Source of the DNA: Myxococcus xanthus
GTDB lineage: Bacteria > Myxococcota > Myxococcia > Myxococcales > Myxococcaceae
Assembly (NCBI RefSeq): GCF_006402735.1
Contig: NZ_CP017174.1
Span: 6,676,001 to 6,740,000, forward strand
DNA length: 64,000 nucleotides
Direction of reading: 5' to 3'
Made by a program: the position numbers and the translations under genes. Below, one piece after another: positions 1-64,000 of the stretch. Under the pieces are notes generated by a model. That model worked only from the letters and a program-made list of their open reading frames with translations, had not been told where the DNA came from and did not search any database. Each line of letters starts with the position of its first letter. The stretch's first letter is position 1.

Positions 1-344
1 TTAACTAGATGAATTAGGGGGCCTGTATCCCCGAACCTTGCCGGAGGTCAGGCCAGAAGCGGCCTGCCAAGCCCAAAGCCAAAGCGTGCATAGGCTGCGC
101 TCACGAGCGGAGCTATTGAGTTCCCGATGGTCGCGAGGGCCTTGTGCAGGACGGCCAATCTCTCTGGCTTTCCCAGTCAGCACGACAGTCCTCGCACTTC
201 CCGTTCCAGGCGATGCCATCCGACGGCACTCGACGTGGTGTGGGGCCTAGCCCAAACGTTGAACCACTCCCGGAAGTCGCACGCACTTACGTGGGGTCGG
301 TGCACTTCGCCGCTGACGTAACCCAAGTCGAAGGACCCACGTAA

Positions 345-563
345 CGTGAACAACGTACTGACGAAGATTGCCACCGCGAAGGCTGCGGCGGGCGCTATCC
401 GCGCTTCAGTCGCAACCTGCTCGAAGTCGAAGTCATCCGCACGAAGGAGGGCTTCAAGGGCGACTCTGCCATCGCCGAGCTGACGGTTCGCGAGTCCGAG
501 CCCTCGCGGGTGGCGAGACTCCGAGCCGACCGGGCGAGACGTTCGACTACATCGAGAACCTGA
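345..563 (+). pseudogene. Remnant of an unidentified coding sequence
   Basis: Frame 3 is open from 345 to a TGA at 561-563 and reads like real protein in its middle part (RYPRFSRNLLEVEV, then EGFKGDSAIAELTVRESEP), with acidic/hydrophobic alternation and GC-rich third positions. There is no credible start codon. The frame ends exactly where a different frame takes over as a recombinase C-terminus. I do not recognise the family. I infer a fragment of an accessory gene joined to an integrase fragment by deletion. Bases 1-344 show no other gene I can support. Confidence 0.3.
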
Positions 564-750
564 GCAGCCACCTCGCCATGAGAGGTGTCCCGCTGAAGGT
601 GATTCAGGAGCTGATGGGGCACGCGACCATCGAGATGACGAATCGCTACGCCCACCTGAGCCCCGACACGCGGAGAGAGGCGGTCGGTGTTCTCGACCGG
701 CCCTCTGCTCCGACGTGCGACATACGTGCAACACAGGTGGCCGACACCAC
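560..750 (+). pseudogene. C-terminal remnant of a tyrosine recombinase/integrase
   Basis: In frame 2 the sequence reads SSHLAMRGVPLKVIQELMGH followed by an MTNRYAHLSPD motif. This is the typical end of the phage-integrase catalytic domain, with the G-H of box II and the nucleophile Tyr in RYAHLSP. The expected upstream HTLRHTFA motif is missing: residues before SSHLA are unrelated (ETFDYIENL). The catalytic Arg, Lys and first His are therefore absent. The frame runs on into DNA antisense to the next gene, so its true stop is lost or unclear. It is a dead relic of an integrated element; no attachment site or tRNA is visible nearby. Confidence 0.75.
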
Positions 751-820
751 TAACCACATGCAACTACTAAGCAAAAAAGTGAAGGCGGCGGAAATCGAAG
801 CCGCCGCTCGGCGGGGAATG

Positions 821-1984
821 TCAGACCCTGTGGAAGGCCTTGGCGAAGAAGTTCTCGATGCGGGACTTCTCCGGCTCGATGGTGCTCGCGGGCGAGGCCA
901 CGCTCGTGGCGCCAGCGAGCGCGGGGCGCAGGCCCGCCGCGATGCCCGGCTCCAGGTGGTGACGCAAGTCGACCGCCACGTCGGCCTTCACGTGGGTGCC
1001 CACGCCCGCGGCGGCGTTGACGTCCGCGGAGTGCTTGAGGAAGCCATTCTCCAGGCCGAGCTTGCCGCCCGCCTGGGCCGCCGCGCCCGCCACCACCCCC
1101 CCGGTGACCGAGCCGTGCAGCCGGCCCACGTGGCCACCCGCCGTGGCATACGCGCCCGCCGTGGCGGCCGCGCCCACCTGCCCCGAGAGCATCGCCGTGG
1201 CCGTCTTCGGGTCCAGGCTCGCCACGCCCTCGGCGTAGGCAGAGGCGGAGGCCTTGGCCTCACCCTTGACGTACCCGCCGACGTGCCGGTTGAAGTCGTG
1301 GCCCGCGCTCGCCGTGACGCCCACGCCCGTCTCCGCCTTGGCCGTCAACGCGGCCGTGTAGGCGTGCTCGTTCCTGTCGAGCGACACACCGGCCTGGGCC
1401 TGCGCCTTGAACGTGTTGGCCTCGGCGGTGACCTGGCCACTGGTCACACCCAGCCGGCCCGCGTGCGTCTTCTGCAACTCGTAGCCGACGTGAGGCCCAC
1501 GTAGCTCGGCCTGGGCCGAGTAGTGGTGCACGCCACTGCCGCTGTAGCTGGAGGTGGAGGCCTGCATCGAACCCACGTTGCCGCTCACCGTTCCGCCGAA
1601 GGTGTCCTTCTGGAAGGGGCTGCCCGGCTTGTCGACGAACAGCTTCTGCTTCGCGGCCAGAGGCGCCGTGAGCTTGTTGTCACCACCGCTCACCATCACG
1701 TCCGACGCCTGGCCCGTGCTCAGCTCCCAGGGGCTGTAGGAGGGCGCCCCCTCGGGCATGCCCGGGTGCTTCAGGGGCTTGGAGTCCGTGGCCGCCGGCG
1801 CAGTCGCGCCAGGAGGGGTCGCCGTGGGCTTGGTGGCCGTCACCGCGGGCGCGGTCGCCACAGGCTTCGTGGGCGTCGAGGCGGGGAGCGTGGACGCGCG
1901 CGCCGGAAGCTTGGACTGAGCCAGCTTGGAGGAAGGGAGCGTCGCGGAGCGGGGCGGGGTCGAACCGATGCGGCGGGGGGACAT
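821..1984 (-). CDS. Ala-rich hypothetical protein with repetitive C-terminal half
   Basis: The product has 387 residues. The start at 1984 is chosen because GAGGAG lies 6 bases upstream of the ATG; the frame could extend to 2080 without a ribosome site. Residues 1-75 are a Pro/Ala/Thr/Ser-rich, probably disordered tail. The rest is dominated by Ala, Gly, Val and Thr in short alternating stretches (AQAQAGVSLD, TAKAETGVGVTASAG) that suggest repeated beta-strand or amphipathic segments. There is no signal peptide and no known catalytic motif. Its 3' end lies next to the integrase relic, so it may be cargo or a flanking host gene. I do not recognise a family; the function is unknown. Confidence 0.7.
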   Translation of the reverse strand: MSPRRIGSTPPRSATLPSSKLAQSKLPARASTLPASTPTKPVATAPAVTATKPTATPPGATAPAATDSKPLKHPGMPEGAPSYSPWELSTGQASDVMVSGGDNKLTAPLAAKQKLFVDKPGSPFQKDTFGGTVSGNVGSMQASTSSYSGSGVHHYSAQAELRGPHVGYELQKTHAGRLGVTSGQVTAEANTFKAQAQAGVSLDRNEHAYTAALTAKAETGVGVTASAGHDFNRHVGGYVKGEAKASASAYAEGVASLDPKTATAMLSGQVGAAATAGAYATAGGHVGRLHGSVTGGVVAGAAAQAGGKLGLENGFLKHSADVNAAAGVGTHVKADVAVDLRHHLEPGIAAGLRPALAGATSVASPASTIEPEKSRIENFFAKAFHRV

Positions 1985-2218
1985 GGGAGGCTCCTCGGAA
2001 GGTCGGTGGAAGGCTCGGTACAGCGATGGCCTGTCCCACTGCAGCCGACATGCCATGCTTATGTCGAACGGTGTGGCCACTGCACTCCTGTGGTTTCAAG
2101 GAGTTGGAGGGAGGCACCTCGCGAGCGATACGCGGGCCCTGGTGACGGCAGACACCGGGGCCCGGACAGCTGTCATCAGTACCTCGAGGACGACGCGCAT
2201 GCGCCCACCATGTCCCCT

Positions 2219-2653
2219 TCAGCGGCGGGGAGTGGGCGACTTCTCGCTGCTCGCGCGGCGCGCCCGGACAGGCGGCGCGGGCGCTTCTGGCTCGCTGTCG
2301 GGCAGCGCGGTGAGCTCTACGTGGTACGACTCCCGGTAGTCCGCCGCCCAGAACAGGGTGGCGAAGACGGGGAAGACGAACAGTCCTCCGACGATGCCGC
2401 CCGCGGTGCGCGCCCCGCTCCACTGATCGCGCCGAATGGTGACGTACTCGGGAGCGTGGCCATCCAACTCCAAGGTGAAGCTCTCCGTGTTGTTGACGGT
2501 GGCCGAGTCGCTGTACTCGTACGGCGTCCGGCCGAGCACTTCGCCCGAGCGCGAACGGACCTTGGCGCCGCTGGGACTGGAGCGAATCACCGTCGAGCTG
2601 GCGCAGCCGGTGGACAGGAGGACGACAAGAGCGGAGGAGACAAAGCGCTGCAT
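2219..2653 (-). CDS. PEGA-like lipoprotein
   Basis: The product has 144 residues. The start at 2653 fits a lipoprotein signal (MQRFVSSALVVLLSTGC; lipobox ending in Cys17). The mature part begins STVIRSSPSGAKV, followed by a G-x-TP-x-x-Y element, the look of a PEGA carbohydrate- or surface-associated beta domain at about residues 20-75. One hydrophobic segment follows (GGIVGGLFVFPVFATLFWAA, about 90-110), so it may be both lipidated and membrane-embedded. The C-terminus is Pro/Arg-rich. Bases 1985-2218 downstream hold no gene. Role unknown; probably an envelope protein. Confidence 0.75.
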   Translation of the reverse strand: MQRFVSSALVVLLSTGCASSTVIRSSPSGAKVRSRSGEVLGRTPYEYSDSATVNNTESFTLELDGHAPEYVTIRRDQWSGARTAGGIVGGLFVFPVFATLFWAADYRESYHVELTALPDSEPEAPAPPVRARRASSEKSPTPRR

Positions 2654-2793
2654 GGGATGGACCTTCAGGTGAAAGGGGTCCCGCTCCCGGTGCAGCCGTT
2701 GGACCAGCCCTTCCCGCCCGTGTTCTGGCCTACTTGCGCGGGTCGGGGCGTCCACGGGCGGAGCGCCAGTCCCGGCGCCTGGATACCGCGCCG

Positions 2794-3699
2794 TCAGCCG
2801 CTGAGCACCACGGCCAGCCCGTGGGAGAAGGGCTGAGCGGAGACGAAGCGAGGAGGAATCGCCCAGCTTCCGTCCGGGCGCACGTAGCCGAACAAGCCAT
2901 CCTGCTTCACGACCGCCAGCCCTTCCGAAAACGTACCGTGGACCGCTTGGAAGCGGGGCTCGATGACCAGGGCCCCCGTCCGGTCGATGAAGGCATAGCG
3001 GCCCTCCACCTTCACGGGAGCCAATCCCCCGCGAAACGCGCACTCCGACAGGTACGTGTCGCCCCAAGGCGAAAACGTGGGCTCCAGCACCCATGCGCCG
3101 GACTCGTCCACGAAGCCGAACTTCCCACGCTCCACGACCAGCGCCAGCCCATCCGAAAACCGGCCCATCGTCATGAAGCCGAAGCTGGCGAGGCACTCCC
3201 CCTTGGGGTCGATGAGCCGGCTTTGCTCCGTCTTGGGACGCGCCTTCAAGACAACGTGCGCCTTGCCCTCGAAAAAGGGCCTGGCCAGCCCGCCGGCGAA
3301 TCCATCCAGCACCACCTCGCCCTTCCGGTTGATGTACGCATCGGAGGACTTCGCCCCCGCGCGCATCACCGGCGCGAGCCCCGAGCCGAAGCGCCCCACA
3401 TTCTCATACGTCGCCCCGGCCACGACGTACTTCGTGAAGTTCGCCTTGAAGGCCACGGGCAACACGAGCTCGCCCTTTTCGTCGATGAAGCCCTCGTCCG
3501 TCAGGGCCAGACCATCACTGAAGCCAGTGAAGGCACGCTTCACCTGGAGCTTGGGCTGCCCCTTCGCGTTGATGAAGACCCAGCCCTTCTCGGCGGGCAT
3601 CCGGGCCCAGCCCTCGTTGAAGCTGAAGGGCGTGCCATGGGGGCTGGGGATGACCAACTCCCCCTTCGTATCGATGAAGCCGTAGCGCGTGGCGGGCAT
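2794..3699 (-). CDS. WG-repeat protein
   Basis: The product has 301 residues, starting at the ATG at 3699. The frame can be extended to 3828, but the upstream residues are not repeat-like. At least six repeats of the WG/KWG type run along the whole protein: YGFIDTKGELVIP, WVFINAKGQ, EGFIDEKGELVLP, AYINRKGEVVL, FGFVDESGAWVLEP, YAFIDRTGALVIEP, FGYVRPDGSWAIPP. Each is followed by a 'FSDGLA' or 'FSEGLAVV' element. Such repeats form beta-propeller-like scaffolds of unknown ligand. There is no signal peptide, so it is probably cytoplasmic. It is divergent from the gene at 3827, with a 127-base shared upstream region. Confidence 0.85.
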   Translation of the reverse strand: MPATRYGFIDTKGELVIPSPHGTPFSFNEGWARMPAEKGWVFINAKGQPKLQVKRAFTGFSDGLALTDEGFIDEKGELVLPVAFKANFTKYVVAGATYENVGRFGSGLAPVMRAGAKSSDAYINRKGEVVLDGFAGGLARPFFEGKAHVVLKARPKTEQSRLIDPKGECLASFGFMTMGRFSDGLALVVERGKFGFVDESGAWVLEPTFSPWGDTYLSECAFRGGLAPVKVEGRYAFIDRTGALVIEPRFQAVHGTFSEGLAVVKQDGLFGYVRPDGSWAIPPRFVSAQPFSHGLAVVLSG

Positions 3700-3826
3700 G
3701 GCGCGGACCCTAACGACGGCGTCCGCGACCGTCCACCCACATGGCCGCATGCACGAGTGGCGGCAGCGAGTGAGGCCGGACACTCCCGTTTGTCTGTACA
3801 CCGCTGGCTCGGCGAGGATGCGCGGC

Positions 3827-4645
3827 ATGGATGACTTCTACGCGGACGTCCTCGACCACGTCGGACGCCCACCCCGAGAGTTCGGCTCCGTCCACCTGCA
3901 CGTGGAGCCCGTGATTCGACATCCACTCGGGCAGGCCACCGCCGTCGTGTGGCTCCAGGCCGCCTTCGAGCCCCTCGCCGCGACCCCGTCGTCCGTGCTG
4001 GTGATGGGCAGACAGAAGCAGGGCTCCGCGCACCGGATGCTGGGCCAGTTCCCGCTGCCACCTCTTGAGGGAGGCCGCGTCGTGCGGTGGCGGCTTCCGC
4101 TCGAGCTGCCCCCGGAGTTCGATGAAGTCCACTTCCAGGTGGAGTCGAGTCTTCACCCCAACGCCGGGCGCGTGCGGCCCGCGTGGAAGCTCTTCGACAC
4201 CCTGGAGATTCCCAAGGAGAGTGACATGAAGGCGGTGTCGAGCGAGGTCTCCATGGGAATCGACCTCGGTGAATCGCTGCTCAACACCGTGCTGTCTGGG
4301 GGCCTGAGTGTCACCGCTTACATGAAGATTGGACCCCAGGTTTCACCGGGCAACCTGGCCGTGAAGCGCCACGCGGCGGCCACGCTTCCGACAGCCTTCA
4401 TCGCAGCCGTGGTCGACGGTCCCTTGGAGCCACTGTCCGACCTGCAATGCGAGCTCGTCTGGGAGCCGGGGATGGCCCTCCCCGCCGCCAGCGCCGCGCC
4501 CAGTTGGAGCACGGAGGCCACACCTCCCATGGCAGCTCATGTCTTGAAGACACTGCGGACATGCTACGCCTGCGGCTTCGAGGGACCACGAGCGGAGTAT
4601 GAGCGCGCCACGATGTGTCCCCGGTGTGACGCGACGTGGATGTAG
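3827..4645 (+). CDS. Hypothetical protein with C-terminal zinc ribbon
   Basis: The product has 272 residues. The start at 3827 (MDDFYADVL) has GAGG nine bases upstream; an in-frame ATG at 3818 is too close to it. Most of the protein is a beta-rich region without a known motif. The C-terminus carries CYACGFEG then CPRCDATWM, two C-x2-C knuckles 15 residues apart that would form a rubredoxin-like zinc ribbon. There is no signal peptide. The gene stands alone, divergent from the WG-repeat gene. I do not recognise the family. Confidence 0.75.
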   Translation: MDDFYADVLDHVGRPPREFGSVHLHVEPVIRHPLGQATAVVWLQAAFEPLAATPSSVLVMGRQKQGSAHRMLGQFPLPPLEGGRVVRWRLPLELPPEFDEVHFQVESSLHPNAGRVRPAWKLFDTLEIPKESDMKAVSSEVSMGIDLGESLLNTVLSGGLSVTAYMKIGPQVSPGNLAVKRHAAATLPTAFIAAVVDGPLEPLSDLQCELVWEPGMALPAASAAPSWSTEATPPMAAHVLKTLRTCYACGFEGPRAEYERATMCPRCDATWM

Positions 4646-4701
4646 GCACGCCAGGAGAAGCCGCTGGCTCTTGGATGTTGATTTATATATCAAAACTGTA
4701 A

Positions 4702-4933
4702 ATCAGAAAGTTCGCCAAGAGCCGCATCTATCTGACGGGGCTCTCGGCGGGGGCCATTGTCACCTGAACGTACGCGGTGAACCATCCGCACAAGCTCGCG
4801 GCCATTGTTCCCGTCACGGGGAATGGCAACGGGCTTCCCATCTGCAACATGTGGAACGTCCCGGTGTGGGCGTTCCATGGCACGGCACGTGGGGCCCATT
4901 TCCCATCCCGGTTATCGGGCCTCCCCTGTTGAG
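4702..4933 (+). pseudogene. Nonsense-mutated alpha/beta-hydrolase fragment
   Basis: The frame starting near 4708 reads KSRIYLTGLSAGAIVT, a TGA stop at 4765-4767, then TYAVNHPHKLAAIVPVTGN, LPICNMWNVPVWAFHGT. GLSAG is a nucleophile elbow (G-x-S-x-G) and the rest matches the pattern of secreted esterase/PHB-depolymerase-like hydrolases. In that family the residue after the T is usually Trp, so TGG to TGA is the simple explanation. Both ends are missing: a TAA at 4699 and divergence after 4890. AT-rich bases (4680-4705) precede it. This is a dead gene fragment that fills most of the 300-base gap between the flanking genes. Confidence 0.7.
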
Positions 4934-4946
4934 ATAGAACGGGGGC

Positions 4947-6029
4947 ATGCTCCACTCGCGTCGTTTCGTCCTGGCCCTCTCGTCCGTTGTCGCGGTCGCC
5001 ACCGCCTGCAGTTCGCCGGATCCAGTCCCGGACCGTCCCAACATCCTGCGCTTCGAAGCAGCCCCCGCGACCATCGCTCCGGGCGTGTCCGCCGAGCTGT
5101 CCTGGGAAGTCACCGGCGCGCAGGATCTCTCCATCGATTACGGCGTGGGTGCGGTGAGCGGAAGCTCGGTGCAGGTCCGCCCGACAGCGACGACGACGTA
5201 CACACTCACGGCGACGAACGAGAGCGGCAGCACCACCGCGAGCACCACGGTCGCGGTGAGCACGTCCGATGGGACGAATCTCTCCGGAAGCCTCACGACG
5301 CGCACACTGACGCGCGCGGGCTCGCCGTATCAGGTGACCGGCGACTTGACGGTGCCCGCGGGGAGCCGGCTCACCATCGAGCCCGGCGTCCACCTCGTTT
5401 TCATGGGACACCACAAGCTCGCCGTGTATGGGCGAATCACCGCGCAGGGCACCGCGGCCAGCCCCATTGTCTTCACCGCCAACAATCCCACCCGAGGCTG
5501 GGCTGGACTGCGCCTGGCGGCGACGTCGGACGCCGGGTCGGACTTCCTGGAACACTGCATCTTGGAGTACGGCAACAAGATCGACGGCGAGAACGGCGCG
5601 GGCGCGGAGGGCTCCTATTCCGAGAACGCCGGTGGCGCGCTTTGGATTGGCTCACGCGCGAACGTGAACCTGAATCACAACGAGTTCCGCTTCAACAAGG
5701 CGCCCGCGTTCGGCGGCGCGCTGATGCTGATTGCGCCGACCAGCTCGGGTGTCGCCACCGGAAACATCTTCCACGGAAACGAATGCACCGGTCCGCGAAC
5801 CCAGTTCGGAGGCGTGGGCGGAGCGGTCAACACCGCGCACCTCCCGGCCAGCAACCAATGGACGTTTCGCGGCGGCGAGTTCCGTAACAACAGGGCACCG
5901 GAGGGCGGGGCACTCTACTTCTTCGACAGCAACGTGATCCTCGACGGGATTTCGCTGTCTGGAAACAGCCCCCAGAACTGGGCGACGCCGGAGCCACACC
6001 GGCTGACGCTCATCAACACGCCGAGGTAG
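4947..6029 (+). CDS. Lipoprotein with Ig-like domain and right-handed beta-helix
   Basis: The product has 360 residues. The lipoprotein signal ends VATAC with Cys21. Residues 30-110 resemble a bacterial Ig-like fold (PATIAPGVSAELSWEVTGA, then TATTTYTLTATNESGS), common in myxobacterial surface proteins. From about residue 125 the protein has the coil pattern of a parallel beta-helix or pectin-lyase-like fold: TVPAGSRLTIEPGVHLVF, GRITAQGTAASPIVFTANN, then stacked short strands with Asn ladders. No lyase catalytic residues could be assigned. Probably an outer-surface adhesin or polysaccharide-binding protein. It is monocistronic by spacing. Confidence 0.85.
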   Translation: MLHSRRFVLALSSVVAVATACSSPDPVPDRPNILRFEAAPATIAPGVSAELSWEVTGAQDLSIDYGVGAVSGSSVQVRPTATTTYTLTATNESGSTTASTTVAVSTSDGTNLSGSLTTRTLTRAGSPYQVTGDLTVPAGSRLTIEPGVHLVFMGHHKLAVYGRITAQGTAASPIVFTANNPTRGWAGLRLAATSDAGSDFLEHCILEYGNKIDGENGAGAEGSYSENAGGALWIGSRANVNLNHNEFRFNKAPAFGGALMLIAPTSSGVATGNIFHGNECTGPRTQFGGVGGAVNTAHLPASNQWTFRGGEFRNNRAPEGGALYFFDSNVILDGISLSGNSPQNWATPEPHRLTLINTPR

Positions 6030-6088
6030 CGAGAGGCCCCCGCAGCACGGTCCCCATCGTTCGACACAAACCTGGCCGGGCCCGCGGC

Positions 6089-6988
6089 TCAGCTCTCCGA
6101 GGACAGTCGGGAGATGGCCTCCACCACGGAGCCGGGCACGGAGGTTTCGCCGAAGAAGCGCGAGAGTTCTGCCTGGGCCTCGCGGGCTTGCGTCGCGGTG
6201 ATGCGGCCCTCGCGCTCCAGCCGCCCGATGATGGCGCCAGCCCGGATACGCAGCGTCTCGGGCTTCTGGGCGGGCAGCCAGCGGCGTGGGGCGGGAAGCA
6301 TGCCCGCGAGCATCGCCCCCTGTGCCACGGAGAGCGCCCGCGCCGAGGTACCGAAGTGCTCACGCGCCGCGGCCTCGATGCCATACACGCCCTCTCCCCA
6401 CTCCACCACATTCACATACAACGTGAGGATGTGCTGCTTGGACAGATGGGTCTCCAGCTGGCGGGCGAGCAGCAACTCCTTGCCCTTGCGCAGGAGGCTG
6501 CGGTCCGTGGAGAGGTAGAGGTTCTTGGCCAGCTGCTGGGTGAGCGTGGACGCGCCGCGGCCCAGGCGCGCCTTCCGCACGGACTGCTCGAGGGCGTTCT
6601 CCACCTCGATCCAATCCACGCCCTCGTGCTTGTAGAAGCGCGCATCCTCGGAGCTCAGCACGGCGTCCACCGCGTGCGGCGCCACCGCCTCCAGAGACAC
6701 CCAGGCCTGGCGCACTCGGGGCTTCTTCCCCTCCGCCAGCGCCTCCTCGGCCCGCTGCGTGATGAGCGCGGTGGTGCGAGGGTTCTGCGTCTGAAGCGCG
6801 CGGACGTCGGGCAGCCGCACGTACTCCACGCTGAGCCAGACGACGAACAGCAGCCACCCGCCAAACATCCAGCGGCCCCAGCCCGGACTGGAATCCTTCC
6901 CCACGGCGCGCCGGGCGCCGGAAGGGAGCTGCTTCGTCTTCTGCGTCCGGGGGGAGGAGGCACGGACGGAGGGCGGACGGGAGGCCAT
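6089..6988 (-). CDS. mtgA: Monofunctional peptidoglycan transglycosylase
   Basis: The product has 299 residues with a start at 6988. It polymerises lipid II into glycan strands at the outer face of the inner membrane. After a basic N-terminus there is one membrane anchor (GGWLLFVVWLSVEYV, about 43-60). The GT51 motifs follow: SSEDARFYKHEGVDW with the catalytic Glu, then RGASTLTQQLAKNLYLS, then a KQHILTLYVNVVEWGEGVYG segment. There is no transpeptidase domain, which separates it from class A penicillin-binding proteins. It is divergent from the TPR gene at 7083. Confidence 0.95.
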   Translation of the reverse strand: MASRPPSVRASSPRTQKTKQLPSGARRAVGKDSSPGWGRWMFGGWLLFVVWLSVEYVRLPDVRALQTQNPRTTALITQRAEEALAEGKKPRVRQAWVSLEAVAPHAVDAVLSSEDARFYKHEGVDWIEVENALEQSVRKARLGRGASTLTQQLAKNLYLSTDRSLLRKGKELLLARQLETHLSKQHILTLYVNVVEWGEGVYGIEAAAREHFGTSARALSVAQGAMLAGMLPAPRRWLPAQKPETLRIRAGAIIGRLEREGRITATQAREAQAELSRFFGETSVPGSVVEAISRLSSES

Positions 6989-7082
6989 CGGTATGCACAC
7001 ATCTGCCCCGGTCCACGGTCCCTGTCCAGAAGACGGCCGGGAAGGCACGCAGCGGCCTGTCTTGAGTAGGATGCCAGGCGCA

Positions 7083-8678
7083 ATGCCATCTCTTCGTACC
7101 GCGCTCGGCGCGGGAGTCCTCGTAATGGGCCTGGGCGCCGGGCTTGCCGTGACCGCTTCACGGGCAAAGCGGAGCGCCGACGTCGAAGCGCGCATCGCGG
7201 CGCGCCAGGAGCCCGTCCTGACACCTGCCCCCGGCCCCGCGCCGCGAGGGCTTCCCATCGTGACGCCTGCCGGGCGCGAGGAGGGCAAAGTCCCCCAAGG
7301 GCATGTGGACGGGGTGGCACTGCGCTCGCTCCTGCTCCGACGCCAGTTCGAGGAGCTGACGCTGGCGGTCGAGCAGCTCCAGTGGGGCATGGAGTCGAAC
7401 CCCCAGGACGAGCACTGGATGACGGACGGCATCCTGGCGCTCGGCAACGGCTCCTCCGAGTCGACGGAACTCCTCGACGCCTGGGTGGAAGCGTCGCCGC
7501 GCTCCTTCGCGCCCTACCTCGCGAGGGGGACCCACTGGGTGTCGGTGGGATACCTGCGCCGCGGGGGGAAGACCGTGGCGGCGACGGCGAAGGAGGAATT
7601 CGCCGGGATGCATGGGGCCTTTGAACGCGCGGTGCCCGACCTCGTCCGAGCGTGGTCGCTCCAGCCGAAGGCGGTCGCGGCGGCGCGGCCGCTCATCTAT
7701 GTGGCGAACGCGCTGGGCGACGACGAGGCTCGCGAGCGCGCCTTCACCCGCGCCATGGAGCAGTGCCCCACGTGTACGGACGTCCGGGCCGTCTATCTCC
7801 ACGGACTCGCCCCCCGCTGGGGCGGCACCTACGAGAAGATGGACGCCTTCGCCGAGGCGCAGAGCCTCGCTCACCCCAAGGTGGGCTTCCTGCGCGGCTT
7901 TGCCGATTTTGACCGCGCACACGACCTGGCGCTCCAGGGCAAGAACGACCAGGGACTGGTCCGGCTCGCCCAGGCGCTGTCAGCCGGCGACTACTGGGAG
8001 TTCAGGCTGGCTCGGGCGAAGCAACTGCGCCGCACCAAGGCCCTGGACGCCGCGATGGAGGAGGCGAACCGGGCCGTGGCCCTTCGGCCCGCTCGTGCGT
8101 CCGTCTATTTCGAACGTGCTCGGATTTTCTCCAACAGCCGGAAGTGGGAACCTGCGGGCAAGGACCTCCTGCACGCCTTGCGGTTGGACGCGACGGACTC
8201 GGACGGACGGGCCCTGCGGGACCACGTGGTGAAGGGCGTCATCTACGACGCCTGGGAGGCGCACAAGGCCGGACGCCGCGAGGAAGCGTTGGGCCTGCTG
8301 GAACTGGCTGGGGAGCTCGCTCCGGGCAACCCCGAGGTCGCGCGGCGGCGCGCCTGGGTCGTCAAATCTCCACAGCAGGCAGAGGCACGGGCCGAGGAGA
8401 CGCAAGGCGAGGGGGCGGAGGACTTCCGCACCGTGCAGCAACGGGACTACGCCCTGGCGCGCGAGCGGCGCTTCAAGGAAATCCTCCCGCTCTGGGATGC
8501 CTTCATCGAACGCAATCCCGACCACGGGCTGGCCTACATGGAGCGCAGCGGGACGCACTACCACCTGCGGGACCTCAAGTCCGCGCTGTCAGACCTGAAG
8601 AAGGCGTGTGACCTGGGCGTCAACGAAGGCTGTGCCCGGGCGCGCCAGGTCGAGCGCGCCAAGCCCGCGGCCCGCTGA
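7083..8678 (+). CDS. Membrane-anchored TPR protein
   Basis: The product has 531 residues if started at 7083; an in-frame ATG at 7071 is also possible. The N-terminus (LRTALGAGVLVMGLGAGLAVTAS) is an uncleaved or cleavable signal segment. The body is helical with degenerate tetratricopeptide repeats, clearest near the end: DYALARERRFKEILPLWDAF, NPDHGLAYMERSGTHYHLRD, LKSALSDLKKACDLG. The region around residues 300-370 (ALDAAMEEANRAVALRPARA) also fits. It probably acts as a periplasmic protein-interaction scaffold. It lies 44 bases upstream of a small lipoprotein gene and may share a transcript with it. Confidence 0.85.
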   Translation: MPSLRTALGAGVLVMGLGAGLAVTASRAKRSADVEARIAARQEPVLTPAPGPAPRGLPIVTPAGREEGKVPQGHVDGVALRSLLLRRQFEELTLAVEQLQWGMESNPQDEHWMTDGILALGNGSSESTELLDAWVEASPRSFAPYLARGTHWVSVGYLRRGGKTVAATAKEEFAGMHGAFERAVPDLVRAWSLQPKAVAAARPLIYVANALGDDEARERAFTRAMEQCPTCTDVRAVYLHGLAPRWGGTYEKMDAFAEAQSLAHPKVGFLRGFADFDRAHDLALQGKNDQGLVRLAQALSAGDYWEFRLARAKQLRRTKALDAAMEEANRAVALRPARASVYFERARIFSNSRKWEPAGKDLLHALRLDATDSDGRALRDHVVKGVIYDAWEAHKAGRREEALGLLELAGELAPGNPEVARRRAWVVKSPQQAEARAEETQGEGAEDFRTVQQRDYALARERRFKEILPLWDAFIERNPDHGLAYMERSGTHYHLRDLKSALSDLKKACDLGVNEGCARARQVERAKPAAR

Positions 8679-8722
8679 GGCGCGACCGCACAGACCCGCT
8701 GCTCCAGCGACAGGGAAACAGC

Positions 8723-9142
8723 ATGAGACGCCTCGCCCTCCCCCTCCTGCTGTTCACCACCCTCCCTGCCTGCGGCACCGTCGCTCGCGAACGACCTGCA
8801 CAGGAGCCTCCCGCCCTGGCTCCGGCATGCCCGGCCCACAAGTTCGCCTTCACCCAGGAAACAGGATGCCGGAACGATGGCTCGGTGGAGTTCTGCCTCC
8901 CCACCGGGGATGACGCGTTGCTCGCCCGCGTGCGGGAGCTTGCGCCGACGCTCCAGGTAGGAGGCACCTCGCGAGGCCGCGCCGGCTGCGACGTCCCCCA
9001 CGAGACGCTCTACCTCTTCCCCACCGGCGATACGGAATGTGACTCGCGCCACGGCGCCATCACTCCCAGCACGTGGGGCACACTCTGCCGCGTCGCTGAG
9101 ATTCCGGAGGTACGCAAAATCGTTCCCACGTGGTTCGAATAA
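8723..9142 (+). CDS. Small Cys-containing lipoprotein
   Basis: The product has 139 residues. The signal sequence MRRLALPLLLFTTLPAC has a lipobox with Cys17. The mature protein has further cysteines (ACPAHK, GCRNDG, FCLP, GCDVP, ECDSRH, LCRVAE), an even set that could form disulfides. No known domain is apparent. It follows the TPR gene by 44 bases in the same direction and converges with the LVIVD gene, whose stop is 50 bases away. The short gap shows no strong terminator hairpin. Confidence 0.75.
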   Translation: MRRLALPLLLFTTLPACGTVARERPAQEPPALAPACPAHKFAFTQETGCRNDGSVEFCLPTGDDALLARVRELAPTLQVGGTSRGRAGCDVPHETLYLFPTGDTECDSRHGAITPSTWGTLCRVAEIPEVRKIVPTWFE

Positions 9143-9192
9143 CCCGTCGTGCCGCGGGGTGCCCACCGCCACTAGCGATTGCCGTTGGACGC

Positions 9193-10881
9193 TCAGAGTT
9201 CGTTGAGGATGAGCAGGCCGCGCACGGAGTCGGCGGCGTATACGTACCCGTCGCCGGGCACTCGGATGCCGAAGGTGCCCTCGAAAAGGTGGTCCGTGCG
9301 GCCGGGGTCGCTCTCACGGAAGGTGCTGTAGTGCGCCACCTGGCGCGGCTTCGTGGGGTTGGACACATCCAGCACGCGCACGCCCTCGTGGTACCAGGCG
9401 ATGTAGAGCAGGTGGCCCTTCAGAATCAGGTTGTGGATGGACGTGACGGGGCTGAGGCGGAACTCGCCAATCTTGACGATGTTCGCCGGGTCGGTGACGT
9501 CCAACACGCGCAGATGGGCGCCATTGAATTCAGTGCCCTCGAAGGCGATGGTGCGCCCGGCGAAGGTGCCCACGGCGCTGTGGTGCGCGTAGGCGTCGAA
9601 GCCGTGCACGTACTGGCCCAGGTGCCGCACGTTGTCGAGGTCGGTGACGTCCACGATGGAGTAACCACCGAAGCCATTGCTGATGTAGAGCCGGCCCTCG
9701 TACGCGAAGGCGTCGTGCACGCCCCCCGCGGAGAACTCGGACGGCACGGTGATGAGCTGGAGCAGCACGGGCTCCAGCGGCGAGGTGACGTCGTGCACGA
9801 AGGTCACCTCGCCGGGCGACATGGCATAGAGCCGGTTTCCATCCACCAGCACAGTGTGCGCCCCGTACGACCCCGCGGGCAGGTGGCGCACGTACTCCGG
9901 CTGCGCGGGGTTGGAGATGTCATAGACGACGACGCCCGCGCGGTTGCCGGCGATGTAGAGGGCATCCCCCTTGGCCCACACGCCATTCCAGCTCGAGTCC
10001 CCTGGCAGACTGATGGAGGCCTTGAAGATGGGGTGCGCCCTGTCACTCACATCGAAGACAGTGAGCCCGCCGATATTGGTGCCAACGAGGTCGTCGATGG
10101 AGACGACGTAGGCGTGGTTCTTCGTGACGTAGACGTCCACGGCATCCCCCAGTGCGACGGGGGACTCGGAGATGAGGCGCAGCCCGCCCGAGGACTCGCC
10201 CTCCCCTCGCTGTGAGGGCATGCGATGCGCTTCGAAGGTGCCGGCCCGGCTGAACCTTCCGTTGGTGCAACGGGCATAGCAGCCCGTGATGATACCGGGT
10301 GAGGGCACCTGACAGCCGGCGAGCGCGGTGACAGTGACGGCCCCGTTGAAGGGATTGGCGCGGCTGCCAACGACGAAGAAGCTCCCGCCGTCCGTGTTCC
10401 GCGTCAGCAGCGGCTGGCCGTTGAGCGTGTCCGTCCCTCCGTCGGAGAAGAGCTGGTAGCTGGCGAAGTCGGGGGCAATCTGGGTCCCTCCGTCAGACAG
10501 CAGGCGCTCACCTCGCATGTCGACCTGGTAGATGCCGTGCTGCACCACCTGGGAGAGCGCCTCCGGTGAACACTGCGAAACGTCGTAGCGCGACAGGTCA
10601 TCACACCGGATGGTGGTGGGGTCTCCCTGCTGATTGAAGTCGCATGGCGCGAAACGGCCCCGGTCAATCCAGTCACCGCGCTCCTCCAGCACGGTGTAAC
10701 CGCCATCCCACGGCGCCTCCGTGCCCGCATCGGGAGTGCCGGAGTCCAGCGTCCCCGAGTCCTCCGGAAGCCAGGTGCCTGCATCACGAGTGGGGGCGGA
10801 TTCGTCGCAGGCGGAGAGCGTGGACAGCAACAGGACGCAGGAGGAAAGCAGCACCAGAGACGGACTCAACACGGACGGCAT
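9193..10881 (-). CDS. LVIVD-repeat beta-propeller lipoprotein
   Basis: The product has 562 residues. The start is the ATG at 10881 with GAGG 6 bases upstream; a TTG further up is unlikely. A lipobox LSTLSAC is followed by an Asp/Ser/Gly/Thr-rich spacer (DSGTLDSGTPDAGT), typical of myxobacterial surface lipoproteins. From about residue 220 LVIVD-type repeats recur: AYVVSIDD...GGLTVFDVSDRAHP, ALYIAGNRAGVVVYDISNPA, RLYISNGFGGYSIVDVTDLD, LLYIAWYHEGVRVLDVSNPT. These blades form an extracellular beta-propeller. The N-terminal third (CDFNQQGDP, repeated Cys) is of unknown fold. No catalytic role can be assigned. Confidence 0.88.
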   Translation of the reverse strand: MPSVLSPSLVLLSSCVLLLSTLSACDESAPTRDAGTWLPEDSGTLDSGTPDAGTEAPWDGGYTVLEERGDWIDRGRFAPCDFNQQGDPTTIRCDDLSRYDVSQCSPEALSQVVQHGIYQVDMRGERLLSDGGTQIAPDFASYQLFSDGGTDTLNGQPLLTRNTDGGSFFVVGSRANPFNGAVTVTALAGCQVPSPGIITGCYARCTNGRFSRAGTFEAHRMPSQRGEGESSGGLRLISESPVALGDAVDVYVTKNHAYVVSIDDLVGTNIGGLTVFDVSDRAHPIFKASISLPGDSSWNGVWAKGDALYIAGNRAGVVVYDISNPAQPEYVRHLPAGSYGAHTVLVDGNRLYAMSPGEVTFVHDVTSPLEPVLLQLITVPSEFSAGGVHDAFAYEGRLYISNGFGGYSIVDVTDLDNVRHLGQYVHGFDAYAHHSAVGTFAGRTIAFEGTEFNGAHLRVLDVTDPANIVKIGEFRLSPVTSIHNLILKGHLLYIAWYHEGVRVLDVSNPTKPRQVAHYSTFRESDPGRTDHLFEGTFGIRVPGDGYVYAADSVRGLLILNEL

Positions 10882-11130
10882 CGTGGACCTCGCGAGCAAA
10901 GGCTTCCCACAAGCGTGGGGCCATGACTCAAGCAGCCTGACGCCCTGATTCCCTCATTGAGGCGAGAGATGGTTGCGGGGTGGAGGCAAGGTCCGCCCGC
11001 GAGCTCGGAATCCCGGGGAAAGCGCCCCGTGCGGTCCTGGCCTTGCATGACGTCCGGACCGGCGCGGCTCCAGCGTCCAGCAGCCACGCCCAGTCGGGTG
11101 AGGACAGGGCGTGGGCGGGCCGTGGGAGGC

Positions 11131-12111
11131 TCAGGTGTCGCCGCTGTAGGAGCCCACAAGCTGGATGTGGCTCTTGCCTGTCTCCGAGCAGGTCGCGTTG
11201 ACGCTGACGCTCCAGGCCGGAACCTCGGAATGCCAGGTAACGGTGCCCGTCCAGTTCGAGCATGCCCGGCCGTTTTCATCCGCGTACAGGGAGAGCGACA
11301 CCCTTGAATTCGGCAGGGTGAAGACCTGCCCCGGCGTCGTCATGGGCCGGGTCACGCGGATGACCAGCATCGAGAAGACCGCGCCACAGGTGATGCTCTC
11401 ATTGCCCGTGATTCCCATCTGCACGGTGAAGGTATCCGTCGCGAGGCAGCTCGAAGGCGCGTAGCAGTAGTAGCTCTCAGGCGTGACGACGCCGCCATAG
11501 GCGTTCTCGTAGCCCGCGCCCGTGCTGGTGATGGGGCGGCTCATGGTCCACTGACAGGTGGGCTTCTCGGTGCGGCAGCACGCCGCGTCGCCGGGAGCGC
11601 AGGCGGTCGTGAAGCACCCCGTGGGATTCGTCGTCGTGCCACCCGCACACTTCGTGTTCAGCACGGCGTCGGTGCCCGAGCGCGTGCAGGCCCACAGCCT
11701 CGTTCCCTCGCAGAAGAACTCTCCCGGCGTGCAGATCTCCGGCGACTCCCCCACAGGGCCCATGGGGCCCGCCGGCCCGGTGTCGCCCCGGGGCCCCTGG
11801 GGGCCCTGCGCGCCCGTCGCGCCAGGCGGGCCCTGCTCGCCCGTGTCGCCCTTGGGCCCCTGCGAACCCTGGGGGCCCATGACGCCGCGCGGGCCTTCCA
11901 CGCCCATCGGGCCTTGTGGGCCCGTCAGGCCCTGCTCTCCGCGCGGCCCCACGGCCCCCCGCGGCCCCGGAGGTCCGCCTTCGGGGCCCTGGGGCCCCTG
12001 CGGTCCCGCCGGCCCCTGGGGGCCCACGGGCCCCTCAGAGGAACAAGCGGTGGTGAACAAACAGCACAGCAACAGCGGGAGGAGTGCTCGCCCGAAGGAG
12101 GTCTTGATCAT
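11131..12111 (-). CDS. Collagen-like lipoprotein
   Basis: The product has 326 residues with a lipobox FTTAC (Cys23). Right after the lipidation site comes an almost uninterrupted run of about 31 Gly-X-Y triplets (residues 27-120) rich in GPQ, GPR and GPM, with one extra Gly after the sixth triplet. The rest (about 125-326) is a Cys-rich globular head: [34 protein letters not shown], then a beta-rich domain ending [10 protein letters not shown]. Collagen-like stalks on bacterial surface proteins trimerise and lift a head domain off the cell. The gene lies between two other secreted-protein genes in the same orientation, but gaps of 78 and 250 bases argue against one tight operon. Confidence 0.92.
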
Positions 12112-12189
12112 TGACGGGCGCGTGCCCTAGCAGCTTGCCAGCGCGCGGAGCAAGGCCGTCCGGAAGCGGGGGGCGCAGCAGCCCTCCCT

Positions 12190-13260
12190 TTACCAAGTGT
12201 AATAGCAGGCGTTGCTGCAGTTCGTGCCGTTGCAGAGCGCGAGGTCAGCGTAGTTGTGGCAGGCGGGGACGGTCAGGTCCGACATGGTGTAGCGGGTGAT
12301 GATGTCTCCGCAGGCAATCACGTCGTCCGTCGTGCCCGAATTGTCGGCCACCGACATGGCGTTGGAGACGTACGAGTCGCCGCTCGCGGGCAGGCCCTCG
12401 GTCCACCGGCCCATGGTGACGCGCTTTGCGGCGAGGGCCGGAGCGACCGTCGCTCCGAGCTTGACGTTCCACATCTGTCCAGGCGTGAGCTGCACGCTGT
12501 CGGCTCCTGCGCCTCGGCTGAAGTTGAAGGTCACCGGCCCATTGCCCGCGCAGTTCAGCACGGCGAAGTGCATGGAGTGCCCTGAATGACTGAACGACAG
12601 GGGGCCGTTCCAGTTGGTGGCGCGCAGACGGACTCGCGTCGCGGTGCCCCGAACCTTGTCGCATGCGAACAACTGAGGGGAGCAGTCGCCGCCGTCCTCA
12701 CTTCCGAGTGGGAAGTCACAGTCCGGGGAATTGCAGTAGTAGTCGCTCGTGAAGGCCGTGTGGATGACCTCCTGGCTGGGGTCCCCGCAGGTGGGGTCTC
12801 CATAGACGGAGGCAGCCCAGGCGCGGTTCGAGGCCGAGCAGCCCCCGGCAAGCGAGCGGGGCTCATCGGGGAAGGTGGTCGGCAAGGCGGAGAGCTCTGC
12901 CTCATTCTGCCGCCGGAGCTGCGCTCTTTCGCCCTCATCCATCGCGACGAGCGCGTGGCCCGCCAGGGCCGAGGGCACCGCGTGCCCCTCGGGTGCCACG
13001 GCCAGGAACACCTCCGCCGCCGAGTGTGTCTGGAAGAAACGAGGGGCCACGAGTGGACGCTGCGGATACTGGGCGACGACGGCCACGTTGACCGCGCCCC
13101 CGTCTCCCTCGAGCCAGAGCACATGGCTGTCAGACGTCCCGATACGGGCAATCTCGCGCGGTCCGGACGACTCGGTGGGCGCCGCCCATACGGGGAATGC
13201 CCCCAGGAGGCTGAGGGCACCAGTGCAGGCCAGCGCTCGGAATGAACGGGGCGACGTCAT
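12190..13260 (-). CDS. Secreted Cys-rich hypothetical protein
   Basis: The product has 356 residues. The start at 13260 has GGAG upstream; the frame extends to 13293 without support. A classical signal peptide (RALACTGALSLLGAFPVWA, cleavage after WA) is followed by a mixed domain. Residues after about 125 contain many cysteines (GGCSASN, PTCGDPS, YYCNSPDCDFP, GDCSPQLFACDK, LNCAGN, ACGD, LCNGTNCSNACYYTW), consistent with a disulfide-rich extracellular protein. No protease or lectin motif was recognised. It is transcribed toward the collagen-like gene. Confidence 0.75.
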   Translation of the reverse strand: MTSPRSFRALACTGALSLLGAFPVWAAPTESSGPREIARIGTSDSHVLWLEGDGGAVNVAVVAQYPQRPLVAPRFFQTHSAAEVFLAVAPEGHAVPSALAGHALVAMDEGERAQLRRQNEAELSALPTTFPDEPRSLAGGCSASNRAWAASVYGDPTCGDPSQEVIHTAFTSDYYCNSPDCDFPLGSEDGGDCSPQLFACDKVRGTATRVRLRATNWNGPLSFSHSGHSMHFAVLNCAGNGPVTFNFSRGAGADSVQLTPGQMWNVKLGATVAPALAAKRVTMGRWTEGLPASGDSYVSNAMSVADNSGTTDDVIACGDIITRYTMSDLTVPACHNYADLALCNGTNCSNACYYTW

Positions 13261-13369
13261 AGCGGGAACTCCGTGAGGAAGGACGGCGCTCATTCGCCGT
13301 CACTCCCCTGAACGGAGCCGAGCCCCGATTTCCCTCACCGAGAAACGAAAAACCCTGACCGCGGTCCTG

Positions 13370-14440
13370 TCACTCCTCGAAGAGTGAGAGCTGCCCCAGC
13401 GAGCGCAACGCTCCCACCGCCTCTTGCGGAGTTGCCCGAACACGGACCTGCGACACCGGTGTCGTGCCCGTGAGGTCCACTTCCATGAAGGACTGCACAC
13501 CGGCGCCATCGAGCAAGTTGGCCAGAGGCATCCACTGGGCGCCGTCGGCGCTTCCCTCCAGCACCAGCTCGCTCATGGTGCCCGACACCCCGAAGTTGCG
13601 CAGCACGGCCTTGCGAGGCACCACGGACCGCGAGAGCTGCACGGCGACTTCACGGACTCCCTCTTGGAAGAGCACAATCCCTCCGAGGTCGCCGTTGGTG
13701 ACGCGGCAGGGCGTCTCGGCGTTCAGGTAGGTGCACGCCGCACCACGGCTTGCCGGGACGAGGGCACGGCGAGGCAGGACAACGTCATCACTGGAATAGG
13801 TGAGGCCGACCGTCACGCCTCCCGCCTTCGCCTCGCGCGCGGTCGTGACGGAGGCCTTGAGCCCCTCCGCGTCCTCGAGGACGTAGTCGCTCAGGAGGAC
13901 CGGCGAGGTGGCCTTGAGCACCTGCCAGGCCTCCCTGCCGCTCGACGGGTGGAGGTACAGCACGTGCTCATCGTTCCCGGCACCGTGGGTGGCGGACAGC
14001 GGCCGGAAGCCCACGCTCACTCCCTGCGCCTCCGCGGTGGCCGTCAGCGTGCCGGTCCACTCCTGGAAGACGGGCAGCGCCACCTCCGACTGCTGGATGA
14101 GGAAGAAGGCCGAAACGCTCCTGCCCTGGGACTGCTCGGGCGAGCGGGCCACGAAGCAACGCGCGATGCTCCCGTTGCGGGTGTCCGCCCCCAGCAGGTC
14201 GACCTCGAAGGTGCCATCGGCGCGGGTCTTCACCGACCTCCAGCTCGCCGAGAAGGCAGCGAACGCGCACGAGGAGTTCTCACTGCGGTAGAGCTTCAGC
14301 AGCGTGTCCGAGAGCGGAGCGCCCGCCTCGTCAATGAGTCGTCCACTCAGGACGATGTCCTGGTCCTCCGCCACCTTGCTCTCGGTACAGCCGCCCGACA
14401 TCGCCAGCACACCCAACGTCAACGTGCGCATCCATCGCAT
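13370..14440 (-). CDS. Lipoprotein of unknown function
   Basis: The product has 356 residues, with a strong GGAGGAGG five bases before the ATG at 14440. The lipobox LAMSGGC gives Cys18. Residues 30-95 look like a carboxypeptidase-regulatory or SdrD B-like fold (SGRLIDEAGAPLSDTLLKLYR, then TRADGTFEVDLLG). The C-terminal third resembles a discoidin-like or sandwich domain (GVSGTMSELVLEGSADGAQW, VSQVRVRATP). Probably a surface-binding protein. It shares a 352-base upstream region with the divergent S9 peptidase gene. Confidence 0.75.
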   Translation of the reverse strand: MRWMRTLTLGVLAMSGGCTESKVAEDQDIVLSGRLIDEAGAPLSDTLLKLYRSENSSCAFAAFSASWRSVKTRADGTFEVDLLGADTRNGSIARCFVARSPEQSQGRSVSAFFLIQQSEVALPVFQEWTGTLTATAEAQGVSVGFRPLSATHGAGNDEHVLYLHPSSGREAWQVLKATSPVLLSDYVLEDAEGLKASVTTAREAKAGGVTVGLTYSSDDVVLPRRALVPASRGAACTYLNAETPCRVTNGDLGGIVLFQEGVREVAVQLSRSVVPRKAVLRNFGVSGTMSELVLEGSADGAQWMPLANLLDGAGVQSFMEVDLTGTTPVSQVRVRATPQEAVGALRSLGQLSLFEE

Positions 14441-14792
14441 GGGAACCTCCTCCACCGGTGAGCCTGGATGTCAGTGCAAGACCGGTGCAGAGGCCCGCTT
14501 CCTCTGAGGACGAGAGCCCGGGCCGGTCCGTTCCTGACAGCGGCGTCCTGGCGCGGCCCCTACGCGGGTGCCACCGCCGCTTCGCAGCGCCTTCCAGCAC
14601 CGGAGCAGTGGGGACTGGCGGCTGTGCGCCGGAGCCAACCTCGCACCCGACGCAGGCAATGGCCAGGGGTGTGCCCTGAGCCCTCCTCCTGGCGCGGTGC
14701 AACGCCTTCCATCTGGAAACTCGTCTCCCACCCCCAATCACGCCACAGTCTCTTGCACTCCCCTGCTCCACCACCCGACTTGTGGAACCCCC
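14441..14792. other. Divergent intergenic region, no gene seen
   Basis: This 352-base stretch separates the lipoprotein gene (minus) from the S9 peptidase gene (plus), so it must hold both promoters. Open frames cross it on both strands, but none has a plausible start or a protein-like composition. I see no convincing -10/-35 pair, operator palindrome or RNA structure. Confidence 0.5.
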
Positions 14793-16709
14793 ATGACCTC
14801 CTGGTCCACCCTCACGCGAGCCCTTGTCGCCATCGTGGTCCTTCCCTCACTGGCACTATCCGCTCCCCGCGCCGGGACGACCAGGCCCACAGGCCCGGCA
14901 AAGCGTTACACCGTCGAGCAGTTCATGGAGACGACCTCCGTGCTCGGTGCGTCCTTCTCCTCGGATGAGCAGCGGGTGCTGTACTCGTCGAACGAGACCG
15001 GCGTCTTCAATGTCTTCTCCGTCCCGGTGACAGGCGGAAAGCCCACGCAGTTGACCCGCTCCACCCAGGACGCCTCCATCGCCGTCGCCTACTTCCCCAC
15101 CGATGACCGCGTCCTCTTCACGCGAGACTCGGGAGGCAACGAACTCGCCCACCTCTACGTGCGCACGCTGGACGGCCAGGAGAAGGACCTCACTCCGGGC
15201 GACGAGCACCGCGCATCCTTCTTCGGCTGGAGCCAGGATGGCGCCGCCTTCTACGTCCTCACCAACGAGCGCGACGCACGCTTCCAGGACCTCTACCGCT
15301 ACGACGCCAAGACGTATGCCCGCACCCTGCTCTACGCGGGCGATGGCGAGCATGTGCCCGGCGCCCTCTCCCCGGACGAGAAGTGGCTGGCGCTGGAGAA
15401 GTCACGGACGCTGTCCGACAGCGACGTCTACCTCTACGAGTTCGCCACCCAGCAGCGCCGGCACGTCACCGCGCACGAGGGCTCGGCCAGTTGGAAGGCG
15501 GCGACCTTCGACCCGGCGTCCTCCGCGCTGTACCTGCTCACCAACGAGGGCTCCGAGTTCATTCGCGTGGAGCGCCACGTGCTCGCCACCGGGAAGCGCG
15601 AGTTGGTGGAGCAGCTGAATTGGGACGTGCTCTCCACGGTGTTCTCGCGACGTGGCACGTGGCGCATCACACGCGTCAACGAGGACGGCCGCACCACGCT
15701 TCGGGTCCACGACGTGAAGGCCGGCAGGCGCGTGCCCCTGCCAGGGATTCCAGAGGGGGCGCTCTCCGGTGTGAGCCTGTCCCGCGGTGAGAAGCGAATG
15801 GCCTTCCACGTCGACGGAGACCGCTCGCCCGGCAACCTGTACGTCTACGACTTCGAGACGAAGAAGCTCACCCGGCTGACGGACACGCTGGGCCGGACTC
15901 TGGACACCCAGCACCTGGTGGAGTCGGAGCGGGTGCGCTTCAAGTCCTTCGACGGGCTGGAGATTCCGGCGCTGCTCTACAAGCCCCATCAGGCCACCGC
16001 GAAGCGGCGCGCCCCCGCCATCGTCTTCGTCCATGGGGGACCGGGAGGACAGTCTTCCAAGGGCTACAGCAGCTTCTTCCAGTTCCTCGTCCACCACGGC
16101 TACGTGGTGCTCGCCGTCAACAACCGGGGCAGCGAGGGCTACGGCAAGTCGTTCTTCGCGGCGGATGACCAGCAGCACGGCAAGGCACCGCTCCAGGACT
16201 GCGTCGAAGCGAAGAAGTACCTGTCCGCCCTCCCCTACGTGGATGGCGCGCGCGTGGGCATCATGGGCCCCAGCTACGGCGGATACATGGTGCTCGCGGC
16301 GCTGGCGTTCCATCCCGACGTCTTCGCCGTGGGCGTGGATGCGTTCGGCATCTCAGACTGGTTGAGCGCGCTGAGAGAGCTGCCGCCCCACAAGGAGGCC
16401 CTGCGCGAGGCGCTCTACCAGGAACTGGGCAACCCCCAGACGCAGGAGGCGATGCTTCGAGAAATCTCCCCGCTGTTCCACGCGGAGAAGATTCGCAGGC
16501 CCCTGCTCGTCATCCAGGGCGCCAACGACCCGCGCGTGCCCAAGGCCAAGACGGACGCACTCGTCGAGGCCGTCCGGAAGAACGGCGTGCCCGTCGACTA
16601 CTTCGTCCTCCCCAACGATGGCCATGGCTTCAGCAGCACGAAGAGCGAAGCGGAGACCTCCGTGAGAATCCTCTCCTTCCTGGACCAGTACCTCCGACGG
16701 AGCCCCTGA
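14793..16709 (+). CDS. S9 family (prolyl oligopeptidase-type) serine peptidase
   Basis: The product has 638 residues. The start at 14793 gives a clean signal peptide (LVAIVVLPSLALSAPRAG). Residues 45-370 form a WD40/TolB-like beta-propeller (FSSDEQRVLYSSNETGVFNV, GDEHRASFFGWSQDG, LSPDEKWLALEKS). Residues 390-638 form an alpha/beta-hydrolase domain: oxyanion segment FVHGGPGG, nucleophile Ser494 in GPSYGGY, Asp579 in GANDPRV and His611 in NDGHGF. This is the acylaminoacyl-peptidase/DPP-like layout. It should cleave short peptides in the periplasm or outside. All catalytic residues are present. It is not in an obvious operon. Confidence 0.95.
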   Translation: MTSWSTLTRALVAIVVLPSLALSAPRAGTTRPTGPAKRYTVEQFMETTSVLGASFSSDEQRVLYSSNETGVFNVFSVPVTGGKPTQLTRSTQDASIAVAYFPTDDRVLFTRDSGGNELAHLYVRTLDGQEKDLTPGDEHRASFFGWSQDGAAFYVLTNERDARFQDLYRYDAKTYARTLLYAGDGEHVPGALSPDEKWLALEKSRTLSDSDVYLYEFATQQRRHVTAHEGSASWKAATFDPASSALYLLTNEGSEFIRVERHVLATGKRELVEQLNWDVLSTVFSRRGTWRITRVNEDGRTTLRVHDVKAGRRVPLPGIPEGALSGVSLSRGEKRMAFHVDGDRSPGNLYVYDFETKKLTRLTDTLGRTLDTQHLVESERVRFKSFDGLEIPALLYKPHQATAKRRAPAIVFVHGGPGGQSSKGYSSFFQFLVHHGYVVLAVNNRGSEGYGKSFFAADDQQHGKAPLQDCVEAKKYLSALPYVDGARVGIMGPSYGGYMVLAALAFHPDVFAVGVDAFGISDWLSALRELPPHKEALREALYQELGNPQTQEAMLREISPLFHAEKIRRPLLVIQGANDPRVPKAKTDALVEAVRKNGVPVDYFVLPNDGHGFSSTKSEAETSVRILSFLDQYLRRSP

Positions 16710-16819
16710 AACCGTGAGCACGGCTTCGCACTTGTGCAACTGCATGCACAGTGGCTGACGCGGCCTTCAGTTATTTCGTGCGGTTTCGCGTTGGCATGCC
16801 CCTTGATGGGTATGGGCAC

Positions 16820-17449
16820 ATGAATCTCAACTCCCTTCGCGTCCGTGCTCTTGCTGGCCTCGTGTCCGCGCCGATGCTCGCGCACGCCCAGGAAGAACCG
16901 CCTGTCGCACCCCATTCCGCGCCTTCCGCTGTCCATGGGGGAACCCAGAGGTTGAGCAGCGCGGCGGCCCTGGGCGTGCACTCGCTCTCGGTGGACTCCG
17001 TCTCCCCTGCGTCGATGGCCTTCATCGTGGACATCGAGCAGCCCCTGTCACCGTTCATCTCGGTGTTCGCAGGCGGGCACGTGGGCGTGAACCTGAAGGC
17101 GACGGGCCTCCAGGCTGGCGGCCGCGTCTATCTGACCGGGAGGCCCTTCCAGGGCCCCTTCCTGTCCGTCCAGGGCGATGGCACCTTCTTCGACGCGGAT
17201 GAGGATGTATCGAAGCTCCGCGCCTCCGTCAGCGGACTGGTCGGGTATTCGCAGCAGCTGGGCAACCAGTGGCATATCGCCCTGGCGGGCGGCGCTGGGT
17301 TCAGCCACCTCCGGCAGGAGACCGAGCTGCCGCGCTCCGCGACCTGCACGCTGTTCTCCTGGTGTCTGCTTTCGAAGCCCGAGCGCACCGTCGAGACAAC
17401 GCAGACGCTGCATCCCGTCGTGAGGCTCACGGCGGTACACCGGTTCTAG
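16820..17449 (+). CDS. Outer-membrane beta-barrel-like protein
   Basis: The product has 209 residues; the start at 16820 is chosen for the signal peptide (LRVRALAGLVSAPMLAHA, then QEEPP). The mature part shows alternating-polarity strands (MAFIVDIEQPLSPFISVFAG, QAGGRVYLTGRPFQGPFLSV, SVSGLVGYSQQLGNQWHIAL) and ends in Phe (LTAVHRF), as outer-membrane barrels do. About eight strands fit an OmpA/DUF3575-sized barrel. A Cys pair (TCTLFSWC) may form a disulfide in a loop. It is followed directly by decayed genes. Confidence 0.75.
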   Translation: MNLNSLRVRALAGLVSAPMLAHAQEEPPVAPHSAPSAVHGGTQRLSSAAALGVHSLSVDSVSPASMAFIVDIEQPLSPFISVFAGGHVGVNLKATGLQAGGRVYLTGRPFQGPFLSVQGDGTFFDADEDVSKLRASVSGLVGYSQQLGNQWHIALAGGAGFSHLRQETELPRSATCTLFSWCLLSKPERTVETTQTLHPVVRLTAVHRF

Positions 17450-17473
17450 GGCAGGACATGCGATGATGGCCCG

Positions 17474-17884
17474 ATGAAATCGGCATTCAAGGGTGAGCAC
17501 GCGAAGGCCGTGCTCTCCCGGTGGCACGACCATTTCCGCGGCCGCCTGCGGGTGCCCACGGAGAGCCGGACGGTGCAGACCCGTGTCGGTGACACACATG
17601 TGCTGGTAGGCGGTCCAGAAGCCGCGCCCAACGTGGTCGTCCTCCACGGGGCGCTCGCGAGCTCCGCGCATGTGCTCCACGAGCTGGCCCCCTGCTGGAG
17701 CAGTTCCGTCTTCACGCGGTGGACGTCGTCGGCCAGTCGGTGAAGAGCGCGGATGTGCGGCCTTCGGTGGCGAACAACGCGTATGGCGAGTGGCTCCGAG
17801 ACGTCCTGGATGGGCTGGCGCTCCAGCGCCCCCATGTGGTGCCGGCTCGCCGCTCGCAACTCCATCGCCATCTCCTGGCGTAAG
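17474..17884 (+). pseudogene. Frameshifted alpha/beta-hydrolase remnant
   Basis: The frame from the ATG at 17474 encodes a plausible hydrolase N-terminus (SRWHDHFRGRLRVPTESRTV, VVVLHGALASSAHV), with the oxyanion-region LHG motif, and then derails near 17690. The natural continuation is in another frame (LEQFRLHAVDVVGQSVKSAD, then NAYGEWLRDVLDGLALQRPH) and ends at 17881-17883. A single lost base in the CCCCC run explains the shift. The nucleophile elbow and everything after it are missing. It is a decayed gene, with no sign of a functional product. Confidence 0.75.
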
Positions 17885-18131
17885 AACAAGTTCGAGAAAA
17901 CGGGTGACGGGTCCCGGCTCACGCACGGAGGCACGGCAGGCGAGACGCCGTCACGCTTCGTGAACTGGGTCGTCCTACATCCCCGGGATGAATCACCTGC
18001 GCACGGCGGGCGTCGCAGCCGTGCCCATTGACCAGCGCTACGTCAGCCAGGGCATTGGTACCGGCCCCGCCGAGCGACTGGAGAAGTACGGCTCCGACCA
18101 CTTCGCCTACACCGCGACGGTCCGGTACTGA
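17885..18131 (+). pseudogene. C-terminal remnant of an endonuclease/exonuclease/phosphatase-like gene
   Basis: One frame reads TPSRFVNWVV up to about 17975. A different frame then reads SYIPGMNHLRTAGVAAVPID, later EKYGSDHFAYTATVRY, and stops at 18129-18131. The two parts join naturally if one base is restored. The G-SDHF ending is typical of the endonuclease/exonuclease/phosphatase superfamily, where Asp-His are active-site residues. The N-terminal bulk of the domain is absent. The family assignment rests on the short C-terminus only. Confidence 0.45.
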
Positions 18132-18198
18132 GCCTCGTTCACCGCCGCATCGTATTTGGCTCCGTCCTCTGCTCGGACAACAGGGGACGCACCACACC

Positions 18199-18309
18199 AT
18201 GTCACAGCACGCTATCGAGGACCCCGTCGAGGACAGTGTCCAAGAGGTGCTGCGCTTGGCCTGGGATGACCAGGCCAAGCGGCAGCGCTTCGGCGCGCTG
18301 TACGCGTGA
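18199..18309 (+). pseudogene. Short truncated ORF, 36 residues
   Basis: An ATG at 18199 opens a 36-codon frame (VQEVLRLAWDDQAKRQRFGALYA) ending at TGA 18307-18309. Composition is protein-like and helical, but there is no clear domain, and it sits among broken genes. In frame after the TGA another 15 codons follow before a TAG at 18355-18357. It may be the head of a longer decayed gene. I would not claim a functional small protein. Confidence 0.35.
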
Positions 18310-18363
18310 CAGGGGCAGCACGACTGCCTGCCCGATGCTTCGATTCCGAGGTAGGCTGACACC

Positions 18364-18747
18364 ATGGTGCCTCTGACCGACCGGGCTGCGCTGCCTCAGG
18401 AAGCGCGCTCCGCCCTGGAAAAGGAGCTGGCATCCCTCACGCTGCTCCAGGACGTCGTGCGCTGGGGCTTCGCGAGCTCGCCGCCGCGCGATGTCACGGA
18501 GGTCATCGTCCAGGACGAGTTCACCCACGACGTGGTGATGCCGTGGATGGAAGGCAGCTACCTCGTCTTTGACACGACCTGACTGGGCGGAGTCACTGCG
18601 GTCTCCGTGTGGGACCACCGACCCAGCGCAGATGAACTCCTCGATGCCCGGCTTGCATCCGGATGGACGCCGACGCCCACGAGCACCGTCGACGGCGACA
18701 TCATCATGGGACATGCCGCGTGCAGAGTGCCGCCTCAACGGCCCTGA
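18364..18747 (+). CDS. Hypothetical gene with one in-frame TGA: selenoprotein candidate or nonsense mutant
   Basis: The frame from the ATG at 18364 runs for 127 codons to a TGA at 18745-18747 with a single internal TGA at 18580-18582. Before it: LLQDVVRWGFASSPPRDVTE, FTHDVVMPWMEGSYLVFDTT. After it, with no frameshift: LGGVTAVSVWDHRPSADELL, ASGWTPTPTSTVDGDIIMGH. Composition and codon use are equally good on both sides. Bases 18583-18626 can fold into a hairpin (outer stem CTGGG/CCCAG, inner stem CGGAG/CTCCG) with GGT at +18 to +20 after the TGA, near where bacterial SECIS loops carry GGU. Without readthrough a 72-residue product is made. Neighbouring genes are decayed, so a plain nonsense mutation remains the simplest view. 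Family not recognised. Confidence 0.5.
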
Positions 18748-18770
18748 CAGCCGGCCGCCTCGGCTGCTCG

Positions 18771-19247
18771 CTAGTCATGGAGCCCTGTGCCCCCCAGCAC
18801 GGGGGAAGGCGCGCTCACGGCGGGCGGCGACGTGGCCGGCAAGGCTCCCGCGGTGGCACTGCCGAACATGCGCCGGATGTGGTCGCCGTAGAGGGTGATC
18901 GTCAGCAAGCCAATCAAGACGAGGAATGAAAGCGCGGCCACCACGGTCGCCGCCGTGCCCAAGAGTGTGACCGCCTCCTCTCGCTGCTGGCTCCAGATGC
19001 GACGGCAATCCCCCGTGACGACGGTCCCATCCGGTCGGCGGTAGAGCCGGACACAGACACTTCCACCGGGCTGGAGCAGCGCCTCCACCTCGAGCGTGGT
19101 CATCTCGCTCAGGTTGTGGACGGAGAGCCTGCAGGCACCACAGTGCCGGACACGTGCATCCCCTTTCATGTCCTCCCAGCGCATCTCGCAGGGCGTCGCG
19201 ATGGTGAGGCGTTCCGTCATGGCGCGTGTGTCCATGACGGAGGACAT
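18771..19247 (-). CDS. Single-pass membrane protein with N-terminal Cys knuckle
   Basis: The product has 158 residues from 19247; ATGs at 19235 and 19220 are also possible and no ribosome site decides. The N-terminal region (IATPCEMRWEDMKGDARVRH, CGACRLSVHNLSEMT) has Cys residues in a C-x2-C knuckle, then SVCVRLYRRPDGTVVTGDC. I know this pattern from short myxobacterial membrane proteins of unknown role, sometimes compared with zinc-finger anti-sigma factors. One transmembrane helix follows (LGTAATVVAALSFLVLIGLL, about 98-118), then a short Pro/Ala-rich tail. Probably regulatory or envelope-associated. Confidence 0.7.
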   Translation of the reverse strand: MSSVMDTRAMTERLTIATPCEMRWEDMKGDARVRHCGACRLSVHNLSEMTTLEVEALLQPGGSVCVRLYRRPDGTVVTGDCRRIWSQQREEAVTLLGTAATVVAALSFLVLIGLLTITLYGDHIRRMFGSATAGALPATSPPAVSAPSPVLGGTGLHD

Positions 19248-19559
19248 TATGGGACACGCCCTTCTACAGACATCGGCCTTCCGTCCGTAGGATGAATGAC
19301 CGATGCCTGGGGCGACACGGAACCGGGGACGGCGGGTGCCCCCCAGGCGCGGAGCGTCCCCTCCAGCGGCCCGCCAGAAGGACCCAGCACGCCGTCTCGC
19401 CCGTACGCGCCACAAGACTCACATTCCTCCGAGCCTCGGGCCCGGTGCTGGCTCAGTGCAAAGGGAGGCAACAGCTGGCAAGCCCACCGGCGTATTGAGA
19501 CACCGGTGGGTTGCGACTGCACCCATCTCAGCTCCCGCCAAGGTCAACACGTTCGCCGG
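19248..19559. other. Intergenic region with a stem-loop, no gene seen
   Basis: This 312-base gap lies between two minus-strand genes. It carries the 3' end signals of the cytochrome gene (see the hairpin at 19483-19510) and the promoter of the membrane-protein gene starting at 19247. Several open frames cross it, but their Arg/Pro-rich translations look like noise. Confidence 0.5.
19483..19510 (-). terminator. Stem-loop downstream of the cytochrome gene
   Basis: A perfect 8-bp stem (CCCACCGG / CCGGTGGG) encloses a 12-base loop. It starts 49 bases after the stop of the minus-strand gene ending at 19560. There is no U-run after it on the minus strand, so intrinsic termination may be weak. It could also protect the 3' end. 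Confidence 0.45.
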
Positions 19560-22445
19560 CTACTGGCCGTCGAGCCTGCCGTCCAGGTTCCGGTCGAGCG
19601 CGATGCGCCTGCCGGAGCCCGGAGGAACCGCGGTGAAGGTCACCTCCTGCCCCGCGGTGTTCGCCAGCGCCCGGAGCGCCGCGGTGGAGATGTTCGCGCC
19701 GCCGTCATCGGGCTTCCAGGTCCCGGGACCCCGTTCGTACAGGAAACCCTTCACCCGGCTGCCGACGGCTACCTTCGCCACCACGTCAGCCTCGTAGGTC
19801 GCGCCACCGAGAACCTTGGACGCGAACTGCGCTCGGGACCGCGCAATCAGCAGGTCGATGCGCGCCCCCACGTTGGCGGCATTCGATGCCGTGAGCGTCA
19901 CTTGCTGGCCGACAATCGGCGCCAGGTCGGTGTCCGCCGCCAGCATGAAGTCCTCCATCTGGCGACGCTCGGTGTCGTTCCGGAAGCCCACGAGGGGCCC
20001 ACCAATGCTGGTGTTGGAGAACACGATGGCGCTGAAGAAGCGGAACAGGGTGTCCACCGCGCCGTCATGCGTGAAGCCGAAGCCGCGAACCTGGTCACCC
20101 ACCTGCCCCGTCTCCGGATGCAGGAAGAAGCTGCTGTCCGGGAAGCCGAACATGCCAACCTTCGTGTACATGGTCCGCACGTGGGGAATCTTCATGATCT
20201 GGCTGATGCCCTCGAAGCTGGAACGGGTATCCGTGCCGAAGAAGCCCTGCGCACCGTCAATCGTGTGGCAGCCATTGCAGTTGAACCCGTTGTCATCGCC
20301 AATCGCGATGCCGTCCACCCGGCGGCTGCCGAAGTAGAAGTCGCTCGCCGCCTTCTGCGAAGCCGTGAGCGCGTTGTCCAGCCTGCGAATGGGGTTGGGC
20401 GGCAGCTGCACCTGGAGTTGGAAGGCCGTGAACTTGTCCATCTCCGCCTCGGTGGGCATGGACGCGCGGCCCAGCAGCTCCGGGAAGGCGACGATGAAGT
20501 TCTTGAAGGACATCTCCTCCCCGCCGGCATCGACACCGAAGAAGCCATTTGAACGGTCACCCCGCCAGTGCATGGCGCCCTGATTCGTCATGCCGCGCAG
20601 GGTCTGCGTCGTCATGGGCCCCTTCATCGGGTGGAACTCGTTCTGCTTCCCCGTTCCGTTGAGGGGCGAGCTCGGGTGGCCGGTGAAAGCACGGAAGATG
20701 CCAATCTCCAGGTCGCTCGCGAGGCGCATGTTGATGGGATTGGCCGTCACCGTCGCATCCGGGTTGCCCAGGTCCCAGGCGAGTTCGTCCTTGTCACCGA
20801 AGATGTGGCAACTGGCGCACGACGACTCACCGTTGGCCGATGAGAAGTTGGCGTCATAGAGGAACGGGCGGCCCTGGACGACGGAGGCGGGCTCCGGATT
20901 GTAGAGCGACACCGAGGACAGCTGCGCCTTGGTGGCCAGGTCGATGACCTTCACCGCGTTGTCGAAGCGGGTCATCACGTAGAGGCGATTGCGAGCCTCG
21001 TCCAGGACCAGACCGCTGGGCCCGCCGCCACTCACCGGGATGTGGTTGGCGCTCGCGGTGCGAGGGTCGAACGCATTGCTCTCCAGCGACGCCGTGTCGT
21101 AGACGCCAATCTTGCTGGAGCTGAACGCGGCCACGTACAGCTTCGTGCCATCCCGGGAGACGACCATCTCCGTCGGCGTGGAGAGGCTGTGGTTCTTCAC
21201 CGAGGGGTCGAAGCCGGGCTTCCCCGCCAGCTTCGAGTAGTCGATGTGCTTGTTGAGATGCCGAGGGTAGGCCGTGCCCCCGGAGATGACGGTGATGCGC
21301 ATCTGCGCGAGGTTGCCCTGCACCGTGCTGCCGCCGTATTCACCGGCGCCCTCGAAGCGGGTCAGGTTGTTGGCCTCGCTGTTGGACGCATACACCACGC
21401 CCGACTTCGGATTGGTGGCCAGGTTGAAGAGGGTGGTGCCCACACCCGAGAAGGAAGCCGTCTCCTGAAGGGTGTCCGCGTCGATGGCGAAGACGTCCTT
21501 GTCCGGCAGACGCAGGCGCACGCCGTTGTTGAAGTTGCGGCCCAGCGTGTCCTGCCACTGCCCGGCGGCGCTGTTCCACTTCACGATGAGGGCGGTCTCC
21601 GGCGCCTTCGCGCCCTCGAAGTTCGTCGCGGGCCCAGGCAATCCGCCCGGCATCAGGTTGTTGCCGAATGGCGGGGTGTCGGGGAAGACGAGGCACATGT
21701 CCCGTTCCTTGAACCCGTCGCAGACGCTCCCCAGGCTGACGGACGTCGTCTGATTGCCGGACTGGGCAATGGCCGCATAGACAGTCTTCTTGTCCGGGCT
21801 GGTGGCGAGCCCGCGCGGCGTGTCGCCGAAGAGCGTCACGATGCGCAGGGGCGTACCGCCCAGCGTCGCCCCGAGCGAAGCCGGGTTGAAGACCCAGACG
21901 TCCGCGCGCCCCACGCCAGGCGTGGTCAGCTTCGGGTCTCCCGACCCGGGAACCGCGGCGATGGACGGGTCGGTGCGGTGCTGCCCCCGGTGCGCGGTGG
22001 TGATGAAGGCATGACCGTTGGTGCCGGCGAAGACGATGTCGCGCGGCTCATCGCCCACGAGCAGCGTGCGCACTACCCGCGGCGTGCCCACCAGGCTCAC
22101 CACGCTGATGCTGTCCGACAGGTGGTTGACCACCCAGACTTCCGTGTCGCTGCGCGCGGCGACAGCGACGGGCTCCAGGCCCACCGGCACCGCCGCGATG
22201 AGCGAGAGCCCCGCGCTGCTGATGGAAAAGACCTCCAAGCGGTTGTCCGGCGTGTTGACGGCGAACAACCGCGTCCCGTCCGGGGAGAGCGCCAGGGGAC
22301 GCACGTGCGCGCTGTCGAACGTGATGAACGAGGGCACCTGGGCCGTGGCGGTGAATGCAGCCAACAAAGACACCACGGCGCACAACGAGACGGCGCGAGC
22401 GCGCCAACAACTCCTGCGCACGCCCACTTGCTGAGTACCCACCAT
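19560..22445 (-). CDS. Secreted YncE-like beta-propeller fused to a di-haem cytochrome c domain
   Basis: The product has 961 residues. GAGGAGG lies six bases before the ATG at 22445. The signal peptide (AVVSLLAAFTATA|Q) sends it to the periplasm or outside. Residues about 25-500 are propeller repeats of the YncE/40-residue YVTN type (VRPLALSPDGTRLFAVNTPD, VGDEPRDIVFAGTNGHAFIT, TPTEMVVSRDGTKLYVAAFS). The C-terminal half has two haem-c sites, CASCH (543-547) and CNGCH (723-727), in a cytochrome-c-peroxidase/MauG-like layout (AFPELLGRASMPTEAEM, TRSSFEGISQIMKIPHVRTM). The tail is a short VPPGSGRRIALDRNLDG segment. It probably oxidises or relays electrons from an unknown partner. It is divergent from a MalT-like regulator, a likely controller. 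Confidence 0.9.
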   Translation of the reverse strand: MVGTQQVGVRRSCWRARAVSLCAVVSLLAAFTATAQVPSFITFDSAHVRPLALSPDGTRLFAVNTPDNRLEVFSISSAGLSLIAAVPVGLEPVAVAARSDTEVWVVNHLSDSISVVSLVGTPRVVRTLLVGDEPRDIVFAGTNGHAFITTAHRGQHRTDPSIAAVPGSGDPKLTTPGVGRADVWVFNPASLGATLGGTPLRIVTLFGDTPRGLATSPDKKTVYAAIAQSGNQTTSVSLGSVCDGFKERDMCLVFPDTPPFGNNLMPGGLPGPATNFEGAKAPETALIVKWNSAAGQWQDTLGRNFNNGVRLRLPDKDVFAIDADTLQETASFSGVGTTLFNLATNPKSGVVYASNSEANNLTRFEGAGEYGGSTVQGNLAQMRITVISGGTAYPRHLNKHIDYSKLAGKPGFDPSVKNHSLSTPTEMVVSRDGTKLYVAAFSSSKIGVYDTASLESNAFDPRTASANHIPVSGGGPSGLVLDEARNRLYVMTRFDNAVKVIDLATKAQLSSVSLYNPEPASVVQGRPFLYDANFSSANGESSCASCHIFGDKDELAWDLGNPDATVTANPINMRLASDLEIGIFRAFTGHPSSPLNGTGKQNEFHPMKGPMTTQTLRGMTNQGAMHWRGDRSNGFFGVDAGGEEMSFKNFIVAFPELLGRASMPTEAEMDKFTAFQLQVQLPPNPIRRLDNALTASQKAASDFYFGSRRVDGIAIGDDNGFNCNGCHTIDGAQGFFGTDTRSSFEGISQIMKIPHVRTMYTKVGMFGFPDSSFFLHPETGQVGDQVRGFGFTHDGAVDTLFRFFSAIVFSNTSIGGPLVGFRNDTERRQMEDFMLAADTDLAPIVGQQVTLTASNAANVGARIDLLIARSRAQFASKVLGGATYEADVVAKVAVGSRVKGFLYERGPGTWKPDDGGANISTAALRALANTAGQEVTFTAVPPGSGRRIALDRNLDGRLDGQ

Positions 22446-22632
22446 AGGGACCTCCTCACGAGACGGGGAAACGTTGCTGTCCATGGATTAGCAGTGGACT
22501 TCGCGACAACGCCCCCACCGAAGGGAGGGGGAACGGCCCCTCCCCACGCCCAAAGGCAGTCACCGGCACGGCGCGTCAGGCCTTGCTCGCGAGCGCCCGG
22601 CGCCGCAAAGCCGCGAAACCGCGTGTGTAACG

Positions 22633-22666
22633 CATTGCGGTGTCCATTTCGTGACACTCATTGCGG
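22633..22666. promoter_or_regulatory. Direct repeats with inner dyad between cytochrome gene and LAL regulator gene
   Basis: Two copies of CATTGCGG (22633-22640 and 22659-22666) are spaced 26 bases apart start to start. Between them sits a short dyad, GTGTC...GACAC. Direct repeats are how MalT-type activators usually bind, so this could be an operator serving either divergent promoter. The rest of the 304-base gap (22446-22749) shows nothing else I can support. Confidence 0.35.
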
Positions 22667-22749
22667 GGTTGCCTTCGCGTACCTCAACCCGGTTCACCCG
22701 TTTTCCGTGGTCTAGTGACTGACGCACCCGGCCAAAGAGGGACGTGCTC

Positions 22750-25452
22750 ATGCCGAGCCTTCGAAACGCTCCGGATCTGCTCCCCACGAAGCTCTCCCCT
22801 CCCCGGGCGGCATCCGTGCTGGTGCCGTGTGGCGCCGCCCTGCGGAGGATCGACCATGGGGTGAGCGGGAAGCTGGTGCTGGTGACGGCCCCGCTCGGCT
22901 CCGGCAAGACGACGCTGCTGACGCAGTGGTACCGCGAAGCACGCGTGCCGCACCTGCTTGCCTGGCTGTCGCTGGACGAGCAGGACAACGCCCCCGAGCG
23001 GTTCTTCGCATACCTGGTCGGGGCGATTCGCCGGGCCACTCCAGACTTCGACGCGTACAGCACGAGCCAGCCCGAGCACGCGACGGCCGTCATCCTGCAA
23101 AGCCTGTGGAGCCTGGGCCGCGAGCTCGTCGTGGTGCTGGACGACTTCCATGTCCTGCGCGAGCGCCCACTGGTGCGGGCCTTCTCGTACCTGATGGACC
23201 ACTCACCGCCGCACGTGCACTGGGTCGTCTCGTCGCGCAACATCCCCGAGCTGGACCTGGCCAAGCTGAAGCTCACCGAGCAACTGGTGACGCTCGACGG
23301 CCGGGACTTGAACCTGGATGGCGAGGCCATCCGCGAGCTGGGCCTGCGCCTGTGCGGCGCGGTGCTCACACCGGAGGACATCGACTCCCTCCGCACGCGG
23401 ACGGAAGGCTGGGTCGCTGGCGTCAAGCTGGCGCTGCTGTCCGCGGGTGAGCACGCGAGCGTGAGCGATGCGCTGAAGAAGGCCATTGGCTCCAATCACG
23501 ACGTTGCCCGCTATCTGGCGGACGCGGTGCTGCGCGAGCAGTCCGAGGAGGTGCGCGAGTTCCTGGTGCTGAGCTCCGTGGTGGAGCAACTCCATGGCGC
23601 GCTGTGCAACGCGCTGCTTGGCATCACCCGAGGACACGCACTGCTGGGGCAGCTCGAGCGCTCACAGTTGTTCATCCAGGCGCTCGACGCCGAGCGGCAG
23701 TGGTACCGGTACCATCCACTGTTCCTCGAGGTGCTGCGCGCCCAGCTCGCCTGTGACTACGCCGACCGCGTCCCTCGGCTGCACCGTGCGGCGAGCGCTT
23801 GGTTCGCGGAGAACCAGATGCCGGACGAGGCGCTGACGCACGCCTTCGCCTCGGGAGACAGGGGCTGGTGTCTCGCGCTCACCGCACGCTGCATGGAGGC
23901 GTGGATGCGCGAGGGCGAGCTTGCCTCCGTCCTCCACTGGACCGCGAAGCTGACGGCTCAGGAGGTCATCCGGTCGCCAGCCATCTGCGTGGGCCACATC
24001 GCCTGCCTCATCCTGTCCCGCCGCTTCGCGCATGCGACCGCGGCGCTGCGGGATGCCCAGCACCACCTCGACACAGTCTATGAGGTGGCTGCCCCCGAAC
24101 GCGAGCGGCTGACGAAGCGGCTCGCACACCTCACGCTGCTTCATGCCGTGCTGTCCGACTCGGCTCCGGACTCTGGCATGGACCTGGACGCGTCACCGGG
24201 CTCCGAAGAGTCGGACGTCTTCATGGCGGGCGCCGTGCTGGCGGCGAAGGCCTACCAGGCGCTCCGGATGAACCGCTTCGATGCGATGCGCCGGCTCGCA
24301 CTGAGCGCTCGGGAGACGTTGCAGGGGCACAACAATCCGTTCCTGGTCGGGTACACGGATGTCCTTGTCGCACTGGCGGACCGGGCGCAGGGGAACATGA
24401 AGGACGCTGCGGCGCGGTGCGAGGATGCCTTCGAGCGTGCGAGTCGTGGACGGCGCAATCCCGTCTGGGTGAATGCGGCCACGGCGCTGGCCAACGCTCG
24501 CTACGAGCAGAACCGGCTCGACGAAGCCGAGGCGCTCTGTGTCGAGGTGCTGCCTCTGCTCCCGCAGGCCTCCGTGTTCGAGACGTTCGCGCTCGCCTAC
24601 CTCATGCTGGCCCGCATCAAGACGGTTCGCGGGAAGTACGCAGAGGCGTACCGGCTCCTGGACTACCTCCACGGCGTGCTCGAGTGCGGTCACCAGACGC
24701 GATTCCTGGCCCACGTATGCGGGGAGAAGATTCGCCTCTACCTGGTGGAGCAGGCGCCCGCGCGAATGCGGGTGGTGGCCCAGGAGTTCGGCCTGGGCGA
24801 GCGCATGCGCCGGGGCGAGTGGAGCGAGAAGCGCTTCTACGACGAGACGTGGGAGCGGCTCGGGCTCGCGCAGGCGTGGGTGATGATGGTGCGCGGCCGC
24901 CACGACAAGGCGCACGCGATTCTGGAGGTGCTGCGAGCCAGCGTGCACGAGGTGGGCTACGTGTCACGCGAGACGGCGCTGCTGGCCACCATCGCGGTGT
25001 GCCACTGGCGCGCGGGTGACGCGATGGCCGCATTCGCCGCGTTGAACCGGGGCTTCGCGCTGGCGCAGCGCTTCGGCTTCGGGCGCAGCGTGTTCGACGA
25101 GACGCCCGGCCTGCAGGAGGTCGTCATCGCGGCCGCCCGGCAGCGGAAGCTGAGCTACGCGTTTCCGGACCGGTACACCACGCGGTACCAGGACCTGCTG
25201 TCCGCGGGAGCCCGCGTGCCTCGCGAGTTCGCGGCTCCACCTTCCGCGCCCCTGGAGCCACTCACCGAGCGCGAGCTCCAGATGCTCAAGCTGCTCGCAC
25301 AGGGGCTGAGCAATCAGGAAATCAGCGAGCGTTCCAACGTCGCGCTCTCCACGACCAAGTGGCACCTGCGGAACGTGTTCGCCAAGCTGGACGTCACCAC
25401 GCGCACCGCCGCCATCGTCAAGGCCCAGGAGCGGTTGCAGCGGAACCTGTGA
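22750..25452 (+). CDS. MalT/LAL-type LuxR-family transcriptional activator
   Basis: The product has 900 residues; the start is the ATG at 22750 with GAGG nine bases upstream (a GTG at 22744 is possible). The N-terminal STAND ATPase has Walker A APLGSGKTT (about 47-55) and Walker B ELVVVLDDFHVL (about 125-136). A long helical TPR-like sensor region fills 350-820. The C-terminus is a LuxR helix-turn-helix: LTERELQMLKLLAQGLSNQE, then SERSNVALSTTKWHLRNVFA. In this family an inducer plus ATP drives oligomerisation and promoter binding. The inducer is unknown here. Position suggests it controls the divergent propeller-cytochrome gene, possibly itself. Confidence 0.94.
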   Translation: MPSLRNAPDLLPTKLSPPRAASVLVPCGAALRRIDHGVSGKLVLVTAPLGSGKTTLLTQWYREARVPHLLAWLSLDEQDNAPERFFAYLVGAIRRATPDFDAYSTSQPEHATAVILQSLWSLGRELVVVLDDFHVLRERPLVRAFSYLMDHSPPHVHWVVSSRNIPELDLAKLKLTEQLVTLDGRDLNLDGEAIRELGLRLCGAVLTPEDIDSLRTRTEGWVAGVKLALLSAGEHASVSDALKKAIGSNHDVARYLADAVLREQSEEVREFLVLSSVVEQLHGALCNALLGITRGHALLGQLERSQLFIQALDAERQWYRYHPLFLEVLRAQLACDYADRVPRLHRAASAWFAENQMPDEALTHAFASGDRGWCLALTARCMEAWMREGELASVLHWTAKLTAQEVIRSPAICVGHIACLILSRRFAHATAALRDAQHHLDTVYEVAAPERERLTKRLAHLTLLHAVLSDSAPDSGMDLDASPGSEESDVFMAGAVLAAKAYQALRMNRFDAMRRLALSARETLQGHNNPFLVGYTDVLVALADRAQGNMKDAAARCEDAFERASRGRRNPVWVNAATALANARYEQNRLDEAEALCVEVLPLLPQASVFETFALAYLMLARIKTVRGKYAEAYRLLDYLHGVLECGHQTRFLAHVCGEKIRLYLVEQAPARMRVVAQEFGLGERMRRGEWSEKRFYDETWERLGLAQAWVMMVRGRHDKAHAILEVLRASVHEVGYVSRETALLATIAVCHWRAGDAMAAFAALNRGFALAQRFGFGRSVFDETPGLQEVVIAAARQRKLSYAFPDRYTTRYQDLLSAGARVPREFAAPPSAPLEPLTERELQMLKLLAQGLSNQEISERSNVALSTTKWHLRNVFAKLDVTTRTAAIVKAQERLQRNL

Positions 25453-25614
25453 AGGCCCGGCCCGTCCGTGGAATGAACGTTCCTTCCACGCCGCGCCCGG
25501 ACATGGACAGTTGTCCTCTGGCATGAGAGGCCTGGGGGCGGTTGAATGGGAGCATCCGCGCCACCGCATCGTGTGGCAGGCGCGGCGGGGCCCCAGGCCC
25601 CAGGAGGAGCGTCC

Positions 25615-26166
25615 GTGCCCGCAGCGACCATCCCCACCGTCGAGACCGAGCGCCTCGTCATGAAGGGTCACAGCCTCGAGGACTACGAGGAGTGCCTCGC
25701 GCTGTGGAGTGACCCCACGGTGGTCCGCTACATCAGCGGCAAGCCGTCCACACGCGAAGAGATGTGGTCCCGGCTCCTGCGTTACGTGGGCCATTGGGAC
25801 CTGCTGGGCTACGGCTTCTGGGTGGTGCGTGAAAAGGCGACGGGCCGCCTCGTGGGCGAGGTGGGACTGGGCGACTTCCACCGCGACATGCAGCCGTCCC
25901 AGGGCGCCGGGCCCGAGGCAGGCTGGGTGCTCGCCCCCGGGTTCCACGGCAAGGGGTACGCCACCGAGGCGGTACGCGCGGCCCTCACCTGGGCGGATGC
26001 CCAGCTCAGCCCTGAGCGCGTGGTGTGCATCATCGCGCCCGAGAATGCGGCGTCCATCCGCGTCGCCGACAAGTGCGGCTTCCGGCAGACGGGACAGGGA
26101 AGCTACAAGGGAGAGCCCTCGCTCATGTTCGAGCGCCTGGCACCGGTGAAGATGGGCGCTCGGTGA
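25615..26166 (+). CDS. GNAT-family acetyltransferase (RimJ/RimL-like)
   Basis: The product has 183 residues. I choose the GTG at 25615 because GGAGGAG stands six bases upstream; the frame is open from 25546, but that part is noise. ETERLVMKGHSLEDYEECLA is the typical RimJ/RimL start. GWVLAPGFHGKGYATEAVRA carries the Q/RxxGxG/A-like acetyl-CoA loop (G-K-G-Y-A). APENAASIRVADKCGFRQTG is the C-terminal N-x-x-S motif. It should acetylate a small molecule or an N-terminal amine; the substrate cannot be read from the sequence. It is followed 19 bases later by a YdeI-like gene, probably co-transcribed. Confidence 0.92.
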   Translation: MPAATIPTVETERLVMKGHSLEDYEECLALWSDPTVVRYISGKPSTREEMWSRLLRYVGHWDLLGYGFWVVREKATGRLVGEVGLGDFHRDMQPSQGAGPEAGWVLAPGFHGKGYATEAVRAALTWADAQLSPERVVCIIAPENAASIRVADKCGFRQTGQGSYKGEPSLMFERLAPVKMGAR

Positions 26167-26185
26167 TTCACGGGGAGGCATGACC

Positions 26186-26440
26186 ATGGCCACCGCGAAG
26201 CACCCGACGCTCAAGCGCGACATTCAGCCGATGCCCGCGAATGTCCGGGCAGCGCTGGTCAAGCGCGGGCTCATGGAGGCATACAAAGCGCGGCCTCCGT
26301 ACCAGCAGAACGACTATCTCGGCTGGATTGCCCGGGCCAAGCTCGAGGCGACGCAGCAGAAGCGGCTCGACCAGATGCTGGACGAACTGGCTGGCGGAAC
26401 GAAGTACATGAACATGGCGTGGTCTGGCGGGCGGAAGTAG
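26186..26440 (+). CDS. YdeI/OmpD-associated family small protein
   Basis: The product has 84 residues. The ATG at 26186 has GGGGAGG seven bases upstream, better than the ATG at 26180, which touches the ribosome site. The segment ARPPYQQNDYLGWIARAKLE followed by a T-x-x-K-R-L-x-Q motif is the signature of the C-terminal domain linked to bacteriocin resistance (YdeI/OmpD-associated). The usual N-terminal DUF1905/DUF1801 part is absent, so this is the short form. Cytoplasmic, role uncertain. A good terminator hairpin follows. Confidence 0.85.
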   Translation: MATAKHPTLKRDIQPMPANVRAALVKRGLMEAYKARPPYQQNDYLGWIARAKLEATQQKRLDQMLDELAGGTKYMNMAWSGGRK

Positions 26441-26444
26441 CGCT

Positions 26445-26467
26445 GGGGCTCGCCGCCAGCGAGCCCC
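26445..26467 (+). terminator. Stem-loop after the acetyltransferase/YdeI pair
   Basis: A perfect 9-bp stem (GGGGCTCGC / GCGAGCCCC) closes a 5-base loop, starting 5 bases after the stop codon at 26440. The following bases are only weakly T-rich (TATGTGTCT). Position and stability fit transcription termination. Confidence 0.65.
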
Positions 26468-26573
26468 TATGTGTCTGAATGGGTCTCATGACACTGGAGC
26501 GTGCGGATGTTCCCATCGCCTGCCCCAAGTTCCCCAGAAGACCCGATGAATACGATACGTTAGACTACATGGA

Positions 26574-27623
26574 ATGATGACGCGGCTCGCGCTTCTCCTA
26601 ACAGTGGCCTCGGTTTGGATGTCGCCCACCGAAGCACACGCCTGCAGTTGCTCACAAGGTTCCGGCGATATCGCTCGCGACCTGAGAGAAGCCCAGCAAT
26701 ATTCAAATGCGATCTACCGCGCTCGCATCCTCTCCGTGACGCCCGTTCATTTCGGAGGAACCGCCGTCATTGAGGTCTTGGAAGTCTTCAAGGGCAAAGT
26801 CATCGTGGGTGAGCAGTTCGAGCTCCCATCGGGCGGCGGTGGCGATTGCACCATTGGATTCCGGGCCGAATCAGAATACCTCATGTACGCGGGCTCCGAT
26901 GGTCCCAGGTCAGTGAGGCACTGCTCTCGCACACGGCGAATTACATCCAAAGAGGACTCTGAGCTGCGATGGCTCAGCACGGGAAAGCTCCCACCCATTC
27001 CCGTTGCGATGCAACGCGAATCCGTTTCGTGCGAGCCTTGCGACACCCACAAAATAGGTGGCCGGTTGAGCTCACCGCCCGGTGCACCCCTTGTCTGTTC
27101 CGTGTGGGGAGATGAAGCGGACGCCGCAATGAAGACTGGACGGCCTTTCTTCACATTCTCGACACAGCCATCAGACTTGTCTCGGAACATGGCGGTGGGC
27201 AGGTCATGGGATGGAAGATTCTTCGAACTGGTTCAAACGCCGTACTTCACCACCGATGAGCATTGCGTACAGAAGGTCTACCTTCGCTGGTGCTCGCGCC
27301 TGAATGTCTGGGCCTCGGGGCCGGGCGCACACCCTATTTTTCGATGCGTCGAGCCCGGTATCTCCACCCTGGAGTGCAACGAATCGCTGAGCCGCACCGC
27401 CGCGTGGGAGCCTGTGGAGGCACTTCCTCCCGCCGAGAACTGCGACTGGTACGCGCCCGACAGCCCCCAGTGCCGCTTGGAAGGAACGGGAACACGACTT
27501 CCGCAAGAAGCACCGACGTCGCCATTACTGGTATGCAGCCCCAGCGCAAGCCTTGGCGCCAAACGCCACTCGTGTCGAGTTGAAACGGCGCACCCCCCGC
27601 ATCCGGTTTCCATTGTCCCTTGA
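26574..27623 (+). CDS. Secreted Cys-rich protein with NTR/TIMP-like N-terminus (copy 1)
   Basis: The product has 349 residues. The signal peptide (LALLLTVASVWMSPTEAHA) is cleaved just before CSCSQGSGD, so the mature protein starts with a C-x-C, as in TIMP/netrin-type (NTR) domains. AIYRARILSVTP and IEVLEVFKGKVIVGEQFELP are the following OB-fold-like strands, then GGGGDCTIGF. Further Cys pairs follow (VSCEPCDTH; LRWCSRL; FRCVEP). No protease motif. It is a tandem paralogue of the next gene, whose start is 53 bases beyond its stop. GC content is lower than in neighbours, with more A/T in wobble positions. Probably extracellular, function unknown. Confidence 0.82.
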   Translation: MMTRLALLLTVASVWMSPTEAHACSCSQGSGDIARDLREAQQYSNAIYRARILSVTPVHFGGTAVIEVLEVFKGKVIVGEQFELPSGGGGDCTIGFRAESEYLMYAGSDGPRSVRHCSRTRRITSKEDSELRWLSTGKLPPIPVAMQRESVSCEPCDTHKIGGRLSSPPGAPLVCSVWGDEADAAMKTGRPFFTFSTQPSDLSRNMAVGRSWDGRFFELVQTPYFTTDEHCVQKVYLRWCSRLNVWASGPGAHPIFRCVEPGISTLECNESLSRTAAWEPVEALPPAENCDWYAPDSPQCRLEGTGTRLPQEAPTSPLLVCSPSASLGAKRHSCRVETAHPPHPVSIVP

Positions 27624-27675
27624 AGACTGCACAACGTGCCTTCTGGCAACGGAAGACACCAGTAGACTGACGGTC

Positions 27676-28710
27676 ATGAGAGCCCTTTCCACGATACTCA
27701 TCGCGGCAATCGCGGTCTGCCTGTGGCCGACACCGGCGCAGGCGTGTGTTTGCATCGCGGGCGGGGGTAACCTTCACAACGACCTCAAGGTGGCGCGTGA
27801 GCGTGCGAGCGCCATCTACCGAGCTCGCGTCATCCCGGTCCCCAGCGGTCCCTACTTAGGAACCGTGGACGTCGAAGTCCTTGAGGTCATCAAGGGCCCT
27901 GTCGTCACGGGCGAGAAGTTCAATCTTCCCCAGGGTGGTGGAGGCGACTGCCGAATCCGGTTCCGGGACGAAGCGGTGTATCTCATCTACGCCGAGCCAG
28001 AGTATCCCAGGTTGATCTGGCACTGCTCCCGCAGCCGGCCCATGGCCTCTCTGGATGATGCGGAGTGGGTCTGGCTCACAACGGGGAAACTCCCTTCCAT
28101 TCCGGCCGTGGTCCAGCGCGAATCCGTGTCCTGCGACCCCTGCGACGTGGAACGCATTGGAAGCAGCTTGATTTCCCCTCCTGGGAAGGCCCCCATCATT
28201 CCCCATGAAGCGCGCAAGGCGCTCGCCTTGATGAAAGCCCGTCGGCCGTTTCTCACCCACTCCAACGCTGCCTCGAATGGGCAACGACTGGTCATGGTGG
28301 GAAGGTCATGGGCAGGCAAGCCGTTCGAGCTGATTCAGACGCCCGCCTATTCGGTCGACGCGCGTTGCAAACAGCAAGTCCAACTCCACTGGTGCAAGCG
28401 TCTCGAGGTATCGAGGCCATACCCCGACGACGGCCCGCGATTCCGATGCGTCGAGCCAGAGCGCGCTGAAGTGGCGTGCGACGAAAACAAGAGCCGCACG
28501 TCAAAGTGGGAGCCTCCGGAAGCACTCTCCGCAGACCAGTGCCACTGGCGGACCCACAGCAGTGCCAGTTGCACATTCAGCAGCCCCCCTGCTCCGCTCG
28601 ACGAGGGAGCCCCTACGTCTCCGCTGCTGGTCTGCCAACCCAAAGCAGGGCTCCAGCCCAGGTATTCGTGCAGCGTCCAGGCCGCTCCGGCCCCGTTTCA
28701 ACCCAAGTAG
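27676..28710 (+). CDS. Secreted Cys-rich protein with NTR/TIMP-like N-terminus (copy 2)
   Basis: The product has 344 residues with the start at 27676; a frame open from 27553 overlaps copy 1 and lacks support. The signal peptide (ILIAAIAVCLWPTPAQA) precedes the mature start CVCIAGGG. The whole protein aligns with copy 1: AIYRARVIPVP, VEVLEVIKGPVVTGEKFNLP, GGGGDCRIRF, VQRESVSCDPCDVE, GRSWAGKPFELIQTP, TSPLLVCQPK. It is clearly a tandem duplication that has diverged by roughly half. The shared Cys pattern suggests conserved disulfides. It converges with the cupin gene 22 bases away. Confidence 0.82.
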   Translation: MRALSTILIAAIAVCLWPTPAQACVCIAGGGNLHNDLKVARERASAIYRARVIPVPSGPYLGTVDVEVLEVIKGPVVTGEKFNLPQGGGGDCRIRFRDEAVYLIYAEPEYPRLIWHCSRSRPMASLDDAEWVWLTTGKLPSIPAVVQRESVSCDPCDVERIGSSLISPPGKAPIIPHEARKALALMKARRPFLTHSNAASNGQRLVMVGRSWAGKPFELIQTPAYSVDARCKQQVQLHWCKRLEVSRPYPDDGPRFRCVEPERAEVACDENKSRTSKWEPPEALSADQCHWRTHSSASCTFSSPPAPLDEGAPTSPLLVCQPKAGLQPRYSCSVQAAPAPFQPK

Positions 28711-28732
28711 GCAGCGCGGACCCTCTCGGGTC

Positions 28733-29107
28733 TCACGCCTTCGCGGGCGGTTTCGTCCCCGCGTCCTTGCCCTCATCCCGGCCGTGCACGGCCGCGGGCG
28801 GACTGGTGGCTTCCACGGCTGAGAAGGTCTCCAGCACCTTGTACGTGTGACTGGAGCCACGAGGCACCAGCCAGGAGTCACCAGGGTTGAGCAGGATGAC
28901 CTGTCCTTCGAGGTGCAGCTCCGCGCGGCCTTTGAGGACGAAGCCCACCGTTTCGTAGTCCCTCGCGGTAGCGGGCGCCGGCTCTCCGGGCGGTTCGTCC
29001 TCCCACAGCCGCATCGACAGGCGGACGCCAGACGCCAGATACTTCTGCCCCATCTCGCCCTTGGGAGAGTGCCGACTCTCCACCTTCTTCACGCTGGTGT
29101 CGCCCAT
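28733..29107 (-). CDS. Small cupin-domain protein
   Basis: The product has 124 residues; the ATG at 29107 follows GGAGACGAAGG, while the frame is open from 29197 without support. The core reads ETVGFVLKGRAELHLEGQVI then NPGDSWLVPRGSSHTYKVLE, the two short cupin motifs: a G-x-(P)GD turn and an x-P-x-x-x-x-H strand. Only one of the usual metal ligands (His in SSHTY) is obvious, so metal binding is uncertain. The C-terminus is Lys/Pro-rich. Bases 29108-29298 upstream hold no gene. Confidence 0.88.
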   Translation of the reverse strand: MGDTSVKKVESRHSPKGEMGQKYLASGVRLSMRLWEDEPPGEPAPATARDYETVGFVLKGRAELHLEGQVILLNPGDSWLVPRGSSHTYKVLETFSAVEATSPPAAVHGRDEGKDAGTKPPAKA

Positions 29108-29298
29108 GCCTTCGTCTCCGTTGGATGGCGGCGGATGTGCCGCGCGTCTGCCGAAAAAGGTAAGGAAGGCATCCAGGAGCCGACGGGCACCCAGCACGGG
29201 CCGCCAGCACGGCGCGTCAGGGGCCAGACATGCGAAGGCCCCGCCTCCCTGCTGGGAGACCGGGCCTCGGGCACACTCAAGGGTGGCCTGCGGGTGCT

Positions 29299-29499
29299 TC
29301 AGACGGCGCGGACGTTCTGCGCCTGCAGCCCCTTGGGGCCACGCGTGACCTCGAACTCCACCTGCTGCCCCTCCTGGAGGGTGCGGAAGCCATCCATGTT
29401 GATGGCAGTGTGGTGGCAGAACACGTCCTCACCGTTGTCCTGCGCGATGAAGCCGAACCCCTTGGCGTCGTTGAACCACTTCACGGTACCGATTGCCAT
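29299..29499 (-). CDS. CspA-family cold-shock protein
   Basis: The product has 66 residues, the standard length for this single-stranded nucleic acid chaperone. [20 protein letters not shown] contains RNP-1 (K-G-F-G-F-I). RNP-2 reads DVFCHHTAI, with Cys where most relatives have Val, and HH in place of HF/HY. It ends [13 protein letters not shown], as expected. AAGAAGG lies just upstream of the ATG. Family members bind RNA and melt structure; the long leader upstream may be part of its control, but no cold box was recognised. Confidence 0.96.
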
Positions 29500-29848
29500 G
29501 TGACCTTCTTCCTTCTGCTTTGAGGCCGCCGCCAAGGGCTGCCCGATCGACGTGTGCGGAGCGGACACCGCCCCGGCCCCCCAACGACAAACTTCCTGGC
29601 GCCTCCTGTCCACCGGGCAACCGCCTTCCGGGCAAGCAGCCGTCCGCCACCGGACACTCCATTTCCCCCGTCCCTCCCACCAGGGCCGCAAGGCGTCTTC
29701 TTCCCCTCACTCCCCCCACCCCTCCCCCGGGGCCGTCTTCACACTTCTTCACCGCGCGCGGGCGTAGCCTTCATACCCGCCCTCTACCTTCCCGCTCGTC
29801 ACCACCAGCGCCGCCCCCAGGGGACGGCCTCATTGGGAGCGTGGAGCC
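29500..29848. other. Divergent intergenic region, no gene seen
   Basis: This 349-base region separates the cold-shock gene (minus) from the CpxP/Spy-like operon (plus). It should contain both promoters and the cold-shock leader. Pro/Arg-rich open frames cross it but look like noise. No clear sigma70 pair, operator dyad or riboswitch-like fold could be supported by eye. Confidence 0.5.
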
Positions 29849-30415
29849 ATGTTCGGGTTTCTCTTCGGAACCGCCTGCCTCGCCGGCCTCATCTACACGG
29901 TCCGTGGCGGGCGCCACGGGTATCACCGCAGGGGCCGCTGGAGTTCGCGTGGACGCCTGCGCTGGCTCTTCGAGCGGCTGGATACATCGCCTGGCCAGGA
30001 GAAGGTCCTCCTCAAGGCCGCCGACGATGTCATGGAGGCCTTCGCCAAGGCCCGTGACGAGACAGGCCCCAGCCGCACCGCCCTGGGCACCGCGCTGCGC
30101 GGTGAGCACTTCGACGGCGCCGCGCTGCGCGAGCTCTTCACTCGCCACGATGTCGCCATCGACAACGTGCGCCGCACGGTGCAGGGCTCGCTCGCCCAGG
30201 TCCATGAGGCGCTGGACCCACGGCAGCGCCGTGAGCTCGCGGACCTCCTCGAGCACGGCTTCGGCTCCGCCTACGGCTGGCGCGGAGGCCATGGCGGCTG
30301 GCACCACCGCTGTGGCGGCCCCGGCGGCTGGCGAGGCGGAGCATTCGGCCGCGGCGGCCATCGCCACGGGGACGGCCACGGCCCTTGGGGACGCGATGAC
30401 GCGCGTGGGGTGTGA
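29849..30415 (+). CDS. CpxP/Spy-like periplasmic metal- or stress-sensor protein
   Basis: The product has 188 residues with an N-terminal membrane segment (FGFLFGTACLAGLIYTV) that may stay as an anchor. Residues 40-135 are the helical heavy-metal-sensor/Spy pattern: LDTSPGQEKVLLKAADDVME, LRELFTRHDVAIDNVRRTVQ, HEALDPRQRRELADLLEHG (an LTxxQ-like turn as LDPRQR). The C-terminus is extremely Gly/His/Trp-rich (RGGHGGWHHRCGGPGGW, GRGGHRHGDGHGPW) and could bind metal. It heads a four-gene operon with a His-rich peptide, a regulator and a kinase. By analogy to CpxP it could modulate the kinase. Confidence 0.85.
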   Translation: MFGFLFGTACLAGLIYTVRGGRHGYHRRGRWSSRGRLRWLFERLDTSPGQEKVLLKAADDVMEAFAKARDETGPSRTALGTALRGEHFDGAALRELFTRHDVAIDNVRRTVQGSLAQVHEALDPRQRRELADLLEHGFGSAYGWRGGHGGWHHRCGGPGGWRGGAFGRGGHRHGDGHGPWGRDDARGV

Positions 30416-30461
30416 GCCCCGAACCAACGCCCCCTTTCGTCGTCCTTGAAGGAGAGATTCC

Positions 30462-30683
30462 ATGCGCCGCCGTCTGCTCATCGTCCTGCTCGCCCTGGGC
30501 ACCGTTGGAGGCTATGCCTCCGGTTTCGCCAGCGTGGCCCGTCACCGCCATCACCTCCGCCACTGTCACCACGTCGCCTGGGAGCACGGATGGAGCCCCC
30601 ACGGCAGGTGGGAGCCCTCCGGCCAGCGAGGGGTGACTCCCCCGCCGGCAACCCGCGTGTCCATCCACACGGCCTCCCCCTGA
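30462..30683 (+). CDS. Small His-rich secreted or membrane peptide
   Basis: The product has 73 residues with GGAGAGA upstream of the ATG. A hydrophobic N-terminal segment (LLIVLLALGTVGGYASGFAS) is followed by HRHHLRHCHHVAWEHGW, eight His in about 17 residues plus one Cys, then a Pro-rich tail. It lies between the CpxP/Spy-like gene and the response regulator (15-base gap) and is surely in that operon. Probably a periplasmic metal-binding peptide; no family recognised. Confidence 0.75.
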   Translation: MRRRLLIVLLALGTVGGYASGFASVARHRHHLRHCHHVAWEHGWSPHGRWEPSGQRGVTPPPATRVSIHTASP

Positions 30684-30698
30684 AGTAGAAGGCGGTTC

Positions 30699-31379
30699 AT
30701 GTCCACGCGCGTCCTGCTCATCGACGACGACACCCGGATGTACGAGCTGCTCGAGCAGTACCTCGGGCAGAACGGCCTCAGCGTCACTCACGCGGCGGAT
30801 GGCGGACGGGGGCTGGCGGCGCTGGAGGCCAGTGCCTTCGACGCGGTGCTGCTCGACGTGATGATGCCCGGCATGGACGGCCTGGAGGTCTGCAAGCGCA
30901 TCCGCGCCAAGAGCCTCATCCCCGTCATCATGCTCACCGCGAAGGGCGACGAGACGGACCGCGTGGTGGGCCTGGAGCTGGGCGCGGACGACTACCTCCC
31001 CAAGCCCTTCAGTCCCCGCGAGCTGCTGGCGCGGCTGCGGGCCGTGCTGCGTCGCTCGCAGCCCTCGGCGGTGGCGGACCGGTTGGAGTCGGGCGGCGTG
31101 TCCATCGACGTGGCCGGGCGCGAGGTGCGCGTGGAGGAGCGCGCCGTGGAGTTGACGGGCCTGGAGTTCGATTTGCTCGTCGCGCTGGTGCGCAGGGCCG
31201 GACGCGTCATTCCGCGCGACGCCCTGCTGGGCGAAGCGGGTCGCAGCGACACGGTGGTGGGCGAGCGCACCGTGGACGTGCACATCTCCCACCTACGACA
31301 GAAGCTCGGTGACGTGGGCACCCGCCTCATCAAGACGGTGCGCGGCGTGGGCTACGTATTCGCCAAGGAGGGCCCGTGA
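30699..31379 (+). CDS. OmpR-family response regulator
   Basis: The product has 226 residues. The receiver domain has the acidic pocket DDD (9-11), phospho-acceptor Asp53 in LLDVMMPGMDG, the Thr switch in VIMLTAKG and Lys in LPKPFSPREL. The C-terminal winged helix (LTGLEFDLLVALVRRAGRVI, RTVDVHISHLRQKLGD, IKTVRGVGYVF) is complete. The stop overlaps the kinase start (GTGA), the usual translational coupling of a pair. Closest by layout to CpxR/RstA-type regulators. It likely activates its own operon. Confidence 0.95.
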   Translation: MSTRVLLIDDDTRMYELLEQYLGQNGLSVTHAADGGRGLAALEASAFDAVLLDVMMPGMDGLEVCKRIRAKSLIPVIMLTAKGDETDRVVGLELGADDYLPKPFSPRELLARLRAVLRRSQPSAVADRLESGGVSIDVAGREVRVEERAVELTGLEFDLLVALVRRAGRVIPRDALLGEAGRSDTVVGERTVDVHISHLRQKLGDVGTRLIKTVRGVGYVFAKEGP

Positions 31380-32776
31380 AACGCGGCAGGCCCCGGGCGC
31401 ACAAGCGCGGCTGGGGCGCGTGGGGCGACCCGCATGATTGCGGTCCCTGGGGACACCGGCATCCGCCGCACGGCTACTGGCACATGGGCCGCCTGGGGGG
31501 CTTCGTGCGCGCCCGGCTGCACCGGCGCCTGTTCATGTGGTTCGGCCTGTCCATCCTCGCCACCGGCGCCGTGGTGGCCACGGTGATGAGCCTGGTGGGT
31601 GGAGGCACCTGGAAACAGGAAGGCGACCGCGTGCGCACCTTCGTGGGCCACCGCTTCGAGGAGGTCTGGGACGAACCCGCCCGGCGGGACGCGCTGGTGG
31701 CGTCCATCGAGAAGGACTTGCAGGTGGGCGTGGAGCTGCGGGACGCGTCCGGCGCGATGCTGGCGCAGACCGAGAAGCCGTGCCGGCGGCCCGAGTTCAA
31801 CCTGCCCGTGATTCGCGATGGCATCACCCTGGGCTCGGTGCGCGCCTGCTACGCCAGCTTCCGTCCGAAGAGCCCACTGCGGATGGTGCTGCCGCTGGCG
31901 CTGTCGTGCATGGTGCTGTGGCTGGCCGCGGGCAAGCTCGCGCGGCGGCTCGCACGTCCCATGGATGAGCTGGTGCGGGCCACGCGAGAGCTGGGTTCGG
32001 GCCGACTGGACTCACGCGCGGACGTCGCGCCGCATGTCACGGGGGAGTTCGCCGTGCTGGCGGATGCCTTCAACGACATGGCGGGGCGCATCGAGAAGCA
32101 GGTGGCGGACCAGCGCGAGCTGCTCGCCGCCGTGTCCCACGAGCTGCGCACCCCGCTGGCCCGGCTGCGCGTGCTGACGGAGCTGCTCCGCGACGGTAGC
32201 GGCAATCCGAAGACACTGGACCAGGTGGACCGCGAGGTGGTGGAGCTGGATGCCCTGGTGGGTGAGCTGCTGGCCAGCTCCCGGCTGGACTTTGGCCAGC
32301 TCACCCCGCGTGTCCTCGATGGCCAGACGCTGGCCACGCAGGCCCTGGAGCGCGCGGGGCTGGCGAGCTCCCTGCTGGCCGTGGAGGTGGAGCACGCGGG
32401 GCTCGTGGGAGACGCGACGCTAATGGGCCGCGCCCTGGCCAACCTCCTGGAGAACGCGCGCAAGCACGGCACCGGCGCCGAGGCACTGCGCATCCAGGAG
32501 CGAGGCGAACACCTGGCCTTCTGCGTGGAAGACCGGGGCCCAGGGCTGCAGCCCGGCGAGGACGAGCGCATCTTCCGGCCCTTCTACCGGAAGGACCACG
32601 GCACCGAGGCGCGCGAGGCGGGCTCCCTGGGCCTGGGCCTGGCGCTGGTCCAGCGCATCGCGCACGCCCACGGCGGAGAAGTCTTCGCGGAGAACCGCCC
32701 CGGCGGCGGCGCACGGGTGGGCTTCACCGTGCGGAAGAACGGCCCTCCGGATTCAGAGAGCCGCCCCGCCGCGTAG
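31376..32776 (+). CDS. Sensor histidine kinase with His-rich N-terminus
   Basis: The product has 466 residues, starting with GTG inside the stop of the regulator. The N-terminal 45 residues are unusual: GWGAWGDPHDCGPWGHRH then PPHGYWHMG, cytoplasmic by topology. TM1 (FMWFGLSILATGAVVATVMS, about 53-73) and TM2 (MVLPLALSCMVLWLAAGKLA, about 165-185) bracket a short periplasmic sensor. HAMP follows, then His255 in AVSHELRTPLARL. The ATPase domain has LLENARKHG (N box), FCVEDRGPGL (G1) and GSLGLGLALVQRIAHAHGG (G2). It should phosphorylate the preceding regulator. Confidence 0.95.
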   Translation: MKRGRPRAHKRGWGAWGDPHDCGPWGHRHPPHGYWHMGRLGGFVRARLHRRLFMWFGLSILATGAVVATVMSLVGGGTWKQEGDRVRTFVGHRFEEVWDEPARRDALVASIEKDLQVGVELRDASGAMLAQTEKPCRRPEFNLPVIRDGITLGSVRACYASFRPKSPLRMVLPLALSCMVLWLAAGKLARRLARPMDELVRATRELGSGRLDSRADVAPHVTGEFAVLADAFNDMAGRIEKQVADQRELLAAVSHELRTPLARLRVLTELLRDGSGNPKTLDQVDREVVELDALVGELLASSRLDFGQLTPRVLDGQTLATQALERAGLASSLLAVEVEHAGLVGDATLMGRALANLLENARKHGTGAEALRIQERGEHLAFCVEDRGPGLQPGEDERIFRPFYRKDHGTEAREAGSLGLGLALVQRIAHAHGGEVFAENRPGGGARVGFTVRKNGPPDSESRPAA

Positions 32777-32784
32777 CGCGTTCA

Positions 32785-33609
32785 TCACTTCTGCGCGGAC
32801 GCGTCCTCCGCGGAGAAGGAGAACGCGGCCTCGGCCGGCGCGTCGTCCTTCACCGTGACTTCGGCCGTCTTCGTGCCGAGCGTCTCGTGCCAGGCCTCCA
32901 CCGTGTACGTGCCCGCGGGCAGGCCTTCGAGTGCGAATGCACCGTCCGCGCCCGTCGTCGCGAAGTACGGGTTCTCGTTGCTGACGACGAAGGCGGACAT
33001 CCACGGGTGCACGTCACACTTGAGCTTCAGCACGTCCGCGTCCGCGGGCAGCGGCCGCTCCACCGGGGCGCCGGACGGCGGCTGCGCGACGTTGAACGCG
33101 GGCTTGGTGCCCACGATGCCGCGCACGTTGTGCAGCGTGCCGTCGCTGTTCTTGAACGCCACCTGCTGCCCCGCCATCGCGCCCTGCACGCGCGGGACGT
33201 AGGTGCACTTCGTCTGGTCCAGCACCACCGGAGTGGCAGGCGCGGGAGGCGCACCGGGCACCTTACCCTTCACGCGCACCAGCACGTTCTGGAGGTTGCC
33301 GTCATTCACCAGGACCGACGCATCCTTCGTCGCCATGCCTTCGCACGCCGGGTCATTGCTCGCGGGGATGTCCGCGGCCTCGGGCGGCGTGCCGGTGAAC
33401 TTCACCGTGCCCTTCACCACGCCCTTGCCCGCTGGAGCCACGGGCGCGGCGGCACCTTCCGGCGCCTGGATGGGCGAGGCCGCGTGGGGCTCCTTCTTCG
33501 CGGCGGGCGCGGCGGGCGGCGCGGAGGCCGGCTCCTCCTTCTTGCAGGCAGAAAGGGTCAGCAGCCCCGCGGTCCCCAGCAGCGTCAGGCCGAGCGTGCG
33601 CAGCGTCAT
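32785..33609 (-). CDS. Cupredoxin-like lipoprotein
   Basis: The product has 274 residues with a lipobox LTLSAC (Cys22) and a Pro/Ala-rich linker to about residue 60. The following domain has a full type-1 copper ligand set: His160 (TLHNVRG), then Cys198, His201 and Met204 in KLKCDVHPWM. This matches the methylamine-utilisation/plastocyanin-like family. A carboxypeptidase-regulatory-like fold ends the protein (ADGAFALEGLPAGTYTVEAW). It is the last gene after ctaB and an ABC exporter on this strand, which suggests electron transfer or copper handling near the terminal oxidase. It converges with the kinase gene 8 bases away. Confidence 0.88.
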   Translation of the reverse strand: MTLRTLGLTLLGTAGLLTLSACKKEEPASAPPAAPAAKKEPHAASPIQAPEGAAAPVAPAGKGVVKGTVKFTGTPPEAADIPASNDPACEGMATKDASVLVNDGNLQNVLVRVKGKVPGAPPAPATPVVLDQTKCTYVPRVQGAMAGQQVAFKNSDGTLHNVRGIVGTKPAFNVAQPPSGAPVERPLPADADVLKLKCDVHPWMSAFVVSNENPYFATTGADGAFALEGLPAGTYTVEAWHETLGTKTAEVTVKDDAPAEAAFSFSAEDASAQK

Positions 33610-33709
33610 CGTGCAATCTCCTCGGGAAGTCAGGTGATGCGTCTGCCCACCTCGTAGCGAAAGGGGCAGCGCATGTCCAACCCACCGGGACGCCGCGAAC
33701 GGCCGCTGT

Positions 33710-34567
33710 CTACTCCCGGCGGCTGACGCTGAAGGCCGCCAGCCCGACGAACACCGCGGCGAACGCCACCAGCACCGGCACTTCCAACCCCGCCGAGGAC
33801 GACGACGCGCCCAGCGACACGGAGGCCTCCGCGCCGTACAGCGCCCGCCGCACGCCCTCCACGGAGTAGCGCATCGGGTTGAGCCGCATCACCCAGGCCA
33901 GCCAGGTGTCCGCGCCCTTGAGCGGAAACACGGCGCCAGACAGCACCCACATGGGCAGCAGGACGATGCTCATCACCGCGTGGTAGCCCGCACTGGAGCG
34001 CACCCACCACGCCAGCGACATGCCCATGCCCGTCAGCGCCAGCGCCGACAGCACCATGACGGACAGCAGCAACGGCACGTTCAGCGTGGCCGCGCTCACA
34101 CCCGCCAGCGGCGCCAGCAGCAGGAACAGCGACGCCTGCAGCAGCGCGATGGCGGACGAGCCCAGCGCCTTGCCCAGCACCACCGCCAGCCGCGAGCCCG
34201 GACCGGCGAGCACCGCCTGGAGGAAGCCCTCCTTGCGGTCCTCGATGACGGTAATCGTCGCGAAGATGGCGCTGAACAGCAGCACCATGGTGACGACGCC
34301 CGGGAAGAAGAACTGCTGGTAGCCCAGACCCTGCGCGCCCTCCACTCGGAAGGAGCCCGCGAAGCCGGAGCCGATGACGAACCAGAAGAGGACGGGCTGC
34401 GCGAGCGCCCCCACCACCCGGGAGGGCTGGCGGAAGAAGCGGACGATGTCCCGCATCATCAGGACCCGCACCGTCGCCCACTGAAGCGCGAGCGTTCCAG
34501 GCGGAGACGACACGGCCGGAGCCCCGGCGTTCATCGGTTCGGGGGCGGCGGACAGCTCGGCGCTCAT
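33710..34567 (-). CDS. ABC-2 type exporter permease
   Basis: The product has 285 residues and six predicted membrane helices: ALAQPVLFWFVIGSGF, FFFPGVVTMVLLFSAIF, LLQASLFLLLAPLAGVSAA, LLLSVMVLSALALTGMGMSL, AVMSIVLLPMWVLSGAVFPL and VPVLVAFAAVFVGLAAFSVS. The ITVIEDRKEGFLQAVLAGP segment after the second helix is the coupling region typical of DrrB/NodJ-type permeases, as is LNPMRYSVEGVRRAL near the end. Its start overlaps the end of the ATPase gene by 4 bases (ATGA), so they form one transporter. Substrate unknown. Confidence 0.93.
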   Translation of the reverse strand: MSAELSAAPEPMNAGAPAVSSPPGTLALQWATVRVLMMRDIVRFFRQPSRVVGALAQPVLFWFVIGSGFAGSFRVEGAQGLGYQQFFFPGVVTMVLLFSAIFATITVIEDRKEGFLQAVLAGPGSRLAVVLGKALGSSAIALLQASLFLLLAPLAGVSAATLNVPLLLSVMVLSALALTGMGMSLAWWVRSSAGYHAVMSIVLLPMWVLSGAVFPLKGADTWLAWVMRLNPMRYSVEGVRRALYGAEASVSLGASSSSAGLEVPVLVAFAAVFVGLAAFSVSRRE

Positions 34568-35556
34568 CGACGTCTCCTCGGCGCGGGGTCTGCGGTGGGC
34601 ACGTCCGCGCCCAGCGCGCGCCCCGTCAATTGGAGGAACACGTCCGCCAGCGTGGGCCGGCGCAGCGCCACGGAGGTCAACCGCCCGGCGGGGAAGGCCT
34701 CCACCAACCGGGGCACCAGCGCGTGGCCCTGCGGGGCCTCCACCTGCACCCGCCCCTCCACCACCTTCGCGTCCAGCTTCAGCCGCTCGCGCAGCTCGGC
34801 CGCCAGCGCCTCCGGCTCGGGCGCCTCCACGGAGAGGATGTCCCCGCCCATGCGCGAGGCCAGCGCCTGCGGCGTGTCACACGCCACCAGCTTGCCCGCG
34901 TCCAACACCGCCAGCCGGTCGCACACGTCGGCCTCGTCCGCGCGGTGCGTGGTGAGCAGCACCGTAAGGCCCTCGCTGTCGCGCAGGCGCTTCAGGTGCG
35001 CCCAGAAGGTACGGAAGGCCGCCTCGTCCAGGCCCTGTGTGGGCTCGTCCATGAGCAGGACGCGCGGCTGGTGCACCAGGGCCCGCGCCAGTTCCAGGCG
35101 CCGGCGCATGCCACCGGACCACGTGGACACCCGTTCGGCGCCACGGTCGGCCAGGCCGATGAGCGACAGCATCGCCTCCACCCGCTCGCGGGCCCGCTCT
35201 CCGCCCAGGCCATACAGCCGGGCGCCGAGCATCAGGTTCTCCCGCGCGGTCAGCAGGTCATCCAGGCTGCTGCGCTGGAAGATGATGCCCATCTGCCGGC
35301 GCAGCGACGGGTCGCTCAGCGACAGCTCCCGGCCCTCGAAGCGAACGAGGCCCGCGTCGGGGGACAGCAGCCCGGCCAGCACCTGGAACGTGGTGGACTT
35401 GCCCGCGCCGTTGGGGCCCAGCAGGCCCAAAATCTCCCCCGGCCGCACCGACAGGGACAGGCCGTCCACGGCCGTGCGCCCCTTGAAGCGACGCGTGAGC
35501 CCCTCCAACTGGAGCAGCGGTTGAGAGGTGGCAGTGGAAAGCAGGACTTCGGGCAT
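34564..35556 (-). CDS. ABC transporter ATP-binding protein
   Basis: The product has 330 residues with the start at 35556. Walker A is GPNGAGKST (about 48-56), Q-loop GIIFQRSSLDD, signature WSGGMRRRLELARAL, Walker B VLLMDEPTQGLD and H-loop TTHR. The C-terminal 80 residues are a DrrA-like regulatory extension (VEAPEPEALAAELRERL, LTSVALRRPTLADVFLQLTG). It pairs with the overlapping permease gene. It starts 29 bases after the ctaB stop, so all are likely one operon. By context it could export a factor needed for oxidase assembly; that is inference. Confidence 0.95.
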   Translation of the reverse strand: MPEVLLSTATSQPLLQLEGLTRRFKGRTAVDGLSLSVRPGEILGLLGPNGAGKSTTFQVLAGLLSPDAGLVRFEGRELSLSDPSLRRQMGIIFQRSSLDDLLTARENLMLGARLYGLGGERARERVEAMLSLIGLADRGAERVSTWSGGMRRRLELARALVHQPRVLLMDEPTQGLDEAAFRTFWAHLKRLRDSEGLTVLLTTHRADEADVCDRLAVLDAGKLVACDTPQALASRMGGDILSVEAPEPEALAAELRERLKLDAKVVEGRVQVEAPQGHALVPRLVEAFPAGRLTSVALRRPTLADVFLQLTGRALGADVPTADPAPRRRR

Positions 35557-35585
35557 GAGCGGGCGTCCCCCGTTCGCCCCGGACG

Positions 35586-36470
35586 CTATTCGCGAGGAAC
35601 TCGGTCCAGCGCCAGCGCGGCGAACAGGCCGGTGAGGTAGATGAGTGAGAAGAAGAACGTCTGGCGGGCCCAGGTGTTTCCCAGCCGCCGGAAGAAGCCC
35701 CACGCCCCCAGCCCGAGGAAGCTCAGGCCCAGGAGCACCGCCGCGGCCAGGTACCACGCGCCGGCGATGTGGAGCTGGAAGGGCAGGAGCGTCATCGGAA
35801 TCAGCGCCACCAGGTAGAGCACCACCTGCGCGCGGCTGGACTCGTCACCCCGCTCCAGCGGCACCGACTTGAGGCCCGCCGCCCGGTACTCCTCCTTGCG
35901 GAAGAGCGCGATGGCGATGAAGTGCGGCATCTGCCAGAGGAACATGATGGCGAAGAGCGAGAAGCCCCCCGCGTCCATCTGGTTGGTCACCGCCGTCCAG
36001 CCCATGAGTGGAGGCAGCGCGCCGGGCACCGCGCCCACCAGCATGGCCGCGGACGTGCGCGCCTTCAGCGGCGTGTAGGCCAGCACGTAGCTCAGCAGCG
36101 CCACCAGACCCAGCGCGGCGGTGAGCACGTTGGCGCCCAGGGCCAGCGCCGGAATCGACACGGCCGCCAGGGAGATGCCGAACCACAGCGCCACCGCCGG
36201 CTCCATGCGCCCGGAGGGCAGCGGCCGGTTGCGGGTGCGGTCCATGAACTGGTCGCTGTGCCGCTCCCAGTAGCAGTTGAGGGCATTGGCCGCGCCCACG
36301 GTTCCCGCCGTGGCCAGCAGCGTCACCAGCGCGTTGACGGCGCCCAGGTGGCCGGGCGCCAGCCACATGCCACCCGCCGCGGTGACGAGCACCAGGGTGG
36401 AGAGGCGCGGCTTGGTGAGGGAGATCAGGTCGGACGCGACTGTCGGCAAGGACTCGGCACGCGCGTTCAC
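35586..36470 (-). CDS. ctaB: Protohaem IX farnesyltransferase (haem O synthase)
   Basis: The product has 294 residues. I choose the GTG at 36470 with TGGAG upstream; this gives the usual length, and the frame open to 36641 adds noise. It transfers a farnesyl group to haem b in the inner membrane to make haem O for cytochrome oxidases. LISLTKPRLSTLVLVTAAGG opens the family. The prenyl-diphosphate site is in NCYWERHSDQFMDRTRNRPL. A second conserved loop is AYTPLKARTSAAMLVGAVPG. Seven to nine helices follow the expected spacing. No ctaA or oxidase subunit genes are in the window. It heads the ABC/cupredoxin operon. Confidence 0.96.
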   Translation of the reverse strand: MNARAESLPTVASDLISLTKPRLSTLVLVTAAGGMWLAPGHLGAVNALVTLLATAGTVGAANALNCYWERHSDQFMDRTRNRPLPSGRMEPAVALWFGISLAAVSIPALALGANVLTAALGLVALLSYVLAYTPLKARTSAAMLVGAVPGALPPLMGWTAVTNQMDAGGFSLFAIMFLWQMPHFIAIALFRKEEYRAAGLKSVPLERGDESSRAQVVLYLVALIPMTLLPFQLHIAGAWYLAAAVLLGLSFLGLGAWGFFRRLGNTWARQTFFFSLIYLTGLFAALALDRVPRE

Positions 36471-36786
36471 ACAGACTCCAGAGGTAGGCACGACAGACAC
36501 GCTGCCGGCGCGGTAACGGCCTTCCCCATACAGGCACCACCCGGGGGTGGGCAAGGACACGGCGCCCCTGGGAGACTCCGGCGGACGGACGCCCGGCTGG
36601 CCCCCGTGAGTCACCAGGGCGACACCGGACTCCCGTCCCACCCAGGTGCGTCGGGGGAGACAAACGCCTCGGGCATAGCGTCAGGGTGGTGGGGGCGGCA
36701 ACCACGACAACGGGGCTGACCGCGCGTTCAACTGCCCGCGCGCATCAGCCCCGCTTGTCCGGCGCCTGGAAGGCAACCGTGGTGTT
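36471..36786. other. Intergenic region between TPR gene and ctaB
   Basis: This 316-base gap lies between the stop of the minus-strand TPR gene and the start of ctaB on the same strand. It holds the terminator-like hairpin at 36711-36753 and must contain the ctaB promoter, for which no convincing -10/-35 pair could be picked. No gene is seen. Confidence 0.5.
36711..36753 (-). terminator. Hairpin downstream of the TPR gene
   Basis: A 9-bp perfect outer stem (CGGGGCTGA / TCAGCCCCG) plus an inner CGCGCG/CGCGCG stem with one small bulge form a strong hairpin 33 bases after the stop of the minus-strand TPR gene. The minus strand continues TTGTCGTGGTTG, a modest T-rich tail. Likely terminator separating it from ctaB. 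Confidence 0.6.
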
Positions 36787-39150
36787 TCAGCCGCCCGCCA
36801 GCGAACGGGCCGCGGACGCGTGCTCGCCGCTCGGCTCGCGCTTCAGGTACTCCTGGGCCAGCATCTTCGCCTTGGCGCCCTGCTTCGAGTCCTTCGCCAG
36901 CAGCGTGGCGTAGAAGTAGTAGGCCGGCGAGTACGCCTCGTCCGCGTTGAGGGCGCGCTGGTACGTCTCATCCGCCTTCGCCGCGTCGCCCTTGCCCTGG
37001 AACACGCGCCCCAGCTCGGTGAGCGCCATGGCCGCGCGGTCCGACTGCCCCAGGAACTCCTGGCTCGCCTTCTCCAGCTGCTCCTGCGCCAGGTCCCACT
37101 TGGACCGCTCGCGGTAGATGGCGCCCATGGCCAGCCGGGCCTCAGGGTTCTTGGCCTTCGGGTCCTTCACCGCGCGCTGGTACTGGGCCAGGGCCTCATC
37201 CAGCTTGCCCTGACGGCGGTACGCGTTGCCCAGCATCACCACCAGCTTTGGACTGTCGCCCATCGTCTTCAGGGCCGTCTGGAGCGCCTCGGCGGCTTCC
37301 TTCTCGCCGCCCTGCTTGCCCATGAGCGACTTGGCCAGCTCGACGTAGAACTGGGCGCGCGAGGCGTCCATGCGGATGGCCTTGCGAATCTCCTCGGCCG
37401 CCGCGTCGTAGTTGCCCTCCGCCAGCAGGCGGCGGCCCTTGATGAGGTGCAGCTCCGGGTTCTGCTTGTCGAGCGAGAAGCCGGTCTCCTCGCTCTTGAG
37501 CATCTCCGAGCGGGCCTTGTCCTTGTCCTGCGGCACCGCGGTGGCCTCGACCAGCTTCTGCTGCATGTCCGGCTTCAGGTCCACCATGGCCGCCGACACG
37601 CGGCTGACGAGCAGCGAGCGCGCCAGGTGCGCCGCGGCCAGCTGCCGCGGAGACGGCGGCGGGTCGGACTCCAGCAGCTTCTTGAGCATGGTGTGGGCCA
37701 GCCCGAAGTTGGGCGAGTCCTGCTCCAGCATCAGCAGGGAGCGGCCCAGCAGCGACTCCGGGTGGTCCTTCTCATACCGGAGGGCGGAGTCGTAGTTCCG
37801 CCAGGCGGCGGCGTCCTGTCCCAGGCGGCGGTACACCGCGCCCAGGCTCGCGTAGGTGCGCGGGTCATCCGGAGACAGCCCCTGCGCGCGGTCCAGGCTG
37901 TCGCGGCCGCGATCCAGGTCGCCCGCGTTCATCTGGATGAGGCCCAGCGTGAGGTACAGCAGCGAGCTGGAGCGGCCCTGCGCGTCCAGGCCCTTCACCT
38001 TCTCCTCCAGTTGCCCCAGCGCGTCCTTGCCCTTGCCGCTGTAGGTCTGGATGAGCGCCTCGGACGCGATGAGGTGCGAGCTGAGCTCGCCGCTCTTCTT
38101 GCCCGCGGCCAGGTGCTCCTCGGCCTGGCGGCGCGCATCGTCACCACCGCCGTGCTCACCCCAGCGAATGGCCCAGGCGTAGGCGAGGTAGCCGTGCGCC
38201 ACGGCGGAATCGGAGTCCACCTCCAGCGCCTGGTCCGCCGCCTCAACGGCCTTCTTGTAGCTGTCGAAGGAGTCGTGCTTGAGCAGCTCGCTGGCCGCAT
38301 CCAGGCTCTTCTTCAGCTCGCGCGACTTCGTGCGGGCGTTGGCCGAGTACCAGCCATAGCCGATGGCGAACAGCGGGATGGCCACCAGCAGGCCCAGCGT
38401 CACCATCTTGCTGCCCTTGCCGCCCGAGGAGCCGCCGCGGCGGGGCACTGGCTCGTGGTCCTCGTCCTCATCCACCTCTTCCACGACGACCTGGGGCCGG
38501 CGCGGCTGAGGAGCGGGACGCGGCGCGGGAGCCTCCGCGCGCGCGGTGGACGCGGGCTTCGCGGCCTGGGTGGCGGCGGGCTTCCCCGCGGGCGATTCCG
38601 TCCCCGCCGTGGCCGCGACGCTGGAGAGCGCGGCGGCGGACTGCTGGGTGGCGGACGGGCCCGGCGTCGCGGGCGCAGCAGGAGCAGCTGGCGCGGAGAC
38701 CGGAGCCGGCGCGGCGGGCCGCGGCGGCTCAATCTTGTGCTGCTGGAGCAGCGTGACGGTGTCCGGGTCGCCCGGGTCCGCGGTGTAGGCCTTGAGAAGG
38801 TTCGCCTTGCCGGGCTCCGCTTCGCCGGTCTTCAGCTGAAGCGCGCCGGCCATGCGCAGCGCGACCTTGTCGTCGGGCTGCACCTGAAGGGCGCCGAGCG
38901 CCTCTTCCAGCGCCTTCTTGTCCTTGCCCTGCTCCGCATAGACGCGGGCGAGCAGGAGGCGGGGGTCCGCAGCATTCGGGTGGGCCTTCACCCCTTTCTT
39001 GCAGACGACCATCGCCTCCATGAAGCGGCCCATGCTCAGGTACGCTTCAGCGAGAGGCTTGTAGGCCGCCGACGAAGGGTCGGAGGCAAAGGCATGTTCA
39101 AGCTTCGCGAGCTCGGCCGGGCTCAACGTCTTCGAAGGGGAGATAGACAT
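36787..39150 (-). CDS. Large membrane-anchored TPR protein
   Basis: The product has 787 residues with the ATG at 39150. Residues 10-135 are cytoplasmic TPRs (DPSSAAYKPLAEAYLSMGRF, HPNAADPRLLLARVYAEQGK, QVQPDDKVALRMAGALQLKT). A Pro/Ala-rich linker (about 140-235) ends in an acidic patch (VVEEVDEDEDHE). One transmembrane helix (VTLGLLVAIPLFAIGYGW, about 250-267) leads to a large extracytoplasmic TPR array to the C-terminus (LSPDDPRTYASLGAVYRRLG, NYDAAAEEIRKAIRMDASRA, MLGNAYRRQGKLDEALAQYQ). Such bitopic TPR scaffolds assemble envelope machines. No partner gene is adjacent; function unknown. Confidence 0.93.
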   Translation of the reverse strand: MSISPSKTLSPAELAKLEHAFASDPSSAAYKPLAEAYLSMGRFMEAMVVCKKGVKAHPNAADPRLLLARVYAEQGKDKKALEEALGALQVQPDDKVALRMAGALQLKTGEAEPGKANLLKAYTADPGDPDTVTLLQQHKIEPPRPAAPAPVSAPAAPAAPATPGPSATQQSAAALSSVAATAGTESPAGKPAATQAAKPASTARAEAPAPRPAPQPRRPQVVVEEVDEDEDHEPVPRRGGSSGGKGSKMVTLGLLVAIPLFAIGYGWYSANARTKSRELKKSLDAASELLKHDSFDSYKKAVEAADQALEVDSDSAVAHGYLAYAWAIRWGEHGGGDDARRQAEEHLAAGKKSGELSSHLIASEALIQTYSGKGKDALGQLEEKVKGLDAQGRSSSLLYLTLGLIQMNAGDLDRGRDSLDRAQGLSPDDPRTYASLGAVYRRLGQDAAAWRNYDSALRYEKDHPESLLGRSLLMLEQDSPNFGLAHTMLKKLLESDPPPSPRQLAAAHLARSLLVSRVSAAMVDLKPDMQQKLVEATAVPQDKDKARSEMLKSEETGFSLDKQNPELHLIKGRRLLAEGNYDAAAEEIRKAIRMDASRAQFYVELAKSLMGKQGGEKEAAEALQTALKTMGDSPKLVVMLGNAYRRQGKLDEALAQYQRAVKDPKAKNPEARLAMGAIYRERSKWDLAQEQLEKASQEFLGQSDRAAMALTELGRVFQGKGDAAKADETYQRALNADEAYSPAYYFYATLLAKDSKQGAKAKMLAQEYLKREPSGEHASAARSLAGG

Positions 39151-39259
39151 TAACGGGGGGCAGCTAAACGGGCGGGAAGGATACGCCTGACAAGAAGGGT
39201 TTTTATGGCACCCGGTACGCAGCACGTCAATCGCCGGAATCCATGTTGGCAGCTTGCGC

Positions 39260-39288
39260 TTGACACGGTGAAAGGCCTCCGGTACTAG
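39260..39288 (+). promoter_or_regulatory. sigma70-type promoter for the tRNA
   Basis: A perfect -35 TTGACA (39260-39265) is separated by exactly 17 bases from a -10 TACTAG (39283-39288). It would start transcription near 39295, about 50 bases before tRNA-Ala. It is the best housekeeping promoter I found in the window. Confidence 0.85.
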
Positions 39289-39343
39289 CCCATCCCACTT
39301 CGGCGGCCCCAAACCGCGAAGGCGCAGCAAGCAGTCCAGTTGT

Positions 39344-39419
<76 letters not shown>

Positions 39420-39430
39420 TGCAACAAACG

Positions 39431-39461
39431 AAGGGCCTCACGGGAAACCGTGAGGCCCTTT
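39431..39461 (+). terminator. Intrinsic terminator of the tRNA-Ala gene
   Basis: A perfect 13-bp stem (AAGGGCCTCACGG / CCGTGAGGCCCTT) with a GAAA tetraloop starts 11 bases after the tRNA and ends in a TTTGCATTT tail. It is a strong rho-independent terminator, 65 bases before the next gene. Confidence 0.92.
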
Positions 39462-39525
39462 GCATTTGGGGCATCCCGGCGAACTGCCGAATTGCAAAGC
39501 ATCCGGGCTTTGTTATCCGGTGCCG

Positions 39526-40152
39526 ATGACCGACCAGCCCGCCTCTCTGTCGTTCTTCGCCCGCTTCTGGCTCGCCTGGCTGTGCTTCTGGCGCTGCCTC
39601 GTGTCCCGCGAGTTCGCGCAGGCCGTGCTGCCCACGAGCAAGGCCTATGACGCTGGCCAGCTCGCCCAGCTCCCTTCGGGCGGCCCCGCCCCCACCCCGC
39701 TTCCCAAGCCGGAAGAGGTCCGGCCCACGCCCCGAGCGCCCGAGCCGCCCCCTGCCCTGCCCCCCGAGCGCGAGCACGCCAGCGCCCTGTCCCTGCTGGG
39801 CATGCTCCAGCGAGAGGGCCGCTTCGTGGACTTCCTCCAAGAGAACGTCTCCGCCTTCTCCGACGCGGAAGTGGGCGCGGCGGCGCGCATCGTCCATGAG
39901 GGCTGCCGCAAGGTGGCCCAGACGTACCTGACGCTGGAGCGGGTGCTGCCCCAGTCGGAAGGGGACTCGGTGGCGGTGCCCGTCGGGTTCGACGCCCAGC
40001 GCATCCGCCTCACCGGCAACGTGGCGGGCCAGCCGCCCTACAACGGAATCCTGCGTCACCACGGCTGGATGACGACGGCGGTGAAGCTGCCCACCGTCAG
40101 CCCGGCCATCGACCCGCGCGTGCTTGCTCCCGCGGAGGTCGAGCTTTCCTGA
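39526..40152 (+). CDS. DUF2760 protein
   Basis: The product has 208 residues with the ATG at 39526. The N-terminus is hydrophobic/aromatic (FFARFWLAWLCFWRCLVSRE), probably a membrane-associated helix, followed by a Pro-rich linker (PTPLPKPEEVRPTPRAPEPP). The C-terminal domain has the DUF2760 pattern: ALSLLGMLQREGRFVDFLQE, AAARIVHEGCRKVAQTYLTL, then QRIRLTGNVAGQPPYNGILR, HHGWMTTAVKLP. This family is commonly encoded just before Hsp70-like genes, as here (61-base gap). It may anchor or regulate the two chaperones. Function not established. Confidence 0.88.
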   Translation: MTDQPASLSFFARFWLAWLCFWRCLVSREFAQAVLPTSKAYDAGQLAQLPSGGPAPTPLPKPEEVRPTPRAPEPPPALPPEREHASALSLLGMLQREGRFVDFLQENVSAFSDAEVGAAARIVHEGCRKVAQTYLTLERVLPQSEGDSVAVPVGFDAQRIRLTGNVAGQPPYNGILRHHGWMTTAVKLPTVSPAIDPRVLAPAEVELS

Positions 40153-40213
40153 GCCGGCCACCACGGCCTCACAGCGCGAACAAACCCGCGTCTTCCAGGA
40201 GTTCTCGTCCGAT

Positions 40214-42076
40214 ATGGCCCGCTATTCCATTGGCATCGACCTGGGTACCACGCACTCCGCGGTGTCCTACTTCAATCTGGAGGAGGGCAAGGCTCGCGGC
40301 GGCGCGCAGTCCATGCTGCCCGTCCCCCAGTTGACCGCGCCCGGCACCATCGAGGCCCGCCCGCTGCTCCCCTCCTTCCTCTATCTGCCCTCCGCGCAGG
40401 AGTTCCCCGCCGGTAGCCTGGCGCTGCCGTGGAAGCCGGAGGCCAGCACCCTGCTGGGTGAGTTCGCCCGCACGCACGGCGCCAAGGTACCCACCCGGCT
40501 GGTGTCCTCCGCCAAGAGCTGGCTGTCCAACCCCGGCGTGGACCGGCGCGCGGCGCTGCTGCCGTGGCAGGCCCCCGAGGAGGTGCAGCGGGTGTCACCG
40601 CTGGACGCCTCCGCGCGCTACCTCCGCCACCTCAAGGAGGCGTGGGACAATACCTTCGCCCGCGAGCGCGAGGAGTCCGGCAACGTCCTGTCCGAGCAGG
40701 ACGTCATCGTCACCGTCCCCGCCTCCTTCGATGCGGCGGCGCGCGACTTGACGCTGGAGGCCGCCAAGGCCGCGGGCATCCCCAACATCACCCTCCTGGA
40801 GGAGCCCCAGGCCGCGCTCTACGCGTGGCTGGAGGCCATGGGGGAGAACTTCCGCAGGCAGGTGCAGCCCGGCGAGGTCATCCTCGTGGTGGACGTGGGC
40901 GGCGGCACCTCCGACTTCTCCGTCATCACCGTGCGCGACAACGCGGGTGATTTGGAGCTGCTGCGCGTGGCCGTGGGCGACCACATCCTGCTGGGCGGCG
41001 ACAACATGGACCTGGCGCTGGCGCACACGCTGAACCAGCGAATGACGGCCGAGGGAAAGAAGCTGGACGCCTGGCAGTTCAACGCCCTCACCCATGGCTG
41101 CCGCCAGGCGAAGGAGGCGCTCTACGCCGACCCGTCCATGGAGCGCGCGCCCATCTCCATCCCCGGCCGGGGCTCGTCGCTCATCGGCGGCACGCTGCGC
41201 ACGGAGCTGACGCGCGAGGAGTTGGACCGCGTCCTCACCAACGGCTTCTTCCCCGTGACGCCCGTCACCGAGCTGCCGCGCACCGCGCGCCGCACCGGCC
41301 TGGCGCAGATGGCGCTGCCCTACGCCCAGGACGCCGGGGTGTCCCGGCACCTGGCCGCCTTCCTCACCCGGCAGGCGCAGGCGCTCGCGGCCAGCCCGGA
41401 CGCGCCGGTGGACGTCAGCGGCAAGGCCTTCCTCCACCCCACGGCAGTGCTCTTCAACGGCGGCGTCTTCAAGGCGGGCCCGCTGAAGGCGCGCGTCATG
41501 GAGGTGCTCAACGGCTGGCTCACGGCGGATGGCGGCGAGCCCGCCAAGGAGCTGGAGGGCGCGGACCTGGACCTCGCGGTGGCGCGAGGCGCCGCCTATT
41601 ACGGTTGGGTGCGCCAGGGCCACGGCCTGCGCATCCGCGGCGGCACGGCCCGCGCCTACTACGTGGGCGTGGAGACGGCGATGCCCGCGGTGCCCGGCAT
41701 GGAGCCGCCCGTGAAGGCGCTCTGCGTGGCCCCCTTCGGCATGGAGGAAGGCACGCAGGCGGACGTTCCGCCCCTGGAGTTCGGGCTCGTCACCGGTGAG
41801 CCCACCAGCTTCCGCTTCTTCTCCTCGTCCCTGCGGCGCGACGACAAGGTGGGCGTCATGCTGGAGGACGTCGACACCGAGCTGGCCAGCGGCGGGCTGG
41901 AGGAGCTGGCCCCCATCGAGACGACCATGCCCGGTCAGCCCTCCGTCTTCAGCGACCTGACGCCCGTCAACCTCCAGGCGGCGGTGACGGAGGTGGGGAC
42001 GCTGGAGCTCCGGTGCCTGGAGAAGGATGGCCCCGGGCGCTGGAAGCTGGAGCTCAACGTCCGCATGAAGGAGTAG
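40214..42076 (+). CDS. Hsp70-family protein (module member 1)
   Basis: The product has 620 residues with the ATG at 40214. The actin-like ATPase fold is intact: phosphate-1 SIGIDLGTTHSAVSY, EEPQAALYAW, phosphate-2 VVDVGGGTSDFSV, and a GGDNMDLALAHTL segment. It is not DnaK: the DVTPLSLG linker is missing and a FNGGVFKAGPLKARV adenosine-loop variant is present. The C-terminal 120 residues (PLEFGLVTGEPTSFRFFSSS, LQAAVTEVGTLELRCLEKDG) are a shortened beta substrate domain without the helical lid. It is a paralogue of the next gene (shared SSAKSWLSNPGVDRRAALLPW-type stretch). Likely a specialised chaperone. Confidence 0.93.
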   Translation: MARYSIGIDLGTTHSAVSYFNLEEGKARGGAQSMLPVPQLTAPGTIEARPLLPSFLYLPSAQEFPAGSLALPWKPEASTLLGEFARTHGAKVPTRLVSSAKSWLSNPGVDRRAALLPWQAPEEVQRVSPLDASARYLRHLKEAWDNTFAREREESGNVLSEQDVIVTVPASFDAAARDLTLEAAKAAGIPNITLLEEPQAALYAWLEAMGENFRRQVQPGEVILVVDVGGGTSDFSVITVRDNAGDLELLRVAVGDHILLGGDNMDLALAHTLNQRMTAEGKKLDAWQFNALTHGCRQAKEALYADPSMERAPISIPGRGSSLIGGTLRTELTREELDRVLTNGFFPVTPVTELPRTARRTGLAQMALPYAQDAGVSRHLAAFLTRQAQALAASPDAPVDVSGKAFLHPTAVLFNGGVFKAGPLKARVMEVLNGWLTADGGEPAKELEGADLDLAVARGAAYYGWVRQGHGLRIRGGTARAYYVGVETAMPAVPGMEPPVKALCVAPFGMEEGTQADVPPLEFGLVTGEPTSFRFFSSSLRRDDKVGVMLEDVDTELASGGLEELAPIETTMPGQPSVFSDLTPVNLQAAVTEVGTLELRCLEKDGPGRWKLELNVRMKE

Positions 42077-42101
42077 AAAGCCATCCGTCAATCGGAGGCG
42101 T

Positions 42102-44879
42102 ATGCGAATCGTTGGCATCGACCTGGGCACCACCCATTGCGCCGTGGCATCCGTGGACCCCTCGCGGGGCGCGGGTGCCCCCGTGGAGGACTTCGCCCTT
42201 CCGCAGCTCGTCCGCCAGGGCGAGGTGGCCCCGCGGGCCCTGTTGCCCTCCACCGTGTACGTGCCCGCCGGCCACGAGCTGGCGGAGGGTTCGCTCACGC
42301 TGCCCTGGGGGGATGATGGCGGTCCGTGGGTGGTGGGGGAGCTGGCGCGCTGGCAGGGCGCGCGCGTGCCGGGGCGGCTGGTGGCCAGCGCCAAGAGCTG
42401 GTTGTGCCACCCGGGCGTGGACCGCTCCGCGCCCATCCTCCCCTGGGGCGCGCCCGCGGACGTCCAGAAGCTGTCCCCGGTGGACGCCAGCGCCCTGCTG
42501 CTGACGCACATGGCCCGCGCGTGGGATTACGCGCACCCGGACGCGCCCCTGTCGAAGCAGGAGGTGGTGATTACCGTCCCCGCCTCCTTCGACGAAGCGG
42601 CCCGCGCCCTCACGGTGAGCGCGGCGCGCAAGGCGGGGCTGGAGAAGTTCACCCTGCTGGAGGAGCCGCAGGCGGCCTTCTACGACTACACCGCGCGCCA
42701 CCGGGCGGACCTGGAGCAGACGCTCTCCAACGTCCGGCTGGTGCTGGTGGTGGACGTAGGCGGAGGCACCACGGACTTCACGCTGGTGCACGCGGGCGTG
42801 TCGCCCGAAGGCCCCATGCTGCGGCGACTGGCCGTGGGCGACCACCTGATGCTGGGCGGCGACAACATGGACGCCGCGCTGGCGCGCCGGATGGAGGAGA
42901 AGCTCTTCACGGACGGCCGCCGCCTGTCCGCCACGCAGTGGACGCAGGCCATCCAGGCCGCGCGCACCGCGAAGGAGGCGCTGCTCGGCCTCGCTCCGCC
43001 GGAGAAGCACGGCGTGTCGCTGGTGAGTGGCGGCAGCAAGCTGCTGGGCGGCACGTTGTCCACGGAGCTGACGCGCGACGAGGCGCAGGCGCTGGTGCTG
43101 GACGGCTTCTTCCCACTCACCACACCCGCTGACAGGCCACGCCGCGCCGCGCGCATGGCGCTCCAGGAGCTGGGCCTGCCCTACGTGCAGGACGCGGCGG
43201 TGACGCGGCACCTGGCGGCCTTCCTCGCGCAGCACGCGGCGGCGGGCTTCGCTGCGCTGGGCGAAACGGCGCCGGCGGAGGGCGCCCTGCCCCGGCCGGA
43301 CGCCATCCTGCTCAACGGCGGCGTGTTCAACTCACCCCAGATTTCCGAGCGGCTGGTGGAGGCCCTCTCCGCGTGGTGGCCGAACGCGCCGCGCATTCCC
43401 CTGCTTCGGCACGAGTCCCTGGAGCTCGCGGTGGCCCGGGGCGCCGCGTATTACGGCCTGGTGCGGCGCGGCCACGGCCTGCGCATTGGCGGCGGCGCGG
43501 CGCGTGCCTACTACGTGGGCCTGCAGCGCGCGGCGGACAGCGCAGAGCAGCCCGCGCTGTGCCTCATCCCCCGCGGCTTCGAGGAAGGCCAGAAGGTGGA
43601 CCTGGGCGAGCGCCCCTTCTCGCTCACCCTGGGCCGGCCGGTGCAGTTCCAGCTCTACTCCACCACCAGCGACCGCATCGACAAGCCCGGCGATTTGGTG
43701 CCGCTGGTGGAGGACCTCAAGCCGCTGCCGCCCATCCACACGCTGCTCAAGGGCGCCTCCAACAAGGTGGCCGAAGTGCCCGTGCACCTCCAGGCGGCGC
43801 TGACGGAGATTGGCACGCTGGAGCTGTACTGCGTGTCCAACGTCGCGGATGAGCGGTGGCGCCTGGAGTTCGAGCTGCGGGGCACTGGCGGCTCGCACGA
43901 GCTGACCGTCACCGAGTCGATGCCCGCGCGCTTCGTCGAAGCAAAGGACAACATCGAGCGCGTCTACGGCAACAAGCCGCTGCCCATCGGCCCCAAGGAC
44001 GTGAAGCAGCTCGGGCGCACGCTGGAGAAGGCCCTGGGCTCGCGTGAGACGTGGCGCGTGCCGGTGCTGCGGGAGATGTGGAGCACCCTCTTCGCGGGCG
44101 CGAGCAAGCGCCGGCGCTCGGAGGACCACGAGCGCGTCTTCTACAGCCTCACCGGCTTCAGCCTGAGGCCGGGCTTCGGGTACCCGCTGGACGGCTGGCG
44201 CGCGGAGCAGACCTTCGGCCTGTTCGACGCGATGGTGCAGCATCACACGGACAAGGCGGTGTGGACGGAGTTCTGGGTGATGTGGCGCCGCATCGCGGGA
44301 GGACTGGACGAAGCGCGGCAGCAGAAGCTGTACGCGTACCTCCAGCCCCATCTGGCGCGGAAGGTGCCACCGGATGCGCCGCCGCCGGGGAAGCTCAAGG
44401 GCATCCAGCCCGAGGGCCTGGAGGAGATGGTCCGCACCGCGGCCTCGCTGGAGCACCTGCAACCGGGTGACAAGGCGGAGCTGGGCCGGTGGATTGCCGC
44501 GCGGCTGAGGGCCGAGGCGAAGTCCGGCGGTCCGTGGGCCTGGTCCCTGGGACGGCTGGGCGCGCGCGTGCCCCTGTACGGGAGCAGCCACAAGGTGGTG
44601 GACGTGGACACGGCCGAGGCCTGGCTCACGCTGCTGCTGGAGTTGGACCTGCGGAAGATTGACGGCGCGTCCTTCGCGGCGGCGCAGCTCGCGCGGCTCA
44701 CGGGTGATCGCACGCGCGATCTGGACCCGGACCTGCGCGAGCGCACGGCCCAGGCCCTGCTGGCGGCGAAGGCCTCCGAGACGTGGGTGCGAATGGTGCG
44801 CGAAGTCGTGGCGCTGGAAGCCGCGGACGAGGCTCGCGCGCTCGGGGATACGCTCCCCGCCGGTCTGCGGCTGTCGTAG
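42102..44879 (+). CDS. Long Hsp70-family protein with DUF3731-type C-terminus (module member 2)
   Basis: The product has 925 residues and starts 25 bases after member 1. The ATPase part (MRIVGIDLGTTHCAVASVDP, EEPQAAFYDY, DVGGGTTDFTLVHAG, GGDNMDAALARRM) is complete. A beta substrate domain with AALTEIGTLELYCVSNV follows. About 300 extra residues (625-925) form an all-helical extension: ERVFYSLTGFSLRPGFGYPL, VWTEFWVMWRRIAGGLDEAR, HLQPGDKAELGRWIAARLRA, LTLLLELDLRKIDGASFAAA. This matches what is called DUF3731 in Hsp70-like proteins. No DnaJ or GrpE gene is nearby. Probably acts with member 1 and the DUF2760 protein. Confidence 0.93.
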   Translation: MRIVGIDLGTTHCAVASVDPSRGAGAPVEDFALPQLVRQGEVAPRALLPSTVYVPAGHELAEGSLTLPWGDDGGPWVVGELARWQGARVPGRLVASAKSWLCHPGVDRSAPILPWGAPADVQKLSPVDASALLLTHMARAWDYAHPDAPLSKQEVVITVPASFDEAARALTVSAARKAGLEKFTLLEEPQAAFYDYTARHRADLEQTLSNVRLVLVVDVGGGTTDFTLVHAGVSPEGPMLRRLAVGDHLMLGGDNMDAALARRMEEKLFTDGRRLSATQWTQAIQAARTAKEALLGLAPPEKHGVSLVSGGSKLLGGTLSTELTRDEAQALVLDGFFPLTTPADRPRRAARMALQELGLPYVQDAAVTRHLAAFLAQHAAAGFAALGETAPAEGALPRPDAILLNGGVFNSPQISERLVEALSAWWPNAPRIPLLRHESLELAVARGAAYYGLVRRGHGLRIGGGAARAYYVGLQRAADSAEQPALCLIPRGFEEGQKVDLGERPFSLTLGRPVQFQLYSTTSDRIDKPGDLVPLVEDLKPLPPIHTLLKGASNKVAEVPVHLQAALTEIGTLELYCVSNVADERWRLEFELRGTGGSHELTVTESMPARFVEAKDNIERVYGNKPLPIGPKDVKQLGRTLEKALGSRETWRVPVLREMWSTLFAGASKRRRSEDHERVFYSLTGFSLRPGFGYPLDGWRAEQTFGLFDAMVQHHTDKAVWTEFWVMWRRIAGGLDEARQQKLYAYLQPHLARKVPPDAPPPGKLKGIQPEGLEEMVRTAASLEHLQPGDKAELGRWIAARLRAEAKSGGPWAWSLGRLGARVPLYGSSHKVVDVDTAEAWLTLLLELDLRKIDGASFAAAQLARLTGDRTRDLDPDLRERTAQALLAAKASETWVRMVREVVALEAADEARALGDTLPAGLRLS

Positions 44880-44953
44880 GACTGGAAGGAATGCTCCCGC
44901 GGGAGTTGGACCTGGAAGGTCCAGCCCCCGGGAGCTGGGACAGCGACGGTGGA

Positions 44954-45349
44954 TCAGCCCTGCGCGGCGGTGACAGGCACGGCGGGGGCTTCACCCGCTT
45001 CGGGGCTCGCGGCGGCCGGCACGACCTGGAGCACCGGGGCCGCCTCTTCCACCGGCGCGGCGGCGGCGTCCTTGCCCGCCTTGGGCTTCTTGCTGCCCGC
45101 GCCCGAGCGGCACGTGCGGCACCAAGGCTGATTCCGGATGGCGCCATCCGCCATCTTCCGCAGGCCGAACTGCGCCAGCGGCTTCAGCGTCTTGCACTTG
45201 ATGCACATCAGCGAGATGAGCACCTCTTGACCATCCGCGTCGTAGACGGCGGACTTGCGACGCTTGCGCGGCTGGCCCTGCCCCGGTTCACGCTGCTTCG
45301 CCTTCTCAGGCGCAGGCGGCGCCATCATCGGGGTCACTTTGTAGAGCAT
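44954..45349 (-). CDS. Small protein with a treble-clef-like zinc motif
   Basis: The product has 131 residues. Residues about 47-83 have CIKCKTLKPLAQFGLRKMA followed by WCRTCRSGAG: two C-x2-C pairs joined by a K-P-L-x-x-F core. This is a small zinc-finger pattern frequent in phage and mobile-element proteins and in nucleic-acid-binding factors. The flanks are basic (KAKQREPGQGQPRKRRKSA) and Ala/Pro-rich. Probably binds DNA or RNA. It converges with the Hsp70 gene, 74 bases away. Confidence 0.8.
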   Translation of the reverse strand: MLYKVTPMMAPPAPEKAKQREPGQGQPRKRRKSAVYDADGQEVLISLMCIKCKTLKPLAQFGLRKMADGAIRNQPWCRTCRSGAGSKKPKAGKDAAAAPVEEAAPVLQVVPAAASPEAGEAPAVPVTAAQG

Positions 45350-45570
45350 GTCGGTTCCTCCAGCTCACGGGAGTCCACCCACGCAGGCCCAGGGCCACCT
45401 CGGAGTGGACACTCGCAGGGACTAGAGTAGGACCTCCGCTTCCCGTTGGAAACTGATCCCAGGCCGAAAAATCGGCCCCCGGCGCGATTTCAGTGTCCTT
45501 CCGCTGGGTTGAGTCCTTACGTTCACCCCCAGCGGATCAGCCGTCGTCCGAATTTTCAGCCGGGACGCGC

Positions 45571-47358
45571 TCAGCGCGCCTCTTGCTGACACTCTGCTAC
45601 ACCCGTGTAGCGGACACGTCCCAAGTCGGGGGCCTCCAGCGTGCCGCCCCGGGCATTCCCGTAGGCGACGAGCGCTTCCCGCAAATCGAGCCCGTCGACG
45701 GGGGTCATCTCGATGCGCTCCGGTGGCACGGTGCTCAAGAGGGGCTCCAGCCCGTCACCGCCTCGCGCCAGAAAGTCCGGGAGGGCCACCCGATACATCT
45801 TGCGGGGGTCGACCACGAGCGGCTGACCGCCGGAGAGGGCCACTCCCGAGAACCGCCCAGGCCCCGGACAGCGCTCCAGCGTCACCTCGAGGCCGGAGAC
45901 GGCGAAGACGGAGCCCATGTCGTTGCCATAGGCCAGGTGCAGCAACCGCGACAGCTCGGGGCCCGTCAAGGTGACGACGGCCACCGTGTTGTCGAAGGGC
46001 AGCACTTCGAACACCTGACCGAAAGTGAGCGGCCCCGCGGGCAGGTCCGCGCGGACGCCGCCCGGGTTCATCAGCCCCACGTCCGCGTTGGCCGACGCAC
46101 GCAGCACGTCCGCCACCAGATTGCCCAGCGCGCCCTCCTCCGTGTAGCCGCGGGCCAGGGGCGTAGCCGCCACGAGCCCCAACTGGCGATTCTGCGCCTC
46201 CCGTGCCAGCTCCAGCGCAGGCGCCAGCAGCGGCGCCACCTGCGCGTCGGGCACCACCGGCTCCGCCATGAACGACGCAGGCTCCAGGCGAACCTGGGAC
46301 TCGTTCCTCAGGCGGCGGCCGTCACACGTTCCCTGGGTGGCGTCCACCTTCGCACAGAGGGGAATGGCGGCCTGGATGCGGGTGCGCTCGGGCAGGATGC
46401 GGCGACTGTCCGGGTCCACGAACAGCTCCACCACGCCCAGGGAACGCGCCAGCCCCGTCGTCTCGATGATGGGCACCTGGGCGAAGAAGTGGCCCATCGT
46501 CTGGTGGGTGTGTCCCGCCACGATGGCGTCGACCGTGCCTGGCGGCAGGCGCTTCAGCATCGACAGAATCTCCGCGTCGCCCTCGTCGCAGCTCGACGTG
46601 TCGCGGGGGTTGCTCAAGTCCGCACACTTGCCTCCCGCATGCGCCACCACCACCACCACCTCCGCGCCGCGCGCGCGCAGGGAACGGGACGCTTCCAGCG
46701 CGGCGGGCGCCAGGGGCAGGAAGCGCAGGGACGACACGTTGGCGGGATTGGTGACCTTGGGGGTGGCCTCGGTGGAGAGCCCGATGATGCCCACCTTCAC
46801 GCCCTTGACCTTCATCAGGTACGTGCCGTCATTGCCCGTCCAGGCGGGGCGCGCGCCAGTGGAGGCGTCGCGAAGGTTCGCCGACAACATGGGGAATCGC
46901 GCCTGGCCGATGCGCGCCTTGAGCGCACCCAGCGCATCATCCCCGGGCCGCTGGGCCATGGAACCCGGCCCCACGGGGCCATAGTCGAACTCGTGGTTGC
47001 CAATGGCGGCCGCGTCCACTCCTAGGTGGTTGTACACGTCGACGACGACGGCCCCTTCCGTGAGGTTGGAAGGCAACGTGCCCTGGAACATGTCGCCCGC
47101 GTCCAGCAGCACCACGCCGCCAGGGTTGGCCGCGCGCAGCCGCGCCACGTAGGCCGCGAGCGTGGCGGCGCCGCCCTCCTCCACCACCTGGCCGTCCTTC
47201 AGTGGCGTGCGATGGGGCTCCACCTGTCCGTGGAAGTCGTTGATGCCCACCAGGGTGATGCGGATGGGCTCCGGCGGAGCGCCGCGGATCCAGAAGCCGG
47301 AGCACGCGGTGGTGGCCCCGCACGCCAACGCGAGGGCGATGAGTCGGAAGAAACGCAT
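45571..47358 (-). CDS. Lipoprotein 5'-nucleotidase/UshA-like phosphatase
   Basis: The product has 595 residues with the start at 47358. The lipobox GATTAC gives Cys19. The N-terminal calcineurin-type domain has GINDFHGQVEPH, LDAGDMFQG, GNHEFDYG, VVVVAHAGG and GHTHQ motifs for the two-metal site. The C-terminal 5'-nucleotidase domain (GALGNLVADVLRASANADVG, MNPGGVRADL, FGQVFEVLPFDNTVAVVTLT) binds the nucleoside. It should release phosphate from extracellular nucleotides or cyclic nucleotides. It lies 45 bases downstream of a phytase-like gene on the same strand; together they form a phosphorus-scavenging pair. Confidence 0.94.
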   Translation of the reverse strand: MRFFRLIALALACGATTACSGFWIRGAPPEPIRITLVGINDFHGQVEPHRTPLKDGQVVEEGGAATLAAYVARLRAANPGGVVLLDAGDMFQGTLPSNLTEGAVVVDVYNHLGVDAAAIGNHEFDYGPVGPGSMAQRPGDDALGALKARIGQARFPMLSANLRDASTGARPAWTGNDGTYLMKVKGVKVGIIGLSTEATPKVTNPANVSSLRFLPLAPAALEASRSLRARGAEVVVVVAHAGGKCADLSNPRDTSSCDEGDAEILSMLKRLPPGTVDAIVAGHTHQTMGHFFAQVPIIETTGLARSLGVVELFVDPDSRRILPERTRIQAAIPLCAKVDATQGTCDGRRLRNESQVRLEPASFMAEPVVPDAQVAPLLAPALELAREAQNRQLGLVAATPLARGYTEEGALGNLVADVLRASANADVGLMNPGGVRADLPAGPLTFGQVFEVLPFDNTVAVVTLTGPELSRLLHLAYGNDMGSVFAVSGLEVTLERCPGPGRFSGVALSGGQPLVVDPRKMYRVALPDFLARGGDGLEPLLSTVPPERIEMTPVDGLDLREALVAYGNARGGTLEAPDLGRVRYTGVAECQQEAR

Positions 47359-47403
47359 GAGGGCGCGCACTTCAGCGCGGCGCGCGCCCGCTGGCAACGC
47401 GCT

Positions 47404-48654
47404 TCAGTCGCGACGCCGGCGCCCCACCCGCACCAGGGCGAGCAACGCGAACGCAGCGGTGGCCGGCACGGAGGCCGAAGCACACGAGCAGCCCGACTCC
47501 TCGGGACGATTGCCCGGGCCTGGCCTCGGCCCCGGACCACCGGAGCCACCTCCGTCCCCCGGGCCACCGTCCGTGCCCCCGTCCGTCCCCCCGTCCGAAT
47601 CGAACCGCGTGTCGATTCGCAGCGCGGGGTCGAAGGCCTCGGCGACCGCCGGCCAGCGTGCGTACAGGAAGCGCTGCGGGTTGGAGAACGCATCACTGCC
47701 CACGAAGAGCCCGTCGGGATAGGTCGTGCCCAGCGACGACGCGGAGACGGCGAGGGCCACTGGGTCATTCGCCCGGATGACGCCCCCATCCTCGTCAGCC
47801 AGCCGGAACGAGCCCACGAAGGTCCTCGCGCGCCGCTCGTAGATGGCGAACGCATCCGCGCCCGTGTCCGCGACCAGGATGTACCCTTCGCCATTGCGCG
47901 CGCGGTACAGCGCGACCCGGCCCACATTGGCGGAGAGCCCACCCGAGCCCTGGATGGAGAGCTGCTGTCCGGTGACGTCCGCGTCCGCGGCCGCCGCATA
48001 GCGCCACAAGCCCTGCCCCTGCTGGGTGACGAACAGGGAGTCCGACGCCTCGTCCACGGCCAGACCCGCGATGGGCCCCGTCGTGGTGAGCGTGCGGACC
48101 AGGGTGGCCGTCACGTTCCCCGTGTCCCCGGCCAGTTCGTACTGCTGGAGCACGCCCCTGGACGTGCCCGCGAACACATAGAACCGGCCCGAATCCTGGT
48201 TTTGATAGAGCGCCACGGCGGAGAACTGCGTCCCCGTCAGGAAGCCCGTGGCGCCGATCCGCACCACCCGGTCCGCGCGGTCAGGGTCCACCGTGTAGGC
48301 CGCCAGCCCGTTGAAGTTGATGCTGGCCGCCACCGCCAGGGTCTGCTGCACCCCGGATAGCGGGAAGCCGTCCCGCACGGCCACGGCCGACATCGGCCCA
48401 TCCGTGAGCTCCGCATCCAGCTGCTCGCCCCCCACGCCGAAGGTGACGAGGCCCGAGTTGGGGCTGTTGTAGGCGGTGAGGAACAGGCTGCTGCCGGGGG
48501 CGCCGGGACTCACCCAGAGGGCCACGTCCTGGAGCACCCCGCCGGTGATGGACGGGTCGGGCTCGGACTGCGACGTCGGCGACACGGCGACCTGCGCGGA
48601 CACCGGAGTGCCCAGGAGCAGCGCCGCCAGGGCCAGGGGGGTTGGGTTGCGCAT
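47404..48654 (-). CDS. Phytase-like beta-propeller protein with MYXO-CTERM tail
   Basis: The product has 416 residues with signal peptide (LALAALLLGTPVSA|Q). The body follows the beta-propeller (alkaline) 3-phytase pattern: DVALWVSPGAPGSSLFLTAY, PIAGLAVDEASDSLFVTQQG, VALYRARNGEGYILVADTG, FAIYERRARTFVGSFRLADE, TYPDGLFVGSDAFSNPQRFL. A Ser/Gly/Asp/Pro-rich spacer precedes CSCASASVPATAAFALLALV then RRRRD, the MYXO-CTERM sorting signal (Cys, hydrophobic helix, Arg tail), which is thought to lead to surface anchoring after cleavage. It should release phosphate from phytate-like substrates; catalytic Ca-site residues were not verified one by one. Confidence 0.9.
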   Translation of the reverse strand: MRNPTPLALAALLLGTPVSAQVAVSPTSQSEPDPSITGGVLQDVALWVSPGAPGSSLFLTAYNSPNSGLVTFGVGGEQLDAELTDGPMSAVAVRDGFPLSGVQQTLAVAASINFNGLAAYTVDPDRADRVVRIGATGFLTGTQFSAVALYQNQDSGRFYVFAGTSRGVLQQYELAGDTGNVTATLVRTLTTTGPIAGLAVDEASDSLFVTQQGQGLWRYAAAADADVTGQQLSIQGSGGLSANVGRVALYRARNGEGYILVADTGADAFAIYERRARTFVGSFRLADEDGGVIRANDPVALAVSASSLGTTYPDGLFVGSDAFSNPQRFLYARWPAVAEAFDPALRIDTRFDSDGGTDGGTDGGPGDGGGSGGPGPRPGPGNRPEESGCSCASASVPATAAFALLALVRVGRRRRD

Positions 48655-48763
48655 GACCGCCTCCAGGTAGAGCGATTGGAGCTCCCTAACTTGGCACGAG
48701 GCGTCGGGCTTTCAAGTAGGAAGCGGCCGGGAACGGTTGGCGATGGGTGACAGCGTCGGCTAG

Positions 48764-49771
<1,008 letters not shown>

Positions 49772-50698
49772 ATGCGGATTCTGGTAACAGGCGCGGATGG
49801 CTTTGTCGGTCGGCACTTGTGCGCCCTGCTGCGCGCCGCTGGCGACGAGGTCGTGGAGGCCCACGGGCCGCGCGGTGAGGGCATCAACAGCAACGCCCTG
49901 CACTTCGACGTGGCCAACGAAGCCTCGGTGAAGGCGGCGGTGGCCGAGGCGAAACCCGAGGGCGTCATCCACCTGGCGGGCTTCAGCTCGGTCGCGAAGA
50001 GCCACCACAACCCGTCCCGGGTGTTCGCGGTGAACACCATGGGCGTGGTGCACCTGCTCACCGCGGTGCGCGAGAGCGTCCCGAAGGCGCGCGTGGTGCT
50101 GGTGGGCTCCGGCGAGGTGTACGGCCCGGTGCCCGAAGGCACGCGCGCCACCGAGGACACTCCGGCGGTGCCGCTGAGCCCCTACGCGGCCTCCAAGTCC
50201 GCAGCTGAGCTGGCCGCGGTGCAATTCCACCGCAGCTACGGGCTGGAGGTCGTCATGGCGCGGCCCTTCAACCACCTGGGCGCGGGGCAGGACCCCACCT
50301 TCGTGGTGCCCTCGTTCGCGGCGCAGATTCGCGCCATCGGACTGGGCACGGTGGACCCGGTGCTGCGCACGGGCAACCTGGATGCGGTGCGCGACTTCTC
50401 TCACGTGCGCGACGTGGTGGAGGCCTACCGGCTGCTGCTCGACAAGGGCGAGGCGGGGCAGGCGTACAACATCGGCAGCGGTGAGGGCCGCACCATCCGC
50501 AGCCTGCTGGAGGAGATGTTGTCGCTCGCGGGCGTCAACGCGCGCATCGAGCTGGACCCCGCGCGCCTGCGGCCCTCCGACATCCCCAGCCTCGTCGGCG
50601 CTCCCGACAAGCTGAAGGCGCTGGGCTGGGCCCCGAAGCTGACCGTGACGGACGCGCTGCGCGACGTGCTCGGCCCCCGCGTGCCCGGCGCCGCGTGA
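49772..50698 (+). CDS. rmd: GDP-4-keto-6-deoxy-D-mannose reductase (GDP-D-rhamnose synthase)
   Basis: The product has 308 residues; its ATG follows the gmd stop with no gap. The short-chain reductase fold has ILVTGADGFVGRHLCALLRA, catalytic VGSGEVYG and PYAASKSAAELA (Tyr-x3-Lys). MARPFNHLGAGQDPTFVVPS is diagnostic for Rmd-type reductases rather than fucose synthases. Together Gmd and Rmd make GDP-D-rhamnose for O-antigen or exopolysaccharide. A GC-rich hairpin follows the stop. Fcl (GDP-fucose) is an alternative but less likely. Confidence 0.93.
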   Translation: MRILVTGADGFVGRHLCALLRAAGDEVVEAHGPRGEGINSNALHFDVANEASVKAAVAEAKPEGVIHLAGFSSVAKSHHNPSRVFAVNTMGVVHLLTAVRESVPKARVVLVGSGEVYGPVPEGTRATEDTPAVPLSPYAASKSAAELAAVQFHRSYGLEVVMARPFNHLGAGQDPTFVVPSFAAQIRAIGLGTVDPVLRTGNLDAVRDFSHVRDVVEAYRLLLDKGEAGQAYNIGSGEGRTIRSLLEEMLSLAGVNARIELDPARLRPSDIPSLVGAPDKLKALGWAPKLTVTDALRDVLGPRVPGAA

Positions 50699-50708
50699 GC
50701 AAGCGAAG

Positions 50709-50738
50709 GCGCGCGCGTATCCCCTGGGTGCGCGCGCG
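50709..50738 (+). terminator. GC-rich hairpin after rmd
   Basis: GCGCGCGC / GCGCGCGC arms with a 13-base loop begin 10 bases after the rmd stop. There is no T tail. Possible terminator; simple GC repeats make the fold less certain. The remaining bases to 50855 show no gene. Confidence 0.4.
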
Positions 50739-50855
50739 TCGGCGGCTCGGCTGGGGCGACCGGATGCCGCGCCAGCGTCGATGGGACTGGCGTCGCGGGC
50801 CCGCGATTCCGAAGTGGACGGCCCCATGACGAGGTGACACGTCAGGGGACCCTGT

Positions 50856-51581
50856 TCACTGAAGCGCCGCCCAGGCCTGAAGCCGCCGCTCCAACGCCGT
50901 GAGGGTCCACAGGTCCGCCGGATTGTCTGGCCGCACCTGGACCAGGTCCCGCTGAAGCGCCTCGCGCGCCTCCACGACGCCCCACTCCGACAACACCCGC
51001 AGCGCCATCAGCGAGGGCATGCGCGTCACCAGCGTGAGCAGCACCGCCACGACGCGAGGGCTTCGCTCGTCAGCCAGCCGCTGCACCGCCTCGTGACGCG
51101 CCTCAGGCGTGGAGTCCGGCGCCTCCAGCACCTCAGCCAGCGAGGTGAAGCGCGCATCGTCCAGCAACGGGCGCGGGCCGGGCTGCGGCTCCCAGTGCTC
51201 CACGGTGACGTTCGTCCGGCCCATGGAGACGCACTCCCGGCGCACGCCGTCATCGCCGAAGAGGTCCATGATGCGATCCCTCGACGGCGTGCCGCCCACG
51301 AGCAGTTGCCCCGCACGCTGGGAAAGCGTGGGTGACACGCCGAGCAGATGGACGCGCAGCACCGTGGCCTCGGCCGCGGCGCCCTGCTCGGTGGAAGCAC
51401 GGGGCCACTTGAGGAAGACCTCCGCCATCCCCCGTTCATGGACGTACCAGCGGTACTCCAGCCACACGGCGCTGGGGCGGAGGGCAAAGCGGGCGTCTTC
51501 CTGCTCGCGGAGCCGGGGGGCACCTTCCGCAAGCCCGGTGAAGCAGCGTTCCAGCAGGGCCAGGGCGTCGGAGAGCGTCAT
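50856..51581 (-). CDS. Hypothetical protein with HEAT-like C-terminus
   Basis: The product has 241 residues with no signal peptide or membrane segment. The first 140 residues are mixed alpha/beta (LSDALALLERCFTGLAEGAP, VWLEYRWYVHERGMAEVFLK). The C-terminal 90 residues look like one or two HEAT-type helical repeats (TPEARHEAVQRLADERSPRV, VAVLLTLVTRMPSLMALRVL). No catalytic motif. It stands divergent from the NADAR gene. Family not recognised. Confidence 0.7.
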   Translation of the reverse strand: MTLSDALALLERCFTGLAEGAPRLREQEDARFALRPSAVWLEYRWYVHERGMAEVFLKWPRASTEQGAAAEATVLRVHLLGVSPTLSQRAGQLLVGGTPSRDRIMDLFGDDGVRRECVSMGRTNVTVEHWEPQPGPRPLLDDARFTSLAEVLEAPDSTPEARHEAVQRLADERSPRVVAVLLTLVTRMPSLMALRVLSEWGVVEAREALQRDLVQVRPDNPADLWTLTALERRLQAWAALQ

Positions 51582-51665
51582 GAAGGTGGGGCAGTGTAGC
51601 GACGTTTGTCAGGTCGCCGGGCCACCATCGTTAGTGTACAATCAACACCACTTCCGAGGTCGCCC

Positions 51666-52187
51666 ATGAGCGAAGCAGGACAGCAGCGGTTCACCTTCTT
51701 CTGGCAGGCGCACTCCCCCTTCTCCCAGTGGCACCGTTCCGACTTCGTCGTGGACGGCGTGCACTACGTGTGCGCGGAGCAGTACATGATGGCAGGCAAG
51801 GCGCGGCTCTTCGGCGACACCGAAGCGCTGGCGAGCATCCTGTCATCGAAGTCGCCCAAGACGCACAAGGCCCTGGGCCGCAAGGTCCGCGATTTCGACA
51901 ACGCGCGCTGGGAGAAGGCGCGTGAGCGCATCGTCTACGAGGGCAACCGCGCGAAGTTCACCCAGAGCGAGGAGCTGCTGAATGCACTCCTGGCCACCGC
52001 GGGCACGGAGCTGGTGGAAGCCAGTCCCGTGGATCGCATCTGGGGTGTGGGGTTGGATGAGGAGGACCCGCGCATCCAACACCCCGCGAAGTGGCGCGGA
52101 CTGAACCTGCTGGGCAAGGTCCTCACGAAGCTGCGCGAGGACCTGATGGCGGAGGGCGTCACCAAGGCGTCCCCCGCCAAACCGTAG
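51666..52187 (+). CDS. NADAR-family (YbiA/RibX-like) N-glycosidase
   Basis: The product has 173 residues with the ATG at 51666. RFTFFWQAHSPFSQWHRSDF is the NADAR opening (substrate-pocket Phe/Trp). YVCAEQYMMAGKARLFGD has the conserved Glu of E-Q-Y-M. FDNARWEKARERIVYEGNRA and FTQSEELLNALLATAGTELV follow, with WGVGLDEEDPRIQHPAKWRG at the end. Family members cut the N-glycosidic bond of damaged riboflavin precursors or of ADP-ribose-like nucleotides. No DarT- or ADP-ribosyltransferase-like gene is beside it, so housekeeping damage control is likelier than a toxin system. Confidence 0.93.
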   Translation: MSEAGQQRFTFFWQAHSPFSQWHRSDFVVDGVHYVCAEQYMMAGKARLFGDTEALASILSSKSPKTHKALGRKVRDFDNARWEKARERIVYEGNRAKFTQSEELLNALLATAGTELVEASPVDRIWGVGLDEEDPRIQHPAKWRGLNLLGKVLTKLREDLMAEGVTKASPAKP

Positions 52188-52190
52188 GGC

Positions 52191-52745
52191 TCAGAAGTCG
52201 TAGCGCACTTGAGCCTGGTCCGACAGGACCAGGTTCACCGTGCCCGAGGTCTTCCCGAACTGCGCCCCGAAGCGCTGCGAAACCGAGGACACGTCGAAGC
52301 GAGGACTGGCCCGCAGGAGCGCCTTGCACCGGTCGTTGTTCCCATCGTGCACCAGCACCAGGTTCGCCACGGGCGTGCCATCCACGCCCTGCTGGAGGTT
52401 CCCATCCCAGGCCAGCGAGTACGTGTGCTCGGCGCAACCTCCGCCATGCATCACGGCCACCGTCAGGATGCCACCGTCCACCTTGGCGCTTCGGATGTTG
52501 ATGGGGTCCTTCGGCTCGGGATTGGGCGTCACAACCAGGGGCTGGACGGCCGCCTTCGCCTCACCTTCCTCGGCGGGCGGAATCTCGGTGGCCTGCGTGT
52601 CTTCAGGGGCCGGCGCCGACACTTCCGCGCTGGCTTCGGCCTCGGCGGGTGGCGGTTCCACCGGAGCAGTGCCTGTATCCTGCCGGCCCGCACAGCCCGC
52701 GAGCAGTCCACACAGCATCACCCCACTCCAGACGAGCTTTCGCAT
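52191..52745 (-). CDS. Lipoprotein of unknown function
   Basis: The product has 184 residues; the lipobox LLAGC gives Cys18. A long acidic Pro/Ala/Glu linker (APVEPPPAEAEASAEVSAPA) runs to about residue 78. The C-terminal domain (IRSAKVDGGILTVAVMHGGG, CAEHTYSLAWDG, VHDGNNDRCKALLRASPRFD) has two Cys likely forming a disulfide. It starts 8 bases after the glycosyltransferase gene on the same strand and is probably co-transcribed. It converges with the NADAR gene with a 3-base gap. Confidence 0.75.
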   Translation of the reverse strand: MRKLVWSGVMLCGLLAGCAGRQDTGTAPVEPPPAEAEASAEVSAPAPEDTQATEIPPAEEGEAKAAVQPLVVTPNPEPKDPINIRSAKVDGGILTVAVMHGGGCAEHTYSLAWDGNLQQGVDGTPVANLVLVHDGNNDRCKALLRASPRFDVSSVSQRFGAQFGKTSGTVNLVLSDQAQVRYDF

Positions 52746-52753
52746 ACGTCTCC

Positions 52754-53857
52754 TTATCGCCGCAGCGCGGCCTCGTACGCCGCCAAGGTACCCTCGGCGG
52801 TCCGCTTCCAGGTGAACTTCGCGGCCTGCGCCTTTCCACGCTCCGCGAGCGCCCGTCGTTCCTCCGGCGAGTGGAGAAGCCGGTCCAACGCCCTCGCGAG
52901 CCCGTTCGCATCGTCGGGCCCCACACTCAGCGCGGCGTCGCCACAGACCTCCGGCAGCGAGCCCGCGGTGGACACGATGGTGGGCGTCCCCAGCCGCATC
53001 GCCTCCAGCGGTGGCAGCCCGAACCCCTCATAGCGAGAGGGGAACACGAACACGGCCGCGCGGCGCATCAGCTCGTAGAACACGGCGTCGGACTGATAGC
53101 CGAGCGAGCGCACCTCGAACCCCTCCGAGCGCAGCCGGGAGATGCGCGCCTCCACGCGACCCGCGCCGAACCAGCTCTGCCCCGCAAGCACCAGCGAGAC
53201 GGGCCGCCCCCGCAGCCGCAGCCGCTCCAGGGCGTCCAGCACCAGGTCCACGTTCTTCCGCACGTCGAGCGAGCCCGCGTAGAGCACGTATTCCTTCGGC
53301 AGCGAGAGCGCGCGCAGGAAGTCCTTGCTGGTGTCATCCAGGGCTGGCGCATGGACGTGGTCCACGCCATTGGGCACCACCACCGTGCGCGACTCCGCTT
53401 CCGGGTAGCGGGCCAGCAGGTCCTGCCGCGTGCGCTCGCTCACGCACACCACCTGGTCCGCCACCATCAGGCTGCGCGACAGCCACAGACGGAACTGCCA
53501 GCGGAACGCGGACGACACCGTCTCCGGCATCAGCAGTGGAATCAAATCGTGCACCGTCAGCACGTACTTCATGCCGGGCACGCGGATGAGGGGCAGGTTG
53601 AAGTTGCCGTGTGCGTGGTACAGCGGCGCGTCCGAGCCCTGGAGCACGCGCGGCAAGCCTCTCAGCGTCCAGGCAGTGCGCCCGGCTTTCGCTCGAGGAG
53701 CCTCGCCAGATGACCGAGCCCCTACGCGGGTGAGCTGGACGCCGAGCGCCTCCAGAGCGGAGGCCAGGCAACGGGTGTACAGGCCGATGCCGGTGGTCGG
53801 CTCGTCCCAGAGTGTCGCGTCGAAGGCGATAGGTCCCATGGACACGGTGCGCCTCAT
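52754..53857 (-). CDS. GT-B fold glycosyltransferase, family 4-like
   Basis: The product has 367 residues (an ATG at 53839, MGPIAFDATLW, is an equally good start). The N-terminal half has TTGIGLYTRCLASALEALGV and YVLTVHDLIPLLMPE. The C-terminal half has PKEYVLYAGSLDVRKNVDLV and AVFVFPSRYEGFGLPPLEAM, with the E-x7-E motif of GT4 nucleotide-sugar sites. Cytoplasmic, makes polysaccharide or O-antigen chains; the sugar is unknown, and GDP-mannose or GDP-rhamnose from the nearby gmd/rmd pair is possible. Its start is only 29 bases from the divergent double glycosyltransferase gene. Confidence 0.93.
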   Translation of the reverse strand: MRRTVSMGPIAFDATLWDEPTTGIGLYTRCLASALEALGVQLTRVGARSSGEAPRAKAGRTAWTLRGLPRVLQGSDAPLYHAHGNFNLPLIRVPGMKYVLTVHDLIPLLMPETVSSAFRWQFRLWLSRSLMVADQVVCVSERTRQDLLARYPEAESRTVVVPNGVDHVHAPALDDTSKDFLRALSLPKEYVLYAGSLDVRKNVDLVLDALERLRLRGRPVSLVLAGQSWFGAGRVEARISRLRSEGFEVRSLGYQSDAVFYELMRRAAVFVFPSRYEGFGLPPLEAMRLGTPTIVSTAGSLPEVCGDAALSVGPDDANGLARALDRLLHSPEERRALAERGKAQAAKFTWKRTAEGTLAAYEAALRR

Positions 53858-53886
53858 ACCACGAGCGTGTGATAGGCAGGGTCCGC

Positions 53887-56127
53887 ATGGCGATCCACCA
53901 GTTGATACCGAGCTTTGTCCCCGGCGACGCCACCGGGCAGGCCGCGTTGCACCTGCAGCTCCTGCTGCGCCGCATGGGGCACGCGGGCGCGCTGTACGCG
54001 GACGAGGTGGGCCCGGGGCTCGAAGGGCTGGCCAGCCCCGCGTCCGCGCTGCGTCCCGCGCCCGGTGACCTGGTCCTCTACCACCATGGCATCGCCTCCC
54101 CGCTCAGCAGCCGGCTGATGCACCTGCCCTGCCGTCGCGGCATCGTCTTCCACAACATCAGCCCCACACGTTTCTACGAGGGGCTGCCGCTGGCGGACGC
54201 GCTGGTGGCGGGACGGGCCCAGCTCGCCGCGATGGCCCCCTTCGCGGATGTGGCCATCGGCGTGTCGGACTTCAACGCCGCCGAGCTGCGCGTCGCGGGT
54301 TACCGCAACGTCCACACGGTGCCCCTCTTCATTGAACCGGAGCGATTCTCCCGCGCCAGCGCGGACGCGAAGATGCTCCAGCGGCTCGAAGGTCCAGGCC
54401 CCGTGCTGCTCGGCGTGAGCCGGGTGATGCCGCACAAGCGCTTCGAGGACCTGCTCGCGCTCCATCGCGAAGTCCTGCGGCTGCGCCCCCAGGCCCGCCT
54501 GTTGATGGTGGGCGGCTACGAGCCCGGCAGCCGGTACTTCCGCATGCTCCAGCGCGAGGCGCGCGGCCTGCGCGGCGTGAGCTTCCTGGGACGCCTGAAC
54601 CACGCGCAGCTCGTGGCCGCGTACAGGTCCGCCTCCGTCTTCGTCTCCATGAGCGAGCATGAGGGCTTCGGCGTCCCTCTCATCGAGGCCATGGCCGCCG
54701 AGGTGCCCGTGCTGGCCTACGCGGCCGCGGCGGTGCCGGAGACGTTGGGCGGCGCGGGCGTGGCCTTCGACCAGAAGCGCTTCGCCTTCCTCGCGGAGCT
54801 GGCGGTGGACCTGAGCGAGGACGTGTCCCTGCGCAAGCCCGTCATCGCAGGTCAGACGCGGCGGCTGGAGCACTTCTCCGCGCATTCCGTGCAGACCGGC
54901 TTCACGAAGGCACTGGAGACGGTGCTCCCCCGCCCCGCGCCCACGAAGCCCCGGAAGCCTCCCGAGCGTCCCCGGGTGGCGTTGGTGGTGCAGCGCTACG
55001 GCGAGGTGACGGGCGGCGCGGAGAAGCTCGCCGCGCAGATGGCCGAGCACCTGGCTCCACACTGGGACCTCACCGTGCTGACGACCTGCGCGAAGAACCA
55101 CCTCGTGTGGGACAACGCGTTTCCGCCCGGCCCCGACGTCGTGGACGGCATCAAGGTGTTGCGCTTCCCGTCCACGCGGGTGCGCAACATCCGGGGCTTC
55201 AACGGCCTGTCGCGGCAGGTGTTCGACAAGAGCAACGAGCGGCTGCGCGAAGAGCAGTGGGTGGCCGAGCAGGGCCCCATGTGCCCCGGCCTGCTGCACC
55301 ACCTGGCCACCGAGCGCGACGCCTACGACGGCTATCTCTTCTTCACCTACCTCTACGCGCCCACGGTGTGGGGACTGCCGCTGGTGGCGGACCGGGCCCT
55401 GCTGGTGCCCACCACACATGATGAGGCCCCAGTCCGCTTCGGTGTGTATCGGGACGTCTTCGAACGCCCGCGCGCCCTGCTCTGCCTCACGCCGGAGGAG
55501 CACACGCTCATCGAGAAGTACTTCCCGAATCACGCACCCACGCGGGTGGTGGGCGTGGGCGTGGACCGGCCTCGGGCGGATGGCGCGCGCTTCAAGGAGA
55601 AGCACGGCATCCACCGGCACTACCTGCTCTACATCGGGCGTCAGGAGCCAGGCAAAGGCGTGCCCGAGCTGCTCCAGCACCACCAGGCCTTGAAGGAGCG
55701 GTTCGAGGACGCGCCGGACCTGGTGCTCGCGGGCGACACCAACATGGAACTGTCCGGCGAGGGCGTGCGCTATCTGGGCCGCATCGACGAGCAGGACAAA
55801 TACGACGCGCTGGCGGGGGCATTGGCGGTGGTGGTGCCGTCCCGCTACGAGAGCCTGTCGCTGCTGACGCTGGAGTCCTTCGCCCAGGGCACGCCCGTGC
55901 TCGTGAACGGGCGCTCGGACGTGCTGGTCGGACAGGTGGAGCGCAGCGGCGCGGGCCGCGCGTACACGGACCTGGAGTCGTTCATCCAGGGCCTGCGCGA
56001 GGTGGGCGCGGAGCGTGGGCCCATGGGCAAGCGGGGCCTGGCGTACGTGAAGAAGCAGGGCTGGCCGCAGGTGGTGGCGGCCTACCGGGAAGAAATGCAA
56101 CGCATCCTCGAGGAGAAGCGCCAATGA
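53887..56127 (+). CDS. Two-domain glycosyltransferase (two GT4-like modules)
   Basis: The product has 746 residues from the ATG at 53887. Module 1 (about 1-355) has HQLIPSFVPGDATGQAALHL, LLGVSRVMPHKRFEDLLALH and SVFVSMSEHEGFGVPLIEAM. Module 2 (about 365-746) has VALVVQRYGEVTGGAEKLAA, YLLYIGRQEPGKGVPELLQH, and VVVPSRYESLSLLTLESFAQ. Both keep the E-x7-E-type pocket, so it may add two sugars in sequence. The stop overlaps the next gene by four bases (ATGA). It probably belongs to a surface-polysaccharide locus. Confidence 0.93.
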   Translation: MAIHQLIPSFVPGDATGQAALHLQLLLRRMGHAGALYADEVGPGLEGLASPASALRPAPGDLVLYHHGIASPLSSRLMHLPCRRGIVFHNISPTRFYEGLPLADALVAGRAQLAAMAPFADVAIGVSDFNAAELRVAGYRNVHTVPLFIEPERFSRASADAKMLQRLEGPGPVLLGVSRVMPHKRFEDLLALHREVLRLRPQARLLMVGGYEPGSRYFRMLQREARGLRGVSFLGRLNHAQLVAAYRSASVFVSMSEHEGFGVPLIEAMAAEVPVLAYAAAAVPETLGGAGVAFDQKRFAFLAELAVDLSEDVSLRKPVIAGQTRRLEHFSAHSVQTGFTKALETVLPRPAPTKPRKPPERPRVALVVQRYGEVTGGAEKLAAQMAEHLAPHWDLTVLTTCAKNHLVWDNAFPPGPDVVDGIKVLRFPSTRVRNIRGFNGLSRQVFDKSNERLREEQWVAEQGPMCPGLLHHLATERDAYDGYLFFTYLYAPTVWGLPLVADRALLVPTTHDEAPVRFGVYRDVFERPRALLCLTPEEHTLIEKYFPNHAPTRVVGVGVDRPRADGARFKEKHGIHRHYLLYIGRQEPGKGVPELLQHHQALKERFEDAPDLVLAGDTNMELSGEGVRYLGRIDEQDKYDALAGALAVVVPSRYESLSLLTLESFAQGTPVLVNGRSDVLVGQVERSGAGRAYTDLESFIQGLREVGAERGPMGKRGLAYVKKQGWPQVVAAYREEMQRILEEKRQ

Positions 56128-56846
56128 AGTTACTGGGACGGGACATCCCCGCGCGGGAGCTGATTGCCCGCATCGAGGAGCGCCTGCGCACGCGCGGCCT
56201 CCCCACCTCCGAGGAAGTGGAGCTGCCGCCCGAAGGCGTGGAGCCCCGGGTGGAGCCGCTGACCTTCAACCTGCATGCGCTGGAGGAGTACGCGGACGCC
56301 ACGCGCGCCCTCCCCCTGCACACCCACCGGGGTGGCGTGGGACAAGTCGTCCTGCTGGCCAAGTGGGCCTTCCGCAAGTCGTGCCAGGTGTTCATCAACG
56401 AGGCGCTCGGCAGGCAGCGCGTGTTCAACGGACACGTGCGTGACTCCTACGCGCAGCTGTCCGCCGAAGTGCTCCGTCTGCGTCGCGAGGTGGAGGCACT
56501 CCGGGCGAGGCCAGTCCCCGCGGTTGCCGATGCAGCGGTGCCGCAGCCGTCCACCGCGTCGACCACCACGACGGCACCGGCGATTGACGCCGTGCTGCCC
56601 AAGCCGCGTGACACCAAGGCCCAGTCACGGCAGCCGGTGAGCGCGGCTTCTACGGGCACGTCGGCCGTCCCGCCACCTGCCGCACGCGCGCAGGCACCGG
56701 TGCCCGCCGCGGGCGAGCCGGTCACGAGCAAGACCGCCCGTGCGAAGAAGGCCGCGCCTTCTGCGCCTGCACAGTCCTCAGCGGAGGCTTCGCCGCGCCG
56801 GAACGCCTCCGGACAGAAGAAGCGCCGCAACAAGAAGTCCCGTTGA
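56124..56846 (+). CDS. Glycosyltransferase-coupled protein with disordered basic tail
   Basis: The product has 240 residues, translationally coupled to the glycosyltransferase (ATGA). Residues 1-130 are helical: LGRDIPARELIARIEERLRT, FNLHALEEYADATRALPLHT, KSCQVFINEALGRQRVFNGH, then a coiled-coil-like AEVLRLRREVEALRAR. This resembles the N-terminal tether found with some myxobacterial and cyanobacterial methyl-/glycosyltransferases. The rest is Pro/Ala/Ser/Thr-rich and ends in a basic KKRRNKKSR. Probably scaffolds the polysaccharide enzymes. Function not established. Confidence 0.75.
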   Translation: MKLLGRDIPARELIARIEERLRTRGLPTSEEVELPPEGVEPRVEPLTFNLHALEEYADATRALPLHTHRGGVGQVVLLAKWAFRKSCQVFINEALGRQRVFNGHVRDSYAQLSAEVLRLRREVEALRARPVPAVADAAVPQPSTASTTTTAPAIDAVLPKPRDTKAQSRQPVSAASTGTSAVPPPAARAQAPVPAAGEPVTSKTARAKKAAPSAPAQSSAEASPRRNASGQKKRRNKKSR

Positions 56847-56917
56847 AGACCACCCGACACGAAGCGCGGCGCCTGCCCCGGACCTCCTGAACAGGCCGCG
56901 CTCCTGGACTTCGAGCC

Positions 56918-57820
56918 GTGCGACCTGGTGAGTGCGAGGCGGGAACTAGCCGACACCTTGCATTGACGACCCATCAGCACCTGTGCTCAATCGACCACGT
57001 GCATGCGCCCTTCGTCAGCGTCGTCATCCCCGCCTACAACGAGGGCCAGCGGCTGCCTCGCTTCGTCGCGGAGCTCACGCGCGTGTTCCTCGAGCGGAGC
57101 GCCCCACCGGTGGAGTTCGTCGTCGTCGACGATGGCAGCGCGCCCGAGCAGGCCGAACTCCAGCGCGCGAGCGTAGAGGCGGCCCAGGCTCGCCTCGCCA
57201 CCGCGGGGGCGCGGCACCAGTTCACCTACGTAGCGGCGCCTCGCAACCAGGGAAAGGGCTTGGCCATCCGGCTCGGCTGGCGTCACGCGTCAGCGGGCGT
57301 CACGTGGCTGGCCTTCCTGGACGCGGATGGCGCCATCAACGCCGAGGAGTTCCACCGGCTGGTGGCGATGAGCGCATCAGAGATGGCGCAGAACGTGGAC
57401 GTCCTGGCCGGCTCGCGCATCCTCATGGCCGGACGCCGCGTCGTGCGCAGCCTCCACCGCCACCTGCAGGGCCGCATCTTCGCCACGCTCACGGATGCGA
57501 ACTTCAAACTCCACTTCTACGACACGCAGTGCGGGGTGAAGTTCGTCCGCGCGGACATCCTGCGGCCGCTCCTGGACGTGCTCCAGGAGCAGCGCTGGCT
57601 GCTGGACGTGGAGTTGCTGGTGCTGCTGAAGCGCCAGGGCGCGCGCTTCCTGGAGGTCCCCATCGACTGGGAGGACTTCGGAGGTTCCAAGGTCATCCCG
57701 GGGCTCGACGCGGCGCGCATGTTCTGGGGACTGCTGCAGCTGCGTCGGCGGCTGGAGCATGTGTCCCTGCCTACCCACCGTGACGCGTTGCCCGAAGGCG
57801 AGCCACACGCCCAGCGGTAG
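56918..57820 (+). CDS. Family 2 glycosyltransferase (dolichyl-P-glucose/mannose type)
   Basis: The frame gives 300 residues from a GTG at 56918. A GTG at 56999 just before the domain (HAPFVSVVIPAYNEGQRLPR) would give 273; no ribosome site decides. The GT-A fold has VEFVVVDDGS, NQGKGLAIRLGWRHASAG and FLDADGAINAEEF (DxD-like metal site). LHFYDTQCGVKFVRADIL is the DPG/DPM-synthase-like signature. No membrane helices follow, so it is a soluble form. It probably loads glucose or mannose onto polyprenyl phosphate. It lies 71 bases after the coupled scaffold gene. Confidence 0.92.
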   Translation: MRPGECEAGTSRHLALTTHQHLCSIDHVHAPFVSVVIPAYNEGQRLPRFVAELTRVFLERSAPPVEFVVVDDGSAPEQAELQRASVEAAQARLATAGARHQFTYVAAPRNQGKGLAIRLGWRHASAGVTWLAFLDADGAINAEEFHRLVAMSASEMAQNVDVLAGSRILMAGRRVVRSLHRHLQGRIFATLTDANFKLHFYDTQCGVKFVRADILRPLLDVLQEQRWLLDVELLVLLKRQGARFLEVPIDWEDFGGSKVIPGLDAARMFWGLLQLRRRLEHVSLPTHRDALPEGEPHAQR

Positions 57821-57979
57821 GCAGGAGCGTCACTGTGTAGGCGTGCAGCCCCTTCATGCCTGCACGCGATACAGACCCTCACCTCCAGTGACAAGCCCGC
57901 TTGATTTCCGGACGGCACACCGCGAAATAGGTGCCGCTTGGAAGCCGTTTCTCCAGGTTCCTCCCACACTGTTCGTGAC

Positions 57980-60900
57980 ATGCGCGCCTTGACTGACCTG
58001 CCCTCCGACCCCACCCCTCCTCTGACCCTGGGCCTGCCGGGCTTTGTCTTCGAGGACCTGTATCGTCCCGCCGGTCTGCGCCGGCTGGCGGAGCGCTTCG
58101 ACGCACAGCTCGCCGAGGATGAGCCCGAGCTCTTCCACGCCTTCGACGCGTACCGTAAGTCTGGCGGCAAGAGCGTCAGCGGCGCCGCAGAGTCGGACCT
58201 GCTCATCCGCGTGTCGCGCCACGTGTCGCGCTTCGTCACGCGCCTCTTCAGCGTGGAGCAGGAGCTGGAGCGCATGGCCGGCCGCCTCAAGGGCGAGCTG
58301 CCGCTCTTCGACTTCAAGCGCGAGTTCATCACCCGCCGCGTTTTCAAGAAGGGCGCCGCGGACCGCCCGGCGCTGGCGGAGTTCCCCTCGCTGGACGCGC
58401 GCATGCGGCTGATGCTCCAGCTGGGCTTCCCGGAGGCACTGGCCACCGGGGACCTGGAGCGGGGTCTGGCGGAGTCGGTCCTCGCTCTGATGGACCTGGA
58501 GCGCCTGTTCTCCAACGCGCTGCCCGCCGAGCGTCAAGGTGAGGCGGAGGCCCTGCGCGCCCGCTGGTCCGCGCTGCGCGAGGTGCTGCTGTCCACGCCC
58601 GAGGGCAAGGACGCCTTCGGCTCCAGCCTCGTCACGCAGGGCGATGACGCCGCGGAGCTCCAGTCCGTGCGCGCGCTGCTGTCGCTGGCGGACCGCTGGA
58701 CGTACGCGCGGGCGCTGCATCCGGAGACGAAGGACATCTTCCACGCCTGGCCCACCCACCGGATTCCCAAGCCGCTGGTGTTCGACCAGCTCGTCCACCT
58801 CCAGCGTCCGGACAACGAGCTGCCCGAGGCCACCGAGGGCCTGGAGCACCACCTCCGCCACCGCGACGGTTTCAAGCTCACAGACCGCCGGGGCACCTCG
58901 CGCGACGTGATGAACGAGGTGGACTACTGCGTGCTCTGCCACGAGCGGCAGAAGGACTCATGCACCAAGGGCTTCCCCGCCAAGGACCCGGTGGCCGAGG
59001 GGCACCACTACAAGAAGAACCCACTGGGCATCCCCCTCAACGGGTGCCCGCTCGACGAGCGCATCTCCGAGGCACACCTGCTCAAGCGCGAGGGCAACTC
59101 CGTGGCCGCGCTGGCCATGGTGACGCTCGACAATCCGATGTGCCCCGGCACCGGTCACCGCATCTGCAATGACTGCATGAAGGCCTGCATCTTCCAGAAG
59201 CAGGAGCCGGTGAACATCCCGCTGGCGGAGACGGCCACGCTCACGGACGTGCTGAACCTGCCGTGGGGCTTCGAAATCTACGGCCTGCTCACGCGGTGGA
59301 ACCCGCTCAACGTCCGCCGCCCGTACGCGCTGCCCTACGTGGGCCGCAACGTGCTGGTGGTGGGCCTGGGCCCCGCCGGCTACACGCTGTCGCACTACCT
59401 GCTCAACGAGGGCTTCGGCGTCACGGGGATAGACGGCCTCAAGATTGAGCCCTTCCCCGACGCGCTCGTGGGCCGCAACGGCCACGCGCTCCAGCCCATC
59501 CGCGACTGGTCCGCGCTTACCAGCGAGCTGGACGAGCGCATCCTGGAAGGCTTCGGCGGCGTGTCCGAGTACGGAATCACCGTGCGCTGGGACAAGAACT
59601 TCCTCACGCTCATCCACCTCACGCTGGCGCGGCGGGAGAGCTTCCGCATCCACGGCGGCGTGCGCTTCGGTGGCACCCTCACGGTGGAGGACGCGTGGGC
59701 GCTGGGCTTCGACCACATCGCCATCGCCGCTGGCGCGGGCCGCCCGACCATCATCGGGATGAAGAACAACCTCATCCGGGGCATCCGCAAGGCCAGTGAC
59801 TTCCTGATGTCGCTCCAGCTCACCGGCGCGTTCAAGAAGGACTCGCTGGCGAACCTCCAGGTGCAGCTGCCCGCCATCGTCATCGGCGGTGGCCTCACCG
59901 GCATCGACACCGCCACGGAGCTGATGGCGTACTACCCGGTGCAGGTGGAGAAGGCGCTCGCCCGCCACGAGAAGCTGGTGTCCCAGGTGGGCGAGGAGGC
60001 CGTGCTGGCCCGCCTCGACGCGGAGGAGCGCGCCACCTACCAGACGTTCCTGGAGCACGGCCGCGCCGTGCGCGAGGAGCGCCAGAAGGCGAAGGCCCTG
60101 GGCAGAGACCCGGACTTCATCAAGCTGGTGCGCGCGTGGGGCGGCGTCAGCCTCGTCTACCGCCGCAGCCTCACCGAGTCCCCCGCCTACCGCCTCAACC
60201 ACGAGGAAGTGACGAAGGCGCTGGAGGAAGGCATCCGCTTCATCGAGCGCATGAGCCCGGTGGAGGCCCTGCCGGACGCCTCCGGCGCGGTGCGCGCGCT
60301 GCGCTTCGAGCGCATGGTGACGGTGGACGGCAAGCTCAAGGGCAGCGGCCAGGTCTTCGAGCTGCCCGCGCGCACGGTGTGCGTCGCCGCAGGCACGTCC
60401 CCCAACGTCACGTACGAGAAGGAATACCCGGGCACCTTCCAGCTCGACGCGCGCGGCGAGTACTTCCAGAGCCACGAACTGGTGGATGCGGAAGACGGCT
60501 TCTCGCTGGTGCCCGTGAAGGCGAAGGAGGACCCGGCGGCGAAGACGGGCTTCTTCACGTCGTACCAGCAGGACGGCCGCTTCATCTCCTTCTACGGCGA
60601 CAACCACCCGACCTACGCGGGCAACGTGGTGAAGGCCATGTCCAGCGCGAAGGACGGTCACCCGCAGGTGGCGCGGCTGTACGCGAAGGAAGTGGCCGCG
60701 CTCGACTTCACCGACGAGGTGGCCCAGGCCGCGCGTGACGCGCGGCGCGCCGCGCACTTCGCCAAGCTGGACGAGGCGTTCACCGCCACCGTGGTGGCCG
60801 TCAACCGGCTGACGCCGACCATCGTCGAGGTGGTGGTGCGCGCGCCCTTCGCGGCCAGCCACTTCTCTCCCGGCCAGTTCTACCGGCTGCAGAACTTCGA

Positions 60901-61759
60901 GCGGAACGCGCCCGTGGTGGACGGCGTGCGCCTCACCATGGAGGGCCTGGCCCTCACCGGTGCCTGGGTGGACAAGGAGAAGGGGCTGATGGGCACCATC
61001 GTGCTGGAGATGGGCTCGTCCTCGCGCCTGTGCGCCGCGCTCAAGCCCGGTGAGCCCGTGGTGCTCATGGGCCCCACCGGCGCGCCCACGGAGATTGGCC
61101 ACAACGAGACGGTGGTGCTCGTGGGCGGAGGTCTGGGCAACGCGGTGCTGTTCTCCATCGCCCGCTCGCTCAAGGCGGCCGGCTGCCGCGTCGTGTACTT
61201 CGCCGGCTACCGGCAGAAGTCGGACTCCTTCAAGCACGACGAAATCGAGGCCGGCACGGACCAGATTGTGTGGTCCGTGGACACCGGAGACACGATTGAG
61301 CCGCGCCGGCCGCAGGACTCGGCGTTCCGGGGCAACGTGGTGCAGGCGATGGTGGCCTACGCGGAAGGCAAGCTGGGCCCCGCGCCCGTCGTCGCCCTGG
61401 CGGACGTGGACCGCATCATCGCCATCGGCTCGGATGGAATGATGCGCGCGGTGGCCGAAGCGCGGCACGGCGTCCTCCAGCCGCACCTCAAGCCGGGACA
61501 CGAGGCCATCGGCTCCATCAACTCGCCGATGCAGTGCATGATGAAGGAAATCTGCGCCCAGTGCCTCCAGCGGCACGTGGACCCGGTGACGGGCAAGGAG
61601 ACGTGGGTGTTCTCCTGCTACAACCAGGACCAGCGGCTGGACCAGGTGGACTTCGTCAACCTCCGGCAGCGCCTGCGCGGCAACACCGTCATGGAGAAGG
61701 TCGCCGACGTCTACCTGGCGCAGCTCTTCAAGCAGGCCCCGCACCTCAAGCGCGTCTGA
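57980..61759 (+). CDS. Fused GltD-like / PyrK-like Fe-S flavoprotein oxidoreductase
   Basis: The product has 1259 residues; the ATG at 57980 is preferred to a TTG at 57938. Residues 1-300 are a helical domain I do not recognise. Cys clusters follow: 317/320/328 (DYCVLCHERQKDSC), 356, and 388/396/399/403 (CPGTGHRICNDCMKAC), fitting Fe-S sites like the N-terminus of GltD. The first dinucleotide site is VLVVGLGPAGYTLS (about 458), the second AIVIGGGLTGIDTATELMAY. From about 934 there is a ferredoxin-reductase/PyrK module (FSPGQFYRLQNFERNAPVV, VVLVGGGLGNAVLF) with Cys1186/1192/1195/1213 for a [2Fe-2S] centre. It links NAD(P)H to an unknown partner. Confidence 0.9.
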   Translation: MRALTDLPSDPTPPLTLGLPGFVFEDLYRPAGLRRLAERFDAQLAEDEPELFHAFDAYRKSGGKSVSGAAESDLLIRVSRHVSRFVTRLFSVEQELERMAGRLKGELPLFDFKREFITRRVFKKGAADRPALAEFPSLDARMRLMLQLGFPEALATGDLERGLAESVLALMDLERLFSNALPAERQGEAEALRARWSALREVLLSTPEGKDAFGSSLVTQGDDAAELQSVRALLSLADRWTYARALHPETKDIFHAWPTHRIPKPLVFDQLVHLQRPDNELPEATEGLEHHLRHRDGFKLTDRRGTSRDVMNEVDYCVLCHERQKDSCTKGFPAKDPVAEGHHYKKNPLGIPLNGCPLDERISEAHLLKREGNSVAALAMVTLDNPMCPGTGHRICNDCMKACIFQKQEPVNIPLAETATLTDVLNLPWGFEIYGLLTRWNPLNVRRPYALPYVGRNVLVVGLGPAGYTLSHYLLNEGFGVTGIDGLKIEPFPDALVGRNGHALQPIRDWSALTSELDERILEGFGGVSEYGITVRWDKNFLTLIHLTLARRESFRIHGGVRFGGTLTVEDAWALGFDHIAIAAGAGRPTIIGMKNNLIRGIRKASDFLMSLQLTGAFKKDSLANLQVQLPAIVIGGGLTGIDTATELMAYYPVQVEKALARHEKLVSQVGEEAVLARLDAEERATYQTFLEHGRAVREERQKAKALGRDPDFIKLVRAWGGVSLVYRRSLTESPAYRLNHEEVTKALEEGIRFIERMSPVEALPDASGAVRALRFERMVTVDGKLKGSGQVFELPARTVCVAAGTSPNVTYEKEYPGTFQLDARGEYFQSHELVDAEDGFSLVPVKAKEDPAAKTGFFTSYQQDGRFISFYGDNHPTYAGNVVKAMSSAKDGHPQVARLYAKEVAALDFTDEVAQAARDARRAAHFAKLDEAFTATVVAVNRLTPTIVEVVVRAPFAASHFSPGQFYRLQNFERNAPVVDGVRLTMEGLALTGAWVDKEKGLMGTIVLEMGSSSRLCAALKPGEPVVLMGPTGAPTEIGHNETVVLVGGGLGNAVLFSIARSLKAAGCRVVYFAGYRQKSDSFKHDEIEAGTDQIVWSVDTGDTIEPRRPQDSAFRGNVVQAMVAYAEGKLGPAPVVALADVDRIIAIGSDGMMRAVAEARHGVLQPHLKPGHEAIGSINSPMQCMMKEICAQCLQRHVDPVTGKETWVFSCYNQDQRLDQVDFVNLRQRLRGNTVMEKVADVYLAQLFKQAPHLKRV

Positions 61760-61776
61760 GGCGAGGGGGCAGTGCC

Positions 61777-61806
61777 CGTCTTCACCGGCGCGTGCCGGTG
61801 AAGACG
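61777..61806. terminator. Bidirectional terminator hairpin between convergent genes
   Basis: A perfect 13-bp stem (CGTCTTCACCGGC / GCCGGTGAAGACG) with a 4-base GCGT loop lies 17 bases after the oxidoreductase stop. It also overlaps the last eight codons of the minus-strand lipoprotein gene. Being symmetrical it can act on both transcripts. T-runs are absent on both sides. Confidence 0.65.
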
Positions 61807-62447
61807 CGAATCATCTCCTGGTAGTTCTGGATGAGGTCTTCCTCGCGCGTCAGGACGACGTCGACGTTCGCATCGCCGTAGTCGCGGCGGGCGTCAGCCA
61901 GCGTCTGGAAGGCCTCCACCTGGGCGCGCATCGACGCCACCTGGGGCGCCATGCCCTGTTGCTGCTCGGGCGGCAGCTTCGCCTGGAGCGACTCCAGCTT
62001 CTTCAGCTCCTCATCGTACTGGAGCGTGCGCCCCAGCTGCCGCTGGCTGATGACGGCGGTGACGACCTCGGCGATGCCGTTGACGTCCGCCTCGGAGAGC
62101 TGTGCCTCGCGGCGCGCCTCGGCCTCCGCCTTGGCCTTGGCTTCCACCACCTTCAAGCCCTCGCGCGCGGCGGCCATGGCCTCCGGGGTGCCGGCGTCCA
62201 CCAGCGCCCCCAGGTTCTGCAGGCCCTTCATGAGCGAGCCGTACACATCCAGCATCCGCCGCTGGTAGCCCACGTACGCGTCCAGCTTCTCCTTCGTCAC
62301 CGTGTAGGGGCCAGCCTCCACCACACCGGCGGGAGCGCCGGGGGCCTGCTCACCCACCGCCCCGGCGGGCGGCGCGGAAGCGTCCTCGGGTTTCTTGCAG
62401 GCCGAGAAGGCCACGAGCACCCACAGTCCCCACAGCACCTTGCGCAC
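61782..62447 (-). CDS. Lipoprotein with helical periplasmic domain
   Basis: The product has 221 residues; the lipobox VAFSAC gives Cys17, then a Pro/Ala/Gly linker. Residues 50-221 are helical: KEKLDAYVGYQRRMLDVYGS, AREGLKVVEAKAKAEAEARR, DEELKKLESLQAKLPPEQQQ, VASMRAQVEAFQTLADARRD. No catalytic motif; perhaps a coiled-coil periplasmic tether. Its 3' end forms part of a terminator hairpin. It is divergent from sixA with a 192-base gap. Confidence 0.8.
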   Translation of the reverse strand: MRKVLWGLWVLVAFSACKKPEDASAPPAGAVGEQAPGAPAGVVEAGPYTVTKEKLDAYVGYQRRMLDVYGSLMKGLQNLGALVDAGTPEAMAAAREGLKVVEAKAKAEAEARREAQLSEADVNGIAEVVTAVISQRQLGRTLQYDEELKKLESLQAKLPPEQQQGMAPQVASMRAQVEAFQTLADARRDYGDANVDVVLTREEDLIQNYQEMIRVFTGTRR

Positions 62448-62639
62448 GCGCTTTCCTCCAGACGGGACATGTCAGCCCCTCATGTATGCTGCTCCGGCAA
62501 CCTGGGCGGTGAGAGGCGTCCCGCCTCTGTCTGTCATGGTGGGGTTGTTCCGGCCACTGAACAATCGCCGCATTACCTTTGACCAACCCTGCCGCGCTCG
62601 TGTACGAACCGCGGTTCTGTCGAAAGCGGTGGAGGGAAT

Positions 62640-63137
62640 TTGAGGCTTTTCCTGGTTAGGCACGCGGATGCGGACGCGGAGATCCCCGAGGGTCTCGGTG
62701 ACGAGGCACGCGCCCTCACCGCGAAGTCCCGCACCAGCACCGCCCACCACTTCGCTTCGCTGACCGAGCGCATTGGTCCCGTGGGGCGCATCCTGACCAG
62801 CCCGCTGGTTCGCACGGTGCAGACGGCGCAGATCCTCTCCATCTCCGCCAAGTTCGAGGGCCCGCTGAAGGTGCATCGCTGCTTGCTGCCCGACATGCCC
62901 GTGGGCGCGGTGGAGCCGGTGCTCAACGAATACGCGGACGAGAACCTCGTCCTCGTGGGTCACCAGCCGTCCATGGGCGCCCTGGCGGCCCATCTGCTCG
63001 GCATGCAGTCCTTCCCCAAGCCCGTCAACCCGGGCACCGTCATCGGCCTGGAGCGCGCGGAGGGGGAGTCTTCACCGCCGTTCAAGTTCCTGTTCTACGC
63101 CGCCCCTGGTCAGCAGGTGCTCGACATCATCCAGTGA
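62640..63137 (+). CDS. sixA: SixA-type phosphohistidine phosphatase
   Basis: The product has 165 residues and starts with TTG at 62640; GGAGGG lies four bases upstream, which decides the start. The histidine-phosphatase fold has the phospho-acceptor in LFLVRHADADAE (RH), then ILTSPLVRTVQTAQIL and a second His in LVLVGHQPSMG. SixA removes phosphate from histidine phosphotransfer domains or PTS proteins. It is followed 13 bases later by cyaY, perhaps co-transcribed. Confidence 0.94.
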   Translation: MRLFLVRHADADAEIPEGLGDEARALTAKSRTSTAHHFASLTERIGPVGRILTSPLVRTVQTAQILSISAKFEGPLKVHRCLLPDMPVGAVEPVLNEYADENLVLVGHQPSMGALAAHLLGMQSFPKPVNPGTVIGLERAEGESSPPFKFLFYAAPGQQVLDIIQ

Positions 63138-63150
63138 GGCCATTGCGGCC

Positions 63151-63483
63151 ATGATGGACGAAGCTCGCTACAACCAGCTGGTCTCCGCCGCGTTCAAGCG
63201 CATCCTCGCCGCGGCGGATGCCATCGACCCCGACATCCTGGAAGCCGACAGCACCGGCGACATGGTGACGCTCACCGCGGCCTCGCGGGAGAAGTGCATC
63301 GTCAACACCCAGCGCGCCGTGCGGCAGATCTGGGTGGCGGGCCGGGGTCAGGGCATCCACTTCGACTACGACGCGGCCACCGGCACCTGGAAGGACGACA
63401 AGGGCCGGGGCCTGGAGTTGATGTCCTTCGTCGCGGACGTCGTCCGCGGCATCACCGGGGCGGACTTCGCCTATCCCGGCTGA
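63151..63483 (+). CDS. cyaY: Frataxin homologue (iron donor for Fe-S assembly)
   Basis: The product has 110 residues, the usual length. The family pattern is complete: YNQLVSAAFKRILAAADAID, ILEADSTGDMVTLTAASREK, IVNTQRAVRQIWVAGRGQGI, HFDYDAATGTWKDDKGRGLE. Acidic residues in the first helix and at ILEAD would bind iron. It modulates IscS/Fe-S cluster formation in the cytoplasm. Its last 13 bases overlap the end of the convergent GGDEF gene. Confidence 0.93.
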   Translation: MMDEARYNQLVSAAFKRILAAADAIDPDILEADSTGDMVTLTAASREKCIVNTQRAVRQIWVAGRGQGIHFDYDAATGTWKDDKGRGLELMSFVADVVRGITGADFAYPG

Positions 63484-64000
63484 GTCCTGCCGCTCGCGGC
63501 CTCCACCCAGTCACCACCCGCGGCCTGAGCGCGGCGCAGGGCCTCTCCGGCCTCTTTGAGGAGGCCGCCGAAGCTGACCTGGGCCAGGGCGCCCGCCACG
63601 GGTCCACGGCCCGGCGGGGGCTCGGAGACGGCGACGCCCACGGAGGCGCTGGCGCCCTCGAAGGCCGTCAGGGACTTGATGAGCTCGCGCAGGCGCTGCC
63701 CCACCACCAGCGCGCCGGAGCGCGGCGTGTGCGGGAGGAAGACGACGAAGCGGCTGTCCGCGAAGGGCACGGCGACGTCGATGTCGCGCACGCCGGACAC
63801 GAGCAGTCCCAGGGCCTCGGCGAGCGCGAGCTTCCGCGCGGCGGGGGCCAGGGGCGCGGCTTTCTCCGCGAACTTGTCGATGTCCACCAGCAGCACGGCG
63901 ATGGGGTAGCGGTAGCGCCGGCTGCGCTTCACTTCCATCAACATCAGCCGCTTGAGGAACTCGAAGTCCGGAGAGGAGCCGACCGCCGCCAGGTCAGACC
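63471..64000 (-). CDS. Degenerate GGDEF-domain protein (5' part beyond window)
   Basis: The frame is open from 64000 down to a TAG at 63471-63473; the start lies outside. It reads GSSPDFEFLKRLMLMEVKRS, RRYRYPIAVLLVDIDKFAEK, the opening of a diguanylate cyclase domain. The GGDEF loop itself is replaced by ADSRFVVFLPHTP, so the active site is lost. It likely serves as a receptor or scaffold in c-di-GMP signalling, or another partner role. A receiver domain may precede it, but cannot be seen. Confidence 0.85.
   Translation of the reverse strand, partial: SDLAAVGSSPDFEFLKRLMLMEVKRSRRYRYPIAVLLVDIDKFAEKAAPLAPAARKLALAEALGLLVSGVRDIDVAVPFADSRFVVFLPHTPRSGALVVGQRLRELIKSLTAFEGASASVGVAVSEPPPGRGPVAGALAQVSFGGLLKEAGEALRRAQAAGGDWVEAASGRTQPG

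Follow-up and report, generated by a model that had tools for sequence, protein, structure and literature searches.

Bacterial selenoproteins whose selenocysteine (Sec) is decoded by SelA, SelB, SelC and SelD under the direction of a bSECIS element include formate dehydrogenase, SelW-like and Prx-like proteins. Table 1 of PMC13188914 (2026) lists 119 selenoprotein families and subfamilies, and the bSECIS consensus model given in that paper allows a distance of 16–37 nt from the TGA codon. Myxobacteria are not mentioned in the main text of the earlier selenoprotein survey papers examined, and our search of the open-access literature for myxobacterial selenoproteins found nothing relevant. Here we describe a gene in a 64,000-nucleotide stretch of the Myxococcus xanthus genome (the window; the host genome is a single contig of 9.3 Mb) that carries an in-frame TGA, which a first-pass annotation had flagged as a possible Sec codon. 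The features discussed below, all on the forward strand, are as follows.

18364–18747, +: putative selenoprotein gene of 127 residues, of which residue 73 is Sec; ends at the stop codon TGA, 18745–18747
18511–18531, +: motif QDEFTHD, residues 50–56; Q50, D51, E52, F53, H55 and D56 are invariant in 36 sequences
18580–18582, +: TGA, almost certainly read as selenocysteine (Sec73), in the motif FDTT-U-LGG; same column in 80/80 loci, Cys (TGT) in homologue L115
18600–18616, +: predicted SECIS hairpin of type B; GGUCUC 18600–18605, loop CGUGU 18606–18610, GGGACC 18611–18616
18721–18723, +: codon (TGC) of Cys120, candidate resolving cysteine; a Cys lies 38–56 residues after Sec in 80/80 proteins

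The 127-codon frame from 18364 to 18747 is interrupted only by the TGA at 18580–18582, as the first-pass annotation had claimed, and runs from an ATG to the TGA at 18745–18747. The start agrees with the MVPLxD starts of relatives in the alignment. Wherever annotation ends at the internal TGA, the gene is truncated, being cut in half. Upstream, between 17474 and 18130, the open reading frames appear broken; the beginning of this region resembles an alpha/beta hydrolase (VVLHGALASSAHVLHEL), and no Pfam match was found for two fragments taken from it. On the opposite strand, 19560–22484 encodes a 974-residue protein with a match to lactonase-like beta-propellers and a weak match to di-haem cytochrome c peroxidases (MauG-type).

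The TGA occupies one column in all 80 homologous loci that were checked residue by residue, which extend down to ~40% identity (40–98%) and come from Myxococcota, Acidobacteriota, Gemmatimonadota and other metagenome-assembled genomes (MAGs). When 61 related genomes were searched with the read-through protein, with X placed at the TGA, 30 carried a homologue; each match contained exactly one TGA, and all 30 TGAs fell into one column once aligned. A pattern search limited to one genome per species, part of which are the same species as in the 61-genome search, returned 50 loci with the TGA at the same place in every one, at identities down to 40%, from Myxococcus, Pyxidicoccus, Corallococcus, Hyalangium and Archangium as well as from Acidobacteriota, Gemmatimonadota and other MAGs. 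This agreement (30/30 and 50/50) is far above chance and bears out the earlier remark that protein quality is equal past the TGA. Profile searching across 195 Myxococcota genomes identified 56 carriers, each with exactly one in-frame TGA, and among 396 genomes from the phylum of locus L073 (Acidobacteriota by record name) 14 homologues were found, 12 with the TGA. Every sequence in a 36-member alignment has Thr before the TGA and Gly at +2. The record titled Comamonas sp. KCTC 72670 (L035), whose protein is 84% identical to the window protein, and the MAG titled Klebsiella pneumoniae (L079), which also carries the family, point to mislabelled or mixed records. In the close relative L022, the gene nears a contig end, its last third is read in a different continuation and a further piece lies on a separate contig, which is probably an assembly break.

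Few homologues lack the TGA, and those that do carry cysteine. The full-length homologue L115, 44% identical to the window protein, has a Cys codon (TGT) exactly at the TGA column. The remote homologue L124 (E = 1e-7) reads STNCNGGV where the family has DTTULGGV, as does its relative L132; profile comparison backs the homology of both to the family (hhalign probability 95%). These two proteins (147 and 142 residues) resemble the family in that GEFHHD aligns with QDEFTHD and TNC-N-GGV with TTU-L-GGV, but differ from it in having Cys for Sec and in their C-terminal half. The genome of L124 is without SelA; no Pfam or NCBIfam name was found for L124, and plasmids searched with L115 and L124 contained no match. 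Trp, Arg or Gly was not seen in the TGA column of any homologue examined. The column thus holds TGA (dozens of cases) or Cys (one clear case and two remote), never Trp or Arg, in support of the Sec reading, although with three Cys homologues seen, the usual argument from Cys/Sec pairs has few cases behind it.

The machinery for Sec insertion is complete in the window's genome. All four genes that the first-pass annotation had proposed to look for are present: selA (E = 1e-138), selB (309.6 bits over joined parts, against a cut-off of 242), the tRNA-Sec gene with a TCA anticodon (70 bits), and selD (386 bits, with no internal TGA in the matched region). SelA occurs in 53 of the 61 related genomes and in all 30 family carriers among them; the family was found in none of the eight SelA-negative relatives. 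Since SelA is common among these relatives, its co-occurrence with the family is statistically weak at this range. Across phyla the co-occurrence is telling: SelA is present in 26 of 27 distant carriers, the exception being the L077 genome, a metagenome bin, and in 9/9 further TGA carriers tested.

A SECIS-like hairpin exists downstream of the TGA and is conserved beyond the needs of the protein, at a site that differs from that of the hairpin drawn in the first-pass annotation. The pairs of the latter (CTGGG/CCCAG and CGGAG/CTCCG) are disrupted in numerous relatives having the same TGA. The GGT noted at +18 to +20 does exist and is conserved, GGTC being found at +18 to +21 in 43/45 sequences of this type, but it lies in the stem here and not in an apical loop. 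Folding energy in the hairpin region is unremarkable against shuffles (z = 0.09 for 18575–18630) and the z-scores are uninformative, so that support for a SECIS element comes from conservation and not from folding energy.

Two hairpin types can be distinguished among the homologues, with positions numbered from the T of the TGA. Type B comprises 45 distinct sequences, including that of the window, which have Ser (TC- codon) eight residues after Sec and pair positions 21–26 with 32–37; in the window, this gives a 6-bp stem with a loop starting 23 nt past the TGA (−8.1 kcal/mol for 26 nt). Each pair is kept in 44 or 45 of the 45 sequences; L056 and L122, which belong to different parts of the tree, both show a two-sided replacement of G-C by A-U at pair 22/36. 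Type A comprises 29 distinct sequences, which have Ala (GC- codon) eight residues after Sec, pair positions 16–20 with 25–29 and display the loop GGUC or AGUU at a spacing of 17 nt from the TGA. The four innermost pairs of type A are formed in 29/29 sequences, variously as G-C, A-U or C-G, and the ends of the loop covary as G..C or A..U (20:9) with no exception, at third codon positions. Against a null of random synonymous codons, which ignores the relatedness of the sequences, all five type A pairs are formed in 93% of sequences (39% expected) and all five outer type B pairs in 98% (10% expected). The predicted hairpins of both types fit the bSECIS model in loop size, loop G and spacing (17 and 23 nt). 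In the Cys homologue L115, both hairpin types are broken.

The Ala/Ser choice tied to hairpin type falls at residue 81 of the window protein (L073/L057-type versus L001-type loci). Mapped onto a maximum-likelihood tree, Ala/Ser state and hairpin type have to switch together three times, and well-supported branches force at least two of these switches. Two SECIS architectures that swap together with Ala/Ser at one residue represent a case in which an RNA signal in the coding region shapes the evolution of the protein.

Selection across the TGA was assessed with 29 sequences, drawn from Myxococcus-like genomes and their near relatives. The median dN/dS is 0.27 before the TGA and 0.17 after it, and the diversity of codon positions 1/2/3 goes from 0.17/0.11/0.32 ahead of the TGA to 0.10/0.08/0.32 past it. 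On these estimates, purifying selection is stronger after the TGA than before it, pointing to translation of the downstream part; neither a pseudogene tail nor an antisense gene would be expected to yield such values.

Taken together, conservation, machinery and structure lead us to infer that the TGA at 18580–18582 is a selenocysteine codon, with a probability of about 0.96, and the homologue column, the sel genes and the conserved hairpin all favour this reading of the first-pass annotation. The same annotation had kept a nonsense mutation in a decaying gene as the null, with the TGA as a newly arisen stop and what follows it as a remnant. The upstream stretches (17474–18130) that appear frame-broken in the list of open reading frames would be in keeping with decay, but the TGA sits in the same column in dozens of species from different phyla, and purifying selection is stronger past it than ahead of it; together these exclude the null for practical purposes and leave it highly improbable. 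Programmed read-through of the TGA by a near-cognate tRNA (Trp, Arg or Gly), yielding a short and a long product without Sec, is compatible with a conserved TGA taken by itself; we regard it as very unlikely, given that the non-TGA homologues have Cys and not Trp, Arg or Gly, that SelA is nearly always present in carriers, and that a SECIS-type hairpin is kept at the right spacing and has decayed in the Cys homologue. The least probable explanation, which we consider negligible, is that the conserved product is that of a 178-residue antisense open reading frame (18202–18738, −), the sense frame being a side effect of high G+C content. That frame is long and many relatives are likewise open on the minus strand, but substitutions before and after the TGA alike cluster at third codon positions of the sense frame, the sense dN/dS is low, and Acidobacteriota relatives keep the sense protein at ~42–57% identity. 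In the selenocysteine reading, SelB and Sec-tRNA(Sec) would decode the TGA at 18580–18582, directed by the hairpin at 18600–18616.

In terms of protein architecture, the AlphaFold model of the window protein (mean pLDDT 94, pTM 0.88) contains strands at residues 46–51, 54–60, 66–72 and 76–83 and helices at 12–22, 28–37 and 89–98. In this model, Sec73 sits in the turn between strands 66–72 and 76–83, and E52/F53 sit in the turn between 46–51 and 54–60; assuming a simple antiparallel sheet, we infer that the two turns lie at the same edge. Beyond the residues of the QDEFTHD motif, T72, Sec73, G75, P87, W101 and G116 are invariant in the 36 diverse sequences. Searches of Pfam and NCBIfam, including selenoprotein models, gave nothing over a cut-off, and a sequence search of the PDB did not find a relative. 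With regard to a thioredoxin-like fold with a Sec/Cys active-site motif, Foldseek against the PDB and viral structures returned weak scattered matches, none with E ≤ 0.001, the highest VIA-align Z score, 5.2, belongs to a different sort of protein, and the alignment has no CxxU or UxxC motif; these results do not make a case for a new fold. No member of the family turned up in viral contigs.

The protein is probably a small redox enzyme. Residue conservation is what suggests a thiol/selenol redox role, in which we have moderate confidence. Sec73 could serve as the attacking nucleophile, placed in the turn that joins two antiparallel strands next to QDEFTHD, with E52, H55 and D56 shaping the site and the C-terminal Cys120 resolving Sec73 as a selenenylsulfide; the exact Sec73/Cys120 pair is held with less confidence than the redox role itself. 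The main rival on function is a selenoprotein in which Sec binds a metal or metalloid together with His55, Asp/Glu and Cys120, without redox catalysis. Invariant E52, H55 and D56, near Sec by the predicted strand order, and the conserved Cys would suit such a site; most characterised selenoproteins, however, are redox enzymes (PMC13188914), and no recurrent metal-handling neighbour accompanies the gene, though three Acidobacteriota loci (L061, L070 and L075) have a gene for a Fur-family regulator downstream. We consider a metal or metalloid site unlikely, but a good deal less so than the rival readings of the TGA. The neighbourhood is not shared between phyla: in several Acidobacteriota loci, a HEAT-repeat cyclophilin gene stands directly upstream of the selenoprotein gene, with DUF4112 and further genes downstream. 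This does not suffice to name a function.

The best reading is that this family is undescribed in the literature searched and keeps Sec almost without exception. None of the 119 families in Table 1 of PMC13188914 is an evident counterpart, and the family matches no NCBIfam model, whereas many families in that table have one. Its absence from inventories is plausibly explained by the near-lack of Cys homologues, which makes searches miss such families. More tentatively, and at somewhat less than even odds, this would be a family with near-obligatory Sec whose scaffold has no recognisable counterpart among solved structures; it could then be one reason for the retention of the Sec machinery in aerobic myxobacteria and Acidobacteriota, and would have been missed because standard searches need abundant Cys homologues. 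With this gene, the bacterial selenoproteome gains a family, in a genus that serves as a standard laboratory model.

Compared with the bSECIS selenoproteins decoded by SelA, SelB, SelC and SelD, such as formate dehydrogenase, SelW-like and Prx-like proteins, the present family is without a Pfam or NCBIfam match, is almost without Cys homologues and lacks a CxxU or UxxC motif, which is absent from the alignment. It resembles the hypothetical families GOS_B, GOS_C, OS_HP3-5, DG, DW and DF from earlier surveys (PMC13188914, Table 1), which are likewise small, of unknown function and found via an in-frame TGA. It differs from the hypothetical families that have an NCBIfam model (GOS_A and others have none) in giving no match to those models, and its own family motif is TU(L/I/V/H)G.
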